Source: Cyclobacteriaceae bacterium
GTDB lineage: Bacteria; Bacteroidota; Bacteroidia; Cytophagales; Cyclobacteriaceae
Reading direction: 5' to 3'
DNA: 64,000 nucleotides
Assembly: GCA_019638395.1 (NCBI GenBank)
Contig: JAHBTX010000004.1
Coordinates: 242,411-306,410 of the forward strand
Made by a program: the position numbers and the translations under genes. Of this stretch, positions 1 to 64,000 are shown piece by piece (the stretch's first letter is position 1; each line of letters begins with the position of its first letter). The notes under the pieces were generated by a model. The model had not been told where the DNA came from and made no database searches. It saw nothing but the letters and a program-made list of their open reading frames with translations.

Positions 1-513
1 GAAATGATTTACACCGGGCAAACCGGTTGGATGCAAGGCGCGAAGTATGGTTTTGTGTTCGATAGTACATTAAACGATTTTATTTCGGGCGAAATGGAAC
101 ATGCCGTAGTGCAATGCTGGGAAGAAGCCAAGCCCGATATTATTTTTATTGAGGGCCAATCATCCTTGCGAAATCCCAGTGGCCCGGCTGGTGCCGAATG
201 GATTGTTTCGGCCGATGCTAACGTGGTGGTGTTGCAACACAACCCGGCCCGAAAAAAATTTAAAGGTTTAGAAGATTATCCGGCCGACATTGCCCCGATA
301 AAAGACGAGATTGATCTGATCAGAATTTATGGTGCCACAACGGTAGCATTAACGGTTAATACCGATAAGATGACCGTAGCAGAAGCGCGCGCTTACGCGA
401 AAGAACAGGAACAAGCATTGGGTATTCCCGTGGTGTTGCCATTAGAAGATGGTGTTGATAGGTTGATACCAATCTTCAAGGATTTAATTGATAAATCAAT
501 TGCACAGGTTTAG
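1..513 (+). CDS. DUF1611 family protein (DgcN-like), 5'-truncated by window edge
   Basis: This is the C-terminal part of a DUF1611 protein; the reading frame is open to base 1, so the true start lies upstream. About 170 residues remain, including a stretch TGQTGWMQG that looks like a nucleotide-binding loop region and the segment IFIEGQSSLRNPSG. Family members are P-loop proteins; one characterised branch, DgcN, acetylates D-glutamate. The gene is followed 11 bp later by an enolase-superfamily epimerase, the same pairing as DgcN with the racemase DgcA, or a DUF1611 protein with an L-Ala-D/L-Glu epimerase in cell-wall peptide recycling. The neighbour supports a role in D-glutamate or muropeptide catabolism, but the choice between the two is inference. 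Confidence 0.8.
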   Translation, partial: EMIYTGQTGWMQGAKYGFVFDSTLNDFISGEMEHAVVQCWEEAKPDIIFIEGQSSLRNPSGPAGAEWIVSADANVVVLQHNPARKKFKGLEDYPADIAPIKDEIDLIRIYGATTVALTVNTDKMTVAEARAYAKEQEQALGIPVVLPLEDGVDRLIPIFKDLIDKSIAQV

Positions 514-524
514 TACGAAATAAG

Positions 525-1592
525 ATGAAAATTAAAACTATAAAAGTTTGGTCGGCCGATCTGGGCAACACAAAGCCCTACACCATTGCTTTTAAAACAG
601 TAGATGAAGTGTTAAATGCGTTTGTGGAGATTACACTTGATAGTGGTTTAACCGGTATTGGTGCGGGTAATCCCAGCGAGTATGTAACCGGTGAAAGTTT
701 CGAGCAATGTATAGAAGCCCTTCAGGAAAAGAACATTCAGTTTTTGATTGGTCGCGATATTCGCCAACTCAGCCAACTTACCTTTGAAGTATGGCAACAG
801 TTACCCAAAAATCCTGCTGCACGGGCTGCGCTGGATATTGCACTTTATGATGCGTTTACAAAATACCTGGATGTTCCGTTAGTAAAATTCTTAGGCCAGA
901 AAATAAAATCCCTGCCAACATCTAACACCATTGGTATTAAGAATGTAACCGAAACCTTGAAAGAAGCCAGAGAATATGGTGAACGCGGCTTCCGGATTCT
1001 AAAAGTAAAGTTGGGGAAGGATTTAGAGGAGGACATTGAGCGCATGGTGAAACTGCGCGAAACCTTCGGTAAAAAATTTGTGATTCGCATTGATGCCAAC
1101 CAGGGTTATACCGTTGCGCAAACAATTGAATTTTATAATCGAACCAAAGCACTGGATATTGAACTGATTGAGCAACCACTAAAAGCGAGAGCCATAGAAG
1201 AAACGCGCCAACTTCCGGATGAGATCAGAAGAATAATAGCAGCCGATGAATCATTACTATCACCCAACCATGCGTTGGAGTTAGTGAAGCCACCTTTGGC
1301 AACGGGTATTTTCAACATTAAGTTGATGAAGTGTGGTGGTGTGAGCCAGGCATTAAAAATTGCCGATGTAGCCCAGCATGCCGGTGTTGAATTGTTTTGG
1401 GGTTGTAACGATGAAAGTATAGTAAGCATTACAGCCGCCCTTCATACTGCGTTTGCGTGTGCTCAAACAAAATACATCGATCTGGACGGAAGCCTCGACC
1501 TTGCAAAAGATGAAGTAACCGGAGGCTTTATACTGAAGGATGGTGTAATGTATTGTTCGGATAAACCGGGTTTAGGTGTAGATAGAATTTAA
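525..1592 (+). CDS. Enolase-superfamily dipeptide epimerase / N-acetyl-D-Glu racemase (DgcA-like)
   Basis: A 355-residue muconate-lactonizing subgroup enzyme. The K-x-K catalytic pair is at residues 160 and 162 (ILKVKLG), followed by the metal ligands in RIDANQG, ELIEQPL and AADES, and the second catalytic lysine in NIKLMKCGG. This is the set expected for L-Ala-D/L-Glu epimerases, which invert the alpha carbon of the second residue in cell-wall dipeptides. The residue spacing matches Bacillus-type epimerases closely. It sits directly behind the DUF1611 gene, so an N-acetylglutamate racemase (DgcA) role is an alternative that the sequence alone does not exclude. The start is an ATG 11 bp after the upstream stop, so co-transcription is likely. 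Cytoplasmic; no signal peptide. Confidence 0.88.
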   Translation: MKIKTIKVWSADLGNTKPYTIAFKTVDEVLNAFVEITLDSGLTGIGAGNPSEYVTGESFEQCIEALQEKNIQFLIGRDIRQLSQLTFEVWQQLPKNPAARAALDIALYDAFTKYLDVPLVKFLGQKIKSLPTSNTIGIKNVTETLKEAREYGERGFRILKVKLGKDLEEDIERMVKLRETFGKKFVIRIDANQGYTVAQTIEFYNRTKALDIELIEQPLKARAIEETRQLPDEIRRIIAADESLLSPNHALELVKPPLATGIFNIKLMKCGGVSQALKIADVAQHAGVELFWGCNDESIVSITAALHTAFACAQTKYIDLDGSLDLAKDEVTGGFILKDGVMYCSDKPGLGVDRI

Positions 1593-2171
1593 ATGATGAA
1601 TGTTGCCAGGTTGATTTGGGTATTAACGTTCGTATTGAATTTGAACGGCTTTGGTCAGAGCCATTCACATGCCAATGAAGGCTCACAAAAATTAGCAAGT
1701 CCACCCAAAAGCATTGTAATTTTTATGGCAATAGATTGCCCGGTAACTCAAAAGTATATGAGTACGATCAAGGCTTTGGCATTGCAATTTCAAAATAGGA
1801 TTTCAGTTACAGGCTATTTTCCGGCCGGATTAACCAGGCAACAAGAAAAACAATTCCGCAAGGAGTATAAACTTCCAGCTACGATCGGATTAGTAGATGA
1901 CAAATCTCATCGCATGACGAATAAACTAGCAGCTTCCATTACTCCTGAAGTATTTCTGCTTAGCGCAACAGGCGGAGTTTTGTATTCGGGCGCAATTGAT
2001 AACTGGTTTTTTGAATTGGGCCGATACCGACCTGAAGTAACCGAGCATTACCTGCTTGATGCAATAAAGGCCACTCTAAATCAAACTGCACCCCCGGTTG
2101 AAAAAACTACGGCAGTAGGGTGTTTTATTCAATCAAAGAAAGCTGCTAAAGGTCATCACCAACACGAATGA
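1593..2171 (+). CDS. Secreted redoxin-like protein
   Basis: A 192-residue protein beginning immediately after the epimerase stop codon; ATG codons at 1593 and 1596 are both possible. The first 22 residues form a signal peptide ending near GFGQS. The rest resembles the redoxin/AhpC-TSA fold: a strand SIVIFMAI runs into DCPVTQ, placing Cys49 where the peroxidatic or nucleophilic cysteine lies, followed later by TPEVFLL and a C-terminal GCFI. The tail is His-rich (GHHQHE). In other phyla a domain with this pattern (TPEVFVL, IDN, TEHYL) is fused N-terminally to cytochrome c and a copper type II monooxygenase; here those parts are the next gene, which overlaps this one by 4 bp. Redox partner of that protein is the inferred role. 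Confidence 0.7.
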   Translation: MMNVARLIWVLTFVLNLNGFGQSHSHANEGSQKLASPPKSIVIFMAIDCPVTQKYMSTIKALALQFQNRISVTGYFPAGLTRQQEKQFRKEYKLPATIGLVDDKSHRMTNKLAASITPEVFLLSATGGVLYSGAIDNWFFELGRYRPEVTEHYLLDAIKATLNQTAPPVEKTTAVGCFIQSKKAAKGHHQHE

Positions 2172-3421
2172 TGTTTAAACTTTTTTTGATATCGGTTTTG
2201 ATAATAAGCAATCAGGTTTGCCTGTCACAATCGATAACCTACTTTCAATCCATTCAACCTTTACTCGAAAAAAACTGCACCATGTGTCACAGACCTGGTG
2301 GAATTGGTCCGTTTAGTTTACAGACATACGAAGAAGTAGCAGCAAAAGGAAATTTTATTGGCCACGTAACCAAAACCAGGTACATGCCACCCTGGAAGGC
2401 CGATCCAACATTTCAATCCTTCAGAAATCAAACTACCCTGAAACAAGACGAGATTGATCTGATACAAAAGTGGCTTGCTGCAGGCATGCCGAAAGGTAAA
2501 AAGCAGAAAAATGCTTCAGCAGGGCCAACCACGCAGGTAGTTAAACCCGATTTGAGTTTGCCAATGGTTAAGAGTTATCAACTTTCTGATCAGGCAAAAG
2601 AAGACTTTCGGTTTTTTGTTATTCCAACCCATTTGCAAAAGGATACTTATCTCTCGGCTATCGAATTTGTACCGGGTAATCGTAAACACGTGCATCATAG
2701 TCGGGTAATGGTTGACTCTACGCAGAAAATAAGAGGCATCGATGGTATGAGTGAACTCGATCCGCGCATAAAAGAATTTCAGACTATTCCATTAGCCGAT
2801 GAATTTCTCTATGGCTGGGTACCGGGAAATACAAAAATTTTCTTCCCACCCGGAACGGGAAAGTTTATTAAAAAAGGTTCGGATTTAATTTTGAATATTC
2901 ATTATTCACCAACCTCTGGCACGCAAAAAGATTTATCAGTTGTGAATTTATATTTTGCCAAAACACCGGTTAAGCGCGAGGTAAAAACACTAACGCTAAA
3001 AGAGAGCGACATCCGGAATCAACCATTTTTTATTGAAGCCGAACGTAAACCAATTTTTTATATGGATTACGCGGTGCGAAAAGATATTTCACTCATCTCC
3101 ATTATGCCGCACATGCATTTTATTGGTAAGTCATTTCAGGCTTACGCAATTACACCAACCGATGAAAAAATTCCGCTTATTAAAATTGACGATTGGGATT
3201 TTAACTGGCAAACAACCTATCAGTTTAAAAGTCTTTTAAAAATTCCGGCCGGGTCGCGCATTCGGGTAGAAGCTAAATTTGATAATACTTCCGAAAACCC
3301 CATGAATCCCAATAGGCCGCCCCGCGATATTGGCTATGGGTGGAATTCTACTGACGAAATGTGCGATCTTATAATCTACTACCTCGACTATGAAGAGGGT
3401 GATGAGCACGTAAAGTACTAA
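2168..3421 (+). CDS. Secreted cytochrome c / copper type II monooxygenase-like protein
   Basis: A 417-residue exported protein starting in an ATGA overlap with the redoxin gene. After a signal peptide of about 21 residues comes a class I haem motif, CTMCH at residues 37-41, with MPPW further on as the probable axial Met region. The second half carries features of the peptidylglycine/dopamine monooxygenase fold: KHVHHSR, the HxH pair in MPHMHFIG, and STDEMC near the end, matching the expected Met copper ligand. Such proteins are annotated as ascorbate-dependent monooxygenase-like, but no substrate is known for the bacterial family. Periplasmic or surface location is likely. Its stop codon overlaps the stop of the convergent ABC ATPase gene. 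Confidence 0.8.
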   Translation: MMFKLFLISVLIISNQVCLSQSITYFQSIQPLLEKNCTMCHRPGGIGPFSLQTYEEVAAKGNFIGHVTKTRYMPPWKADPTFQSFRNQTTLKQDEIDLIQKWLAAGMPKGKKQKNASAGPTTQVVKPDLSLPMVKSYQLSDQAKEDFRFFVIPTHLQKDTYLSAIEFVPGNRKHVHHSRVMVDSTQKIRGIDGMSELDPRIKEFQTIPLADEFLYGWVPGNTKIFFPPGTGKFIKKGSDLILNIHYSPTSGTQKDLSVVNLYFAKTPVKREVKTLTLKESDIRNQPFFIEAERKPIFYMDYAVRKDISLISIMPHMHFIGKSFQAYAITPTDEKIPLIKIDDWDFNWQTTYQFKSLLKIPAGSRIRVEAKFDNTSENPMNPNRPPRDIGYGWNSTDEMCDLIIYYLDYEEGDEHVKY

Positions 3422-4389
3422 TCCGTAAGGGCACGTAACGCAATCAACAATTCTTCAATGGAGGATAGTTGCTGGGTTTGCTTATCTGTTTCTAAGTAAA
3501 ACGAAACCATACCGTGCAATGAAGAAACACTGACTTTTAAGGTTGCATCATTTGCTACCTCGTATCCATTTCGCTGCAAAGCATTCTTAGTCCATAAAAA
3601 CTCCGGTCCGGCTCCTGATAGATTCACAGATACTTTGCGAAAAGGTGTGTGTTGAATTTTACCGGTTTTTAAATCAAAACCTTTTAATTGAAAAACCTGG
3701 TCAAACGTGCCATTCAACACCAGGTCTTCCGGAATACCCGTTACAATTTTTTGATCGGGTGTGGCGAGCCATATTCTATCGGCTGTTTGTAGGGCCAGGT
3801 CCAACTCATGGGTGGCAACCAGAATTGTTTTACCGGCATCGCGTGCCAGCCTGCGCAACAAATTCATTATTTCCACCCGGTTATTAAGATCAAGGTGTGC
3901 GGTAGGTTCATCCAGCAAAAGGATATTAGCATCCTGAGCCAATGCTTTCGCAATCATAGCCATTTGTAGTTGGCCGTCACTCAATTGATGCAGTTGCTTG
4001 CCGGCAATTGATTCGAGATGAACAAGCCGGATGGCATGGTCAATTAACTCATGATCGCGTTGGCTAAGTGTTAACCACCAATTGAGATATGGATAGCGCC
4101 CATACGTTACAAGATCGCGCACCGTCATCAGACTTCCGGAAATTTTATCGGTTAGCACAATTGCTACCGATTGATTTCTTGTAATGAATCCGCTAAAAGG
4201 TATGTGAATGCCCGCAAGAGTTTTTAATAAAGTTGTCTTTCCAATTCCGTTGGTACCCATAAAGCAAACCAATTCGCCTTTCACCAGTTGAATTGAAAGC
4301 GGCTCAAATAGAAAGAGGTTTTGGTTGCCGGTGGTAAATCCAACCTGCAGATTTGAGGTTTGGAGTGCTATGTTTCCAGGCTCAGACAC
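3418..4389 (-). CDS. ABC transporter ATPase, FecE/BtuD type, with C-terminal extension
   Basis: ATP-binding subunit of a ferric-siderophore, haem or cobalamin importer. Walker A is GTNGIGKTT at residues 45-53, the signature is LSDGQ (one change from LSGGQ), Walker B is ILLLDEP, and the switch histidine is in ATHELD. FecE-type ATPases are usually about 255 residues; this one has 323. The extra 75 or so residues at the C terminus include the segments GAGPEFLWTKNAL and SSIEELLIALR and are not part of the ABC fold; their function is unknown. The gene follows the permease with an 8-bp overlap, so translation is probably coupled. Substrate cannot be told from the sequence. Confidence 0.9.
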   Translation of the reverse strand: MSEPGNIALQTSNLQVGFTTGNQNLFLFEPLSIQLVKGELVCFMGTNGIGKTTLLKTLAGIHIPFSGFITRNQSVAIVLTDKISGSLMTVRDLVTYGRYPYLNWWLTLSQRDHELIDHAIRLVHLESIAGKQLHQLSDGQLQMAMIAKALAQDANILLLDEPTAHLDLNNRVEIMNLLRRLARDAGKTILVATHELDLALQTADRIWLATPDQKIVTGIPEDLVLNGTFDQVFQLKGFDLKTGKIQHTPFRKVSVNLSGAGPEFLWTKNALQRNGYEVANDATLKVSVSSLHGMVSFYLETDKQTQQLSSIEELLIALRALTD

Positions 4390-5392
4390 TGATGCGTTTT
4401 GTTTTTATTACCATCCAGATTACTACCGGTGCTCCAATTAAAGAAGTAATAGCATTAAGTGGAAGTACCTGGGTGCTTCCTGGAAGCTGAGCCAGAATAT
4501 CGCAGCACAACAGTAAAACAGCACCACCCAACATTACAGCAGGCAGCAATATTTTATGATCGGATGTAGGCATGAACAATCGTACAAGGTGTGGAACGGC
4601 AAGTCCCACAAACGCAATAGGCCCACAGAACGCGGTTATTGCACCAACCATCATTCCGGTGGTAATTACAATAATAACACGCGCTCTTTTTGTATTGATT
4701 CCAAGATTCAACGCATAGGCCTCACCCAGTAATAAGCCATTCAGGTCTTTAATGAGTGCTATACTAATGGCTAGTCCAACACCTACCATAATGGCCAGTA
4801 CAAGTAGCTCCGACCAGTTGGTGCTTCCTACACTCCCCAGCATCCAGATCATAAAAGTTTGCAGGTCGTCAGCCTGGCTGGTAAATTGAAGAACACTTAC
4901 AATTGACGAGGTAGCTGCGCTGATCATTAACCCCACTATTAATAAGGCTGTGTTGTCGCGTACATAGCGGGCAATATTTATAATTAACAAGAATACCAGT
5001 GCTCCCCCCATTCCAGCCGCAATCGCCACACTCCACGAACTTTGAATAAGTAGCAAACCACTATAATGACTGGCCATCAGCAATACGGCAACAAACAAAC
5101 TTGCGCCAGAGGTAAGCCCTAGCACATCGGGCCCAGCCATGGGGTTGCGAAAAAGAGTTTGCATTAATAAACCGCCCGTGGCCAAGGCACTTCCAGCTAA
5201 AATGCAGGTTAGTGCTTTGGGTAACCTGAATTGCCAAAGTATTTCAGAGGCCATTCCGGTTTTCGAAAACAGTCCATTTAAAATCTCTGGTAACGATAAT
5301 GAAACACTGCCTAAAGAAATATTAATAAGAAAAAGTGCCCCTAAACCAAAGGCAAAAATTAATAACACCAAACCCGATGAAGTTTTATTCAT
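4382..5392 (-). CDS. FecCD-family ABC importer permease
   Basis: A 336-residue polytopic inner-membrane protein of the BtuC/FecD/FhuB family, with about nine or ten hydrophobic segments. Family landmarks include LPKALTCILAGSALATGG near residues 57-74, RNPMAGPDVLG just after it, and CGPIAFVGLAVPHLVR late in the protein, the cytoplasmic loop that docks the ATPase. It dimerises with itself and pairs with the ATPase encoded immediately downstream. No periplasmic binding protein or TonB-dependent receptor gene is adjacent: upstream (higher coordinates) is the ribosomal block. The substrate-binding partner must therefore be encoded elsewhere. Confidence 0.93.
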   Translation of the reverse strand: MNKTSSGLVLLIFAFGLGALFLINISLGSVSLSLPEILNGLFSKTGMASEILWQFRLPKALTCILAGSALATGGLLMQTLFRNPMAGPDVLGLTSGASLFVAVLLMASHYSGLLLIQSSWSVAIAAGMGGALVFLLIINIARYVRDNTALLIVGLMISAATSSIVSVLQFTSQADDLQTFMIWMLGSVGSTNWSELLVLAIMVGVGLAISIALIKDLNGLLLGEAYALNLGINTKRARVIIVITTGMMVGAITAFCGPIAFVGLAVPHLVRLFMPTSDHKILLPAVMLGGAVLLLCCDILAQLPGSTQVLPLNAITSLIGAPVVIWMVIKTKRISV

Positions 5393-5682
5393 TTCTTAAC
5401 AAATCGCAATTGTACGAAAAGTAAAGCCTTTTTAAGCTTGCTGAAAACTTACCTCTAAGCATTTCGGTGTTTCGAGTTAAATAAAAATATATTTGTTGTA
5501 TGGCATTGATAGTGAGATTATTATAACTAATAATTTCTCTCAACCGGTTGGCCAACAACCGATTCTATTATTTTTTTGAAACCCCCTCTTGGTAGCTACA
5601 CTTTAGTTCCTATCTTTGCAGTCCTTTTTGCGGAACAAAACCCTCAAAACGGATTAAAAACAAGTAAAATAAGGTTTCAACC
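5393..5682. other. Divergent intergenic region between fecCD-like gene and rplC
   Basis: A 290-bp AT-rich gap with no credible gene. It holds the rplC promoter (5589-5618) and a leader of about 60 nt before the L3 start. A short inverted repeat, CGGTTG at 5545-5550 and CAACCG at 5556-5561, is followed by a T-rich stretch, but no plus-strand gene lies upstream for it to terminate. No promoter for the divergent permease could be assigned with confidence. Confidence 0.6.
5589..5618 (+). promoter_or_regulatory. Bacteroidota-type promoter for the rplC-rplQ block
   Basis: TTG at 5589-5591, a 19-bp spacer and TATCTTTG at 5611-5618 match the Bacteroidota sigma consensus TTG, N19-20, TAnnTTTG exactly in the -7 box. 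Transcription should begin some 6-9 nt further on, leaving a leader of about 55-60 nt before the rplC ATG. Confidence 0.8.
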
Positions 5683-6315
5683 ATGCCTGGAATTATCGGA
5701 CGAAAAGTAGGAATGACCAGCGTATTTGGCTCAGATGGCCAGAATATCGCAGTAACGGTCATTGAAGCAGGCCCTTGTGTTGTCACTCAGGTTAAGAACC
5801 ATGAGACGGACGGATACCGGGCTGTGCAGCTTTCCTTCGCAGAGCGAAAGGAAAAGAATACTCCCAAGCCGCTGGTTGGTCATTTCAAAAAAGCCAACAC
5901 CAGCCCCAAGAAATCTACAGTTGAATTCAGAGACTTCCGTGCGGAGTTTGAAGGCATTGTAGAATTAGGAAAGGAGATAAAAGTACAAGATGTATTTGCC
6001 GAAGGCGACTTCGTAGATGCAGTTGGCACCTCGAAAGGTAAAGGCTTTCAAGGTGTAGTAAAACGCCACGGCTTTAGTGGTGTAGGTGGTCAAACACACG
6101 GTCAGCACAACCGCTTAAGAGCTCCTGGTTCTATGGGTAACGCATCTTTTGCGTCACGCGTAATCAAGGGTAAGCGCTTGCCGGGCCGTATGGGTACCGA
6201 CCGTGTAAAGGTTACCAACCTGAAGGTGGTAAAAATTCTGGCCGACAAGAATCTGATCTTGGTAAGTGGCTCAGTACCGGGTGCAAAGAATTCAACCATA
6301 ATCCTGCAGAAGTAA
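5683..6315 (+). CDS. rplC: 50S ribosomal protein L3
   Basis: A 210-residue L3 with [15 protein letters not shown] at the N terminus and the conserved long-loop region [16 protein letters not shown] reaching towards the peptidyl transferase centre. Length is normal. It is the first gene of the block: unlike most bacteria no rpsJ precedes it, and its own promoter lies 65 bp upstream. The stop codon shares one base with the L4 start. Confidence 0.98.
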
Positions 6316-6947
6316 TGGAAATAGCAGTTGTAAAACAGAGCGGGGAAAGCACAGGCCGCAAGGTGAGCCTTACCTCAGAGGTATTTGGCATTGAGCCGAA
6401 TGACCATGCTATATGGTTGGATGTAAAGAGTTTTCTGGCTAACCAGCGCCAGGGAACACACAAATCCAAGCAGCGTAATGAAATTTCTGGTTCTTCTAAG
6501 AAGTTAAAGAAGCAGAAGGGAACAGGTGGAGCCCGTGCGGGTAACATCAAGAACCCACAATTCAAAGGAGGTGGACGTATTTTCGGTCCTACTCCACGTG
6601 ATTATTCATTTAAGTTGAATAAGAAAGTAAAAGACCTGGCTCGCAAGTCGGCACTTACTTACAAAGCAAAAGATAATCAGATTGCTATCGTGGAAGACTT
6701 CAACTTTGAAGCTCCCAAGACCAAGCAGTACATAAGTCTGTTAAAGTCATTATCCGTACAGGATAAGAAAACGTTGGTAGTGCTACCTGAAGTTAAAAAG
6801 AACATTGTTCTTTCAGGACGTAACATCCAGAACTCAAAAATAATTACTGCCGATCAGATCAATACCTACGATGTGATCAATGCAGAGCAGATTATTCTGG
6901 TGGAGAGTTCACTTTCCAAGATCGACAACCTTTTAATTAAACAGTAA
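6315..6947 (+). CDS. rplD: 50S ribosomal protein L4
   Basis: A 210-residue L4. The central loop that lines the exit tunnel is visible as [20 protein letters not shown], followed by [18 protein letters not shown]. The start ATG overlaps the last base of the L3 stop (TAATG), which suggests translational coupling. L4 autoregulates the S10 operon in Escherichia coli; whether that happens here is not visible. Confidence 0.98.
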
Positions 6948-6951
6948 TACC

Positions 6952-7239
6952 ATGAGTATCTTAAAACAACCCCTGGTTACTGAGAAAGTTTCATCCCTGA
7001 ATGAAAAAGGCAAGTATGGTTTTATTGTAGATGCCGCTGCCAACAAGGTTGAAATCAAGAATGCAGTAGAAAAGATGTATGGTGTAAACGTGGAACGTGT
7101 AAATACCATAAATGTATTGGGCAAGTTCAAAAGCCGCTTTACCAAAGCAGGTGTATTGTCAGGACGCAAGCCCAGCTACAAGAAGGCCATTGTAACGTTG
7201 GCTGCTGGTGAAGTAATTGATTTTTATAGCAACGTATAA
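6952..7239 (+). CDS. rplW: 50S ribosomal protein L23
   Basis: A 95-residue L23 of normal length, with the typical N terminus ILKQPLVTEKVSSL and the central AVEKMYGVNVERVNT. It sits at the polypeptide exit tunnel and forms part of the docking site for trigger factor and SRP. Four bp separate it from rplD and ten from rplB. Confidence 0.98.
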   Translation: MSILKQPLVTEKVSSLNEKGKYGFIVDAAANKVEIKNAVEKMYGVNVERVNTINVLGKFKSRFTKAGVLSGRKPSYKKAIVTLAAGEVIDFYSNV

Positions 7240-7249
7240 ATTCTGAGCA

Positions 7250-8074
7250 ATGGCGTTGAAAAAACTTAGACCTATTACCGCTGGCACACGGCATAGATTG
7301 TCGCCCGGTTTTGAGGATATTACCGAAAGCAAGCCCGAAAAATCATTGGTGGTTACCATCAAGAAAACGGGCGGACGCAACAGTAACGGTCGTTTAACGA
7401 TGCGCTACATTGGCGGTGGACACAAACAGAAAATCCGATTGATTGACTTTAAACGCAATCGTTTCGGCATTCCTGCTGTTGTAAAGTCGATAGAATACGA
7501 TCCAACGCGCACAGCACGGATTGCTAAACTATTTTATGCAGATGGTTTCAAATCCTACATTCTTGCACCGCAAGGAATTAAAGTAGGCCAAACCCTTTTG
7601 TCGGGCGAAGACATTGCACCCGAAGTTGGTAATGCATTACCGCTATCAAAAATTCCAATCGGTACCATTATACATAATGTAGAAATGAAGCCTGGATCGG
7701 GTGCTGCAATTGCGCGCAGCGCAGGAGCTTTTGTTCAGTTGGTAGCGCGCGAAAGTGGCTATGCTACCTTAAAAATGCCTTCGGGCGAATTACGGAATGT
7801 ATTGGTAAACTGCCTGGCTACTGTTGGTGCAGTTTCAAATGCCGAACACATGAACGAAAGTGTTGGTAAGGCAGGTCGCAGCCGTTGGCGAGGCATCCGT
7901 CCGCGTACCCGTGCGGTTGCGATGAACCCGGTAGATCACCCCATGGGTGGTGGTGAAGGTCGTGCATCCGGTGGACATCCACGGTCGCGCAAGGGTTTAC
8001 TTGCAAAAGGCAAGAAAACCCGTCACCCAAAGAAATATTCTGATGGTTTAATCATTGCAAGAAGGAAGAAATAA
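7250..8074 (+). CDS. rplB: 50S ribosomal protein L2
   Basis: A 274-residue L2 of normal length. The N-terminal [18 protein letters not shown] and the C-terminal [11 protein letters not shown], with the universally conserved histidine needed for subunit association and peptidyl transfer, are intact. The basic C-terminal tail [17 protein letters not shown] is also typical. Confidence 0.98.
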
Positions 8075-8076
8075 TT

Positions 8077-8346
8077 ATGGGAAGGTCAGTTAAAAAAGGT
8101 CCTTATTTAGATGCCCGCCTCGCAAAAAAGGTTGTGGCAATGGAGCAATCAGGTAAAAAATCAGTTATCAAAACCTGGTCGCGCAGATCAACCATTACCC
8201 CCGATTGCATCGGGCACACTTTTGCTGTGCACAACGGTAACAAGTTTATACCTGTATATGTAACCGAGAACATGGTAGGGCATAAGTTAGGTGAGTTTGC
8301 ACCTACCCGCACGTTCAAGGGCCACTCGGGTAATAACAAATCTTAA
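8077..8346 (+). CDS. rpsS: 30S ribosomal protein S19
   Basis: An 89-residue S19 with the hallmark [14 protein letters not shown] start, [19 protein letters not shown] in the middle and [15 protein letters not shown] near the end. It contacts S13 and 16S rRNA in the 30S head. It begins two bases after the rplB stop. Confidence 0.98.
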
Positions 8347-8376
8347 GTAATCAGGTTAACACAAGACTCCTGAACA

Positions 8377-8844
8377 ATGGAAACAACAAAGAAAACAAAG
8401 AAGTCAGTACTTAAAAGGGCTAAGATCAAAGCAGTGAAAGAAGCTGCCAAGCAAGGCCCTGCTACTGCATATTTGAAAGATGTTCCCTCTTCGCCTCGTA
8501 AAATGCGCCTGGTGGCGGATATGATTCGTGGCGAAAGAGTGAGCAAAGCTCTAAACATGCTGAAATACGATGCTAAACATCCATCTGCCAAAATGGAGAA
8601 GTTGTTACTTTCTGCCATCAGCAGTTGGGAGGCTAAAAACAGTGATGTAAAGCTTGAAGAAGCAGATCTTTTTGTGAAAGAAGTATTTGTAGATGGTGGC
8701 CGCATTCTGAAGCGCTTAAGACCCGCTCCGCAAGGCCGTGCCCATCGGGTACGCAAAAGATCAAACCACGTAACATTAACAGTTGACCGCATGCCTGCAA
8801 AGGTTGAGGCGGCTAAATCAGAATCTAAAGAAACGAAAGAGTAA
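8377..8844 (+). CDS. rplV: 50S ribosomal protein L22 with N-terminal extension
   Basis: A 155-residue L22; the usual bacterial length is 110-115. The core starts near residue 28 with [20 protein letters not shown] and ends with [16 protein letters not shown], including the beta-hairpin that lines the exit tunnel ([13 protein letters not shown]-like region [17 protein letters not shown]). Before the core lies a Lys-rich stretch of about 27 residues, and about 16 charged residues follow it. Such tails are common in Bacteroidota L22. The stop overlaps the S3 start by one base. Confidence 0.97.
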
Positions 8845-9629
8845 TGGGACAAAAGATTAACCCTGTAGGTTTCAGATTAGGCATCGTACGTGGCTGGGAT
8901 TCCAGCTGGTTCGGTGGAAATACGTTTTCTGATAAACTGGTTGAAGACCAGAAGATAAGAAAGTATGTGGATGCCCGCATTCAAAAAGGCGGTATCTCTA
9001 AAGTTGTTATCGAGCGCACACTCAAAAGAATCACATTAACTATTCACACGGCTCGTCCAGGTGTAGTTATTGGTAAAGGAGGTAACGAAGTTGATAAGAT
9101 CAAGGAAGAACTTAAGAAACTTACCAACAAAGATGTGCAGATCAACATCTACGAAATCAAGCGTCCGGAATTAGATGCACGATTAGTAGGTGAATCCATT
9201 GCGCAACAATTGGAAGCCCGTATCTCTTACCGCAGAGCCATGAAGCAAGCAATAGCTTCTACCATGCGCGTAGGTGCCGAAGGTATCAAAGTAAAATTAT
9301 CCGGTCGTTTGGCTGGTGCCGATATGGCGCGTACCGAACAATACAAAGAAGGTCGTATTCCATTGCACACATTACGTGCAGATATCGACTATGCAATTTC
9401 CGAAGCACAAACAGTGTATGGAAAAATTGGTATTAAGGTGTGGATCTTTAAAGGTGAAGTTTACGGTAAACGCGACTTATCGCCCAATGTAGGTATGGTA
9501 AGCAATGCCGGTGGCGAGAACAAACCTCAGACTGGCGGTGGCGAAAGAAGAAGAGGTGGTGATCGTAACGAACGTGGCGGAAGAAACGAGCGCGGTGGCG
9601 AGCGTTCAGAAAGAAGACCCAAGAAATAA
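8844..9629 (+). CDS. rpsC: 30S ribosomal protein S3 with Gly/Arg-rich tail
   Basis: A 261-residue S3. The KH domain shows the GKGG loop in [19 protein letters not shown], and the C-terminal domain has [20 protein letters not shown]. After the core, from about residue 220, comes a low-complexity tail built from degenerate RGG and NERGG units. Basic tails on S3 occur across the phylum, but the RGG-like composition is notable. S3 lies at the mRNA entry channel and contributes to helicase activity. Confidence 0.97.
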
Positions 9630-9658
9630 TTTCAGGACAAGCAAAATTTTAGGAATCT

Positions 9659-10090
9659 ATGTTACAGCCTAAACGAACGAAATTCAGGAAGATGCAGAAA
9701 GGCAAGATTAAGGGGCTGGCTACTCGTGGCCACCAGATAGCCTTCGGCTCATTCGCATTAAAAGCTTTGGAACCTGGATGGATTACTGCCCGACAATTAG
9801 AAGCTGCACGTGTGGCTGTTACCCGTGCAATGAAGCGCGAAGGTCAGGTGTGGATTCGTATTTTCCCGGATAAGCCGATTACCCGTAAACCTGCTGAAGT
9901 ACGTATGGGTAAAGGTAAAGGTGCGCCTGAATATTGGGTGGCAGTTATTAAACCCGGAACAATATTATTTGAAGCAGGTGGTGTTACAGAAGCAACTGCA
10001 AAAGAGGCGTTGGCATTGGCCGATGGTAAGCTGCCAATCAAAACACGCTTTACTGTTAGAAGAGATTACGTAGAACAAGCAGCAAAATGA
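9659..10090 (+). CDS. rplP: 50S ribosomal protein L16
   Basis: A 143-residue L16 of normal length with [19 protein letters not shown] at the start and [19 protein letters not shown] in the middle. The arginine region hydroxylated by RoxA-type enzymes in Gammaproteobacteria is present, but modification here is unknown. Its 3' end overlaps rpmC by 4 bp (ATGA). Confidence 0.98.
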
Positions 10091-10281
10091 AAAACGGAGA
10101 CATCAAAGGATTAACTCTGGCTGAGTTAAACGAAAAGATTGGAAGCGAAAACGAAGCCCTGCGCAAACTAAAATTTGCACACCGGGTTTCAGCTATCGAA
10201 AACCCGATGCGGATTAAGGAAACCCGCAGGCTAATTGCCCGCTTGAAGACAGAATTGAAAGCAAAAGAAACTCAAAAATAA
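10087..10281 (+). CDS. rpmC: 50S ribosomal protein L29
   Basis: A 64-residue L29 forming two antiparallel helices. [24 protein letters not shown] and the [11 protein letters not shown] end are diagnostic. Overlap with rplP (ATGA) implies translational coupling. Confidence 0.96.
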
Positions 10282-10287
10282 GTTGTC

Positions 10288-10548
10288 ATGGAGACGGCAA
10301 GGAATTTAAGAAAAGAAAGAATCGGCAAGGTGGTGAGCAATAAAATGCAAAAATCCATCACGATTGCAATCGACCGTAAGGTGAAGCACCCGATCTACGG
10401 TAAGTTCATGAACAAAACAACCAAGTTCATGGCCCATGACGAGAAGAACGAAGCTGGCATTGGCGATACTGTGCGCATAATGGAAACACGTCCGTTAAGC
10501 AAAAGTAAAAGATGGAGATTGGTTGAAATTATTGAAAAAGCGAAATAA
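10288..10548 (+). CDS. rpsQ: 30S ribosomal protein S17
   Basis: An 86-residue S17 with the OB-fold signatures [20 protein letters not shown] and [20 protein letters not shown]. It is a primary binder of the 16S rRNA 5' domain. It starts six bases after rpmC. Confidence 0.97.
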
Positions 10549-10550
10549 CC

Positions 10551-10919
10551 ATGATATCTACAGAAAGCAGATTAGTTGTAGCCGATAACAGTGGTGCCAA
10601 AGAAGTTCTTTGTGTGCACGTACTGGGCGGAACAAGAAGAGAGTCGGCCAGTGTAGGCGACAAAATCGTTGTAACGGTTAAGTCTGCTATCCCTACCAGC
10701 CAGATAAAAAAAGGAACCGTATCGAAAGCTGTTATTGTGCGCACCAAGAAAGAGGTTCGTAGAAAAGATGGCTCGTACATTCGCTTTGAAGATAATGCGG
10801 CTGTGCTTTTAAATGCACAGGATGAACCACGTGGTACCCGTATTTTCGGTCCGGTGGCTCGTGAGTTGCGCGAAAAGCAGTTTATGAAAATTGTGTCTTT
10901 GGCACCTGAAGTATTATAA
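10551..10919 (+). CDS. rplN: 50S ribosomal protein L14
   Basis: A 122-residue L14 of exact canonical length. [20 protein letters not shown] and [14 protein letters not shown] are invariant landmarks. It forms inter-subunit bridges and is the docking site for the silencing factor RsfS. Confidence 0.98.
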
Positions 10920-10922
10920 GTT

Positions 10923-11264
10923 ATGGAAAGAAAGTATAACAAGCAGCCCAAGTTGCACATTCGCAAAGGCGATACGGTGCTGGTGCTGGCTGGTGATGAC
11001 AAGGATAAAGAAGGCAAAGTACTGGAAGTATTTGCCGATAAGAACCGCGCAATTGTAGAAGGCATCAACATGGTAACAAAACACCAGAAGCCTTCTGCCG
11101 GCAAGCCTGAGGGTGGTATTAAGAAAATGGAAGGAACGATTCACATCAGCAACCTGATGTTGATTGAACCTTCAACTGGTAAGCCAACCCGCACAGGTCG
11201 TAAGCTTAACGAAAAAGGTAAACTGCAAAGATTTTCAAAGAAAACCGGAGAATTTATTAAGTAA
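10923..11264 (+). CDS. rplX: 50S ribosomal protein L24
   Basis: A 113-residue L24. The KOW motif is readable as [20 protein letters not shown], and the C-terminal half has [12 protein letters not shown]. It is an early assembly initiator of the 50S subunit. The stop codon overlaps the rplE start by one base. Confidence 0.97.
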
Positions 11265-11815
11265 TGGCAACTCCAAGATTAAAAGAAAAGTACCTGAAGG
11301 AAGTAGTTCCTGGGCTGAAGCAAAAATTTCAGTACTCATCTGTTATGCAGGTACCTAAAGTGGAAAAAATTTGCATCAACAAAGGTATTGGCGCAGCTGT
11401 AGCCGATAAAAAATTGATTGATGTAGGTGTGGAAGAATTAACCATCATCACAGGCCAGAAGGCTGTGGCTACTCGTTCCAAAAAAGATATCTCTAACTTT
11501 AAGTTGCGCGGAAACCAGGCAATTGGTGCCAAGGTAACCTTACGTGGCGATAGAATGTACGAGTTTATGGATCGCCTGATGAGTGTGGCTTTACCTCGCG
11601 TACGCGATTTCAAAGGTGTGAGCGATAAAGGATTTGATGGACGCGGTAACTACACGCTTGGCGTGAAAGAACAGATTATCTTCCCGGAAATCTCCATCGA
11701 TAAAGTGAATAAAATTAATGGTATGGATATCACGTTTGTAACGTCAGCATCTTCGGATGAAGAAAGCTATGAGTTATTGAAAGCGTTGGGAATGCCATTT
11801 GTAAATAAAAATTAA
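11264..11815 (+). CDS. rplE: 50S ribosomal protein L5
   Basis: A 183-residue L5 that binds 5S rRNA and contacts the P-site tRNA. Conserved blocks include [19 protein letters not shown] and [19 protein letters not shown]. Length is normal and the frame is intact. Confidence 0.98.
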
Positions 11816-11823
11816 TTGACTCC

Positions 11824-12093
11824 ATGGCAAAATTATCAATTGTTGCAAGAGACAAGAAGAAGGAAAAGCTGGTAGCACGCTACGCGGCCAAACGCAAGGC
11901 ATTGAAAGAAGCTGGCGATTGGGCAGGATTGGACAAACTTCCACGAAGTTCATCGGCTGTGCGTTTGCGCAAGCGCTGTAAACTTACCGGTCGCCCACGC
12001 GGCTATATGGGTAAGTTCGGCATTTGCCGGAACCAGTTCCGCCAAATGGCCAGTGATGGTAAAATCCCAGGACTGACCAAGGCAAGCTGGTAA
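11824..12093 (+). CDS. rpsN: 30S ribosomal protein S14, zinc-free type
   Basis: An 89-residue S14 of the long form that lacks the two CxxC zinc-binding pairs of the short form. [20 protein letters not shown] and [21 protein letters not shown]-like termini identify it. Together with the zinc-less L36 in this block it means neither of these two ribosomal proteins needs zinc. A 154-bp gap with a promoter follows. Confidence 0.97.
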
Positions 12094-12175
12094 ACGCCTT
12101 CTAATACATATTTGGTTGCTGAGTATCAAGGTCGGGGCACCCTCTAAAACAGGCTAATCCGAAACCCGATAACAG

Positions 12176-12206
12176 TTTGGATAACAGAAATTGTTATATA
12201 TCTTTG
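12176..12206 (+). promoter_or_regulatory. Internal promoter upstream of rpsH
   Basis: TTTG at 12176-12179, a 19-bp spacer and TATCTTTG at 12199-12206 reproduce the rplC promoter's -7 box exactly and give the same spacing. It lies in the only gap above 100 bp in the ribosomal block apart from the leader. It should allow the rpsH-to-rplQ half to be transcribed independently. Confidence 0.75.
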
Positions 12207-12209
12207 CAG

Positions 12210-12235
12210 CCCGTTCAAAAAACGGGTTTGCTTTT
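12210..12235 (+). promoter_or_regulatory. Hairpin in the rpsH leader, terminator- or attenuator-like
   Basis: CCCGTT (12210-12215) and AACGGG (12221-12226) form a 6-bp stem around CAAAA, followed by TTTGCTTTTT. It could end read-through from rpsN or sit at the extreme 5' end of the transcript from the promoter just upstream. The stem is short, so efficiency is uncertain. Confidence 0.4.
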
Positions 12236-12247
12236 TAAATAAGTAAA

Positions 12248-12652
12248 ATGAAAACAACGGATCCAATAGCAGATTATTTAACCCGGTTGCGTAACGCCAT
12301 CAAGGCACGCCATCGCGTGGTAGAAGTTCCTGCTTCCAACATCAAAAAGGAAGTAACAAAGGTGCTCTTTGATAAGGGCTACATCCTTAATTACAAGTTT
12401 GAAGAAACTTCCAACAAACAAGGTAACATCAAGATTGCGCTAAAGTACAATCCTGAAACCAAGGAGTCAGCCATTACCAGTTTGCAACGGGTAAGTTCAC
12501 CGGGTTTACGGCAATACAAGCCTGCGGGCGATTTACCTCGTGTTTTGAATGGTTTGGGCATTGCTATCCTTTCAACCTCCAAAGGTGTAATTACTGATAA
12601 AGAGGCCAAGGCACTTAATGTAGGTGGTGAAGTATTGTGTTACATCTATTAA
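12248..12652 (+). CDS. rpsH: 30S ribosomal protein S8
   Basis: A 134-residue S8. TDPIADYLTRLRNAIKARH at the start and the RNA-binding end GIAILSTSKGVITDKEA are typical. In Escherichia coli S8 represses the spc operon by binding its mRNA; here the gene directly follows an internal promoter, so it heads a separately transcribed unit. Confidence 0.98.
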   Translation: MKTTDPIADYLTRLRNAIKARHRVVEVPASNIKKEVTKVLFDKGYILNYKFEETSNKQGNIKIALKYNPETKESAITSLQRVSSPGLRQYKPAGDLPRVLNGLGIAILSTSKGVITDKEAKALNVGGEVLCYIY

Positions 12653-12664
12653 ACGAAGCAGGTT

Positions 12665-13222
12665 ATGTCACGTATAGGTAAATTACCCATAGCACTTCCT
12701 AAAGGAGTTTCGTTCAGTTTCTCAGAAGGTGAACACGTAGTAAGCGTAAAAGGCCCGAAAGGAGAACTGAAGCAAAAAATTGATCCTGACTTTAAAGTAG
12801 TATCAGAAGAAGGCTCCATTGTAGTACAACGGCCAACCGAGCAGAAGCGTCATAAAGCCATGCATGGACTTTATCGTGCTTTGATTTCAAATATGGTAAA
12901 GGGTGTAAGCGAGGGTTACAAAGCTCAGTTGGAGTTGGTGGGTGTTGGTTACAAAGCATCGGCCCAAGGCAACGTATTGGATCTTAGCTTGGGTTATTCA
13001 CATAGTGTTATCGTGGGCATTCCCTCTGAACTGAAAGTGGTAGCCACACAAGAGAAAGGACAAAACCCAACCATAACATTGGAAGGAATTGATAAACAAT
13101 TGATTGGGCAGGTGGCTGCTAAGATAAAGTCCCTGCGTCCGGTTGAACCGTACAAAGGAAAAGGTATCCGCTTTACGGGTGAGTATGTTCGTAGAAAAGC
13201 TGGTAAGGCAGCTGCTAAATAA
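12665..13222 (+). CDS. rplF: 50S ribosomal protein L6
   Basis: A 185-residue L6 made of two related domains. MSRIGKLPIALPKGVSF and the C-terminal PEPYKGKGIR-like segment (PVEPYKGKGIRFTGEYVRRK) are characteristic. It lies near the sarcin-ricin loop and the elongation factor site. Confidence 0.98.
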   Translation: MSRIGKLPIALPKGVSFSFSEGEHVVSVKGPKGELKQKIDPDFKVVSEEGSIVVQRPTEQKRHKAMHGLYRALISNMVKGVSEGYKAQLELVGVGYKASAQGNVLDLSLGYSHSVIVGIPSELKVVATQEKGQNPTITLEGIDKQLIGQVAAKIKSLRPVEPYKGKGIRFTGEYVRRKAGKAAAK

Positions 13223-13230
13223 TTTTAGGC

Positions 13231-13578
13231 ATGGCAAACATTAAAGACAGAAGAGTCCGCATTAAAAAGGGCATTCGTAAAAAGCTGGAAGGTACATCAG
13301 CACGGCCGCGCTTGTCGGTGTTCAGAAGCAATAAAGTAATCTATGCACAAATCATAGACGATGCCAAAGGTCATACAGTAACTTCATCCTCTTCGGTAGA
13401 ATTGGATAAGAAAGGTGGCGTTAATCTTACTATCTCTAAAAGTGTTGGTAAGAAAGTGGCCGAAAAGGCAGTTGCAGCCGGGATCACAGAAATTGTGTTC
13501 GATCGCAATGGCTATCTCTATCATGGTAACATCAAAGCTTTGGCTGAGGGAGCCAGAGAGGGAGGTTTAAAATTTTAA
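13231..13578 (+). CDS. rplR: 50S ribosomal protein L18
   Basis: A 115-residue L18, the second 5S rRNA binder. RRVRIKKGIRKKLEGTSARP at the N terminus and FDRNGYLYHGNIKALAEGARE at the C terminus are the usual landmarks. Six bp separate it from rpsE. Confidence 0.98.
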   Translation: MANIKDRRVRIKKGIRKKLEGTSARPRLSVFRSNKVIYAQIIDDAKGHTVTSSSSVELDKKGGVNLTISKSVGKKVAEKAVAAGITEIVFDRNGYLYHGNIKALAEGAREGGLKF

Positions 13579-13584
13579 TTCAGC

Positions 13585-14103
13585 ATGACACAAAGTAACG
13601 TCAGCGCAGTAAAGGCAAGCGAAATCGACCTGAAAGAAAAGGTGGTTGCCATTCAGCGCGTAGCCAAAGTAGTAAAGGGTGGTAGAAGATTCAGCTTTGC
13701 TGCCATTGTTGTTGTAGGAGACGGAAATGGCGTGGTAGGTTATGGATTGGGAAAAGCCAATGAAGTAACGGATGCCATTACAAAAGGAATTGATGATGCG
13801 AAGAAACATCTGGTAAAAGTTCCGATTATTAAAGGAACTGTGCCCCACGAGTCGCTTGGTAAGTTTGGCGGTGGTTTCGTATTGTTGAAGCCCGCTTCGC
13901 CCGGTACGGGTGTAATTGCCGGTGGTGCCATGCGTGCCGTGTTGGAGAGTGCCGGTGTGCACAACGTTTTGGCAAAGTCCAAAGGTTCATCTAATCCGCA
14001 CAACGTGGTAAAAGCAACTTTCAAAGCTTTAACAACTATGCGCGATCCGCAAAGCATTGCCCGTAACCGGGGTGTGTCGCTATCAAAAGTATTTAACGGA
14101 TAA
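13585..14103 (+). CDS. rpsE: 30S ribosomal protein S5
   Basis: A 172-residue S5 with the N-terminal dsRNA-binding-like domain ([20 protein letters not shown]) and the C-terminal fold ([19 protein letters not shown]). It acts in decoding fidelity and mRNA unwinding at the entry site. Confidence 0.98.
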
Positions 14104-14108
14104 GAGTT

Positions 14109-14288
14109 ATGGCAAAAGTTAGAATTACTCAAACCCGCAGCACCATCAAAAGACCAGAAACTCAATTGAGAACTATTCAGTCTTTAGGTTTAGGAAAAGT
14201 ACATCGCTCTGTTGAAGTGGAATATACTCCACAGATTCAGGGAATGGTAAAGAAAGTAAAGCATTTGGTGTCAGTAACTGAATTATAA
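14109..14288 (+). CDS. rpmD: 50S ribosomal protein L30
   Basis: A 59-residue protein read from an ATG five bases after the rpsE stop to TAA at 14286-14288. The sequence includes AKVRITQTRSTIKRPETQ and LGLGKVHRSVEVEYTP, matching L30. The position between rpsE and rplO is the standard one in the spc operon. Small size makes it easy to miss. Confidence 0.96.
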   Translation: MAKVRITQTRSTIKRPETQLRTIQSLGLGKVHRSVEVEYTPQIQGMVKKVKHLVSVTEL

Positions 14289-14291
14289 GAG

Positions 14292-14738
14292 ATGAAACTG
14301 CATACACTTAAGCCGGCCGAAGGATCGGTAAAAACAAATAAGCGCCTCGGCAGAGGTCAGGGTTCGGGTGGTAGCACGGCCGGGCGTGGGCATAAAGGTG
14401 CTCAGTCGCGTTCAGGTTATCACAAGAAATTCGGTTTTGAAGGTGGTCAGATGCCATTGCAAAGACGTATTCCGAAGTTCGGTTTTAAAAACAACGAGAA
14501 AGTGTTTTTCAAAGCTATCAATCTGGATACCCTGGAAGAGCTGGCGCAGAAGACAAAAGCATCGGCACTTACTGTTCAGTTAATGATTGATAACGGAATT
14601 GTTGGCAAGAAGGACAGTGTTAAAATTTTAGGACGTGGCGAATTAAAAGCAAAGGTTAGTGTGGAAGCACATGCCTTTTCAGAAACAGCCACTAAAGCAA
14701 TTGAAAACGTTGGCGGAACAGCCACAACTATTAAGTAA
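14292..14738 (+). CDS. rplO: 50S ribosomal protein L15
   Basis: A 148-residue L15. The Gly/Arg-rich N-terminal extension is visible as RLGRGQGSGGSTAGRGHKG, followed by GGQMPLQRRIPKFGF. The stop codon overlaps the secY start by one base, linking L15 and SecY translation as in many bacteria. Confidence 0.98.
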   Translation: MKLHTLKPAEGSVKTNKRLGRGQGSGGSTAGRGHKGAQSRSGYHKKFGFEGGQMPLQRRIPKFGFKNNEKVFFKAINLDTLEELAQKTKASALTVQLMIDNGIVGKKDSVKILGRGELKAKVSVEAHAFSETATKAIENVGGTATTIK

Positions 14739-16057
14739 TGAAGCGTTTCTTTACTACCATAAAGAACATTTTTTCGATCGAAGACCTTCGTGTTCGCATT
14801 CTGAATACCATCGGATTTCTGATCATATTCCGTCTTGGCTCATACATTGTATTACCAGGTGTGGATGCTGTTACGCTGGAACAATCCGGAGCTAACCAGG
14901 GCGGTATTTTCGATTTGTTGAATACGTTTCTGGGTGGTTCGTTTAGCAGGGCATCAATCTTTGCGTTGGGTATTATGCCGTATATCTCGGCATCTATTGT
15001 GGTGCAGTTGTTAACAGTGGCCGTACCTCATTTCACTAAACTTCAGAAAGAAGGTGAGAGCGGTCGTAAACGTCTTAACCAGTTTACCCGCATCCTAACA
15101 ATCATAATTACTGCAGCCCAGTCTTATGGTTATATCCGGGCTACTATTCCCAACGAGGCTATCGTAAATCCCGGCATGTTCTTCACACTGTCTTCCATTA
15201 TTATACTTATTGCCGGCACTATGTTCTGTATGTGGTTGGGCGAGCGCATTACCGATAAAGGTATTGGAAACGGTATCAGTATGTTGATTATGATTGGTAT
15301 TGTATCCCGTTTTCCGGTAGCAATTTATCAGGAGATCGACACGAAGGGTATGAATGGTATGTTGCTGTTCATTTTAGAGGTACTGGCTCTGTTCTTTGTA
15401 GTAGTAGGAGTAATTGCACTAACGCAAGCAACTCGCAGAATACCGGTGCAATACGCCAAGCAAGTTGTAGGCAATAAACTTTATGGAGGCAAACGCGATT
15501 TCATACCATTAAAATTGAATTCTGCAGGTGTAATGCCAATCATTTTCGCACAAGCGTTGATGTTCATTCCTCCGTTGGTAGCACAGATTTGGCAAGACAG
15601 CGATATTGGAACGTATGTAGGTTCTACATTTGCCGACTTCACTTCGTGGCAATACAATGTATTGTTCGCGACACTCATATTGATTTTTACATTCTTCTAT
15701 ACAGCTATCACAGTTCCATCAAACGACATTGCTGATAACCTGAAGCGGAATGGTGGCTTTGTTCCGGGTATTAAGCCTGGAAAAGAAACAGCCGAATTCA
15801 TTGATAGTATTTTATCAAAAATAACTTTACCGGGTGCCATCTTCCTGGCTGCAGTTGCCATCTTACCTGCTTTTGCAGTTAAGGCTGGTATTACGCAGAA
15901 CTTTGCTCAATTCTACGGTGGAACTTCCCTTCTGATTTTGGTAGGTGTTGTATTAGACACACTGCAGCAGATTGAAAGTTACCTGTTGATGCGGCACTAC
16001 GAGGGTATGATGAAATCGGGTAGAGTAAAAGGACGTTCTCAGTTTGCTGCGGCTTGA
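14738..16057 (+). CDS. secY: Protein translocase subunit SecY
   Basis: A 439-residue inner-membrane protein, the channel of the Sec translocon. Ten hydrophobic segments can be counted. Landmarks are FRLGSYIVLPGVD in TM1, GGSFSRASIFALGIMPYISA in TM2, GERITDKGIGNGISMLI and the C-terminal cytoplasmic loop with NDIADNLKRNGGFVPGIKPG. SecE and SecG are encoded elsewhere. Confidence 0.98.
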   Translation: MKRFFTTIKNIFSIEDLRVRILNTIGFLIIFRLGSYIVLPGVDAVTLEQSGANQGGIFDLLNTFLGGSFSRASIFALGIMPYISASIVVQLLTVAVPHFTKLQKEGESGRKRLNQFTRILTIIITAAQSYGYIRATIPNEAIVNPGMFFTLSSIIILIAGTMFCMWLGERITDKGIGNGISMLIMIGIVSRFPVAIYQEIDTKGMNGMLLFILEVLALFFVVVGVIALTQATRRIPVQYAKQVVGNKLYGGKRDFIPLKLNSAGVMPIIFAQALMFIPPLVAQIWQDSDIGTYVGSTFADFTSWQYNVLFATLILIFTFFYTAITVPSNDIADNLKRNGGFVPGIKPGKETAEFIDSILSKITLPGAIFLAAVAILPAFAVKAGITQNFAQFYGGTSLLILVGVVLDTLQQIESYLLMRHYEGMMKSGRVKGRSQFAAA

Positions 16058-16063
16058 AGTTGA

Positions 16064-16858
16064 ATGATTCGCTACAAGACGGACGAGGAGATTCAGTTAA
16101 TGCGGGAAAGTGCACAGCTCTTGGGCAAAGTGCATGGTGAAATTGCCAAACGGGTTAAGCCGGGGGTAAAAACCAAAGAACTGAATAAACTTGCCGAAGA
16201 ATTTATTAGCGACCATGGTGCTTGGCCATCGTTTAAAAATTACCACGGTTTTCCGGCTGCGTTATGCATCTCGGTAAATGAAACGGTAGTGCACGGTTTT
16301 CCGGGCGAGTACGAATTGAAAGAAACAGATGTTGTTTCAATTGACTGCGGTGTGAAATACAATGGATATCACAGCGACTCTGCCTATACCTATCCGCTTG
16401 AGAAAGTGAGTGCAGATGTGTTGCGATTATTGGAACGCACGTACGAATCATTGGAGATAGGAATTTCACAGGCACGATCGGGTAACCGTATGGGTGATGT
16501 AAGTTTTGCTATTCAACAGCACGTAGAGCAGTTTGGCTACGGAGTTGTGCGGGAATTGGTTGGGCATGGTGTGGGTAAAGATTTACACGAAGACCCCGAG
16601 GTTCCAAACTATGGTAAACGAGGCAAAGGTGTAAAGTTGGCTCCGGGAATGGTGTTTGCGATTGAACCGATGATAAACATGGGAACCAAAAACGTGGTAC
16701 AAGAAAAGGATGGCTGGACTATCCGTACAACAGATCGTAAACCTTCGGCCCACTTTGAGCATACGGTAGCGATCCACAAGGATAGAACTGAAGTCTTAAC
16801 GACTCATGAGTATATAGAACAAAACTATTCGTTCAAGTGGCGAAACAAAAGTCGATAG
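16064..16858 (+). CDS. map: Methionine aminopeptidase, type I
   Basis: A 264-residue cytosolic M24A enzyme that removes N-terminal methionine. The metal ligands are in [18 protein letters not shown] (two Asp), [12 protein letters not shown] (His), and the Glu residues in [10 protein letters not shown] and HFEHTVAI. There is no N-terminal zinc-finger extension. Its last 22 bp overlap infA, which reads in another frame. Confidence 0.97.
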
Positions 16859-17055
16859 AGCAGGACGGAACCATCTTAGAGGCACTTTCCAATGCCATGT
16901 TCAGAGTGCAATTGGAAAACGGCCACGAAGTGTTGGCACATATTTCAGGAAAGATGCGGATGCACTACATCCGGATTTTGCCTGGCGATAAGGTAAGACT
17001 AGAAATGTCGCCTTACGATTTAACAAAGGGAAGGATAACATTTAGATATAAATAG
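16837..17055 (+). CDS. infA: Translation initiation factor IF-1, GTG start inside map
   Basis: A 72-residue S1/OB-fold protein of canonical length. [13 protein letters not shown]-type sequence ([20 protein letters not shown]), [20 protein letters not shown] and [15 protein letters not shown] identify IF-1. The start is GTG at 16837-16839, giving [11 protein letters not shown]; this places the first 22 bases inside the end of map. The N-terminal MAK(Q)K agrees with other IF-1 proteins, and no later start would preserve the conserved strand, so the GTG is well supported. Confidence 0.96.
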
Positions 17056-17062
17056 AAAGACT

Positions 17063-17179
17063 ATGAAAGTCAGAGCATCTATAAAGAAACGCAGTGCCGA
17101 TTGCAAGATTATCAGGCGCAAGGGCAAGCTGTTTGTTATTAACAAGAAGAATCCAAGATATAAACAAAGACAAGGATAA
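17063..17179 (+). CDS. rpmJ: 50S ribosomal protein L36, zinc-ligand-depleted type
   Basis: A 38-residue protein from ATG at 17063 to TAA at 17177-17179, starting [19 protein letters not shown] and ending NPRYKQRQG. It is L36 by position and sequence. Of the CCCH zinc set only Cys14 remains: the first Cys, the third Cys and the His are replaced by Ser-region residues, Asn and Tyr. This is the zinc-independent form. Confidence 0.96.
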
Positions 17180-17181
17180 TT

Positions 17182-17562
17182 ATGGCACGTATTGCTGGTG
17201 TAGATATTCCGGATAACAAAAGAGGGGAAATTGCCCTCACATACATCTTTGGCATTGGCCGCAGATCAGCTCAGCGCATTCTCACAAAAGTGGGCGTAAA
17301 CTGGGACAAGAAAGCAAAGGAGTGGAACGATGAAGAATCGAATGCCATCCGTGCAGCTATTGCCGAAGAATTTAAGATTGAGGGTGCCCTGAAATCTGAA
17401 ATTCAGTTAAGCGTAAAGCGCTTGATGGATATTGGTTGCTACCGGGGTTTGCGTCATCGCAAAGGTTTGCCAGTACGCGGACAAACTACCAAGAATAACG
17501 CCCGTACCCGCAAAGGAAAACGTAAGACGGTGGCGAATAAGAAGAAGGCAACTAAAGGATAA
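17182..17562 (+). CDS. rpsM: 30S ribosomal protein S13
   Basis: A 126-residue S13. [20 protein letters not shown] at the start and [20 protein letters not shown] near the end are diagnostic. It contacts the P-site tRNA and L5 through inter-subunit bridges. It is followed by an unusual 90-bp spacer before rpsK. Confidence 0.98.
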
Positions 17563-17566
17563 AATA

Positions 17567-17640
17567 TAGTAACGGGTAGATAGTAGCGAGTATTGAGTTT
17601 ACTAATGACTAATTACTAAATACTACGGACTAATAATAAA
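17567..17640. repeat. Degenerate imperfect inverted repeat in the rpsM-rpsK spacer
   Basis: The 90-bp gap is built from short degenerate words. The left part repeats AGTA-like words (TAGTAACGGG, ATAGTAGCGAG), the right part repeats their complements (ACTAATGACTAATTACTAA, TACTACGGACT). Folded at about 17599-17608, the two halves pair imperfectly. No promoter or gene was seen in it. Confidence 0.5.
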
Positions 17641-17652
17641 AAGACTGAAAAT

Positions 17653-18054
17653 ATGGCAGCACCAGTTGAAAAGAAGAAGGACAAGAGTAAAAAACGCGTA
17701 GTAGTGGTAGAGGCTATTGGCCAAGCCCACGTTCGAGCTACTTTTAACAACATCATTATTTCCATGACCAACTCAACTGGTCAGGTTATCTCCTGGGCTT
17801 CTGCAGGAAAGATGGGCTTCAAAGGTTCTAAGAAAAATACACCGTATGCCGCACAAGTGGCAGCACAAGAGTGTGCGGTAAAAGCCTTTGAACTTGGCTT
17901 GCGTAAGGTAGAAGTATTTGTGGTTGGCCCCGGAGCCGGTCGCGAATCTGCTATCCGCAGCATTCAGGCTTCTGGTATTGAAGTAATGGTGATTAAGGAT
18001 ATGACCCCCATTCCGCACAATGGTTGCCGTCCGCCAAAGAAAAGAAGAGTTTAA
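17653..18054 (+). CDS. rpsK: 30S ribosomal protein S11
   Basis: A 133-residue S11, with a short Lys-rich N terminus and then [18 protein letters not shown]. The C terminus [18 protein letters not shown] is invariant. It forms part of the platform near the mRNA exit and the E site. Confidence 0.98.
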
Positions 18055-18079
18055 TAATTAACGACAACGTAACAATAAC

Positions 18080-18685
18080 ATGGCAAGATACACAGGCCCC
18101 AAAGCTAGAATCTCCAGAAGATTTAACGAGCCTATTCTTGGTGAAAACAAAGCCCTGCAAAAGAAGAACTACGCACCTGGCCAACATGGAAAAGGAAAGA
18201 AGCGTAAGCAATCGGAGTATGCAGTACAGTTAGCCGAAAAACAAAAAGCTAAGTACATCTATGGAGTGTTAGAGCGCCAGTTTGAGAATATTTTCGACAA
18301 GGCTTCGCGCAAGAAAGGTGTTACCGGTGAGGTATTGCTTCAAATGTTAGAGTCGCGATTAGACAACACCGTGTATCGCTTGGGGATTGCGCCAACCCGC
18401 AGAGCGGCCCGCCAATTGGTAGTACACAAGCACATTACTGTAAATGGTGAGGTAGTAAATATTCCTTCGGTAAACTTGCGCCCAGGCGATGTAATTGCGG
18501 TGCGTGAGAAATCTAAATCGCTGGAAACAATCAGTAATTCACTTTCGGTACAAGGTGCAAAAAAGTACAATTGGTTAGAGTGGAATAACGCTGAATTGGA
18601 AGGCAAACTAATTAACCTGCCATTACGTGCCGATATTCCTGAAAACATCAACGAGCAGTTGATAGTTGAATTGTACTCAAAGTAA
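18080..18685 (+). CDS. rpsD: 30S ribosomal protein S4
   Basis: A 201-residue S4, the primary 16S rRNA assembly protein. [15 protein letters not shown] and the S4 RNA-binding domain ([33 protein letters not shown]) are clear. The N-terminal domain has no zinc-binding cysteine cluster. In Escherichia coli S4 represses the alpha operon. Confidence 0.98.
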
Positions 18686-18711
18686 TACTTAACACATTAA
18701 TCAAATTTGAT

Positions 18712-19701
18712 ATGTCAATATTAGCGTTTCAAATGCCGGAGAAAGTGGTGATGGAAAAATCAGACGATTTCCATGGCCTCTTTACTTTCAAACCATTAGA
18801 GAAGGGTTACGGAGTTACAATTGGTAATGCCCTCAGACGGATTTTGCTTTCATCACTGGAAGGTTACGCGATTACCGGAATTAAAATACCGGGAGTATTG
18901 CACGAGTTTTCTACCATTGAAGGAGTGGTGGAGGATGTAGCTGAAATTATACTTAATCTGAAACAAGTAAGGTTTAGAAAGGTTAACGACAATTTTGACA
19001 GCAAGATTGTAGTAAACATTAAGAAGCAAAAGCAATTTAAAGCAGGCGATATTACCAAGTTCACGTCATCATTCGAGATTTTGAACACCGACCATGTTAT
19101 CTGTAACTTAGATGAAACGGCTCAATTCGAAATTGAATTAACTATCGAGAAGGGACGGGGATACTTGCCGGCCGAAGAGAACAAGCCCAATGAGCAGGTG
19201 TTTGGCTTTATTCCGATCGATGCCATCTTCACACCCGTAAAAAATGTGAAGTATAGTGTTGAAAATACACGCGTGGAACAAAAAACCGACTACGAAAAAC
19301 TTTTGATTGATATCGAAACAGACGGTTCTATCCACCCAGAAAAAGCTTTAGAAGGTGCTGCCTTTATTCTGATTCAACATTTCCGTCTGTTCTCAGACAA
19401 ATCAATCGAACTGGAAACCGGAAAAGACAGTGAAGTTGAACAGGTTGACGAAGAGATGTTGCACATGCGCAAGTTGTTGAAAACACAATTGCATGATTTG
19501 GATTTGTCGGTGCGGGCCTATAACTGCCTGAAGGCTGCCGATGTAAAATCATTAGGCGACCTGGTGCAGCTTGATATTTCAGATATGATGAAATTCAGAA
19601 ACTTCGGTAAGAAGTCTTTGGCTGAATTGGAGCAACTGGTAGCGGAAAAGAACCTGACCTTTGGTATGGATCTTTCCAAGTATAAACTCGAAGAAGACTA
19701 A
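18712..19701 (+). CDS. rpoA: RNA polymerase alpha subunit
   Basis: A 329-residue alpha subunit. The N-terminal assembly domain has the dimerisation segment [20 protein letters not shown] and [17 protein letters not shown]. The C-terminal domain has [20 protein letters not shown] and [13 protein letters not shown], the helix-hairpin-helix that contacts UP elements and activators. Length is normal. Confidence 0.98.
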
Positions 19702-19704
19702 ACG

Positions 19705-20226
19705 ATGAGACACGGTAAAAAAATTAATCACCTGGGAAGAACCTCTTCGCACCGCGAGGCACTTCTTTCTAATATGGCTTCATCGCTTATATTGAATAAG
19801 CGTATTACCACCACATTGGCTAAAGCCAAAGCATTGAAACGCTATGTTGAGCCTTTGATTACAAAGGCGAAGGATAACACAACCCACTCGCGCAGAACGG
19901 TAATGTCCTATCTGCAAAACAAGGAATCGGTAACAACCTTATTTGGCGAAGTGGCTGGTCGCATAGCCGATCGACCGGGAGGTTATACCCGTATTATTAA
20001 GCTAAGTGCACCTCGTTTGGGCGATGCTGCCGACATGTGCTTGTTGGAGTTGGTGGACTTCAACGACATCTACAAGAAGGATGGCGCTGAGAAAAAAGGT
20101 AAAACCCGCAGAAGCCGCAGAACGAAGAAGACTGAAGCGGCACCGGCAGCCGATGAAACTTCGGAAGTAACAGCAACTGAGGAAACTCCGAAGAAAGCAG
20201 CAAAAAAAGCTAAGAAAAAAGAATAA
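19705..20226 (+). CDS. rplQ: 50S ribosomal protein L17 with Lys/Ala tail
   Basis: A 173-residue L17; the core is about 115 residues and ends near [33 protein letters not shown] at the start is diagnostic. The remaining 55 or so residues are a low-complexity Lys, Ala, Glu and Thr tail with no recognisable domain. Such tails on L17 are frequent in Bacteroidota. It is the last gene of the block; a strong terminator lies 24 bp downstream. Confidence 0.97.
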
Positions 20227-20250
20227 GTTGAGCTTAGCTGTAAATATGAA

Positions 20251-20283
20251 GGGATTGAATTTCAGAATTCAATCCCTTTTTTT
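20251..20283 (+). terminator. Rho-independent terminator after rplQ
   Basis: An 11-bp perfect stem, GGGATTGAATT (20251-20261) with AATTCAATCCC (20266-20276), closed by a TCAG loop and followed by seven T residues. It ends the long ribosomal transcript. Confidence 0.9.
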
Positions 20284-20355
20284 ATGGCCGTAACCGTTTG
20301 AAACTTCACTTTGAAATTTTAAAGAAATTAAAATCTTTAAAACCCTTAATACCAG

Positions 20356-20363
20356 TATTTTTG
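20356..20363 (+). promoter_or_regulatory. -7 box upstream of carA
   Basis: TATTTTTG matches TAnnTTTG and lies 20 bp before the carA start. No good TTG element is at the expected distance (CTTTA near 20335-20339 is the best candidate), so the assignment is tentative. Confidence 0.45.
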
Positions 20364-20383
20364 TTAACCAAAACCAAATTGAA

Positions 20384-21490
20384 TTGAGTACAAAAGCCTA
20401 CTTACTCCTGGCCGATGGCCTTCTGCTGGAAGGAAAAGCAATTGGAAAACGTGGTACCTCCGGTGGCGAGATTTGCTTCAATACCGGCATGACCGGCTAC
20501 CAGGAAATCTACACCGACCCGTCCTATTTTGGGCAGATAATCGTAAACACAACCGCGCACATTGGAAACTACGGAACAGTTGCTGATGAGCAGGAATCGG
20601 CCTCCCCCAAAATTAGTGGTATTGTGGTGAACGAATTCTCAGACGAATTTAGTCGTAAGACGGCCAAAGAAAGTTTACAAACCTATTTGGAGAAGAATGG
20701 GGTAGTAGGAATAACTGACCTGGATACACGCATGCTGGTGCGTTATATACGAAGCAAAGGTGCCATGAATGCCCTTATATCTTCTGAATTAACGCCAGAG
20801 CAAATGAAAGCAGAAATTCAGAAAGTTCCATCGATGGATGGGCTTGAACTTTCATCCATTGTAAGTACCAAGACTCCATACTTTGTGGGCAACAGCCACG
20901 CGCCTATCAGAATAGCAGCGCTTGATTTGGGTATTAAAACTAACATCTTGCGTAACCTGGCTTCGCGCAATTGTTACGTACAGGTGTTTCCTGCAAAAAC
21001 TTCGTTTGCCGAAATGGAAAAATGGGAACCACACGGATATTTTATTTCGAATGGACCGGGCGACCCTTCTGTAATGGATTATGCCATTAAAACGGTGAAA
21101 GAAATTCTGGCTGCTGATAAACCAACCTTTGGCATTTGCCTGGGGCACCAACTGCTGGCTTTGGCGGCTGGTTTAACTACGTATAAAATGCACCATGGAC
21201 ACCGGGGGTTAAATCATCCGGTTAAAAATCTGATTACCGGCTTGGGTGAAATGACTTCACAAAATCATGGCTTCGCGGTAAGCGAAAAGGAAATTGAAAA
21301 AAATATTCATGTAGAAGTTACACACCTGCATTTGAACGATAATACCATTATGGGCATTCGGTTGAAAAATAAGAAAGCATTTTCAGTGCAGTATCACCCG
21401 GAGGCTTCACCGGGCCCGCATGATTCGCGCTACTTGTTTGATCAGTTTGTAGAAATGGTTAAAGAAGGAAGCCTGGTGGGCACTCACTAA
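20384..21490 (+). CDS. carA: Carbamoyl-phosphate synthase small subunit, TTG start
   Basis: A 368-residue glutaminase subunit that feeds ammonia from glutamine to CarB for arginine and pyrimidine synthesis. The N-terminal domain has GTSGGEICFNTGMTGYQEI; the class I amidotransferase triad is Cys in FGICLGHQ and His-Glu in YHPEASPG. The chosen start is TTG at 20384, giving STKAYLLLADGLLLEGKA, which aligns with the usual N terminus; no ATG or GTG is close by. carB is not adjacent, which is common in the phylum. Confidence 0.96.
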   Translation: MSTKAYLLLADGLLLEGKAIGKRGTSGGEICFNTGMTGYQEIYTDPSYFGQIIVNTTAHIGNYGTVADEQESASPKISGIVVNEFSDEFSRKTAKESLQTYLEKNGVVGITDLDTRMLVRYIRSKGAMNALISSELTPEQMKAEIQKVPSMDGLELSSIVSTKTPYFVGNSHAPIRIAALDLGIKTNILRNLASRNCYVQVFPAKTSFAEMEKWEPHGYFISNGPGDPSVMDYAIKTVKEILAADKPTFGICLGHQLLALAAGLTTYKMHHGHRGLNHPVKNLITGLGEMTSQNHGFAVSEKEIEKNIHVEVTHLHLNDNTIMGIRLKNKKAFSVQYHPEASPGPHDSRYLFDQFVEMVKEGSLVGTH

Positions 21491-21501
21491 AATATTAATC
21501 A

Positions 21502-21870
21502 ATGAAAAAAGTTTTATTGTTTATACTCTTTATTACGATGGCAGTTGTAAGTCCGGCTCAGGAAAAAATGCTTCAGCATGTGGTATTGTTTCAATTTAAA
21601 TCAACGGCAACACCTGACGATGTAAAAAAGATTGAAACGGCCTTTAAAGCACTTTCAACTACCATAAAAGAGATTAAGAAGTTTGAATGGGGTACAAACA
21701 ACAGCCCGGAAAATCTGAACCAGGGTTTTACGCATTGTTTTATTGTGAGCTTCGCATCAGAAAAAGATCGTGATATTTATTTACCACACCCGGAACATAA
21801 AAAATTTGTTGCCCTGGCCGGGCCTTTCTTCGAAAAAGTACTGGTGGTTGATTATTGGCAACAACAATAG
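21502..21870 (+). CDS. Secreted Dabb (stress-responsive alpha/beta barrel) protein
   Basis: A 122-residue protein with a signal peptide ending at about VSPAQ. The mature part is a Dabb domain: LQHVVLFQFKSTATPDDVKK, the middle IKEIKKFEWGTN, and HPEHKKFVALAGPFF near the end. Dabb proteins form dimeric ferredoxin-like barrels; most have no known function. Export of this small domain is common among Bacteroidota paralogues. The gene lies 11 bp after carA. Confidence 0.88.
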   Translation: MKKVLLFILFITMAVVSPAQEKMLQHVVLFQFKSTATPDDVKKIETAFKALSTTIKEIKKFEWGTNNSPENLNQGFTHCFIVSFASEKDRDIYLPHPEHKKFVALAGPFFEKVLVVDYWQQQ

Positions 21871-21904
21871 AAAATCATTATAAACAACTTTCATTTTTAA
21901 CTAA

Positions 21905-23188
<1,284 letters not shown>

Positions 23189-23214
23189 TAAGTCCGGTTT
23201 CTCAACCACGTAAG

Positions 23215-23240
23215 GCCGTCAAGTTTTTGACGGCTTTTTT
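23215..23240 (+). terminator. Rho-independent terminator after eno
   Basis: An 8-bp stem, GCCGTCAA (23215-23222) with TTGACGGC (23227-23234), a GTTT loop and six T residues. Confidence 0.88.
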
Positions 23241-23407
23241 GTTGCCCAATTTGGGAATGCAAAACCAAGCCAAGCCATTTTTGGGATTGATTGAATCCCT
23301 GAATTTTGAAAATACTTGATTTTTTGATCTTTTAGGCCTTTTGCGAGCCCTGCCTGGTTTTTGCCAACTATGCCAAAAGGTTTCCATCTAATTGGAGCCT
23401 TCAGGTT

Positions 23408-23824
23408 ATGGAAGCAAATATGATGATGGTGTCGTTTGTGTTGTTAGTAGTAGCAGGTGGTTTAATCGCATTTCTGGTGCGCGAACAATTTCTGGGTGCC
23501 GATTTTCAACACAATTTAGTGGGTGTATGGTTTAATGAAAGCCTGAATGTGCGGGTACTCATTTACGATGTTGATTCAGTATTTCAAGGATCCATTGTTT
23601 GGGCTGACAATATGAACAACTCCATATTGGGTACGCGGGTGCTGGAAAATTTAAAAGTAGGCATGTTTAAAAAATGTAAAGGCTCTTATATCGACCCGGT
23701 ATCGGCTAAAGAGTTTGATGTTACCGTACAACTCAAGAACAAGTCGTTACTGAAAGTAACGGCCTTCCATAAGAACACACAAGATCAGGCATTTGTACAA
23801 GAGTGGAAGCTAATGAAACCTTAA
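23408..23824 (+). CDS. Small membrane-anchored protein, DUF2147-like
   Basis: A 138-residue protein with one N-terminal hydrophobic segment (SFVLLVVAGGLIAFLV, residues 9-24) that is either an anchor or an uncleaved signal. The remainder, GVWFNESLNVRVLIYDVDS, then GSIVWADN, then GSYIDPVSAKEFDVTVQL, follows the order of features in DUF2147 proteins (GxW, IY, GxIxW, G-IYDP) though weakly. Function is unknown. It lies between eno and the ftsB-like gene, with no close operon partner. Confidence 0.6.
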   Translation: MEANMMMVSFVLLVVAGGLIAFLVREQFLGADFQHNLVGVWFNESLNVRVLIYDVDSVFQGSIVWADNMNNSILGTRVLENLKVGMFKKCKGSYIDPVSAKEFDVTVQLKNKSLLKVTAFHKNTQDQAFVQEWKLMKP

Positions 23825-23851
23825 AGTTGAATTTTCATGTACATTATTGGT

Positions 23852-23875
23852 AAATCGGGTGTAACAGCCCGATTT
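23852..23875 (+). terminator. Inverted repeat, probable terminator before ftsB-like gene
   Basis: AAATCGGG (23852-23859) and CCCGATTT (23868-23875) form an 8-bp stem with an 8-nt loop. The T tract after it is weak (GCTATTTAAG). The right arm overlaps the candidate -33 element of the next promoter. Confidence 0.5.
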
Positions 23876-23905
23876 GCTATTTAAGTAGTTAAATTTCTAT
23901 CTTCG
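23873..23905 (+). promoter_or_regulatory. Promoter upstream of the FtsB/DivIC gene
   Basis: TTTG at 23873-23876 and TATCTTCG at 23898-23905, separated by 21 bp; the -7 box has one mismatch to TAnnTTTG. It lies 20 bp before the ATG. Confidence 0.5.
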
Positions 23906-23925
23906 TACGTCTATTTTTTAAACTT

Positions 23926-24216
23926 ATGCTCAAGAAACTCCCACCCGCATTCAGAAACTTTTATGTTATTACCGGGTTGCTCTTTTTTATCTGGCTGCTG
24001 CTGCTCGATTCCAACGATTTGATTTCGCGTTTTAAAATGACAGCGAAAGTAAACAGCCTTGAAAATGAGCGCGAGTTTTACCTGGAAAAAATAAGTGAGG
24101 TAGAAAAAGACCGCAAAGAATTGCTAACCAATAAAGAACTGCTCGAAAAATTTGCGCGCGAAAAATACCTGATGAAAAAGGAAACAGAGGATATTTTTAT
24201 AATTCAGGAAGAGTAA
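23926..24216 (+). CDS. FtsB/DivIC family cell division protein
   Basis: A 96-residue bitopic membrane protein. After a short cytoplasmic stretch comes one membrane segment (FYVITGLLFFIWLLLL, residues 12-27), then a coiled coil (KVNSLENEREFYLEKISEVE) and the family end FAREKYLMKKETEDIFII. Members bridge FtsL and FtsQ in the divisome. The location two genes after eno parallels eno-ftsB in other bacteria. Confidence 0.9.
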   Translation: MLKKLPPAFRNFYVITGLLFFIWLLLLDSNDLISRFKMTAKVNSLENEREFYLEKISEVEKDRKELLTNKELLEKFAREKYLMKKETEDIFIIQEE

Positions 24217-24234
24217 AAACTAAACGTTACGAGT

Positions 24235-24771
24235 ATGAAAAGGGCTGTGGGTGTAATTTTAATTTTTTTGTCTGTACAAACCTGGGCACAACGTGAAGTA
24301 AACGAGAATACTGGCTGGGGATTAAAAGACAGAATTTACACCGGAGGTGGTTTGGCATTGAATGGTGGTAACGATGGGTTTGGAAACAGGTATTTTTATT
24401 TTGCGGTTAACCCGATTGTAGGCTATATGGTTACCCCTAAATTTTCGGTGGGCACCGGAGCAACCTGGCAGCGCTTTGCCTACACACAGCCCATTAAACT
24501 CAATATCGATCAGTACGGAGTAAGCCCGTTTATGCGCTACAACTTTAATCAGTTGTTTGCTTATGGCGAATATAACCTCATTAACACCCCCATAGCTTTC
24601 GGAACCGGTGAACGCATGAATTTCGACCGGCTGCTTTTGGGCTTGGGTTATACCCAACCATTTGGTAAACGAAGTGCTATTAACCTGATGGCTTTATACG
24701 ATGTAATTTACGATAATCAGGAACGCGCCTTTGCCTCGCCCTGGGTGTTCAGGGTGTTCTTTACGCTATAG
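24235..24771 (+). CDS. Small outer-membrane beta-barrel-like protein
   Basis: A 178-residue secreted protein with signal peptide MKRAVGVILIFLSVQTWAQ. The mature part alternates aromatic and small residues in short strands (FAVNPIVGYMVT, FSVGTGATWQRFAY, LFAYGEYNLI) and ends in a C-terminal aromatic strand WVFRVFFTL, as in eight-stranded barrels. No specific family was recognised. It starts 18 bp after the FtsB-like gene, so the two are probably co-transcribed. Confidence 0.65.
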   Translation: MKRAVGVILIFLSVQTWAQREVNENTGWGLKDRIYTGGGLALNGGNDGFGNRYFYFAVNPIVGYMVTPKFSVGTGATWQRFAYTQPIKLNIDQYGVSPFMRYNFNQLFAYGEYNLINTPIAFGTGERMNFDRLLLGLGYTQPFGKRSAINLMALYDVIYDNQERAFASPWVFRVFFTL

Positions 24772-24902
24772 GAATTCGATCAATTTTTAGTCCGTCCTAC
24801 CTACGGGTTAACCATTTGTCTATTTTTTAGTCAGGAACAGTTTAGAGTCTTATAATTTTAGCAAGAATTCAATTTGTATTTATTTATATCAATTCAATTA
24901 AT

Positions 24903-26204
24903 ATGAAATCAACTGTAGCACTATTAGTTGCACTGGCCTTGTTAACTGCAATGAGCTTTGGCCAAACTGTAACCGATGAAGCTTTGATTAAAAAAGCAAA
25001 AGCTATTCACGAGCGCGTGATTACGCTCGATACACACGATGATATTGATGTGTCTAATTTCACAACTTCAGTAAACTACACACAACGGTTAAATACGCAG
25101 GTTAATTTGCCAAAAATGGTTGAGGGCGGCTTGGATGTAGCCTGGTTTATAGTTTATACCGGGCAAGGTGAACTTACACCGGATGGTTATGCCAAAGCCT
25201 ATGAAAATGCGGATGCAAAATTTAACGCTATTCATAAACTATGTAAGGAAATTGCACCCGATAAAATTGAGCTGGCCCTTACATCAGCCGATGTGCGCAG
25301 AATTGTAAAGGCTGGAAAGAAAGTAGCAATGATTGGTGTTGAAAATGGTTACCCGATTGGAACGGACATCACCAAAGTAAAAGAATTTTATGATCGTGGA
25401 GCCCGCTACATGTCATTGGCGCATAATGGCCACAGTCAGTTAGCCGATTCCAATACAGGCGAACGCGATAATGTTTGGTTACACAATGGATTGAGTCCGC
25501 TGGGGCGTGAAGTAATTAGTGAAATGAACAAGTGGGGTATTATGGTCGATCTATCGCATCCATCCAAAGCGGCCAACATAGAGGCAATCAAATTATCTAA
25601 AGCTCCGGTTATCGCTTCGCACTCATCGGCTCGTGCATTAAATGATGTAAGTCGCAACCTGGATGATGAGCAATTGGAATTGATTAAAGCCAATAAAGGC
25701 GTGGTGCAAGCCGTAGCGTTTAAAAGTTATGTAAACACAAAAAAGAATGAAGCAAATGCTGCGAAAGTAAATGAGATTGTAAAGGCAGTAGCTGTTGAAG
25801 AAGGATTTACCATATTGGAGCGATCTGCCATGCGCGATCTATCAGCAGAAGAACGGCAGGCTTATTTTAAAAAGTATGCTGAGATAACCGCCAAGGCAAA
25901 GCCACGCATTGAAAAGGAAGTGAACCCGGTAGCGCCACCGGTTAATGTATCTGATTTTGTAGATCATATCGATTATCTTGTAAAAAAGATTGGTATTGAT
26001 CACGTAGGCATCAGTTCCGATTTTGATGGTGGTGGTGGTATTGAGGGCTGGAACGATGCGTCTGAGACGTTTAATGTTACCTTAGAATTAGTGAAACGCG
26101 GTTACACCGAAGCCCAGATTAGCAAACTGTGGAGTGGAAACTTATTGCGGGTGTTGGATGATGTACAAGCAGTAGCAAAGAAGATACAAGCTGGTAAGTT
26201 GTAA
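24903..26204 (+). CDS. Secreted membrane dipeptidase, peptidase M19
   Basis: A 433-residue zinc dipeptidase with a signal peptide ending near MSFGQ. The first metal site is in LDTHDDID, where DxHxD is usual; the bridging region, VASHS-type segment IASHSSARALNDVSRNLDDE and VGISSDFDGGGG complete the active site. M19 enzymes cleave dipeptides, including those with a D-residue at the C side. Residues 280-345 hold a charged helical segment longer than in the shortest homologues. It is a single-gene unit with its own terminator. Confidence 0.92.
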   Translation: MKSTVALLVALALLTAMSFGQTVTDEALIKKAKAIHERVITLDTHDDIDVSNFTTSVNYTQRLNTQVNLPKMVEGGLDVAWFIVYTGQGELTPDGYAKAYENADAKFNAIHKLCKEIAPDKIELALTSADVRRIVKAGKKVAMIGVENGYPIGTDITKVKEFYDRGARYMSLAHNGHSQLADSNTGERDNVWLHNGLSPLGREVISEMNKWGIMVDLSHPSKAANIEAIKLSKAPVIASHSSARALNDVSRNLDDEQLELIKANKGVVQAVAFKSYVNTKKNEANAAKVNEIVKAVAVEEGFTILERSAMRDLSAEERQAYFKKYAEITAKAKPRIEKEVNPVAPPVNVSDFVDHIDYLVKKIGIDHVGISSDFDGGGGIEGWNDASETFNVTLELVKRGYTEAQISKLWSGNLLRVLDDVQAVAKKIQAGKL

Positions 26205-26229
26205 TACTTATCTATGAGTTCTTAATAGA

Positions 26230-26255
26230 AAGGATGGTGTTAGCCATCCTTTTTT
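26230..26255 (+). terminator. Rho-independent terminator after M19 dipeptidase
   Basis: AGGATGG (26231-26237) pairs with CCATCCT (26244-26250) around TGTTAG, and a T tract runs to 26255. Confidence 0.88.
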
Positions 26256-26272
26256 GTTGTGTTGTTTCTATT

Positions 26273-26298
26273 GCCTAGGTTCGTGTCTTCACGAACCT
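26273..26298 (+). repeat. REP-like palindrome, copy 1
   Basis: GCCT (26273-26276) directly precedes a 22-nt palindrome (26277-26298) with arms AGGTTCGTG and CACGAACCT and loop TCTT. It ends 23 bp before the transposase GTG start. The same palindrome occurs twice more nearby. Confidence 0.85.
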
Positions 26299-26321
26299 CA
26301 CATTAATCTAAATCTTTATTT

Positions 26322-26873
26322 GTGAACAAAAATTCAGGTGGCTTTAAACGAATCTCTCAAATGGATAAGGGCGGTTTGTACTTTTGGACGGCAACTATTA
26401 ACAAGTGGCAACACTTGTTGGGAAGTGATACTTTTAAGGAGATAGTAATTAGCTCACTCGAATACCTAAGTAATGCTGGTAAGTTAGATGTGTTCGCATT
26501 CGTCATTATGCCTAATCATATCCATCTGATTTGGCGGATAAATGAAGATAACGGTAAAGAGAGTTCTCAGGGCTCATTCTTAAAATTTACTGCCCATGAG
26601 TTTAAGAAAATGCTTCCGCAGGATGAATTGGCAAACTATGCAGTTGAAGCCTCCAACAAGAGATATGAATTCTGGCAGCGCGATCCGCTCGCTATTCACT
26701 TATACTCGAAATCAGTCGCCTATCAGAAGTTGGATTATATGCATGCTAATCCGGTTTCAGGAAAGTGGCAATTAGCTAGTGATCCGTGCGCGTATAAGTT
26801 CTCAACTGCACGATTCTATGAACTAGATGAAAAGGCTTTCACTTTTGTAAAGGATTTGAGAGAAGAGTTTTGA
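26322..26873 (+). CDS. REP-associated tyrosine transposase (RAYT), Y1/HUH family
   Basis: A 183-residue TnpA_REP-type protein. The metal-binding HUH motif is NHIHLIW, at about residues 64-70, preceded by VIMP. The C-terminal helix with the expected catalytic Tyr is in AYQKLDYMHANPVSGKW, the form YxxLDYxHxNPV typical of RAYTs. RAYTs cut single-stranded DNA at REP palindromes and are usually single-copy and domesticated. The start is GTG at 26322; a later ATG at 26361 would shorten the N terminus by 13 residues. The frame is intact, so the protein may be functional. Flanking genes are unrelated housekeeping genes. Confidence 0.9.
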   Translation: MNKNSGGFKRISQMDKGGLYFWTATINKWQHLLGSDTFKEIVISSLEYLSNAGKLDVFAFVIMPNHIHLIWRINEDNGKESSQGSFLKFTAHEFKKMLPQDELANYAVEASNKRYEFWQRDPLAIHLYSKSVAYQKLDYMHANPVSGKWQLASDPCAYKFSTARFYELDEKAFTFVKDLREEF

Positions 26874-26880
26874 TTTGTTC

Positions 26881-26906
26881 AGGTTCGTGAAGACACGAAC
26901 CTTGGC
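26881..26906 (-). repeat. REP-like palindrome, copy 2, inverted
   Basis: The 22-nt palindrome at 26881-26902 has the loop AAGA, so it is copy 1 in reverse. TGGC at 26903-26906 is the complement of GCCA, giving the outward flanking tetranucleotide. It begins 7 bp after the transposase stop codon. Confidence 0.85.
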
Positions 26907-26943
26907 GGTGGAAATAACACATTTACGAAGCGATCTCCCTCAT

Positions 26944-27348
26944 TCATTCCGGTATCTCTTCTAACCACTCGCAGGGTACTGATGTGCTATATTGTTTATG
27001 TTGTGGAGTCTTCGAACATATTAACTTTTCAGCGGGCACATTTATAGAGCATATTCTATACCCCCACCCTCCTTCAGAATGAGTTACCATTACTTCTGTT
27101 CCGATCGGTACAGTGCAATCAAAAAAAGAAAAACTACCATCATCCGAAAATTGGAACTTGTACTCAGGTTCTTTTATTACCCTTGCCTTATAATGCCTGT
27201 TTGATCTTATTTCTCTTTCTTTTTTAACCCAATGCATGATGCTGAATATGCCAAAAAAGATTAAAACAATAGGTATAAATATACAACCGCCACGGAAATC
27301 GTTCAGATGTCCTATTTTCCTTCCCGATGAATCATAAATATCAGACAT
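26944..27348 (-). CDS. Orphan small membrane protein of unknown function
   Basis: A 134-residue protein not assigned to a family. One hydrophobic segment, CIFIPIVLIFFGIFSIM (residues 22-38), follows a charged N terminus, so it is probably a single-pass membrane protein. The C-terminal half has a compact beta-rich look with several aromatic residues and four cysteines. It lies alone between REP-like copies 2 and 3, opposite in strand to the transposase. Coding character is moderate; it could be an accessory gene acquired with the repeats. Confidence 0.6.
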   Translation of the reverse strand: MSDIYDSSGRKIGHLNDFRGGCIFIPIVLIFFGIFSIMHWVKKEREIRSNRHYKARVIKEPEYKFQFSDDGSFSFFDCTVPIGTEVMVTHSEGGWGYRICSINVPAEKLICSKTPQHKQYSTSVPCEWLEEIPE

Positions 27349-27398
27349 TATTTTTTGAGGAATAATTTAGAATAAATTTAAATATAGTTTTCGTTGGT

Positions 27399-27424
27399 GC
27401 CAAGGTTCGTGTCTTCACGAACCT
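27399..27424 (+). repeat. REP-like palindrome, copy 3
   Basis: GCCA (27399-27402) followed by the same 22-nt palindrome (27403-27424), loop TCTT, in the orientation of copy 1. It ends one base before the stop codon of the Ldh-family gene and may act as a 3' hairpin for that minus-strand transcript. Confidence 0.85.
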
Positions 27425-27425
27425 C

Positions 27426-28508
27426 TTAACCCAAACTAACCCCCAAACTTTCTCCAACTACTCTCAAATCCTCAACAACTTTCTGCACCAACGGAATCCC
27501 TTCTTTCATTCGAATCGCTTCAAACTCTCTCTCCGGATCGCCCGGTATTACTAAATGGTCGTAACCTTCAGCAGTTTTTGCACTACGAAAGCGCGCAATC
27601 CAATTGTCCATGTGTGTTTTAAATTCAGCTGCTGGGCGGAATGCATCTATCCGCATCGCACCAAAAAAATGACCAATACCTTCACCCACCGGGTCGGCAG
27701 GTGGGGCAAGAAAACTAACAAAAGGCGGAACCCACGGCCCATAATTCGCGCCACTTAACACAGCCGAAAAAATATCTACCCATGCACCCAAACAAAAACC
27801 TTTATGACTGCCATGCTCGCGATCGCTACCCAGCGGTAACAGCGCACCGTCATCTTTCAATTCGTTAGGATTGATTGATGTGCTGCCATCTTTTTTCTGA
27901 ATCCAGCCTTCGGGTGCTTCTTTATTTTTGCGTTGCAGTATTTCAAGTTTGCCATTAGCTGCGGTTGTCGTAGCAAAGTCCGCCACAAACGCAGGTTGTT
28001 TATCGGCTGGTATCGCTACACAAATCGGGTTGGTGCCCAGCAATCGCTCAACAGAAAAAGTAGGAGCCACTAACGGGCTCGCATTCGTCATGGCTATGCC
28101 AATCATATCTTTTTGCAACGCCATCATAGCATGATAGCCGGCAATACCAAAATGATTAGAGCCTTTTACAGCAACCCAACCTGTTCCGGCTACAGCCGCT
28201 TTTTGCATCGCTATTTCCATGGCTTTAGGTGCTACTACAAGTCCTAACCCACTATCACCATCCACCACTGCAGTGCTGGGTGTTTCGTGTACCACTTTAA
28301 TGTTGGGTGTACTGTTGATGCGCTTTGCTTCCCACAGGCGCACATACCCTGAAAGTCGCGCTACTCCGTGCGAGTCGATGCCTCTTAAATCAGCGCTAAG
28401 CAATACATCGGCTGCAAGCTGGGCATCGGCTTCGGGGCAATTCATTTTTCTGAAAATAGCAACGGCAAACTGCCGTAATTGGGGATAAGAAATCGTTAAT
28501 TCAGTCAT
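27426..28508 (-). CDS. Ldh-family NAD(P)-dependent oxidoreductase
   Basis: A 360-residue enzyme of the malate/L-lactate/ureidoglycolate dehydrogenase type 2 family, distinct from Rossmann-fold lactate dehydrogenases. Landmarks are the catalytic His in LRGIDSHGVARLSGYV, KGSNHFGIAGYH with the nucleotide-binding loop, and GTNPICVAIPAD. It reduces or oxidises 2-oxo or 2-hydroxy acids; substrate cannot be told. Cytoplasmic, single gene, divergent from the muiA-like gene. Confidence 0.92.
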   Translation of the reverse strand: MTELTISYPQLRQFAVAIFRKMNCPEADAQLAADVLLSADLRGIDSHGVARLSGYVRLWEAKRINSTPNIKVVHETPSTAVVDGDSGLGLVVAPKAMEIAMQKAAVAGTGWVAVKGSNHFGIAGYHAMMALQKDMIGIAMTNASPLVAPTFSVERLLGTNPICVAIPADKQPAFVADFATTTAANGKLEILQRKNKEAPEGWIQKKDGSTSINPNELKDDGALLPLGSDREHGSHKGFCLGAWVDIFSAVLSGANYGPWVPPFVSFLAPPADPVGEGIGHFFGAMRIDAFRPAAEFKTHMDNWIARFRSAKTAEGYDHLVIPGDPEREFEAIRMKEGIPLVQKVVEDLRVVGESLGVSLG

Positions 28509-28619
28509 GGCGCAAAAGTTGCCTGATTCAGGTCGAATTTCAAGTTAATATTAAAATTTATCAGAGTAGTTATGGAAAAACAGCGTGGACTTCATCTTAA
28601 AGTCAAAATTTTAAAAATC

Positions 28620-30242
28620 ATGACAAATCAACTTTTAACATCGGCTTTGGTGATGAGTGCGCTCGTAGCAGCGGCCCAGCCCGATAAGCCGGTGGATTCG
28701 AAGATTACAGATGTTACGGTATTCCTAAACAAAGCGCAGGTTTCGCGCACGGTTAAAACGCGGGTGGAGGCCGGCAAAACCAACCTGATTGTTGCTGGAC
28801 TTTCTTCGCAGCTCGATCCGCAAAGCGTACAGGTTTCGGGTAAAGGCAGCGTGGTTATTTTGGGAACTACGCACCAACAGAATTTTTTGAGTGAGTTTAA
28901 TTTACCTAAACCGATACGAATGTTGAAAGATTCGGCAGAAACATTGCAACGGCAGTTGGTATTGGAACAAAGTCAGAAAGAGATTTTGAATAAAGAAGAG
29001 CAGATGTTGCTGAGCAATCAGAAAATTGGAGGTACTAATCAAAACCTAACGGTAGCCGAACTGAAAGCGATGGCCGATTTTTATCGCTCGCGCTTAGGCG
29101 ATATTGTTTCAACACGCATGAAGCAAGACGAGAAGATCAAAAAACTGAATGAGCGTATAGCCAAATTGAATACGCAGATTAATAGCGAGAATGAATTGTA
29201 TCGTAGAAATACGAGCGAACTAATAGTTAGTGTTTCTGCGGAAGCAGTTACAAATGTAGAATTACAAATTCGCTACGTGGTGGCTAATGCCGGTTGGAGT
29301 CCGGTGTATGATTTAAGGGCCGTGGATACTAAAAATCCGGTGCAGTTAAGTTATAAAGCCAATGTGTTTCAAAGCACAGGCGAGGAATGGAGCAATGTGA
29401 AGTTGAAACTCTCCACAGCTAATCCAAATCTTAGCGGACTAAAACCTGAATTGTATAGTTGGTATCTCGATTTTTATTATCCTTCATTTGATCGTGCACT
29501 ACAAGGACGAGTTGTCGGGGTGCAGATTAAATCGGCAGCACCCATGTCCTTGAGCATGGACAAACGAAGAGAGGTTGCCGATGAAGAAATAATAGCGGAG
29601 TCCATTTCTAATTATACGTCAACAATTCAGACCTCACTGAATACAGAGTTTGATATTGCATTGCCCTACACCGTTACTTCTTCGTCAAAACCGGTTGTGG
29701 TAGATATTCGCAACTATAATATGAAAGCAGATTACATTTATTCAGTTGCACCGAAGTTAGATGCCGATGCGTTTTTGATGGCCCGGGCTACGGGCTGGGA
29801 AGAGTTTAACCTGTTACCCGGTGAAGCTAACATTTTCTTTGAAGGAACATTTGTAGGCAAATCGTTTATCGATCCAAACAACATTAAAGATACACTGGCG
29901 GTATCACTTGGTCGCGATAAGTGGATTGTAGTAAAGCGTGAGAAGCTGAAAGACCTTACTTCCAAGAATTTCATTGGCTCCTCGAGCAAGGAAAGTTATA
30001 CCTGGGAAATTTCACTGCGCAATACTAAAACCGATGCAGTTAAGATTATAGTGGAAGATCAGGTGCCGGTATCGCAGAATACTCAGATTGAAGTAACAAC
30101 CGTGGATTTGGGTGGAGCGAAGTATAATAAAGATACCGGTAAGCTTACGTGGGAGTTGGAGCTGAAGCCAAACGAAACCCGCAAGCTTGTTTATAAGTTC
30201 GATGTAAAATATCCGAAGGATAAACAGATTTCAAGATTGTAA
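28620..30242 (+). CDS. DUF4139 / mucoidy inhibitor MuiA family exported protein
   Basis: About 540 residues from the ATG at 28620, chosen because it opens a signal peptide (TNQLLTSALVMSALVAAAQ); an ATG at 28572 would add 16 cytoplasmic-looking residues. The N-terminal DUF4140 region begins at KITDVTVFLNKAQVSRTV, a coiled coil occupies residues 95-185, and the C-terminal DUF4139 region includes AGWSPVYDLRA and GEEWSNVKLKLSTANP. Between them, near residue 293, is ALQGRVVGVQI, which looks like the plug-domain motif of SusC/TonB receptors. Function is unknown. A terminator follows. Confidence 0.87.
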   Translation: MTNQLLTSALVMSALVAAAQPDKPVDSKITDVTVFLNKAQVSRTVKTRVEAGKTNLIVAGLSSQLDPQSVQVSGKGSVVILGTTHQQNFLSEFNLPKPIRMLKDSAETLQRQLVLEQSQKEILNKEEQMLLSNQKIGGTNQNLTVAELKAMADFYRSRLGDIVSTRMKQDEKIKKLNERIAKLNTQINSENELYRRNTSELIVSVSAEAVTNVELQIRYVVANAGWSPVYDLRAVDTKNPVQLSYKANVFQSTGEEWSNVKLKLSTANPNLSGLKPELYSWYLDFYYPSFDRALQGRVVGVQIKSAAPMSLSMDKRREVADEEIIAESISNYTSTIQTSLNTEFDIALPYTVTSSSKPVVVDIRNYNMKADYIYSVAPKLDADAFLMARATGWEEFNLLPGEANIFFEGTFVGKSFIDPNNIKDTLAVSLGRDKWIVVKREKLKDLTSKNFIGSSSKESYTWEISLRNTKTDAVKIIVEDQVPVSQNTQIEVTTVDLGGAKYNKDTGKLTWELELKPNETRKLVYKFDVKYPKDKQISRL

Positions 30243-30249
30243 GGATTTG

Positions 30250-30275
30250 AAGGGGCGAAAGCCCCTTTAATTTTT
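30250..30275 (+). terminator. Terminator after the DUF4139 gene
   Basis: AAGGGGC (30250-30256) and GCCCCTT (30261-30267) with a GAAA tetraloop, followed by TAATTTTT. Confidence 0.8.
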
Positions 30276-30564
30276 ATCAGTAACTACAAGGCTGTTATCG
30301 CGGTAGGGATGGGGAATCAGATAGTTAAAAAAGAAACTTTAAACCCCGAACCGCGATCCTGATGAGGTGCTGCTGATAGAAGCTATGAAATACTTTTCAT
30401 AGATACTTTCGTGCTTAGCTAAACGGGATTCCGGAATTCGCCAGAGTTCAAAATTCAATTTCAACTTAAATTATAGAGCATTTTCAACCAGCAATATTCA
30501 AGCTCATCCGGAATGACATTTTATAAAAATGGACTTGTTTCGTTACTTTCTATTGGTAATAAGC
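30276..30564. other. Gene-free stretch between DUF4139 gene and ppx-like gene
   Basis: About 290 bp between convergent genes. No gene was found. One 8-bp inverted repeat is present, CTATGAAA at 30383-30390 and TTTCATAG at 30395-30402 with loop TACT; it has no T tract. Nothing else is recognisable. Confidence 0.5.
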
Positions 30565-31482
30565 CTAACTACTTAATTTTGCCAACACGCCCTCCTTCAA
30601 CGAATAAGAAGAAACCCGGATCGCATCAAACGGATGTACTTGCAATAGGTATTTTATCAGACAACACGCCACCACAATCATATCCACCCGCATTTCAATC
30701 ATCCCCGGTATCTGCATGCGGGCAGCCCGATCTTTCACCAATAACTCTTCATAAATTTCATCAAAGGCGCTCAAGGAAAAAGGTGTTTCTGGAGCTTCGG
30801 TTACCGGAATGTAGTTGCGAAAGCAATAGATATCACTAAGAGTATCGAATGTGCCACTTGAACCAACCAGCGTTTTGGGCTGATGAATTTTCAATTGTTC
30901 AACCAAAGGTTTCAATTCGGAATCAGCGTAACTAAACAATGAGTTGATTTCTTCTTTTAAAATAGGATCGTGTTTTTGAAATCGTTCCAGCAATCGTTGT
31001 CCGCCAATCTCAAAACTGTGACTCCAGAAAATCTCAGTTTGATTAGCAATAATAAACTCAACACTGCCACCCCCAATGTCCATAACCAGGTGTTTGGAAT
31101 TTCCCATGGCAATGGCAGATCTCGTTCCAAAGTAAATGTATTCCGCTTCCTGTACACCCGAAATGATGTTGGTCTTAATCTTGGTTTCGGCTTCAATTTT
31201 TTTGGTTACTTCAGCTCCGTTTACTGCATTGCGCAACGCACTCGTACCAAATGCCAACACACGGGCTACACCAGCTTCATCGAGCGTTTGTTTAAAGGCC
31301 ATCATGGTTACAAGTGCCCGAGCTATGGCCGCATCGGTAATCAGGTTTTGGTTAATGCCACCCACCCCCAGTTTTACGGGCACTTTTTCGCGATGAATGA
31401 TATGGAAACTACTCGCTTCAACTTCTGCAATAAGCAAGTGGAAGGTATTGGTACCCATATCAATAATAGCTACTTTATTCAT
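30565..31482 (-). CDS. Ppx/GppA family phosphatase
   Basis: A 305-residue member of the ASKHA fold family that hydrolyses polyphosphate or pppGpp. The phosphate-1 loop is VAIIDMGTNTFHLLIAEV at the N terminus and phosphate-2 is VMDIGGGSVEFII. Short single-domain forms of this length (about 300 residues) are common in Bacteroidota and lack the C-terminal HD domain of the Escherichia coli enzyme. The substrate, polyP or guanosine pentaphosphate, cannot be decided. It is divergent from the acyl-CoA carboxylase gene. Confidence 0.92.
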   Translation of the reverse strand: MNKVAIIDMGTNTFHLLIAEVEASSFHIIHREKVPVKLGVGGINQNLITDAAIARALVTMMAFKQTLDEAGVARVLAFGTSALRNAVNGAEVTKKIEAETKIKTNIISGVQEAEYIYFGTRSAIAMGNSKHLVMDIGGGSVEFIIANQTEIFWSHSFEIGGQRLLERFQKHDPILKEEINSLFSYADSELKPLVEQLKIHQPKTLVGSSGTFDTLSDIYCFRNYIPVTEAPETPFSLSAFDEIYEELLVKDRAARMQIPGMIEMRVDMIVVACCLIKYLLQVHPFDAIRVSSYSLKEGVLAKLSS

Positions 31483-31528
31483 GGTTGTAATTCATGGGGC
31501 CAAGATACAATTCAGTGATAACAATTTC

Positions 31529-31536
31529 TATCTTTG
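31529..31536 (+). promoter_or_regulatory. -7 box upstream of the acyl-CoA carboxylase gene
   Basis: TATCTTTG, identical to the rplC and rpsH -7 boxes, 19 bp before the start codon. A matching TTG was not seen at the normal spacing. Confidence 0.5.
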
Positions 31537-31555
31537 AAGCTATTACCAAAGTGTT

Positions 31556-33127
31556 ATGACAAAACGAACAATAAAATCAGAAATCCTTCAGCCTAAGTTT
31601 GATGAACTGGAACGTAAAAATCAGGAATCACTTTTGGGTGGTGGTGCACAGCGTATTGAACAACAACACAAGCGTGGTAAACTAACAGCCCGCGAACGCA
31701 TTCATTTACTGTTGGATGAAGATTCATTTGAAGAGTTGGGAAAGTTTGTAATGCACCGTGCCAAAGATTTTGGTTTGGATAAAGAGCATTACTTAGGCGA
31801 TGGTGTTGTTACCGGTTACGGTACCATTCACGGGCGGTTGGTGTATGTTTTCTCGCAAGACTTCACCGTGTTTGGTGGTTCCCTTTCCGAAACGCATGCC
31901 GAAAAGATTGTAAAGATTATGGAGCTGGCCATGAAAAATGGTGCGCCCGTAATTGGATTAAACGACTCGGGTGGTGCCCGCATTCAGGAGGGTGTGGTTT
32001 CGCTGGGTGGCTATGCCGATATTTTTTATCGGAATGTGATGGCGTCAGGAGTTGTACCACAGATCTCAGCCATCATGGGCCCATGTGCTGGCGGGGCAGT
32101 GTATTCCCCGGCTATTACCGATTTTATTTTCATGGTCGAGAATACTTCGTTTATGTTTGTTACCGGTCCGAATGTAGTAAAAACGGTAACACATGAAAAT
32201 GTAACAGCCGAAGAGTTGGGTGGAGCCTCGGCACATAGCACAAAAAGTGGTGTAACGCATTTCGCGTGCGCGAATGAAGCAGAATGCATTACGCAGATCA
32301 AACAGCTATTTAGTTACATTCCGCAAAATTGTGAAGACAGTGTTCCGCATTTGCCTTACACACAAGGTAACGAAAGTCGTCCCGAATTGAATGAAATAAT
32401 TCCCGCTAATCCCAACCAACCATATGATATGCGCGAGGTAATAACGGGAGTGGTGGATGAAAATACTTTCTTTGAAGTACATAAAAGTTTTGCCGAGAAT
32501 ATTGTAGTGGGCTTTGCGCGGATTGCCGGCAGAAGTATTGGTATTGTAGGCAATCAACCCGCAGCATTAGCTGGCGTATTGGATATTGATGCGAGTGTAA
32601 AAGGTGCGCGGTTTGTACGCTTCTGCGATTGCTTTAATATTCCGTTGTTGGTGTTTGAAGATGTACCCGGATTTTTACCAGGTACCGATCAGGAGTGGAA
32701 TGCGATTATTACCAATGGTGCAAAATTGTTGTATGCTTTTTCCGAGGCAACTGTACCGCGTGTTACGGTTATTACACGTAAAGCATACGGTGGTGCCTAT
32801 GATGTAATGAACTCTAAACACATTGGTGCCGATTTAAATTATGCGTGGCCAACTGCCGAGATTGCCGTAATGGGCGCAAAAGGTGCAGCAGAGATTATTT
32901 TCAAGAAAGAGATTTCGGAAGCCAGTGATAAAGAGGCAAAGCTCAATGAAAAGGTAGATGAGTACACCAAAAAATTTGCAAACCCATATCGGGCAGCCCA
33001 TCGTGGTTATATTGATGAAGTAATCTATCCCGATCAAACCCGCGAGAAATTAATTCGTGCTTTCGGCATGCTAGAGAACAAAGCAGCAAAGTTGCCGAAG
33101 AAGAAGCATGGAAATATTCCGCTGTAG
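31556..33127 (+). CDS. Acyl-CoA carboxylase beta subunit (propionyl-CoA type)
   Basis: A 523-residue carboxyltransferase. The duplicated crotonase fold is shown by [20 protein letters not shown] with oxyanion glycines, [14 protein letters not shown], and in the second half [17 protein letters not shown] and [19 protein letters not shown]. The combination is that of PccB/methylmalonyl-CoA decarboxylase beta chains that carboxylate propionyl-CoA or acetyl-CoA. No biotin carboxylase or biotin-carrier gene is adjacent. Confidence 0.93.
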
Positions 33128-33136
33128 ATTATTTTT

Positions 33137-33169
33137 TTACAGATTGTAAGTTGCGGTTACAATCTGTAA
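33137..33169. repeat. 13-bp perfect inverted repeat between accB-like and mazG-like genes
   Basis: TTACAGATTGTAA (33137-33149) and TTACAATCTGTAA (33157-33169) around a 7-nt loop. T residues precede rather than follow it, so it is not a normal plus-strand terminator. It lies 43 bp before the mazG-like start. Confidence 0.6.
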
Positions 33170-33211
33170 GCTATATTGATAATCACGTAGTTGTAAAAAA
33201 AATATTTCAAA

Positions 33212-33538
33212 ATGACACTTCAGCAAGCTCAACACCAGGTTGACGAATGGATTAAGACGCACGGTGTGCGTTACTTCAGTGAACTTACCAACATGGCTAT
33301 GCTTACGGAAGAAGTAGGTGAGGTAGCTCGCATCATGGCGCGCAGGTATGGTGATCAATCCGAAAAAGAATCCGACAAGAATAAAGACCTGGGCGATGAG
33401 ATGGCCGATGTGTTGTGGGTGTTGATTTGTTTAGCCAATCAAACGGGTGTTAATCTCACGGAAGCGTTTCAAAGGAATCTTGAAAAGAAAACAATCCGAG
33501 ATAAAGATCGCCACCATCAAAATCCTAAGCTGAAGTAA
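33212..33538 (+). CDS. MazG-like nucleotide pyrophosphohydrolase
   Basis: A 108-residue all-alpha NTP pyrophosphohydrolase of the short MazG/dCTPase type. Metal ligands are in LTEEVGEVARI (ExxE) and DEMADVLWVLICLA (ExxD). These enzymes clear non-canonical or excess nucleotides. The gene ends at the base before the convergent comB-like stop. Confidence 0.9.
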   Translation: MTLQQAQHQVDEWIKTHGVRYFSELTNMAMLTEEVGEVARIMARRYGDQSEKESDKNKDLGDEMADVLWVLICLANQTGVNLTEAFQRNLEKKTIRDKDRHHQNPKLK

Positions 33539-34240
33539 TCAGCAAACCAGTTCGCCACGAACTAATTTTGGTATCACGGTATATTGATCGGGTGTTAAAC
33601 AATACTCAATGTCCTTTTGAATGTTGAGTCGCTGTAAACGCTTTACGTGCGAAGAGGCACTCAGATACTCAACCATATTATCTTTAGCCTGGTTATACAA
33701 ACGTTGTGCAGCTAATGGCGCATCGCAGTCGGGCTCGATATGATTTTTTAATCGTTCAACCAAAGCTCCTGCAAACAAGGTGTCTTCTAGATTTACTTTT
33801 CCTTTCCACCCTGCACAAACAACCAGAATGTTGTTGTGGCTAAATAAAAGATACTTGGTAATGGAAGCGAGGTTCAGAAAACTACCAATAATTATCTCTT
33901 TTGCCGACTTTGATTTTTCGATGGCTTGGGTACCGTTGGTGGTGGTGAAGGCAATTTTTTTGCCGGATACCTGATTGCCCATGTATTCGAAGGGAGAATT
34001 TCCTTTATCAAATCCTTCTACTTTTTTTCCATCCCGTTCACCCGAAGTAATATAACCTCTTGATTTCATTTGTAAACATTCTTCCTGGCTGGCGAACGGA
34101 ACAATTCGCTCGGCTCCATGTGCAAAGGCAGTAACCATGCATGAGGTTGCTCTGAGAATATCCACTACAACAACGGTTTTATCATCCAGTTTATATAGAT
34201 GAATCAGTTCCGGACTTAAACAAACATCAATTGATTTCAT
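33539..34240 (-). CDS. comB: 2-phosphosulfolactate phosphatase, ComB family
   Basis: A 233-residue ComB protein. VVVVDILRATSCMVTAFAHG and the segment SGERDGKKVEGFDKGNSP are family marks, with CAGWKGKVNLEDTLFAG later. The archaeal enzyme makes sulfolactate for coenzyme M; in Bacteroidota the reaction may supply sulfonate precursors for sulfonolipids, an inference not tested here. The start ATG is directly preceded by a GAT-periodic tract (34241-34284). Confidence 0.85.
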   Translation of the reverse strand: MKSIDVCLSPELIHLYKLDDKTVVVVDILRATSCMVTAFAHGAERIVPFASQEECLQMKSRGYITSGERDGKKVEGFDKGNSPFEYMGNQVSGKKIAFTTTNGTQAIEKSKSAKEIIIGSFLNLASITKYLLFSHNNILVVCAGWKGKVNLEDTLFAGALVERLKNHIEPDCDAPLAAQRLYNQAKDNMVEYLSASSHVKRLQRLNIQKDIEYCLTPDQYTVIPKLVRGELVC

Positions 34241-34284
34241 ATTGTCTGAACTATGATGAGATTGATACCTATGATAATCATGAT
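34241..34284. repeat. 9-nt periodic GAT tract beside comB and a GxxExxY remnant
   Basis: The tract opens ATTGTCTGAAC and then shows GAT at 34255, 34264, 34273 and 34282, a period of nine bases. A GxxExxY gene remnant starts 21 bp beyond it. Tracts of this type often accompany GxxExxY genes in Bacteroidota, from memory. Confidence 0.5.
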
Positions 34285-34305
34285 TTAAATTTTTTATTTA
34301 TTAAC

Positions 34306-34605
34306 CTATGGAAATCCAGTCTGAGCCAGATGCACAGACTCAATCATTATCAAGGCTTTAATTTCAACGCTGATTTTATCTTCGACTAAAAAGTCTAACC
34401 TTCTAGAGCCAATTGAGTTTTGTTTATAATGGATCGGCATTTCGAACTCCCGATGAAATGAAAGGCCTTGTAATTGCATTTCGCAGGCCAAAGCCCGTTG
34501 ATATATCACCTCTTGAAAACCATTTCCCAAAATGTTGTGAACTTCCATAGCACAACCAATAATTTTGCCTGTTAACTCTGAATATTTATACTCTGATTTA
34601 ATCAC
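34306..34605 (-). pseudogene. Truncated GxxExxY (PD-(D/E)XK-like) protein gene
   Basis: A 99-residue reading frame holding the N-terminal and central part of a GxxExxY protein. The naming motif is GFQEVIY and the predicted catalytic core is RRLDFLVEDKISVEIKA. The frame ends shortly after VHLAQ with TGFP and TAG, whereas family members run about 25-30 residues further (NYL..., LLINFG). No continuation was found in the other frames of the 65-bp gap. It is therefore a 3'-truncated remnant; expression is uncertain. Confidence 0.75.
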
Positions 34606-34637
34606 AAATTATCAGGTCAAATCTAAATTATCAGAGT

Positions 34638-35717
34638 TTAGACAAATGGCAATTTAACGACAACCGCTTTTAGACTTCGTCCTCTCACATCAACAAAAAT
34701 TTCTGAATCTACTTTTGCGAATTCGGTTGTTACATACCCCAAGCCAATTCCTATATTCAACAATGGTGATTGCGTTCCGGAGGTAACTTTACCCATCACA
34801 TTTCCGCCAGCGTCTTTTAATACGTAATCATGGCGCGGGATACCCCGATCAATCATTTTAAACCCAACCAGCTTTCTTTTTACGCCTTCTTCTTTTTGTT
34901 TTTTCAGATTTGCACTATTGGTAAACTCTTTGGTGAATTTGGTGATCCAGCCTAATCCGGCTTCCATCGGTGAGGTGGTATCATCAATATCATTTCCGTA
35001 AAGACAAAAGCCCATCTCAAGGCGTAACGTATCGCGTGCGCCAAGTCCAATTGGTTTTATATCCACATCTTTACCCGCTTCAAAAATGGCAAGCCATACT
35101 TTTTCCGCATCGGCATTCTTCACATAAATTTCGAAACCACCGGCACCTGTGTAGCCCGTATTGCTCATCATAACATTTTCAACACCGGCAAACGTGCCTA
35201 TGGCGAAATGGTAATACTTAATCGTACTTAAGTTGGTAGCAGTTAATTTTTGTAATACACCTACCGCTTTGGGGCCTTGTACAGCAAACAAGCAATATTC
35301 GGATGAAAGATTTTTTAAGACGGCTCCTTTGGTATTGTGTTTTACAAACCAGTTCCAATCTTTATCGATGTTACCTGCATTTACCACAATAAAATAATCA
35401 TTCTCTTTTATCCGGTAAACAATCAAGTCATCTATAATGCCACCTTTATCGTTGGGTAAGCAGGTATATTGTGCCTGGCCATCTACCAGCTTGGAAGCAT
35501 CGTTGCTGGTAATACGTTGAATCAGTTCAAGTGCATTCGGACCTTCTACCTTAAATTCACCCATATGCGATACATCGAAAACACCCACACCGTTGCGCAC
35601 GGCCAGGTGTTCTTCAATATCAGACGAATACCGAACGGGCATATTGAAGCCAGCAAACGGAACCATCTTTCCACCTAGTTTTACATGTAGTTCGTGTAAG
35701 GGTATGTTCTTTTCCAT
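34638..35717 (-). CDS. gcvT: Aminomethyltransferase, glycine cleavage T protein
   Basis: A 359-residue tetrahydrofolate-dependent T protein of the glycine cleavage system. The catalytic Asp lies in [11 protein letters not shown], and [12 protein letters not shown] and [14 protein letters not shown] are conserved. The ATG at 35717 opens [16 protein letters not shown], which fits the family; a TTG at 35771 would add 18 residues of poor quality and overlap the upstream gene, so it is rejected. gcvP is about 18 kb away at 53482 in the same window; gcvH was not found here. Confidence 0.95.
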
Positions 35718-35767
35718 GAGATTTATTAGTGGTGTGCAAAAGTAATCAATTGATAGCGGTAATCGAA

Positions 35768-38755
35768 TCAATCCTGAACCGTAAAAATATCGGGGTTTTC
35801 GGTTATAAACTTGTTGAATGATTTAGGGGATAGCAGTTTCCGCAGTTTTTCCAGACTTTCATTCGCTTCATCTTCAAACCCAATGAGGGCTGAATAGCGG
35901 GTATGTGCCTTTAACAATTTAATGGAGTTGGGCTTTGCTATCAAACCGCTTACCAGAATTGAATAAGGCTTAAGTCTATCGGTTGTGTCTTGCTGGTAAA
36001 AGTTTGCTGCTTCCACTAAACCTGTTTCGAAGTGAACGTTAGCTGTACTAAGGTGTGCATAATTATTTGTTATAACGGTTGCCTGGTTGTTACGTGCACC
36101 TTGCCAGGTTTGTAGCAGCAACACCTCGTTTGTAAATCGTGGTTTTAGTTGATCGATAAACTCAATTTTTTGCCGGCCAAAGGTTTCGGGATCTAATTGA
36201 GCCAGTAGTAATAACCGGTATATGATTAATTCCTCTTGTAAACTTTGTGTTGTTACGGATTCAATTTTATTCAGCCACGAAGACGCTATTTCAAGTTCGT
36301 CTTGCTGGTACCATTTTTTTGCGGCATCTAAAATAGCACGTGCCTGAATGTCGGAGTTTTGTATGGAACGTATCGTTGAAAAAAGCCGACCACTATCGGA
36401 TGTGGCGATTCGATAGCGCGCGTACCAATATTTTTCCTGATCGGTATTAAGCGTGGTTGCGTTGTCGGTTGTTAAAACCTTTTGCATGATCTTAGCCATT
36501 GCACTATCTGTTTTTTTAGACGATAGCACTAAACTATCCCACAATGGTTTTGCAAGCAAAAAGTTATTGGCTTCAGTAAGTGCCAACGCCTGGTACAGCA
36601 TGGCGTTGGGCACTTTTTTTTCGTTGGCTATTTCGAAATAGTTAGCGGCTGTTTCCGGATTATTTTGTTCCAGCGCCCAATATCCAAGCAATGCATAATA
36701 ACGTCCCCTTCCCGAGGCAAAAGCCATTTCGCGGGTTAAATCGAAAGCAGCTTTTATTTTGCCGTGCATATAAAGTGCCTGCGCAGCCGCAACAACAACG
36801 GCTTCTGAATAATACTCGTTAACGGGTTTGCGGGCTACTTCAATAATTTGCTTAATGGTGCTTGTATCGAGTGCTGTAGGTTGGTTAATCAGGTAATTAC
36901 ACAAGTATGTTACACGGGTAGGTGTCCAGGTGGTGTCGCTATCCGCAATAAAATTATTTTGAATTTTTATGCCCTGCATATTGGCAAGTGCTAAGCCGTT
37001 GGCTAAGGCACCAGCCTCACGTGCACCCACCAGCCTTAGTAATGAATCGGCTGGATAGTTTAAGTTAAATTTTGCACTGGCGGCCAACAGGTTGGTTTCG
37101 GCAGCCGTTCGAAAGGCCTTGTCTTTACGAGCTTCCTGAAAAGAAAGCAAAGCTGAATCAGGAACTTTTAAACGAGCAAATGCCAGGCCTAATGAATTAT
37201 GAATAACGCCACTTTGTGGGAACTTCTTTTTTGCCTGATTAAGTAAAAATAGTGCTTCGTACGGCTCATGGGTTTCCTGTAATGTTACACTCAGGTTTAT
37301 AAAAGCTTGTTCCGTTGGGTTAGAATTGCAAATGGCCGCAAGCTCGGCCTTTTTTTTACGCAGCTCCAAACGATTTTCCTCAATAGAAGCAAGGGCATAA
37401 TGCGCGTGATGATTTTGGTTTCTGAACAACAACGATTTTTGATAATAGCTTTCTGCAACCTGATCGTTTCCCTGGTGGTAATACACATCACCCATCCCAT
37501 TGTAATAGCCCGCATAAAGTTGATCCACCACAGTATTATAGCTCGTATCAAAAATTAAAAAGGCAAAGCAGGTAATTAAACCCATTATACGAAAGGTAAC
37601 ATAGTACATGGTGTTTGGTTTATAAAGTACTTTGTAAACCTGCAGGTTCTGCATAAGCATAGGGCCAAAGTTGGCAATCACATAAAACAGAAATATAATT
37701 CCGTAGCCCAGGTGGCTGTAAAGAATTACATCGTGCAATACTTCGGTGGTGTTTTCATTTGCACTTGCTAATTGAAAGGCTAATGTTGCAAAGCAAATGC
37801 TTGCAAGTGTAAGCACCAGAAATGCCGCAAGCGATTCATCAGGAACTATGTTGCTGTATTGATGACTGCGTTGCAAAAATCCCCATAAGCCTAACACTGC
37901 AGCAGCTGTTAACAATACATAGGTATTCAGTAACCAGATATTCCAACTGAGGTATCCAATTTCCTTTGCATAGACTAACAAAAGATTTAGAATGTAAACA
38001 CCTGAAATAATTGTAAAGTGCCGAAGGCTTTTGGTTTGACGAGTACCACGCGTGATTAAATTAATAAACGATGCCGGAATTTCATGCCCAATCATTAACA
38101 TAAATACCAGCGTAATAAGTATGCTTAAGGTGTAGCTTCGGGCTGCCAGGTGAAGAAAGGGCGTGGCAACCTGGCTGTAAACTTCTGTTAGTATTCCTGC
38201 TGCTATAAATACAGGTGCTATCAGCGCAAGCCTTTTAAAGAAGGTAAGCTGAACCTGCGTATGCAAGAAGTAACACCATGTAATGCAAGTAAATAAGAAT
38301 ACAAAAGCAGGGTATTTGTTGGCGAGTCCGGCAATTTCCAGCGTTTCGATACTGAGCGAAACGATCAACACCGAAAACAACGTCATGCCGGCAAGAAACC
38401 ATAAGCGTTTAAGTGTGGTGATGATAGAAAGTAAAATGATTATCCCAGTTGTAAATACAAACAGGTAGGTATAACCTATAGAAGGGTTTACCTGTAATGC
38501 GCTACCTTGTTGCGTTTGAAATACAAAAAAATTATCCACACGAACCGGCATCTCAAACAACCCAACGGGTATAGTACGCTGGGTAATTTCTTCTGCCTGG
38601 ATTTCCTCATAATGTTCCCACACAATGGCAGGCGCAGGGTTTTGAAGATAGGCGTTCCAGAAAAGTAGAATTGAACTAAGAAAAAGTATTCCGAGTAGTG
38701 CTAAAAAAAAACGTTCGGCCTTAGGCCAATTTTTCCAGAATGCAATGTTGTACAT
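35768..38755 (-). CDS. Large TPR membrane protein of unknown function
   Basis: A 995-residue protein. The first 430 residues hold about eleven hydrophobic segments (first [18 protein letters not shown], last [13 protein letters not shown]), and an exported loop of about 65 residues lies after the first. From about residue 440 onward a TPR region begins ([45 protein letters not shown]) and continues to the end as helical repeats. No enzymatic motif was seen. Family could not be named. It precedes gcvT and is 20 bp downstream of gatC in transcription order. A scaffold or envelope role is guesswork. Confidence 0.75.
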
Positions 38756-38775
38756 GTGTTTAAATTAAGACAGAA

Positions 38776-39063
38776 TTACTCCAATACTTTTGGCACCCGA
38801 AAGTAGGTGTCGTCTTTTTCAGGAGCGCTTTCTAATGCCATGTCCCTGTTCAAATGTGTGGCGGTTTTATCTTCCCGCAAGGCATTAACCTCGTGGCTCA
38901 TGGTGGTGAGCGGCTCCACACCGTCAGTATTTACTTCATTCAATTTCTCTACAAACGCTAAGATGTTCGACATATCTGCTGCCATGGCTGCGGCATCTTT
39001 TTCATTAAATTCTAACCGGGCCAGGTGGGCAATTTTTGTTAATGTTTCTTTGTCGAGTTGCAT
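38776..39063 (-). CDS. gatC: Aspartyl/glutamyl-tRNA amidotransferase subunit C
   Basis: A 95-residue GatC. IAHLARLEFNEKDAAAMAADM and EKLNEVNTDGVEPLTTMSHE are typical. It stabilises the GatA-GatB complex that amidates Glu-tRNA(Gln) and Asp-tRNA(Asn). gatA and gatB are not adjacent, which is usual in this phylum. Its start overlaps the end of plsC by 25 bp. Confidence 0.93.
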   Translation of the reverse strand: MQLDKETLTKIAHLARLEFNEKDAAAMAADMSNILAFVEKLNEVNTDGVEPLTTMSHEVNALREDKTATHLNRDMALESAPEKDDTYFRVPKVLE

Positions 39064-39779
39064 AGCGTTAGTTCGTTTTCAATCACTTGATAAACTTCTT
39101 TTTTATATTCATCGATGGTATCCAGCGTGTAGCCTTTTGGGTGAATGGGTGCATGAAAGATTACACGAACACGACCAACATGCAATCGTAACGGATTTCG
39201 ATCTGGTAAAATTATCCAATTGTATGGAATGGTTACCGGTACAATGGGAATTTGTTTTTCGATAGCAATGCGAAAGGCCCCGTCTTTAAATTCAACCATG
39301 CGGGGTGGTTGCTTGGTATAAACGCCACCTTCTGGAAAAATGATCAGGCTTTTCCCTTCGTCTATGGCCTGCATGGCCTGCAGCATGGTGTTTACCCGGC
39401 TTCGAAGTTTCGATCGATCGACCGTGATGTGTAATTTCCTATACATATACCCGAACAGGGGTATGTGCTCCATATCATTTTTACCTACAAAAATTGCGTT
39501 TACTGGATTGAATCCCATAGCGGGTATATCCAGATAAGAGAAATGATTGGGGCAGAATATGTATTGGCCTTTACGATCCAGTGTTGCGCGGCATTCAATC
39601 CGGTACGGAAGAAAACACAACGGGAATAATAGTTTGGCCCACCACCTGTTAAAAATACCTACCAGTTTAAATTGTTTTTTAAACAGGATGGGAATGAGAA
39701 ACAGCGGAAAGAAAATCAGGAATAATACCGCAAATAAAAACAGACCATAAAAAGTATGAATAGTTCGCAGCATCCGCAT
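39039..39779 (-). CDS. plsC: 1-acyl-sn-glycerol-3-phosphate acyltransferase
   Basis: About 246 residues from the ATG at 39779, chosen because it follows the upstream stop (39793) by 13 bp; a longer reading frame to 39851 would overlap that gene by 59 bp. The N terminus holds a hydrophobic anchor (LFLFAVLFLIFFPLFLI region). The acyltransferase motif NHFSYLD (HX4D) and the FPEGG box are intact. The enzyme makes phosphatidic acid at the inner membrane. It overlaps gatC. Confidence 0.92.
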   Translation of the reverse strand: MRMLRTIHTFYGLFLFAVLFLIFFPLFLIPILFKKQFKLVGIFNRWWAKLLFPLCFLPYRIECRATLDRKGQYIFCPNHFSYLDIPAMGFNPVNAIFVGKNDMEHIPLFGYMYRKLHITVDRSKLRSRVNTMLQAMQAIDEGKSLIIFPEGGVYTKQPPRMVEFKDGAFRIAIEKQIPIVPVTIPYNWIILPDRNPLRLHVGRVRVIFHAPIHPKGYTLDTIDEYKKEVYQVIENELTLCNSTKKH

Positions 39780-39792
39780 CAAATAAAGAGAC

Positions 39793-41121
39793 TTACTGTC
39801 TGTTAATTTTATCGGCCTGAGGAATGGTGATAATTTCTTTTTGACGGCCATCTATATACCGGAAGCCAGTCTCATCAAAATAGCCGTCTTCTTCCAACTG
39901 AATGCGGATGTCTTTTTTCCATTCGGGTATGTTCACAGTGCAATTCAATTCGATGGAGTAAGCTGTTTTATAATGCAAGGGGTAATCTCCGGTAAATGGT
40001 ACACCACCTTGCATATCCCACATACCAATAGTTGTACCGGCTGCATGTCCATGAAACCCGATAGGGTGCGTATAAATAGAAGGCGTAATTCCTTCAGCAA
40101 GCGCTTGTTCGCGCGTGGCTTTTAAAATATCGTTACCCGTGCGGCCTTCTTTAAAGTGGGAAGTTAAAATGTCTTGTAAGCGATTTCCTTTTGCAAATGC
40201 ATCGCGTAAGTATTTTGGTGCTTCGGTTTCTCCGGCTCTTAAAATATAAGCATGTTGTTGTGTGTCGGTATTCAAGCGCAGGTAGGTTATGCCAAAATCT
40301 ACGTGCAATAAATCTCCAGGTTGAATAACCAGTGGTTGTGGTCTTTTAAGTGTGATGGCTTCGGGTTCGTTACGCTGAATGGAAACGGAAGTATGAAACC
40401 AGGTTTCAAGCTTCAATTCTTTAATTCGCTCGCGGTACCACCACACCACATCTTCGGTAGTGGTTACACCAGGTTGAATTACCATGTCAGAAAAGCCTTC
40501 CTGAATAATATCGTGTGCAATGCGGCAGATTTGTTGATAGAGCACCATCTCTTTTTCGGTGCGGGTTTCCAACCAGCTTACAGCCAGATTTTGCGCTGAA
40601 GTAACTTTGGGTTGCAAATTTTTAGGAAGTACTTTTATGAGATTATCAAAATCGTTGCTGGTTAATCCATCGGCATGCCCGTAATGGGGGGCTTTGTTTA
40701 CGCCAATTTTTTTTGGATTTCGTTCGGCAATAATTTTTCCGAGTTGTGCCCATTGATCGGGGTTGGCATCCGGATCCCACGCGCGTTTAAAAACTTTACC
40801 CACATCGTAGCGGGCAACAGCCAGGTATTCCATTTCTTTATCGGCACCGCGATCGAATGCAACCAGCATGGTGGTTCTGCGGGCAGCATGCCAGGTGGCC
40901 GGTAACAGGGTGCGGATTACCGGATCTTCGTTGTATTCGCGCGAAATAATTACCCACATATCAAAACCTTCTCTGCGCATTAATGCCGGTAAGGTATTGC
41001 GTAGCCGATCTTCCAGCAGTTCGTCAATTACACGGGCCTGATCGCGTTGGGATAGGATTACAGGCTGACCTGATGTTAAGAGCGAAACTGAGAGTAAGAG
41101 TATTGAGAAAATGATTTTCAT
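39793..41121 (-). CDS. Exported M24 family metallopeptidase
   Basis: A 442-residue protein with signal peptide MKIIFSILLLSVSLLTSGQ. It has the pita-bread fold of Xaa-Pro aminopeptidases: first metal Asp in LLHVDFGITY, second in LNTDTQQHAY, His in GFHGHAAGT, and Glu in YSIELNCTV and QLEEDGYFDE. Catalytic residues appear complete. Secreted members are common in Cytophagales and poorly characterised. It lies upstream of plsC, with the stop close to the plsC start. Confidence 0.88.
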   Translation of the reverse strand: MKIIFSILLLSVSLLTSGQPVILSQRDQARVIDELLEDRLRNTLPALMRREGFDMWVIISREYNEDPVIRTLLPATWHAARRTTMLVAFDRGADKEMEYLAVARYDVGKVFKRAWDPDANPDQWAQLGKIIAERNPKKIGVNKAPHYGHADGLTSNDFDNLIKVLPKNLQPKVTSAQNLAVSWLETRTEKEMVLYQQICRIAHDIIQEGFSDMVIQPGVTTTEDVVWWYRERIKELKLETWFHTSVSIQRNEPEAITLKRPQPLVIQPGDLLHVDFGITYLRLNTDTQQHAYILRAGETEAPKYLRDAFAKGNRLQDILTSHFKEGRTGNDILKATREQALAEGITPSIYTHPIGFHGHAAGTTIGMWDMQGGVPFTGDYPLHYKTAYSIELNCTVNIPEWKKDIRIQLEEDGYFDETGFRYIDGRQKEIITIPQADKINRQ

Positions 41122-41148
41122 ATTTGTTTTAAGATTGGTCGATTTTAA

Positions 41149-41454
41149 CTAAAAGAATTTAAGATAATCCCTATAGCTGCTAAGTACACGATGAACGGTT
41201 AAAATTCCGGAATCAAAAGTGTAAAAAATGATATAGTTCCCAAAAACAAGCGAATAATATCCCGCCTTCGAGAGTTCTTTCTCAGTTCGTTTAATGCCTG
41301 CCTGCGGATACTCGCTCAGGTATTCAAATTTCTTCTCCAGTTTGTCAAAGAAAGTTGATGCAGCCGAAACATTATCCAAAGCAATGTAATCAAGGATTTC
41401 GGCTATGTCCTCTTCAGCAATTGGCAAGAAACGTACATCACGCTTTTTTCTCAT
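41149..41454 (-). CDS. RelE/ParE family toxin
   Basis: A 101-residue toxin with the fold marks FLPIAEEDIAEILDYIA, LSEYPQAGIKR, and RVLSSYRDYLKFF at the end. ParE members poison gyrase, RelE members cut mRNA; the short basic end and central LEKKFEYLSEYPQAG fit ParE. Overlaps the antitoxin gene by 17 bp. Confidence 0.88.
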   Translation of the reverse strand: MRKKRDVRFLPIAEEDIAEILDYIALDNVSAASTFFDKLEKKFEYLSEYPQAGIKRTEKELSKAGYYSLVFGNYIIFYTFDSGILTVHRVLSSYRDYLKFF

Positions 41455-41713
41455 GCAGGCGTTTTCGCATGTTTGCTGATAATTCCTTTAGTGATTTGGT
41501 TTTGGCGCCTGATACCACTTGTGCTTGAGCTTCAGCCAGCTTGCCAAGCAACTCAATTTTCTTTTGCATGCTGCGGTAATTCGATACCGAAAGTATTACA
41601 AGATCACCCTCACCATTTTTGGTAATATAAATAGGCTCCTTACTCTCATGCGCTAAGGCTGAAATTTCGTTCGATTTGTTTCGTAAATCGGAAATAGGTT
41701 TAATGATTGCCAT
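41438..41713 (-). CDS. Phd/YefM-family antitoxin
   Basis: A 91-residue antitoxin. The DNA-binding N terminus (IIKPISDLRNKSNEISALAH) and EPIYITKNGEGDLVILSVSNYRS match Phd/YefM. The C-terminal half is charged and presumably wraps the toxin. It is translated first, as usual for type II modules. Confidence 0.9.
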   Translation of the reverse strand: MAIIKPISDLRNKSNEISALAHESKEPIYITKNGEGDLVILSVSNYRSMQKKIELLGKLAEAQAQVVSGAKTKSLKELSANMRKRLHEKKA

Positions 41714-41725
41714 GTATCAAAATTA

Positions 41726-41741
41726 TATCATTTTTATGATA
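41726..41741. promoter_or_regulatory. Candidate operator of the toxin-antitoxin pair
   Basis: TATCAT (41726-41731) and ATGATA (41736-41741) form a 6-bp inverted repeat with a TTTT spacer, ending 12 bp before the antitoxin start codon on the minus strand. Phd/YefM proteins bind such palindromes to autorepress. Confidence 0.5.
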
Positions 41742-41802
41742 AAGGCAAACCCTTTTGCGTCTTTCACCCTCTTGTGCTGGACTCCTAATACAAGTTAGGC
41801 AT

Positions 41803-42354
41803 CTAGGCAATTTGAATTTTACACCGTTGGCCGTTCAGAATTTCTGCTGCATGCTCTACATCAATATGCGATTTGGCATCGTCCATTTGTTCGCGCATGG
41901 CATTTCTGATTTCTTTTACCCGCATGGCTTCTATAAATCGTTTTATATCCTCTTTGTTCTCAAGAATAAGTTCGGGTACTAAAGCCGGTTTATCGTTATC
42001 GTCTTTGGCCACCATGGTGAAGAAAGATGAGTTGGTGTGTTTTATTTTTCCGGTTTTAATGTTTTGCGATTCTACCCGAATGCCCACTACCAGCGAAGTG
42101 CGCCCTACATAATTTACAGAGGCATGCATGGAAACCAGTTCGCCCACTTCTACCGGTTGCAGGAATTCAACTTTATCTACCGTAACCGTTACACAATAAG
42201 TGCCCGCATGTTTACTCGCGGCAGCATAGGCAACTTTGTCCATCAGCGAAAGCAATGTGCCGCCATGAATTTTACCACCAAAGTTGGCATAGCTCGGAAT
42301 CATTAATTCGGTAATAGTGGTTTGTGAGTATTTAACCGGACGCGCAGATTCCAT
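41803..42354 (-). CDS. Acyl-CoA thioesterase, hotdog fold
   Basis: A 183-residue protein of the YciA/BFIT group. The N-terminal domain starts TELMIPSYANFGGKIHGGTL, and FLQPVEVGELVSMHASVNYVG completes the hotdog core. These enzymes hydrolyse short to medium acyl-CoAs. A C-terminal helical tail of about 45 residues ends the protein. No operon partner. Confidence 0.9.
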   Translation of the reverse strand: MESARPVKYSQTTITELMIPSYANFGGKIHGGTLLSLMDKVAYAAASKHAGTYCVTVTVDKVEFLQPVEVGELVSMHASVNYVGRTSLVVGIRVESQNIKTGKIKHTNSSFFTMVAKDDNDKPALVPELILENKEDIKRFIEAMRVKEIRNAMREQMDDAKSHIDVEHAAEILNGQRCKIQIA

Positions 42355-42420
42355 AGGAGAAAATGTTAGTGTAGAAAGGTAAGATTTTTATCCGGCTTGC
42401 GAAAAACTTAAGTGCGACAG

Positions 42421-43749
42421 TTAGTCTTTAATCGCTATTCGCGATAAGCGGTTAAACCGGATTACCATGGCTGTGGCTGTAATGGTAAGTCCTACCAGCA
42501 AACCAATCCAAATACCAAGTGCCGCCCAATCTAAAATAAAGGCTAACACAAACCCTAACGGCAAAGCAATTACCCAATATGCAACAAAGATTAGTAGTGA
42601 AGGAATTTTTACATCCTGCAATCCGCGCAAAGCACCGGCCGTTACCACTTGTATGCCATCAGATAATTGAAAGAACGCTGCAATAATCATGAGTGCGGCT
42701 GTGAGTTGTATAACTGCTTCATCATCGATGTAGAGTGCGGGTAAAAATTCTTTACCAACTATAAATAATAAAGCCCACAAGGTCATAATAGCGATTGCCA
42801 TCCAGATCATGGCAAATGCAGAGGCGCGAAGATTCTTTTTATCTTGTTGGCCCAAAAAATTTCCAACCCGTATGGTTGCGGCCGCACCAAGCCCGGAAGT
42901 AGTCATGTAGCTAATGGTGGCCAAATTAATAGCAATCTGATGTGCCGCCAATGCAGTAGTTCCAATCCACCCCATCATAAGAGCTGAAAACCCAAAAGCA
43001 CCGGCTTCAAAAACAAATTGCGATCCTGAGGGTATGCCAATGTGCAACATTTTCTGAATGAGTTTTCGCGAATAGTTACCAATCGAAAAACCAGCCCGAT
43101 AAGATTGATATCTTTTTCCAAAATAAACGTAAGCCATCATACTGATAGCCATTATTATTTTGGAGATAAGCGTAGCCCAGCCTGCACCATTCAAGCCTAA
43201 TTTCGGGAAACCATAATAACCGAAAATCAACACATAATTTAGCGCGATGTTTACCACGTTGGTGCTTACCACAATAATCATAGCTACCCGGGTGCGTTGT
43301 AAACCTTCTGCAAACTGACGATAGGTTTGAAAGATGAGTGTGGGAATAATGGAAATTGCTACAATGTTAAGGTACGGCAATGCAAGCACAACTACTTCTT
43401 CGGGTTGCCCCATTTTATGCATAAAGGGTTCAATGCTGAAAATAAGTGTAACCAATGCAATGGCGGTAAACAGGTTAATGATTGAACCATTTTTAAGTAC
43501 CGCAATAATAGTTGAAGAATCTTTCGCCCCCTCGGCTCGTGCCACCAGTGGAGTAATAGCATACGAAACCCCCACACCAAAAAATAATGGAATGTTGTAA
43601 AATACATTAGCAAATGAAGAGGCGGCTAATGGCAAAGCACCCGTCCAGCCAACCATGATGCTATCGGCTACGCCCGTCATTACCTGGCCCAGCATACTGA
43701 GCATTACCGGGTAGGCTAATAAAAAATTGGGTTTAACGTGTTGCCGCAT
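42421..43749 (-). CDS. MATE family multidrug efflux transporter
   Basis: A 442-residue transporter with twelve hydrophobic segments. MATE signatures include GVADSIMVGWTGALPLAASS and, in the second half, GIPSGSQFVFEAGAFGFSAL. NorM-like members exchange Na+ or H+ for cationic drugs. The start ATG shares one base with the M42 stop. Confidence 0.93.
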   Translation of the reverse strand: MRQHVKPNFLLAYPVMLSMLGQVMTGVADSIMVGWTGALPLAASSFANVFYNIPLFFGVGVSYAITPLVARAEGAKDSSTIIAVLKNGSIINLFTAIALVTLIFSIEPFMHKMGQPEEVVVLALPYLNIVAISIIPTLIFQTYRQFAEGLQRTRVAMIIVVSTNVVNIALNYVLIFGYYGFPKLGLNGAGWATLISKIIMAISMMAYVYFGKRYQSYRAGFSIGNYSRKLIQKMLHIGIPSGSQFVFEAGAFGFSALMMGWIGTTALAAHQIAINLATISYMTTSGLGAAATIRVGNFLGQQDKKNLRASAFAMIWMAIAIMTLWALLFIVGKEFLPALYIDDEAVIQLTAALMIIAAFFQLSDGIQVVTAGALRGLQDVKIPSLLIFVAYWVIALPLGFVLAFILDWAALGIWIGLLVGLTITATAMVIRFNRLSRIAIKD

Positions 43750-44714
43750 TACAGTTCTTTCATCAGCACTCTATATAATGCTATCATGGTTTCGATATCG
43801 TGCTTATGCACTTTTTCGTTGGGTGTATGGGCATGTTGTTCGGGAGCGCCTACAAAACACCAATCGAAAGGAACAGGGCTGCGTTGTAATTCGCCACCAT
43901 CGCTTGAGCCCATGCCTTCTACTTCTAACTGATAATCGATCTGATATTTTTGTGCGATGGAAACAATTTTATCAACAAATTTTTTTCGCGGTAAATTCCG
44001 GTCGCGCAACGATATGGCCACACCCTTGCCATGATGCACACCATCCGATACCCAAGTAATATCGGAGATAAGTGCCTGCCGAACATTGTATTTTTTATAG
44101 ATGTAATCGGCTAAGTAGCCAACCGCTCCGCCACCGTGCTCTTCCCAACAACCAAAAACAATGATGCCGTCTTTTAAAGTTTCAGCAACTTTTAAGGCAT
44201 TGTAAATACCAAGGCGGTTGTCTAGGTAAGGCGATTCTATATAGTCCTTGCTTTCACGAAAGTTGATTTTGTATGTAAGCGAAGTGCCGCGTTCAATTGA
44301 TCTTCCGAATTTATAGAAGGCATGATTTTCAGTATCAAACTCCAGTTCGCATTCAATGGGGCCATGCGCATCGTGCCCTACCAGTTTGGTGCCAGTATCT
44401 GCATCGGGGCTACCAATGGAAAGCAGTTGATTAAAATAGCGCACGGTAAAGCCAACGGTATCCATGTGGGCAAAAATCACCGTGCGCGGTTTGCCAAACT
44501 TCAAGATCAGGTTATCCTGAAACTCTTCGGCCGCAATTATTTGTGGTTTGGTTTTCCAATGTTTGCTTGCTTTTTTAACATATTGAATCAGAAATGCTTG
44601 CAGCGGACTTTCTTCGCTAGAAGGCGCATGAATCTGGCAGAGTTCGTGTAAAAGGCTATAATCACTTTTAACTTGTTTTACTTTTTTATTTTTAGCTGTT
44701 GCCATGGTGTTCAA
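43749..44714 (-). CDS. M42-type aminopeptidase
   Basis: A 321-residue cytosolic zinc peptidase. Metal ligands are in FAHMDTVGF, SPYLDNRLGIYNAL and CWEEHGGG, and the C-terminal region has GMGSSDGGELQRSP and APEQHAHTPNEKVH. Members cleave N-terminal residues from peptides. It overlaps the MATE gene by one base. Confidence 0.85.
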   Translation of the reverse strand: MNTMATAKNKKVKQVKSDYSLLHELCQIHAPSSEESPLQAFLIQYVKKASKHWKTKPQIIAAEEFQDNLILKFGKPRTVIFAHMDTVGFTVRYFNQLLSIGSPDADTGTKLVGHDAHGPIECELEFDTENHAFYKFGRSIERGTSLTYKINFRESKDYIESPYLDNRLGIYNALKVAETLKDGIIVFGCWEEHGGGAVGYLADYIYKKYNVRQALISDITWVSDGVHHGKGVAISLRDRNLPRKKFVDKIVSIAQKYQIDYQLEVEGMGSSDGGELQRSPVPFDWCFVGAPEQHAHTPNEKVHKHDIETMIALYRVLMKEL

Positions 44715-44781
44715 CCTTTTTGTAAATTTTCCGGAGCGTAATGCCGTGCAAAATAGCCGGTTATTTAGTCGTTAACCAAAC

Positions 44782-45426
44782 ATGCAAGTAATTAACCTGG
44801 GCGAACAAAATTCGATAGCCAATCAGTTGGTGGCTGGCTTGCGCGATGTGCGCGTGCAGCATGATCGGTTGCGGTTTAGAACCAACTTAGAGCGATTAGG
44901 TTCAATTATGGCTTATGAAATTTCCAAAACGCTGCCGTATCAACAACAAATTATACAAACTCCGTTGGCATCTATTAACGCTAATCTATTGCAAACACAG
45001 CCGATACTAATTACTGTGTTACGTGCGGGTTTACCATACTACCACGGCTTTCAGAATTTTTTTGATGCTGCTCCTGCGGGATTTATAGGTGCTTATCGCA
45101 AAGAGGGTGCTGAGATTAAAATAAATCTGGAATACCTCGCGACTCCAGACTTAAATGGGCAAACCGTAATTTTAATCGACCCCATGTTGGCAACTGGTAA
45201 ATCTGTAATTCGTTCGGTGCAGGAGTTGCAGCGACATGGAAAACCCGCGCACATTCATGTAGCCGTGTTAATTGCTGCACCTGAAGGAATTCAGTTTGTG
45301 CAAAATAACCTGAACCATCCAGCTACTATCTGGACATTTGCAATTGATGAAAAGTTGGATCATCGCAGTTACATTGTTCCGGGTTTGGGTGATGCAGGTG
45401 ATTTGAGTTTTGGTGAGAAGCTTTAA
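44782..45426 (+). CDS. upp: Uracil phosphoribosyltransferase
   Basis: A 214-residue salvage enzyme making UMP from uracil and PRPP. The PRPP-binding loop is DPMLATGKSV, the N-terminal segment is GLRDVRVQHDRLRFR, and the uracil-binding end YIVPGLGDAGDLSFGEK is present. Divergent from the M42 gene. Confidence 0.95.
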   Translation: MQVINLGEQNSIANQLVAGLRDVRVQHDRLRFRTNLERLGSIMAYEISKTLPYQQQIIQTPLASINANLLQTQPILITVLRAGLPYYHGFQNFFDAAPAGFIGAYRKEGAEIKINLEYLATPDLNGQTVILIDPMLATGKSVIRSVQELQRHGKPAHIHVAVLIAAPEGIQFVQNNLNHPATIWTFAIDEKLDHRSYIVPGLGDAGDLSFGEKL

Positions 45427-45507
45427 TGATTGCCTATTTAAAAATCTCGGATTTAAATTCAAAACAGATAAACGAAATGCGAAATTTTAAATTTTTGAAT
45501 TGAATAT

Positions 45508-45987
45508 ATGTGGGAAGAAATTCTAAAGGCGATATCGGTTTACTTTTCTTCAATGATAAAGTTTTTTTTCGGCCCAATAGGTGGTAAGGCTGCGGGTCTG
45601 CATCTCATCACAACCATGATTGTTACCGTTGCCGGGATGATGACGATGGTGGTTGCCTTTACTTACTTTGGTGATTTTATCCGCAAGCATATCATTGAGC
45701 GGTTTCGTAAACCCAAACCAGAAGGCGAAAACCTGGAAAAGAAGCCAAGCATTTTTAAACGCTATGGATTGGCAGGCGTAGCCTTTCTTACACCCATTCT
45801 GCTTACGCCTATTGGTGGAACACTGTTGGCGATAAGTATGAGTAAAAGCCGAGAAAAGATTTTGCTCTACATGCTAATCAGTGCCTGTGTGTGGTCAGTA
45901 ATTGTAACCTGTGCAGTTTACTTTGGGTACGATGTCGTAATGGAATGGATTGATAGGGTACAGCCGGATAAGATGTTGGAAGATTAA
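45508..45987 (+). CDS. Small three-helix membrane protein
   Basis: A 159-residue protein with three hydrophobic segments: LITTMIVTVAGMMTMVVAF, then GLAGVAFLTPILLTPIGGTL, then MLISACVWSVIVTCAVYF. It resembles the putative small multidrug export family (PF06695), but the match is weak. Lies 81 bp after upp. Confidence 0.6.
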   Translation: MWEEILKAISVYFSSMIKFFFGPIGGKAAGLHLITTMIVTVAGMMTMVVAFTYFGDFIRKHIIERFRKPKPEGENLEKKPSIFKRYGLAGVAFLTPILLTPIGGTLLAISMSKSREKILLYMLISACVWSVIVTCAVYFGYDVVMEWIDRVQPDKMLED

Positions 45988-47144
45988 ACATCAATCACCT
46001 CTTGCCAGGAAAGTATAGCAATTGATTCATCTATTTTGGATTCAATTGCCCGATCAGAACCAGTTATCAGAATCCCTGATCCCGTTCTATTATACTTTAA
46101 CCAATACCGTACACCACCTAGCATATCAGACTTAAATTGTTTTCCTGCCTTTACTTCAACGGCAAGCGTCCGATCATCTTTTTCCAGAATTAAATCCACT
46201 TCATTGCCCGCGCTATCGCGGAAATAGTACATACCTCCTGCAATACCTTTGTTAAAGCGATTTTTACGAATTTCAGTAATCACCCAATTTTCAAACAATG
46301 CTCCGTACTTAGTGCTATTTAGCATGGCACGCTGCGAAGTGAACCCCAACAGGTAGCATAACAACCCAGTATCGCAGAAATAAAGCTTAGGTGATTTAAC
46401 AATGCGCTTGTTTAAATTTTCGTAATACGGTTGCAGTAAATAGATGATGTAACTGCTTTCTAAAATCCCCAGCCAGGCTTGCACGGTTTTAGCATCTACA
46501 CCGGTTGATTTTGCCAGCGCATCTTTATTTATAATCTGCCCGGCATAACCAGCACAAAGCCGAACAAAGCGGGTAAAAGCTGGCAGATTATTAATGTTGC
46601 GAATCAGACGTACATCGCGCTGCACATATGTTTGAAAATAAGCAGCCATCCATTTCGATACGGAAAGTTTTTGTTGCCAGATTTCCGGATAGCCACCGGT
46701 AAAAATGTGCTGTGCAACTGTTCCGTCCATTTTGGCTGCTTTCAATTCGGCATACGAGAGCGGTAATAATTCCAGGTAGCCAACCCTGCCTGCCAGCGAC
46801 TGCGCAATTTGTTCTTGTAAAAGAAAGTTGTTAGAGCCTGTTAAGATAAACTGACCTCGTTTTGAACTGGCATCTAACCGACCTTGCAAATACCTGAATA
46901 ACGTGGGCACGCGTTGCACTTCATCCAATACAGCACCTTCCTTCAGACTTTGTAAAAAACTTTTGGTTTGCCGGGCTTCAGCTTCTACATCAGGGTCTTC
47001 AAAATTGAAATAAGGCTTTTCGCCAAAAATCATTTGGCTAAGCGTGGTTTTACCGCTTTGTCGTGGGCCAACAATGCACACAGCCCGAAACTGCCGGGCA
47101 TTGTCAAGTGCTTCGCCATAAATATGTCTTTTAACAAGTTTCAT
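45984..47144 (-). CDS. AAA_14 / DUF4143 ATPase
   Basis: A 386-residue protein from the ATG at 47144. Walker A is GPRQSGKTT, the second ATPase motif is LDEVQR, and sensor region QFILTGSNNFLL follows. The C-terminal half has the DUF4143 fold (VDAKTVQAWLGILESSYIIY, then AVEVKAGKQ). These proteins are widespread, often near toxin-like or mobile genes, and their role is unsettled. A start at 47201 would translate the hairpin repeat upstream, so it is rejected. Confidence 0.88.
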   Translation of the reverse strand: MKLVKRHIYGEALDNARQFRAVCIVGPRQSGKTTLSQMIFGEKPYFNFEDPDVEAEARQTKSFLQSLKEGAVLDEVQRVPTLFRYLQGRLDASSKRGQFILTGSNNFLLQEQIAQSLAGRVGYLELLPLSYAELKAAKMDGTVAQHIFTGGYPEIWQQKLSVSKWMAAYFQTYVQRDVRLIRNINNLPAFTRFVRLCAGYAGQIINKDALAKSTGVDAKTVQAWLGILESSYIIYLLQPYYENLNKRIVKSPKLYFCDTGLLCYLLGFTSQRAMLNSTKYGALFENWVITEIRKNRFNKGIAGGMYYFRDSAGNEVDLILEKDDRTLAVEVKAGKQFKSDMLGGVRYWLKYNRTGSGILITGSDRAIESKIDESIAILSWQEVIDV

Positions 47145-47148
47145 TACG

Positions 47149-47222
47149 AATTCCAGATTTGCAAAAATATGTAATTCTGGAATCAAATTCCAGATTTGCA
47201 AAAACGTGCAAATCTGGAATTG
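47149..47222. repeat. 37-bp tandem repeat made of two hairpins
   Basis: Two tandem copies, 47149-47185 and 47186-47222, each an inverted repeat. The second is perfect over 14 bp: AATTCCAGATTTGC (47186-47199) with GCAAATCTGGAATT (47208-47221). The first is imperfect (AATTCCAGA with AATTCTGGAAT). It sits 4 bp upstream of the ATPase start codon on the minus strand. Confidence 0.75.
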
Positions 47223-47236
47223 GTGGAAAATCGTGA

Positions 47237-48136
47237 TTAACCTTCGTCTGGTAAAATTTCAATATCGCGGATCAATACTTTTTTGCTGATGGCTTGCCCG
47301 GTTTTAGTAGCAGCCAAACCGCCCAGTGCCGTTTCTTTATACCGGGTTTCCATACTGGCGCCAATCTCGCCCATCGCATCAATCACCTCATCTACCGGAA
47401 TAACACTGCTTACATTGGCCATAGCGATTTGTGCTGAACTGTTGGCAATTGCAGCGGCACTGGCATTGCGTACCACACACGGCACTTCTACCAATCCGGC
47501 AACAGGATCGCACACTAAGCCTAACATACATTGTACGGTTATCGCCACCGCATTAAAAATCTGATCTACATTGCCTCCCAAACAATACACAATGGCACCG
47601 GCACCCATAGCAGCTGCAGTTCCGGTTTCAGCCTGGCATCCACCCACAGCACCGGCAATGCTGGCTTTTTGTTCTATAATCAGCGCAATGCCTGCAGCAA
47701 GCAACATCGCTTCCAGAATTTTTTTGTCTTCGATGTGGTGAATCTCCTGCAAGGTGTAAAGTACACCCGGCATAATGCCACTGGCACCTGCAGTTGGGGC
47801 TGCCACAATCCGACCCATGCACGAGTTTACTTCTTTGGCGGCAAGTGCGCGCGAAATCAGGTTTTGAAATTCTTTAGAGAGAACGGGAGTAGGGTAGTTG
47901 TAAACTTTTTTTGCACCATTGTTAATCATGCCCGAGCGTGAAGTCATGTCTTCGGTTAAGCCGGTTTGCACCGCATCTTTCATCACCGCCCAGGCTTTAT
48001 TTAAGCCTTCCCAGATTTGTTTTTCGGAACGGCCCTTTTGTTCCAGCTCATATGCCAGCACTACATCGATAATGGTTTTCTTATTTTCGGTGCAGTATGT
48101 TTTCCAACCTTCAAACGAATCAAACAAAAATGCCAT
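47237..48136 (-). CDS. sdaAA: L-serine ammonia-lyase, iron-sulfur type, alpha chain
   Basis: A 299-residue enzyme that converts L-serine to pyruvate and ammonia. Cysteines for the 4Fe-4S cluster are in GGCQAETG, LVCDPVAG and VPCVVRN, and MGRIVAAPTAGASGIMPGVL is conserved. This is the alpha part of a split enzyme; the beta chain is not adjacent. Confidence 0.9.
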   Translation of the reverse strand: MAFLFDSFEGWKTYCTENKKTIIDVVLAYELEQKGRSEKQIWEGLNKAWAVMKDAVQTGLTEDMTSRSGMINNGAKKVYNYPTPVLSKEFQNLISRALAAKEVNSCMGRIVAAPTAGASGIMPGVLYTLQEIHHIEDKKILEAMLLAAGIALIIEQKASIAGAVGGCQAETGTAAAMGAGAIVYCLGGNVDQIFNAVAITVQCMLGLVCDPVAGLVEVPCVVRNASAAAIANSSAQIAMANVSSVIPVDEVIDAMGEIGASMETRYKETALGGLAATKTGQAISKKVLIRDIEILPDEG

Positions 48137-48269
48137 TGGTAGAAATTTACATCGAAGTTCGATTGTAAAAATTGCTTTTCAAATCTTTGAGTTGGTTTTA
48201 TTGAGTCAACTTGTAATTATTCGAATAAAAGCTGTTTTAAGGATGGTTGCGATTGCACATCTTTAAGCC

Positions 48270-48701
48270 ATGCGGTATTTTCATATTGCGGTTCTGATTT
48301 TGGGTTCTGTTTGTGCAGTTGCACAGGAGGTCAACTTTTGGCACGTATTGGCCGAGGTAGGTTTTAAGAAAACCAAAACGGCCGGTGGCGAAATGGAAGT
48401 GCCGATCTTTAGCGCGCATCTGAAAGAGTATCACGGTAAGAAAATCAAATTAAAAGGTTTTGTAATTCCGGTAAGCGAAACAGGCGATGAAAGTAAATTT
48501 ATGCTATCATCTTTACCGTTTAACGTATGCTATTTTTGTGGGGCGGCCGGCCCGGAGACAATTGTTGAAGTTGAATCCAATCAGAAAGTAAAGTTTACCT
48601 CGCAAGCTATCTGGATGGAGGGAATCTTGTATCTTAATGATAAAGATCCCGACCATCATATTTATATGCTTAAGTCAGCCCGAATAATTCAATCGCCATG
48701 A
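48270..48701 (+). CDS. Small secreted protein with SSLP-N-C-FCG motif (paralogue A)
   Basis: A 143-residue protein with a signal peptide ending CAVAQ. Its core is GFVIPVSETGDESKFMLSSL, then NVCYFCGAAGPE, then EGILYLNDKDPDHHIYMLKS. The same layout occurs in the protein encoded at 50229-50678. The two cysteines in CYFC suggest metal binding. It overlaps the M28 gene by 4 bp (ATGA), so the two are translated together. No function is known. Confidence 0.7.
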   Translation: MRYFHIAVLILGSVCAVAQEVNFWHVLAEVGFKKTKTAGGEMEVPIFSAHLKEYHGKKIKLKGFVIPVSETGDESKFMLSSLPFNVCYFCGAAGPETIVEVESNQKVKFTSQAIWMEGILYLNDKDPDHHIYMLKSARIIQSP

Positions 48702-50071
48702 AACAATCTGTATTATTTTTCTTATTCATCGCAACTGCTTTGTCAGCGTTCTCACAAGCTAAAGATGAAGCGGCCATCAAACAAATTTTTGATGAAGCAC
48801 TAAGCAAAGGTAAATCATACGAGATGCTGTATGATTTATGCACTAACATTGGTCCGAGGTTGTCTGGTTCGCCCGGTGCTGCGGCTGCGGTAGAGTGGAG
48901 TCGCAACGTAATGGAAGAATTTGATTTTGATTCGGTGTGGTTGCAACCGGTAATGGTTCCGCATTGGATACGCGGCCAAAAAGAAACCGGTAGAATCATA
49001 TCGCGCAAGCAAGGTACACTATCGGTAAATGTGTGTGCGTTGGGTGGAACGATTGGCACTGGCCCATCAGGCATTGCTGCGGGTGTTGTAGAGGTAAAAA
49101 GTTTTGACGAACTGAAAGCATTGGGTTCGGCTGGCGTAAAAGGAAAAATTGTATTCTTTAACCGACCGATGGATCCAACAAAGATCAACACCTTTACAGC
49201 TTATGGTGGCGCAGTAGAGCAACGCGCTAATGGAGCTTCCGAAGCTGCAAAATATGGAGCCGCAGCAGTATTGGTTAGATCGATGGGTTCTAACCTCGAA
49301 GATTATCCGCATACGGGAAGTATGCGCTATGCCCCCAATGTGGTTAAGATTCCAGCACTGGCTATCAGCACACGCCATGCTGAGTTGTTAAGTCAACTGT
49401 TGAAAGAAGAAAAAGATGTGCAGGTTTATTTACAGAACCATTCAGTAACGTTGGAGGATGCCCCTTCATTTAATGTAGTAGGGGAAATCCGCGGCAGCGA
49501 TTTTCCAGATGAAATTATTGTGGTGGGCGGGCATTTGGATTCGTGGGATCTGGGACAAGGTGCACACGATGATGGTGCCGGTTGTGTACAGGCAATTGAA
49601 GTGTTGCGTTTGTTTAAGCAGATGGGTTATAAGCCGAAGCGAACCATCAGAGCGGTAATGTTTATGAACGAAGAGAATGGTTTGCGTGGCGGATTAAAGT
49701 ATGCAGAGCTTGCAGCAGCAAACAAAGAGAAACACATTGCGGCTATCGAATCCGATCGTGGTGGTTTTGTACCGCGCGGCTTTACCGTACCAACCGATGC
49801 CACTGCCAAAGCAAAAGTGCGTAGTTGGAAACCGTTATTGGAGCCATACGGACTCTCTGATTTTTCGGCAGAAGGTGGAGGAGCTGATATTGGACCGCTG
49901 GCGAACCAAGGTGTGGCATTGCTTGGTTTTCTACCCGACTCGCAACGGTACTTTAATTATCACCACACGGCTGAAGACACGATTGATAAGGTTGACAAAC
50001 GCGAACTGGAGTTAGGAGCAGCGGCTATGGCCGCGATGGTGTATTTAATTGATCAATATGGATTGAAGTAG
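48698..50071 (+). CDS. Exported M28 family aminopeptidase
   Basis: A 457-residue protein with signal peptide ending FSQA. It resembles the carboxypeptidase Q-like M28 branch: zinc ligands in GGHLDSWDLGQGAHDDGAGC, FMNEENGLRGG, ESDRGGF and YHHTAEDT. The N-terminal domain includes an inserted PA-like region. Periplasmic or secreted. Confidence 0.92.
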   Translation: MKQSVLFFLFIATALSAFSQAKDEAAIKQIFDEALSKGKSYEMLYDLCTNIGPRLSGSPGAAAAVEWSRNVMEEFDFDSVWLQPVMVPHWIRGQKETGRIISRKQGTLSVNVCALGGTIGTGPSGIAAGVVEVKSFDELKALGSAGVKGKIVFFNRPMDPTKINTFTAYGGAVEQRANGASEAAKYGAAAVLVRSMGSNLEDYPHTGSMRYAPNVVKIPALAISTRHAELLSQLLKEEKDVQVYLQNHSVTLEDAPSFNVVGEIRGSDFPDEIIVVGGHLDSWDLGQGAHDDGAGCVQAIEVLRLFKQMGYKPKRTIRAVMFMNEENGLRGGLKYAELAAANKEKHIAAIESDRGGFVPRGFTVPTDATAKAKVRSWKPLLEPYGLSDFSAEGGGADIGPLANQGVALLGFLPDSQRYFNYHHTAEDTIDKVDKRELELGAAAMAAMVYLIDQYGLK

Positions 50072-50228
50072 AATCTTAAACCAGGATCACTTAAAAGAAT
50101 CTTGCCTGAATAATTGATCTTGCCAACTTTAATTTTGTGTTGATTTATATGATTCTCCTGATTTAGTTGCCATTCTATAGAACAAGCTATTAATCGGCAC
50201 CAATTGGGTTAAAAATTAATAATCAGGT

Positions 50229-50678
50229 TTAAAAATCAATTTCACCCAGAAACTCCGCATCAACCAACACATAAATCATTTGATCGGGATTACTGTCGTT
50301 TAAAACCAGTTTGCCTTTTATCTCAACAGGTTTATCTGTGTACGAAATGGGCTTGCTTAAAAAAACTTCGGCCACACCTTCTGGTCCACCCACACCGCAA
50401 AAGAAGCAAGCATTTACGGGCAAAGAAGAAAGCATAACGTGTGTTTCTTTGGCTACACCTTGAAAGGGAATGATGTACCCTGGCAACACAACTTCTTTTC
50501 CGGCCAGTGCCTTTACTTCTTTCGTAAATATGGGTTTATCAAATTCACCATTGGGATCTTTCTGATAGGTGATGCCATACAGTTTTGGCCACACCAATGA
50601 TGGAAAGCCGGTATAAACTTTTTGAGCTTGTGTACTTACTACGAACAAAAGGCCAACTAAAACTAACTTGTACTTCAT
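50229..50678 (-). CDS. Small secreted protein with SSLP-N-C-FCG motif (paralogue B)
   Basis: A 149-residue paralogue of the protein at 48270-48701, with signal peptide MKYKLVLVGLLFVVSTQAQ. Shared core: LPGYIIPFQ, VMLSSLPVNACFFCGVGGPE, then KGKLVLNDSNPDQMIYVL. It overlaps the histidine kinase gene by 4 bp and lies downstream of it on the same strand. Confidence 0.7.
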   Translation of the reverse strand: MKYKLVLVGLLFVVSTQAQKVYTGFPSLVWPKLYGITYQKDPNGEFDKPIFTKEVKALAGKEVVLPGYIIPFQGVAKETHVMLSSLPVNACFFCGVGGPEGVAEVFLSKPISYTDKPVEIKGKLVLNDSNPDQMIYVLVDAEFLGEIDF

Positions 50679-52309
50679 ATCTCGGGTACTTCAACGGTAA
50701 AAACCGAGCCTTTGCCGTATTCTGATTCATGACTGATACGGGCCCCGATTTTATTTGCCGATTCGCGTGCAATATACAAGCCAAGTCCGGAACCACTGGC
50801 TTTATCTGATGCGCGGTAAAACATTTCGAATATTTTTGGACTTAAATCAGGAAGTATGCCCTCGCCATTATCTTCAATCCGGATAAAAGTTTTTTTCAAA
50901 TGTCGTTTGGTTGATATTTTGAGTACGGGCTGATGCCCCGGTGTTTTTTTCTGAAATTTAATAGCATTGGATATAAGGTTACTCAAAATAATTTTTAGTC
51001 GTACTTTGTCTTGTTGAATAATATCTTGTTCAAATTCATTCAGGTCAATTCTAATTTTATTGTAATCGTCCAGATACTTCAGGTTATCGAGAATTTCCTG
51101 GCATAATAACTTTAATTGAATTTGTTCTGGAGTAATAGTGAGGCGTTTGTTGCGCGAGTAGTCTAAAATTTCGGCAATGAACAGATCCAACTTTTGTACG
51201 CTGCGTTCTATTTCATTCAGGTAACCAGGTGCGTTATGCAAGTCCGATTCAAGTTTGGATAGCGTAACTAATCCCAGTATTGATTTAAGGGGAGCACTTA
51301 AATCGTGCGAGGCACTATACACAAAGCGATCCAATTCTTTATTGGTGTTTTCCAATTCCTGATTCTGATGATGGAGCAGGGTTTCTACCTGATGCAGATC
51401 GGTAATGACGCGTCCTGTAATTGCTGCAAACAACGAGAGCAGGATGTTTCCCAGAAAAATGGTAAACAACATTTCTGTTGAGCTGAATAGATGATCGGGC
51501 GAACCGGTAATGAAGGATGGAATAACATAGGTGATCAGAAATACAAACAGGTTACAAAAAGCAGCAGCACCAAAGCCGAACCGGATGGCTACATAGAGCG
51601 ATACAATTCCATACGCAAACCAATATTGCTCAAATGGAATTACCCGCGAAAGCATTACAAGCACACAGTAAATTGAAACTATTTCTATGCGCTTAAGCGG
51701 AGTGTAATTCATAGTCCGCACCAGCATGGTGTTGGGGGGCTCCAACAGCAACTTCTTTTGTTGCAGCAATGGTGTAACCGAAAAAAGCAAAGGAACAGCA
51801 ATTCCAAAGTTGGCCATAAATTCGCCCAACCAGTTTCGTAAGAATAACTCACCAAAATTTTCCCAGGTCTGATGGCTAAAGTAAATCAGCGTAAGCTGTA
51901 GCAAGATTAATTCAATCGTAATGGGTATAACCAACGCAAATACGATAAACCGAATCAGGTGATTGGTGTTGGGCAACCAATACTTGCTATTGGTGAGTGT
52001 TCTAAAAAGATAATATGAGATGATTACGCCTATTACTTCCGATGCTGAGAACACAGGCCATAGTAGCCAATCTTCAACACCCCAGTAAAAGGTATTTAAT
52101 GTTACAACCACATACATGGCCGGTACTACACGTACAAAACCCCACCAGTTTACCAATACTATGGCAATGGCGGTGGGAATATAAAAGGTACTAACACCCT
52201 GATCGTATTTAAAAATGAGCGATACCTGTGCTGCAAGGTGAAACAAAACAAATGGAGCAAGCCATGTCCACCACGGAAGTTTTGTTTCGGTATGCGCCAG
52301 GTTTTTCAA
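50675..52309 (-). CDS. MASE1 sensor histidine kinase
   Basis: A 544-residue membrane kinase. The first 330 residues carry about eight to nine hydrophobic segments of the MASE1 sensor type (FYIPTAIAIVLVNWWGF onward). The phosphoacceptor His is in YSASHDLSAPLKSILG, and the ATPase domain has LSNLISNAIKF, DNGEGI and GSGLGLYIAR. No response regulator gene is adjacent. The 3' end overlaps paralogue B. Confidence 0.92.
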   Translation of the reverse strand: MKNLAHTETKLPWWTWLAPFVLFHLAAQVSLIFKYDQGVSTFYIPTAIAIVLVNWWGFVRVVPAMYVVVTLNTFYWGVEDWLLWPVFSASEVIGVIISYYLFRTLTNSKYWLPNTNHLIRFIVFALVIPITIELILLQLTLIYFSHQTWENFGELFLRNWLGEFMANFGIAVPLLFSVTPLLQQKKLLLEPPNTMLVRTMNYTPLKRIEIVSIYCVLVMLSRVIPFEQYWFAYGIVSLYVAIRFGFGAAAFCNLFVFLITYVIPSFITGSPDHLFSSTEMLFTIFLGNILLSLFAAITGRVITDLHQVETLLHHQNQELENTNKELDRFVYSASHDLSAPLKSILGLVTLSKLESDLHNAPGYLNEIERSVQKLDLFIAEILDYSRNKRLTITPEQIQLKLLCQEILDNLKYLDDYNKIRIDLNEFEQDIIQQDKVRLKIILSNLISNAIKFQKKTPGHQPVLKISTKRHLKKTFIRIEDNGEGILPDLSPKIFEMFYRASDKASGSGLGLYIARESANKIGARISHESEYGKGSVFTVEVPEI

Positions 52310-52318
52310 ATTACTTGA

Positions 52319-53413
52319 TTAAGGTTTTGCAGCCAGCGGAATTGCTTTGCCTGTTTTAGCGGATTGTTTGGCAGCTTCCAGAATCTCCATCACCAATATG
52401 TTATTTTCAAGAGCGGACAGATCATAAGGTAAAATTTTTATTTCGGCCCGAACAGCTGCGGCAAGGTACGTAAACGGATCGTGCAACGGCTTGGGTAATT
52501 CGCCACCGGCTACAAATGTTTCTGGCTTATCGTGTACGGATTTAATTTTCGATCCTTGCCGATCGGCAATCACGTAACCTTTCTCACTATACACCTCCAT
52601 ATCTTTTCTGCCGAAGGGCCAGTTCCACGAGGCTTGAATAATACCTTGTGCTTTGGAATACGTAAGAATGATGGTGGCCTCATCATCTACTTTGGGATAC
52701 AGGTGTGGTTTAATTTGTTGCGTTACCGCTAATACAGACAAAGGCCGTTCACCATTGAGCAACCAGGTAATCTGGTTGGCACCGTAACAACCGAAGTCCA
52801 TCAATGCACCACCTCCATTTTTTACCGGATCAATTAACCATTCTAAAAACTCAGGCCCTACATTAATTTCTTTCGGGCCTTCATGACCATCGTGTACCAC
52901 CACTTTGCGAACAGACCCCATCGGTTTTGATGCCCGAAAAAGTTCTTCAAGTTTTGTGTTGCTTCCATACCACGTAGTTTCGTAGTTGGTTAATACCAGA
53001 ATCGAATTAGCCTTCGCCAGTTGTTGTATTTGTTTGGCGTGATTGAGACTTACGGCCAACGGTTTTTCAACCATCACATGAATTTTGCGCGGTGCGCATG
53101 CTTGTACTACACTTAAATGATCGAACGTGTTGCCGAAAGCTGTTACGGCTTCGGGTTTTGTTTTGTCGAGCATCTCGTTGAGCGAATTATAGAGTAAACT
53201 GATTGGAAGGTTATACTGAGCCAATAACTTTTCGGCTAATGGTCGATTACTTTCGGCAATGCCCACAATTTCAAAATCGCCATCGTGAGCACGATTCAAG
53301 ACCCAATGCACATGGCCATGTGTAAGCCCGGCCACGCCAATGCGAAATGCTTTTTTGGATTCCTGCGCTACTGCAGATGAAACTACGAGAATAAACAGTA
53401 AAAACTTGTACAT
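52319..53413 (-). CDS. Exported Gfo/Idh/MocA family oxidoreductase
   Basis: A 364-residue NAD(P)-dependent oxidoreductase with a signal peptide (residues 1-16, ending SAVAQ). The nucleotide-binding segment is GVAGLTHGH, a variant of GxGxxG, and the EKP motif is in MVEKPLAVSL. Export of this family is frequent in Bacteroidota, often with sugar-acid substrates. The gcvP terminator reaches into its start region. Confidence 0.88.
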   Translation of the reverse strand: MYKFLLFILVVSSAVAQESKKAFRIGVAGLTHGHVHWVLNRAHDGDFEIVGIAESNRPLAEKLLAQYNLPISLLYNSLNEMLDKTKPEAVTAFGNTFDHLSVVQACAPRKIHVMVEKPLAVSLNHAKQIQQLAKANSILVLTNYETTWYGSNTKLEELFRASKPMGSVRKVVVHDGHEGPKEINVGPEFLEWLIDPVKNGGGALMDFGCYGANQITWLLNGERPLSVLAVTQQIKPHLYPKVDDEATIILTYSKAQGIIQASWNWPFGRKDMEVYSEKGYVIADRQGSKIKSVHDKPETFVAGGELPKPLHDPFTYLAAAVRAEIKILPYDLSALENNILVMEILEAAKQSAKTGKAIPLAAKP

Positions 53414-53447
53414 AAAAAAATTGGGTTACCACAAGATAACCCAATTT
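53411..53447 (-). terminator. Terminator of gcvP
   Basis: An 11-bp stem, AAATTGGGTTA (53418-53428) with TAACCCAATTT (53437-53447), read on the minus strand and followed by seven T residues (complement of the A run at 53414-53420). The stem abuts the next gene's ATG at 53413. Confidence 0.85.
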
Positions 53448-53481
53448 GAATGAAGTAAAAATTGAAATTCGAAGACGATCC

Positions 53482-56388
53482 TTACGCTTCGGCTTTTTCG
53501 TATTCTTCCAACGGCAAACAACTACATACAAGGTTGCGATCGCCATAAGCATTATCCACGCGACTGACACTTGGCCAGAACTTGGCTTCCTTAACAAACG
53601 CTAATGGATAAGCTGCTTTTTGTCGGCTATAAGGACGAGTCCATTCATCGGCAGTAATTACAGCCGCGGTGTGTGGTGCATGTTTCAATACATTATTTTC
53701 TTTATCGGCTTTGCCTTCTTCTACTTCGCGGATTTCGTTGCGAATTTCAATCAACGCTTCTACAAAACGATCCATCTCAGCCTTCGGTTCACTTTCAGTA
53801 GGTTCAATCATCAAGGTTCCTGCTACTGGGAATGAAACAGTGGGCGCATGGAATCCATAATCCATTAAACGCTTCGCTATATCTTCTACCTCAACACCGG
53901 CTTTTTTAAAGTCGCGGCAATCCACAATCATTTCGTGCGCACAGCGACCATTGGCACCGGTGTACAGAATTTTATAATGACCATTCAAACGCTCTTTAAT
54001 ATAATTCGCATTAAAGATGGCGAGTTTGGTAGCGTTGGTTAAACCCTCACCACCCATCATGGCAATGTAGGCATACGAAATAACCAGAATGCTGGCGCTG
54101 CCAAATGGAGCAGCCGATACGGCTGAGATTGCTTTGTCGCCACCAGTTTTTACAACCGCATGTCCAGGAAGGAAAGGTTTAAGTTTATCATTCACACAAA
54201 TAGGACCCATGCCCGGGCCACCACCACCGTGTGGAATACAAAATGTTTTGTGCAGATTTAAATGACACACATCAGCACCAATATTGGCGGGCGATGTTAA
54301 TCCAACCTGTGCATTCATATTGGCGCCATCCATATAGACCAATCCGCCATTGGCATGAATGGTTTCACAGATTTCAATAATCGATTCTTCAAACACACCG
54401 TGTGTAGATGGATACGTAACCATCAAACACGAAAGTTTGTCTTTGTATTGAATGGCTTTTGCTTTCAGATCGGCCACATCAATCTTTCCTTCGGCATCGG
54501 ATTTAACCACCACCACTTCCATACCCGCCATTACCGCACTGGCTGGATTAGTGCCGTGTGCCGATGCCGGAATAAGCGATACGTTGCGATGGCTTTCATT
54601 TCTGCTTTCGTGATAGGCACGAATGGTCATCAAACCTGCATACTCACCTTGTGCACCGCTGTTGGGTTGTAACGATACACCTGTAAAGCCAGTAATTTCT
54701 TTCAACCAGTTTTCCAGGTTGGTAATCATTTCCTGATAGCCCAACGTTTGATCAGCGGGAGCGAAAGGATGCATTTGGCCTAACTCAGGCCAAGTTACCG
54801 GAATCATTTCGGTAGTAGCATTGAGTTTCATGGTACACGATCCCAACGAGATCATAGAATGCACCATGCTTAAATCTTTATTCTCTAACTTTTTGATGTA
54901 GCGCAGCATTTCGTGTTCGGAATGATGCGAATTGAAAACCGGATGAGTGAGGAATGGTGAAGTGCGGGTTAGAGATGAAGATAATTTGAGAGATTCTGAA
55001 GGGGCCATTTGAATTGAAACTCCTTCACCATGCTTACCAGAAATATTAGTGTGCTTATCTTCAATGAAGATGTTTAGAATACTTTGAAGGGAATTGAGCG
55101 AAGTCGTTTCATCAACGGAAATCCCAACATGGTTATCTGCAAAGTACTTAAAGTTAATCCCTGTTGCTTCTGCTTTTTGTTTGATGGCGTTCTTATCGGC
55201 TACAGCCAACTTCAACGTATCGAAGTAGTTTGCATTAACTTGTTTGATACCCAGTTTGGCTAAACCACTTTCCAGCAGTTGTGCGAGCGCGTGAATACGA
55301 CCAGCAATTTTTTTCAAGCCTTCGGGACCATGATATACGGCATACATGCCGGCCATTACCGAAAGCAATACCTGAGCAGTACAGATATTAGAAGTTGCTT
55401 TTTCTCTGCGAATGTGTTGCTCGCGGGTTTGTAGTGCCATGCGATAACCGGGGTTACCTTGCGCATCTATGGAAATACCAATTATCCTTCCGGGAATTTG
55501 TCTTTTAAATTCATCTTTGGTAGCAAAGAATGCAGCATGCGGACCTCCAAAGCCCATTGGTACACCAAAGCGTTGTGAGTTACCCACCACTACATCGGCA
55601 CCCATTTCGCCTGGAGATTTCACGAGTACCAGGCTCATCAGGTCGGTGCCCATTACTACAAACACTTCTTTTTCGTGGGCCGATTCAATAAAAGCGGTGT
55701 AATCTTTTACTTCACCGTTGTTATCAGGGTTTTGCAGGTAAACAGCAAACAAATCGGGGTTGGTAAGATCGAGTTTGCTTAGGTTGCCTATTTCCAGTTT
55801 TACGCCAATTGGTTCCGAGCGGGTTTTTAATAAATCAATAACCTGTGGAAAGGTATTTTCATCTACAAACAATGTGTTTGCTGCCTTCTTATTCGCTTTG
55901 CGCGATGCATACAACAAATGCATGGCTTCGGCTGCAGCCGTAGCTTCATCCAACAACGAAGCGTTGGCAATCTGCATTCCGGTAAGATCAATTACCATGG
56001 TTTGGTAGTTGATCAATGCTTCCATGCGACCTTGTGCAATCTCAGCCTGATAAGGCGTGTAAGCTGTGTACCAGCCTGGATTTTCTAAAATGTTGCGCAG
56101 TATAACACCGGGCGTAATGCAATTGTAGTAACCCGTACCGATGTACGATTTGTAAATCTTGTTTTTAGAGATTGTCTTTTTGAAGTTGTTCAAAAACTCA
56201 AACTCCGATTGTGCAGCCGGCAAGTTTAAAGGTTTCTTCAACCGGATGTTGGCCGGCACTGTTTGATCAATCACCTCATCTACCGATTTTGCTTTTACAA
56301 CCTTCAGCATTTCTGCAATCTGCTTTTGGTCGGGTGCGTTGTGGCGCGATTCAAATTTTTCGGAATAGGTAGGATTGATGATGCTCAT
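53482..56388 (-). CDS. gcvP: Glycine dehydrogenase (decarboxylating), P protein
   Basis: A 968-residue P protein from the ATG at 56388; a longer frame to 56499 would add 37 residues encoded by a repeat-rich spacer and is rejected. The PLP lysine is in [20 protein letters not shown]. Both halves are present (alpha2-like single chain, Escherichia coli length 957). It decarboxylates glycine and passes the aminomethyl group to GcvH. A terminator follows. Confidence 0.96.
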
Positions 56389-56428
56389 AGATGAAATGAT
56401 GGTGAAATAACCGGGAAGTAGAAAAAAA

Positions 56429-56497
56429 GTTTCTGGTTGCTGGCTTCTGGTTACTGGCGCTGACTTTACCAGCAACCAGTAACTAGAAACGAGCAAC
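56429..56497. repeat. Degenerate imperfect inverted repeat in the gcvP-ndk spacer
   Basis: The left arm (56429-56457) repeats words such as CTGGTTGCTGG and TTCTGGTTACTGG; the right arm (56469-56497) has CCAGCAACCAGTAACTAG and then GAAACGAGCAAC. The arms pair imperfectly around about 11 nt. It begins two bases after the ndk stop in transcription order. Confidence 0.55.
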
Positions 56498-56499
56498 AA

Positions 56500-56919
56500 T
56501 TAAAATCGCTCAAACTGCGAGAAGAAGAAGTTGCCTTCAATGGCTGCATTCTCATCCGAATCTGAACCGTGAATGGCGTTGGCATCAATTGATTTTGCAA
56601 ACAAGGCGCGGATAGTACCAGGTGCGGCTTTAGCCGGATCGGTAGCACCTATCAACTTACGGAAATCTTCTACGGCATTATCCTTTTCCAAAATCATGGG
56701 CACAATGGCACCGCTGCTCATGTAAGCAACCAGTTCGCCATAGAAAGGACGGGCCTTATGAATTTCGTAAAACTTACCTGCCAATTCGGCACTCAGTTTA
56801 ACTTTTTTCATGGCCACAATGCGAAAGCCGGCCTCTTCAATCATTTTGGTAATTGCCCCGGTGTTTCCTGCGCTTACTGCATCGGGCTTAATCATGGTAA
56901 ACGTTCTGTTTCCTGCCAT
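56500..56919 (-). CDS. ndk: Nucleoside diphosphate kinase
   Basis: A 139-residue enzyme of normal length. The phosphohistidine is in [12 protein letters not shown], and [10 protein letters not shown] at the N terminus is typical. It maintains NTP pools from ATP. Confidence 0.97.
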
Positions 56920-57213
56920 TTTATTAAGTATTTAGATTGTTTCAGGTTTAATAATTGGCCGCAAAAATAGCTTTTTAACTAATAAAGAAGTGGGTGGCTC
57001 AAAATCATTTTTAACCTTGATAGCCATTATAGAATTGGGCCCGTGCGCGAAAATAACTTGTAAAAACCTTTCAGATCTTTACAATGGAAGTTAAAACACC
57101 CTGAATGGTTTTGGGTCGAAACTAAAACTCGAAATGCTCCAAGTTAGCAGCTTCACCATTGCCAGAATTAAGGTTATGCACTCCCGATTAAAATTGCCAT
57201 TTTTGCCGCTTCG

Positions 57214-58236
57214 ATGAAGAATTTAAACGCTTTTAAGTCGCTGATAAGCAAACCGGCTGCGGTGGTAATTGTTACCCACTTTAAGCCCGATGCCGATGCA
57301 CTTGGTTCTTCACTCGGTTTGGCGGCCTTTCTTAAAAAGTCCGGCCACCAGGTTTCGGTTATTACCCCCAGCGATTACCCCGACTTTCTGACCTGGATGC
57401 CCGGCAACGAAACGGTGCTGGCCCTTTCAAAAGAAAACCCAGCCCCTGAGGCGCAGGCTGCAGCCCTTATCGCACAAGCCGAAATTATTTTTTGCCTCGA
57501 TTTTTCAAGCCTAAGCCGCATCAACAGCCTGGGCGATATGATCCGCAAAACAACCGCCACCAAAGTGCTGATCGATCATCATTTGGAACCTGAAAGTTTT
57601 GCTTCGTATGAGCAGTGGGATCCAGCCTCGGCTTCTACCGCTGGTTTGATTTTTGAGTTGATCGAAGAACTGGGCCTGCAAGATCAGATTGATGCAACCA
57701 TTGCCACCTGCCTGTATGCCGGGTTAATGACCGATACCGGAAGTTTTAAACATAATAATACCCGCCACCGCGAGTTTGAAATTGCATCAGCGTTGGTGAG
57801 TCGCGGGGCCAATCCACACGATATTGCCCAGCAAATTTACGATACCAACTCGTTAGAGCGGTTGCGCCTTACGGGATTTGTACTGAGCGAAAAGTTAGTG
57901 GTACTGCCCGAATACCGTACGGCCTATATGACTCTAAGCCAGGACGAATTAAAAAAATTCGGAGCACAAACAGGCGACACCGAAGGCCTGGTAAATTATG
58001 GGCTGTCCATTAAAGGCGTGAAGATGGCCGTATTGATGTACGATCGGAAAGAAGAAATAAAACTCTCCTTTCGTTCGTTGGGTAATTTTTCGGTAAACGA
58101 ATTAGCCCGAAAACATTTTGAAGGTGGAGGTCATAAAAATGCCAGTGGCGGGCAATCCAAACTTTCGTTGGATGAAACCCTGAAGAAACTACTTCGCATT
58201 TTGCCCGAATATCAACAACAACTAAACCAAGATTAA
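57214..58236 (+). CDS. DHH family phosphoesterase (NrnA-like)
   Basis: A 340-residue DHH-DHHA1 protein. Metal-binding motifs are VTHFKPDADALGSSLG, FCLDFSSLSR, LIDHHLEP and LMTDTGSFKH, and the DHHA1 end has GGGHKNASGG. NrnA enzymes degrade nanoRNA and dephosphorylate pAp. A 294-bp gap precedes it and shows no clear promoter. Confidence 0.92.
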   Translation: MKNLNAFKSLISKPAAVVIVTHFKPDADALGSSLGLAAFLKKSGHQVSVITPSDYPDFLTWMPGNETVLALSKENPAPEAQAAALIAQAEIIFCLDFSSLSRINSLGDMIRKTTATKVLIDHHLEPESFASYEQWDPASASTAGLIFELIEELGLQDQIDATIATCLYAGLMTDTGSFKHNNTRHREFEIASALVSRGANPHDIAQQIYDTNSLERLRLTGFVLSEKLVVLPEYRTAYMTLSQDELKKFGAQTGDTEGLVNYGLSIKGVKMAVLMYDRKEEIKLSFRSLGNFSVNELARKHFEGGGHKNASGGQSKLSLDETLKKLLRILPEYQQQLNQD

Positions 58237-58256
58237 AACCTATAATTCAATTCAAA

Positions 58257-59183
58257 ATGAAAAAATCCTTTTTGCTGAGTGTGTGTGTAGCCGGTTTGCT
58301 TATGGCGTGTTCCAAAACGAAAGAAACACCTTCGGGTTTAAAATATACTGTTCTGAGAGCCGGCACCGAAGGTGTAGCCGAAAACGGCCAGATTATGATT
58401 CTCAGTTTTTTATTTAAAGACAATAAAGACTCGGTATGGAATGATAGCCGCCAGAATCCCTTTCCGGCTATGTTCAAAAAAGATTCAGCCATGAGTAGCG
58501 ACCCGGTTATGGAGGTAGTGCAACTGTTAGGTAAAGGCGATAGCGTATCGTTTTCAATACCAGCCCAAACACTTTTTGCCAAAGCCTACCAACCGCTGCC
58601 CCCAGGGGTTGATAGCACTACAACTTTTACATTCTTTGTGGGTGTAACCGATGTTGTAACTGAAGAGCGGGCACGCGAAATGCAAAACGAATACATAGCC
58701 AAACAAAACGAAGAAGCCGTGAAAGCTGAAAAAGAACAATTGGCGAAAGACACGTTGGCTATTGATTTATTCCTGAAAGAAAAAGCAATCGTAGCGCAGA
58801 AAACTGCTTCGGGTTTACGGTATATAATTTCAAAACCCGGTGTGGGTGCCACTGCGCAGGCAGGCCAGCAGGTAAAAGTAAATTATGTTGGTACTTTGTT
58901 AGACGGTACCTACTTCGACTCCAGCATAGAATCGGTAGCCAAAGCTAACAATGCCTACAATGCACAACGCGCACCCTACGAGCCGCTGCAATTAACATTA
59001 GGCACACAATCTGTAATACCAGGCTGGGAAGAAGCGTTAACCTTAATGAATAAAGGCTCGAAAATGACGGTATATATTCCTTCCACCTTGGCATACGGTA
59101 ACAGGCGCAGAAGTGAGGTAATAGCCGAAAACTCGATATTGGTGTTTGAAATGGAGTTGGTTGATATTGTTAAAGCGAAATAG
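58257..59183 (+). CDS. FKBP-type peptidyl-prolyl isomerase lipoprotein
   Basis: A 308-residue lipoprotein with lipobox LLMAC (Cys18). It has two FKBP-like regions: a degenerate one (residues 25-130) and a full C-terminal domain with VNYVGTLLDGTYFDSS, GWEEALTLMNKGSKM and YIPSTLAYG. Probably acts on folding of envelope proteins. Starts 20 bp after the DHH gene. Confidence 0.92.
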   Translation: MKKSFLLSVCVAGLLMACSKTKETPSGLKYTVLRAGTEGVAENGQIMILSFLFKDNKDSVWNDSRQNPFPAMFKKDSAMSSDPVMEVVQLLGKGDSVSFSIPAQTLFAKAYQPLPPGVDSTTTFTFFVGVTDVVTEERAREMQNEYIAKQNEEAVKAEKEQLAKDTLAIDLFLKEKAIVAQKTASGLRYIISKPGVGATAQAGQQVKVNYVGTLLDGTYFDSSIESVAKANNAYNAQRAPYEPLQLTLGTQSVIPGWEEALTLMNKGSKMTVYIPSTLAYGNRRRSEVIAENSILVFEMELVDIVKAK

Positions 59184-59187
59184 AGAG

Positions 59188-59766
59188 ATGATGTCCGCAA
59201 GGAAGTTTTTTAGTGTGTTGGTAGTGCCCATGCTAACGGGGCTTTTATTCGTTCAGAGTTGTAAAAAAGATGTTGACGACAATGGGCCCAAGTGCACCAA
59301 AGAAGTTGCCGAAAGTAAATTAACCGCCCCCAATCAGGATAAAATAGCGTCTGATCTGGTGTTGATTGAACAATACCTGGCGGACAATGGAATTGATATT
59401 GCCACTACGCAAATCAAAAACAATGTGCGCTACCGGATAAGCGAGTTAGGAACCGGGGAAACACCGTGCATTGAAAGCAATATTAAAATCAAGTATCGCG
59501 GTCGTTTAATGCGCAGCGGTTATATTTTCGATCCTGATCAGGAAACCATGCGTGATGTGAATTGGCAAGAACGCGAACTCACTTACAACCTTAGCTCACT
59601 TATAACCGGCTGGCAGATAGTGCTACCATCCATTCCTATAGGTTCAAAACTCACCTTGTACATTCCTTCCGGTTACGGCTACGGTACAAGCGGGAGCCTG
59701 AGTGGTTCAGTACCTGTTAATGCTAACCTTATTTTTGAAATAGAATTGTTAGAAATTGTGAAGTGA
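59188..59766 (+). CDS. FKBP-type isomerase-like lipoprotein, second copy
   Basis: About 192 residues from ATG 59188 (59191 also possible); the longer frame to 59146 overlaps the preceding gene and is rejected. The lipobox is LLFVQSC. The FKBP core is shortened (IKYRGRLMRSGYIFDPDQ, GWQIVLPSIPIGSKLTLYIP, YGYGTSG), and several active-site aromatics are not obvious. It overlaps rdgB by one base. Confidence 0.85.
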   Translation: MMSARKFFSVLVVPMLTGLLFVQSCKKDVDDNGPKCTKEVAESKLTAPNQDKIASDLVLIEQYLADNGIDIATTQIKNNVRYRISELGTGETPCIESNIKIKYRGRLMRSGYIFDPDQETMRDVNWQERELTYNLSSLITGWQIVLPSIPIGSKLTLYIPSGYGYGTSGSLSGSVPVNANLIFEIELLEIVK

Positions 59767-60344
59767 TGACGCTTTGCTTCGCTACCAACAACACACACAA
59801 GGTAAAAGAGATTCAGGCTTTGCTGGGTAACTCATTTAACCTGCAAAGCCTGAATGATATTGGTTGTACGGAAGAGTTAGCTGAAGATCAGGATACGATA
59901 GAGGGTAACTCATTGCAAAAAGCGCAGTATGTGTTTGATCATTATCAGGTAGCCTGCTTTGCAGATGATACCGGCCTGGAGGTGGAAGCACTAAAAGGAG
60001 CACCCGGTGTTTACTCCGCGCGGTATGCTGGCACGCAACGCAATGCCGATGATAACATGCAGTTGTTATTAAAAAATCTGCAGGGTAAAGATAATCTGAG
60101 CGCACGATTCAGAACAGTTATCACTTTAATTACACCTACGGGTACGCATCAATTTGAAGGAATACTAAACGGCACTATCACATTTGATAAACGGGGCACG
60201 CAAGGTTTTGGCTACGATCCGGTTTTTGTACCGGATGGTTACAAACAAACCCTTGCCGAGTTTAACTTAGAGGAGAAGAACAAGATCAGCCACCGTGCTC
60301 GCGCAGTTGAAAAATTAGTTTTATTTCTAAAGGCATCACTTTGA
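59766..60344 (+). CDS. rdgB: Non-canonical purine NTP pyrophosphatase (HAM1/RdgB)
   Basis: A 192-residue enzyme removing ITP, dITP and XTP. The N-terminal FATNNTHKVKEI and the metal site FADDTGLEVEALKGAPGVYSARYAG are diagnostic. The ATG at 59766 overlaps the previous stop (TGATG); the GTG one codon earlier is less likely. Confidence 0.95.
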   Translation: MTLCFATNNTHKVKEIQALLGNSFNLQSLNDIGCTEELAEDQDTIEGNSLQKAQYVFDHYQVACFADDTGLEVEALKGAPGVYSARYAGTQRNADDNMQLLLKNLQGKDNLSARFRTVITLITPTGTHQFEGILNGTITFDKRGTQGFGYDPVFVPDGYKQTLAEFNLEEKNKISHRARAVEKLVLFLKASL

Positions 60345-60386
60345 AGCAATGCAAGTAGGTTTCGCAGACTTTCATTCAGGGCGAAA

Positions 60387-60420
60387 CCCCTCTCCTGTGA
60401 AGAGGGGCATGGGTGAGGCC
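60387..60420 (+). repeat. Palindromic repeat remnant between rdgB and udk
   Basis: CCCCTCT (60387-60393) pairs with AGAGGGG (60401-60407) around CCTGTGA, followed by CATGGGTGAGGCC. The combination resembles a palindromic repeat family common in many bacterial genomes (recognised from memory). No T tract follows, so it is not a standard terminator. Confidence 0.55.
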
Positions 60421-60457
60421 AACAAACGCGCATTGCACAACATGAGATTTAAAACAC

Positions 60458-61075
60458 ATGAGTAAACCCTTTACCATCGGCATAACGGGCGGTAGTGGCT
60501 CCGGTAAAACTTATTTTTTACAAGGTCTTTCGGCTTGTTTTGGTGCTCATGAAATTTGCCTCATCTCGCAAGACAATTATTACAAACCGCGCGATCAACA
60601 ACCCATTGATGAAAACGGAATCAAAAATTTTGATTTGCCGATATCGATCGATCGCGATGCCTTTCGGCACGATTTGTTGTTGCTTAAGTCGGGACAAAAT
60701 GTAATAAAACAAGAGTATACGTTCAACAACCCGCAGGCTAAAACCCAGCTGCTGGAGTTTAAAGCAGCACCCATTATTGTAGTGGAGGGTTTGTTTGTGC
60801 AATACTTTGAAGAGATTAGCAATGAATTGGATTTGCGCATTTTTATTGAAGCCAAAGACCACGTAAAGCTGGGCAGGCGCATTAAGCGCGATCAGGTTGA
60901 GCGCGGCTATGATATTGACGATGTGCTATACCGCTACCAGTATCACGTTATGCCGGTATATGAGCGATTAATTGAACCTTTGAAACATCATGCCGACCTC
61001 GTGATACCTAACAACAGCAAGTTTGAGCGCGCATTGGAAGTATTGGTAGCCTTTTTGAAATCGAGATTGAGCTAA
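60458..61075 (+). CDS. udk: Uridine kinase
   Basis: A 205-residue kinase. The P-loop is GGSGSGKTY, SQDNYYKP and NFDLPISIDRDAFRHDL form the substrate site, and RRIKRDQVERGYDIDDVLYRY is conserved. It phosphorylates uridine and cytidine. Confidence 0.93.
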   Translation: MSKPFTIGITGGSGSGKTYFLQGLSACFGAHEICLISQDNYYKPRDQQPIDENGIKNFDLPISIDRDAFRHDLLLLKSGQNVIKQEYTFNNPQAKTQLLEFKAAPIIVVEGLFVQYFEEISNELDLRIFIEAKDHVKLGRRIKRDQVERGYDIDDVLYRYQYHVMPVYERLIEPLKHHADLVIPNNSKFERALEVLVAFLKSRLS

Positions 61076-61142
61076 AGCTCATTATAAGAACAGCAGGAGT
61101 TTACATTGTTCAGTCAAGATATTTTAATGTATCCTGATTGAA

Positions 61143-61958
61143 TTAGTGGATTTTATGTACCGGTTGGCGATTACGGTAAGCTATGTAAAATCCAGCCAAT
61201 ATAAACGGAATGCTTAATAGCTGGCCCATGTTTAATACCATGCCGGCTTCAAAATCGGCTTGGTCTGCTTTTACAAATTCGATAAAGAACCGCGCGGTGA
61301 AGAGTAACACAAAGAAAATTCCAAAGATAAAACCGGGTTTACGTGTGTTGTGCCGGTCGAGCAGAAATAGCAACGCAAAAATAAACAGGTAGGCGAGGGC
61401 TTCGTATAATTGCCCCGGATGACGAGGTAAATTATCTACGCGGAGAAAGATAAAAGCCCACGTCACATCAGTTGGTTTACCTACAATTTCAGAGTTCATC
61501 AGGTTGCCCAAACGAATGCACGCACCGGCCAAAGCGCCTACAATGGCGAGTTTATCAAAAATCCACCAGGCATTTACCTTATAATTTCGGGCAAACAACA
61601 GAACAGCAATTACAATAGCAAAAATACCACCATGGCTGGCTAAGCCCATAAAGCCCGTAAACTGAAACTCAGGTTTAAACCGAAAAGGCAATAAAATTTC
61701 CAACAGGTGTTGCGAGTAATATTCCCAATCGTAAAATAGGCAATGTGCCAGGCGCGCACCAAGCACAGTGGCTACCACCACATATACTGTAAGTTTGTCT
61801 AACAGGTTTTCATTGAGAACAGCTTTTTTGAATTGCTCTTTTAAGATAATGTAGCTTAACACAAAGCCGAGTGCAAACAGCAGCGAGTACCAGCGCACTT
61901 CATAAAATCCAAAGTCAACAAGTACCGGGCTGGGATTCCACTGTATAAACGCTAACAT
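61143..61958 (-). CDS. lgt: Prolipoprotein diacylglyceryl transferase
   Basis: A 271-residue inner-membrane enzyme that attaches diacylglycerol to the lipobox cysteine. ASHGGIFAI and RLGNLMNSEIVGKP are the signature, and about seven hydrophobic segments are present. It serves lipoproteins such as the FKBP pair encoded nearby. Confidence 0.96.
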   Translation of the reverse strand: MLAFIQWNPSPVLVDFGFYEVRWYSLLFALGFVLSYIILKEQFKKAVLNENLLDKLTVYVVVATVLGARLAHCLFYDWEYYSQHLLEILLPFRFKPEFQFTGFMGLASHGGIFAIVIAVLLFARNYKVNAWWIFDKLAIVGALAGACIRLGNLMNSEIVGKPTDVTWAFIFLRVDNLPRHPGQLYEALAYLFIFALLFLLDRHNTRKPGFIFGIFFVLLFTARFFIEFVKADQADFEAGMVLNMGQLLSIPFILAGFYIAYRNRQPVHKIH

Positions 61959-62074
61959 TTTTTTTAGCTATATCAAACTTGATAAACGGAAGCAAATTAG
62001 GTAAAAATGCAATTCATTAATCAGGGGCAAATCGCTATTAACAATTTAAACATGAATCCGGGTTGGTTTTTCGA

Positions 62075-62104
62075 TTGATCTTATGATTAATTGTACTATC
62101 TTTA
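62075..62104 (+). promoter_or_regulatory. Promoter upstream of the desaturase gene
   Basis: TTG at 62075-62077, a 19-bp spacer and TATCTTTA at 62097-62104, one base from TAnnTTTG. It would give a leader of about 110 nt. Confidence 0.6.
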
Positions 62105-62175
62105 AACGAATCAATTCTTTGAATCCTGCCTGTAGGTAATCCTCATCCGATCCTTCAACACGATTTTTTTTATTG

Positions 62176-62200
62176 AAAGTTCCCGCTGTAAGCGGGCTTT
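62176..62200 (+). promoter_or_regulatory. Hairpin in the desaturase leader
   Basis: CCCGCT (62182-62187) and AGCGGG (62191-62196) around GTA, extended by AAAG (62176-62179) and CTTT (62197-62200) with a TT bulge. It ends 22 bp before the start codon. It could stabilise the mRNA or regulate translation. Confidence 0.4.
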
Positions 62201-62222
62201 AATTATTTATCAAAATTCAACA

Positions 62223-63326
62223 ATGGCTATTCGCAATCAAAACTTAAAATTTTCGGCTCTGAACCGCAACTTCACAGTTGCCCTTAACAAACGCGTAAAT
62301 GATTACTTTAAAATTAACAACATTGCCCGAACCGGTAATACCGAGATGGCGGTTAAATCCGCAGTAATGTTCAGTTTATACTTTATCCCTTATGCGTTAA
62401 TTATTTCAGGTATAATTACCGGATTGGGTTGGATGTTCGCTCTGGTTTTGGTGATGAGCCTCGGTTTGGCAGGTATCGGGTTATCGGTAATGCACGATGC
62501 CAACCACGGGGCATATTCCAACAAAAAATGGATTAACAATTTAATGGGTTATTCGCTCAACCTGGTTGGGGCAAACGCTTTTAACTGGAAGATTCAGCAT
62601 AACGTGTTGCACCATACCTACACCAATGTGCATGAAGAAGATGAGGACATTAGTCCACGCGGTGTACTGCGGCTGTCACCACATTCCAATTGGAAATGGT
62701 TTCATCGCTACCAGTTTATCTATGCCTGGTTTTTGTATGGACTAATGACCATTGTATGGATGGTTTTCAAAGATTTTGTGAGAATAATCCGGTATCATCA
62801 AAACGGACTGGCTCGTAGCAGTAATGCAAATATTGTAAAGGAATGGGTAATTCTGATTGCTACCAAAGTGGTGTATATAACCTATATTTTTGTGATTCCG
62901 TATTTAATCACGCCCCTTTCAGGATGGCAGATCTTGTTGGGAATTTTAACCATGCATTATATTGCCGGATTTATTCTGGCTATTATTTTTCAACCGGCAC
63001 ATGTAATTGAAGGTACCGAGTTTCCTTTACCCGATGAAGATCATACACTTGTGAACACATGGGCCGTACACCAATTACACACCACTACTAACTTTGGTAA
63101 CAGAAGCAGGTGGTTTTCGTGGTATGTAGGTGGACTAAATTTTCAAATTGAACATCATTTATTCCCGAATGTCTGCCATGTACACTACCGCAAAATTTCA
63201 AAAATTGTAGAAAGCACTGCGCGCGAATTTAATTTACCCTATAAAAGTGCAACCACTTTTGTACAGGCTTTAAAGGGCCACGCACGCCTATTAAAACAAT
63301 TGGGAACCAGTCCGGTTCGTATTTAG
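62223..63326 (+). CDS. Membrane fatty acid desaturase, front-end type
   Basis: A 367-residue di-iron desaturase. Histidine boxes are HDANHG, HNVLHH and QIEHHLFP; the Q in the third box marks front-end (delta-5/6-like) desaturases. Four membrane segments surround them. No N-terminal cytochrome b5 domain is present, which is usual for bacterial members. It likely adjusts membrane fluidity. Confidence 0.93.
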   Translation: MAIRNQNLKFSALNRNFTVALNKRVNDYFKINNIARTGNTEMAVKSAVMFSLYFIPYALIISGIITGLGWMFALVLVMSLGLAGIGLSVMHDANHGAYSNKKWINNLMGYSLNLVGANAFNWKIQHNVLHHTYTNVHEEDEDISPRGVLRLSPHSNWKWFHRYQFIYAWFLYGLMTIVWMVFKDFVRIIRYHQNGLARSSNANIVKEWVILIATKVVYITYIFVIPYLITPLSGWQILLGILTMHYIAGFILAIIFQPAHVIEGTEFPLPDEDHTLVNTWAVHQLHTTTNFGNRSRWFSWYVGGLNFQIEHHLFPNVCHVHYRKISKIVESTAREFNLPYKSATTFVQALKGHARLLKQLGTSPVRI

Positions 63327-63354
63327 TTATACATAAATACTGGAAAGAAATTTT

Positions 63355-64000
63355 ATGAGACAATTAAAAATAAGTAAACAGATTACAAACCGCGAAAGCC
63401 AATCGCTGGATAAATACCTGGTGGAAATCGGAAAAGTAGATTTGATCTCAGCCGAGATGGAAGTTGAGTTGGCAAAACGCATTCGTGAAGGCGATCAACA
63501 AGCACTTGAGAAATTAACCAAAGCTAACCTGCGTTTTGTGGTATCGGTGGCCAAGCAATATCAAAACAATGGTTTAACACTGGGCGATTTGATTAATGAA
63601 GGTAACGTAGGCTTAATTAAAGCTGCCATGCGATTTGATGAAACGCGTGGATTTAAATTTATATCGTATGCCGTGTGGTGGATACGACAATCCATTTTAC
63701 AGGCAATAGCCGAACAATCGCGCGTAGTGCGCTTGCCTCTTAACCGAGTAGGTTCGTTGAGTAAAATTTCACGGGCAGTTTCTTCGCTTGAACAGGAATA
63801 TCAGCGCGAGCCTTCACCCGCAGAAGTAGCTGAACTTATGAACATAACAATTGAGGAAGTTGAGATTAACATGCGCGTTGGCGGCCGGCAAATTTCAGTT
63901 GATGCACCTTTTGTACAAGGCGAAGAAGGCAGGTTGTTGGATGTGCTGGAAGATAAATTGGAGGTAATGCCCGATTCTGGTTTGATGATTGATTCGTTGA
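63355..64000 (+). CDS. rpoD: RpoD-like primary sigma factor, 3'-truncated by window edge
   Basis: ATG at 63355 opens [21 protein letters not shown] and the frame runs on to the window end without a stop. Region 1.2 is [19 protein letters not shown], region 2 has [20 protein letters not shown] and [20 protein letters not shown], and region 3 begins at [17 protein letters not shown]. The missing part would hold region 4. It has no long N-terminal extension, as in Bacteroidota RpoD (about 287 residues). It recognises the TAnnTTTG promoters seen in this window. Confidence 0.95.

Follow-up and report, generated by a model that had tools for sequence, protein, structure and literature searches.

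The stretch of DNA analysed here (the window) comprises 64,000 nucleotides of a Cyclobacteriaceae genome and carries, at 26273-26906, a short gene bracketed by two inverted palindromes. This arrangement raises the question of whether the gene and the palindromes form a REPtron and, if so, which tag beside the hairpins stands in the place of GTAG. Comparison of sequences makes it highly probable that the locus is a REPtron of Bacteroidota RAYT group 5 (subclass 2.6) with cognate hairpins tagged by GCC.

The gene (26322..26873, plus strand) starts with GTG and encodes a protein of 183 amino acids. As the original prediction held, the protein has an HUH motif and a RAYT-type tyrosine motif: NHIH (H66 and H68, codons 26517-26525) and YMHANP (catalytic Tyr139, codon 26736-26738) are both present, together with WQ. 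The tyrosine motif is the Y---NP of class 2, in a variant of the family majority YIHxNP. The protein matches NCBIfam NF047646 (REP_Tyr_transpos) with an E value of 2.5e-20 and 72.9 bits, below the cut-off of 80; a Pfam search with the 183-residue protein gave no match, and Y1_Tnp is matched by 19 of 62 aligned family sequences. An AlphaFold2 model built on the alignment of these 62 natural sequences has a mean pLDDT of 93.7, and among solved structures it is best matched by 4er8, a complex of the E. coli RAYT with a REP hairpin. The alignment shows no variation at residues H66, H68, W118, K136, Y139, N143, S161, and Y166. The gene product is thus predicted to be a single-tyrosine HUH endonuclease, and the HUH and Y---NP motifs in a Y1-transposase fold, with inverted tagged hairpins on the flanks, are those of a class 2 RAYT (TnpA-REP).

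Within this class, subclass 2.6 (group 5) has been described as mostly from Bacteroidetes and flanked by 'atypical' structures lacking GT[AG]G (Quentin et al. 2018, PMC6006769). Its published marks are NH[LIV]H, WQ, YIH[QN]NP, a conserved SS in the tail, and an insertion of ~21 residues between alphaC and beta4 (PMC6006769). The window RAYT agrees with the subclass in taxon, motifs (NH[LIV]H, WQ, and Y-x-H-x-N-P), length (about 180 residues), tail serines, and hairpins without GT[AG]G. By profile alignment, the segment before the W motif is ~20 residues longer than in 4er8, a possible counterpart of the published insertion. Serine 161 is found in all 88 sequences compared and a serine at position 162 in 80 of the 88; the window protein has T162. 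Judged by record titles, 78 of 80 named matches of the family belong to Bacteroidota.

The two palindromes lie where the original prediction placed them. Hairpin 1 (26277..26298, plus strand) is a REP-like element of 22 nt with a 9-bp stem and the loop TCTT, and is separated from the gene by 23 bp; hairpin 2 (26881..26902, minus strand) follows the gene after 7 bp and is the exact reverse complement of hairpin 1. The original count of two overlooked a third, identical copy, hairpin 3 (27403..27424, plus strand), which has the orientation of hairpin 1 and is preceded by GCCA. The stem pattern is matched three times in the window at up to three mismatches, against a mean of 0.02 in 100 shuffles, and the palindromes are not a product of chance. 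Folded individually as single-stranded DNA, the three copies give z values of -7.4, -4.6, and -5.2.

On the plus strand, GCCT (26273-26276) precedes hairpin 1 and TGGC (26903-26906) follows hairpin 2, which had been read as a GCCW tetranucleotide outside each palindrome. GCC is indeed present at both. The W, however, is stem position 10, which is unpaired in all three window copies (T at 26276 in hairpin 1) and paired in many relatives. The tag is better described as GCC alone, at a distance of 10 nt from the loop. The proposed guides are accordingly located at 26273..26275 (plus strand), 26904..26906 (minus strand, GGC on the plus strand), and 27399..27401 (plus strand). Between hairpins 2 and 3 lies an ORF of 134 residues (26944..27348, minus strand) without an NCBIfam match; inspection by eye indicates a likely membrane segment, and the ORF is probably a bystander.

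The start of hairpin 2 just past the stop codon, between convergent ORFs, would also suit a transcription terminator or attenuator that has GCC beside it by chance. We regard this as very improbable, as no T-run follows the hairpins, one copy lies upstream of the RAYT gene, and the register of the tag is fixed, with a strand bias, in the two data sets described below. In addition, a terminator-like hairpin with a T-run is already present at 26229-26252, just upstream of hairpin 1.

The likeness between hairpins 1 and 2 reaches ~18 nt past the tags, giving arms of 41 nt (26258-26298 and 26881-26921) that are 88% complementary; hairpin 3 does not share this extension. Long arms of this kind could function in double-stranded form as the terminal inverted repeats of a TIRYT-type element, but each arm is a perfect hairpin by itself, the palindrome is also found singly, and hairpin 3 is without the extension. 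Moreover, subclass 2.1, with its HTH-like tail, accounts for 20 of 26 TIRYTs (PMC6006769), whereas the window protein ends at residue 183. A TIRYT-type element is in our view a very unlikely explanation, and we retain the reading of the palindromes as REP-like hairpins.

We then asked how regularly GCC accompanies hairpins of the family. RAYT homologs were fetched from relatives, and 136 loci were read (three repeat extractions excluded), of which two had no match, leaving 134 distinct loci. The search for flanking hairpins admitted stems of 8-12 bp with loops of 3-5, and strand orientation was set by the loop alone; the cognate elements are short perfect hairpins whose loop is rich in pyrimidines. 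The main count is restricted to loci scoring 100 bits or more, 104 in number, with 237 hairpins. GCC is found directly outside stem position 10 in 118 of the 237 hairpins on the loop-pyrimidine (tag) strand and in none on the opposite strand. For NCC the corresponding numbers are 179 and 9, with 58 family hairpins lacking NCC at the register. Shifting the register by one base in either direction reduces GCC to 1 and 9 and NCC to 41 and 19, the residual NCC being derived partly from runs of C. A loop that begins with T marks the tag strand in 259 of 292 tagged hairpins.

A second, non-overlapping set was assembled from named genome contigs: 80 loci, of which 10 had already been seen, leaving 70 new ones; 7 of these fell below 90 bits and were dropped, and 63 were used. 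No hairpin was detected at 14 of the 63 loci. The hairpins at the remaining 49, 136 in number, carry GCC in 71 cases on the tag strand versus 3 on the other, and NCC in 102 versus 6. Thirty-one hairpins served as controls: other loci contributed 18, the flanks of 21 weak homologs 11, and the remainder of the window 2. Counted on either side, GCC occurs in 2 and NCC in 3 of the 31 controls, compared with 112 and 173 of 219 hairpins in family flanks.

The orientation of the tags recurs as well. At 75 loci each flank has a tagged hairpin no more than 300 bp away; the tags point outward at 61 of these and inward at 2. An inverted pair of alike hairpins is present at 62 of the 134 homologous loci; at the other 72, many of which are weak homologs or close to contig ends, the search detected no such pair. 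The stems themselves vary with the protein clade (GGTTCGTG, GGTCTGTG, TGTTGGTG, CGTGAGTG, TGCTTGTG, and others), while GCC is mostly kept. A constant tag beside differing hairpins suggests, at the level of sequence, that the tag is a part read by the enzyme.

The classical REP signature, GT[AG]G at the hairpin foot, is absent from the locus, where GCC is found instead. The proposal of a RAYT with hairpins tagged other than by GTAG is well supported by the register, strand bias, and outward tags seen across the family, although the non-GTRG kind as such had already been published (PMC6006769). Bacteroidetes RAYTs of this type with atypical hairpins are the known subclass 2.6 (group 5). What goes beyond the available texts on that subclass is the GCC tag, its register, the outward orientation, and the clade variants, and we make no claim of priority for these. 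A consensus tag was not found in the available text of PMC6006769, whose Table S1 may list hairpins. GCC is not named as a tag of RAYT hairpins in the literature covered, a search that did not use GCC as a term and extended to PMC6006769 exclusive of its supplementary tables; nor is it named in the available parts of PMC2817692, PMC12306157, PMC3116915, and PMC3733652.

The original prediction proposed a search for further tagged copies in the genome, and such copies exist, namely the third at the locus and others on a second contig, C12. In the 4.78-Mb genome, the exact palindrome with the 9-bp stem occurs at five places and its 8-bp core at six: three at the RAYT locus, two on C12, and one on contig C21. 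The tags of the six copies are GCC, GCC, GCC, TCC, GCC, and TTC (TCC belonging to a C12 copy and TTC to the C21 copy), that is, GCC in four and NCC in five. Dispersal of cognate hairpins, the mark of a REPtron, is thus observed for three of the six copies, a low number, one of the three lacking NCC. The genome contains a second RAYT (on contig C1), 38% identical to the first, with different stems and again GCC tags.

The window stem core was found in 49 hairpins, the majority outside this genome and many not close to any RAYT gene; 30 carry NCC on the tag strand (19 of them GCC) and 6 on the other strand. Copies of the core in two genomes, G164 and G220, are mostly without NCC. Among 58 genomes of the genus, six have an intact RAYT close to that of the window (60% identity or more); all six carry 2-15 cognate hairpins, and in every one of them some hairpin lies apart from the gene. 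In the other 52, which lack an intact close RAYT, a cognate hairpin occurs in 11 (Fisher 3e-4, kinship ignored). Copy number is 6 in the window's own genome and 1-20 in positive relatives, while classical REPs are present in hundreds of copies (PMC8266576).

As to presence in relatives, both flanks of the locus could be aligned in three of the fetched genomes, and the unit is absent from all three; in nine others the right flank did not align. Matching sequence ends at 26259, 26254, and 26203 on the left and begins again at 27439, 27439, and 27437 on the right, leaving the segment 26260..27438 unmatched in all three syntenic relatives. Compared with the closest of them, the ends of the absent segment fall within about 15 bp of the hairpin 1 tag and the hairpin 3 end. 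We searched the three relatives for a clean empty site and found none, the gap being filled by other sequence or genes.

The absence of the unit from the three syntenic relatives, together with a gene flanked by inverted hairpins whose tags face outward, might be taken as the signature of an IS200/IS605-like insertion sequence that moves as a whole and has the hairpins as its subterminal ends. Elements such as IS608 and ISDra2 share the catalytic fold and a guide 5' of the hairpin with the window unit, and differ from it in their Y---Q motif, multiple near-identical copies, and movement of the whole element (PMC6006769). Neither the Y---Q motif nor multiple near-identical copies are seen here. 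The gene is a single copy whose closest relative within the genome is 43% identical, and since no second near-identical copy was found, the unit does not resemble an active insertion sequence. The tyrosine motif is that of class 2, three of the six genomic hairpins lie far from the gene, and relatives have other genes in the gap rather than an empty site. We therefore judge an insertion sequence improbable, if less so than terminators or terminal inverted repeats, and continue with the REPtron.

G325, one of the three syntenic relatives without the RAYT unit, is the nearest by the flanking dipeptidase (94%); its best RAYT is only 38% identical, and it has three intact hairpins. Inspection by eye shows decayed hairpins in G325 at two sites that match hairpins of the window's own genome, as would be expected if the elements decay after loss of the enzyme. 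One of these sites corresponds to the C21 copy, for which no clean empty site was found; G325 has decayed hairpin remnants there. With respect to carriage of the RAYT, a search for phage matches found none, and nine plasmid records match, the best with 30% identity.

On C12, two outward-tagged hairpins bracket a gene (2037-2761 of locus L078) that we take to be RibD_C/DHFR-like, the downstream hairpin supplying part of its stop codon. The upstream hairpin falls in a segment of ~795 bp that is missing from G325. We considered the bracketed gene as mobile cargo and rejected this, as the gene occupies the same position in G325, with a decayed downstream hairpin (by eye). The ~795-bp segment also contains a relative of another kind (L078:1388-2014; 208 residues), which has NHFH and a tyrosine motif with N and HH, resembles subclass 1.2, and is preceded by a hairpin with a 15-bp stem.

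Known RAYTs cut single-stranded REP DNA in a strand-specific manner, with the tag as guide (PMC8266576). By analogy, the window RAYT would bind a hairpin on the GCC strand of single-stranded DNA, with GCC serving as its guide, and would cut and rejoin near tagged hairpins, thereby moving or editing small REP-like elements. For GTAG, cutting at CT is matched to tag bases 3 and 4 and cutting at CA to bases 2 and 4; base 4 corresponds to the first cleavage base and base 3 or 2 to the second (PMC8266576). Applied to GCC, this rule predicts cleavage at GG or GC, both of which can be read in the terminal GGC of the inverted partner.

The E. coli REPtron (group 2; 4er8) shares the HUH/Tyr fold and inverted flanking hairpins with the window unit (PMC8266576). 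Both have a tag at the 5' foot, a GTAG tetranucleotide with bulged stems in E. coli versus GCC with perfect stems in the window (PMC8266576). The REPtrons of Stenotrophomonas and Marinomonas (group 3) have short perfect palindromes like those of the window, but a GTAG tag and a protein of a different group (PMC8266576). Loop bases matter for activity in group 3 (PMC8266576), and in the present family the T-first loop marks the tag strand. Of the residues that contact the guide in E. coli, Q95 aligns with Q119, and E100, H101, and R104 align with A124, I125, and Y128, in a weak, ungapped stretch.

In the clade with GGTCTGTG stems and, separately, in a small clade with GGTTCGAG stems, A, T, or C replaces the G of the tag, giving ACC, TCC, or CCC. 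We compared protein positions with tag class at the 111 of 163 loci with CC on exactly one side; 69 are of G-class, 39 are not, and 3 mixed loci were set aside. Among 167 alignment columns, residue 128 (codon 26703-26705) has the highest raw mutual information with tag class. It is aromatic at 58 of 69 G-class loci and 6 of 39 others; the exceptions are therefore 11 non-aromatic G-class loci (one with Asp) and the 6 aromatic ones in the other class. Several tag classes in this analysis are based on a single hairpin each. Residue 128 aligns with E. coli R104 in a profile alignment that is weak-scoring and ungapped between the W and the catalytic tyrosine, and R104 is among the residues tied to GTAG recognition (PMC6006769).

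On two trees the tag changes 10 and 11 times, compared with a mean of 32 under shuffled labels. Of 10 and 11 independent pairs, five are concordant for residue 128 and none is discordant, the rest being uninformative (two-sided sign test, 0.06). A link between residue 128 and the first base of the tag is suggestive on these alignments. With five informative pairs against none, a sign test of 0.06, and exceptions in both classes, we rejected it as a proven code. A tentative reading, which we think has the odds against it, is that in the guide code of group 5 only the first base varies, CC being constant, and that the equivalent of R104 selects this base, Tyr, Trp, or Phe specifying G and Asp, Asn, or others specifying A, T, or C, with cleavage at GG or GC as the complement of the partner's tag. 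If this were true, a joint change of residue and tag would give the enzyme a new target.

In the available texts, experimental tests of RAYT guide rules were found for GTAG only. A Bacteroidota-wide family with a largely constant non-GTAG tag and natural switches from GCC to ACC, TCC, or CCC provides a comparative set that could address the co-evolution of protein and guide and the choice of cleavage site. The pattern of GCC and hairpin also offers a simple search rule for REP-like elements in Bacteroidota.

The surroundings of the family hairpins have further features. A fixed GG was sought 3' of the hairpins and not found; G is rare immediately 3' of them. Six loci (L066, L067, L097, L098, L102, and L074) have other tags, including GTT, TTG, and TGC, and possibly represent further guide types. 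A pyrimidine-rich stretch extends from 9 to 4 nt 5' of the stem end, with 0.65 to 0.82 C+T per position, and within this tract 5' of the tag, CT is found at -7 in a weighted fraction of 0.20 of loci, versus about 0.06 further out.
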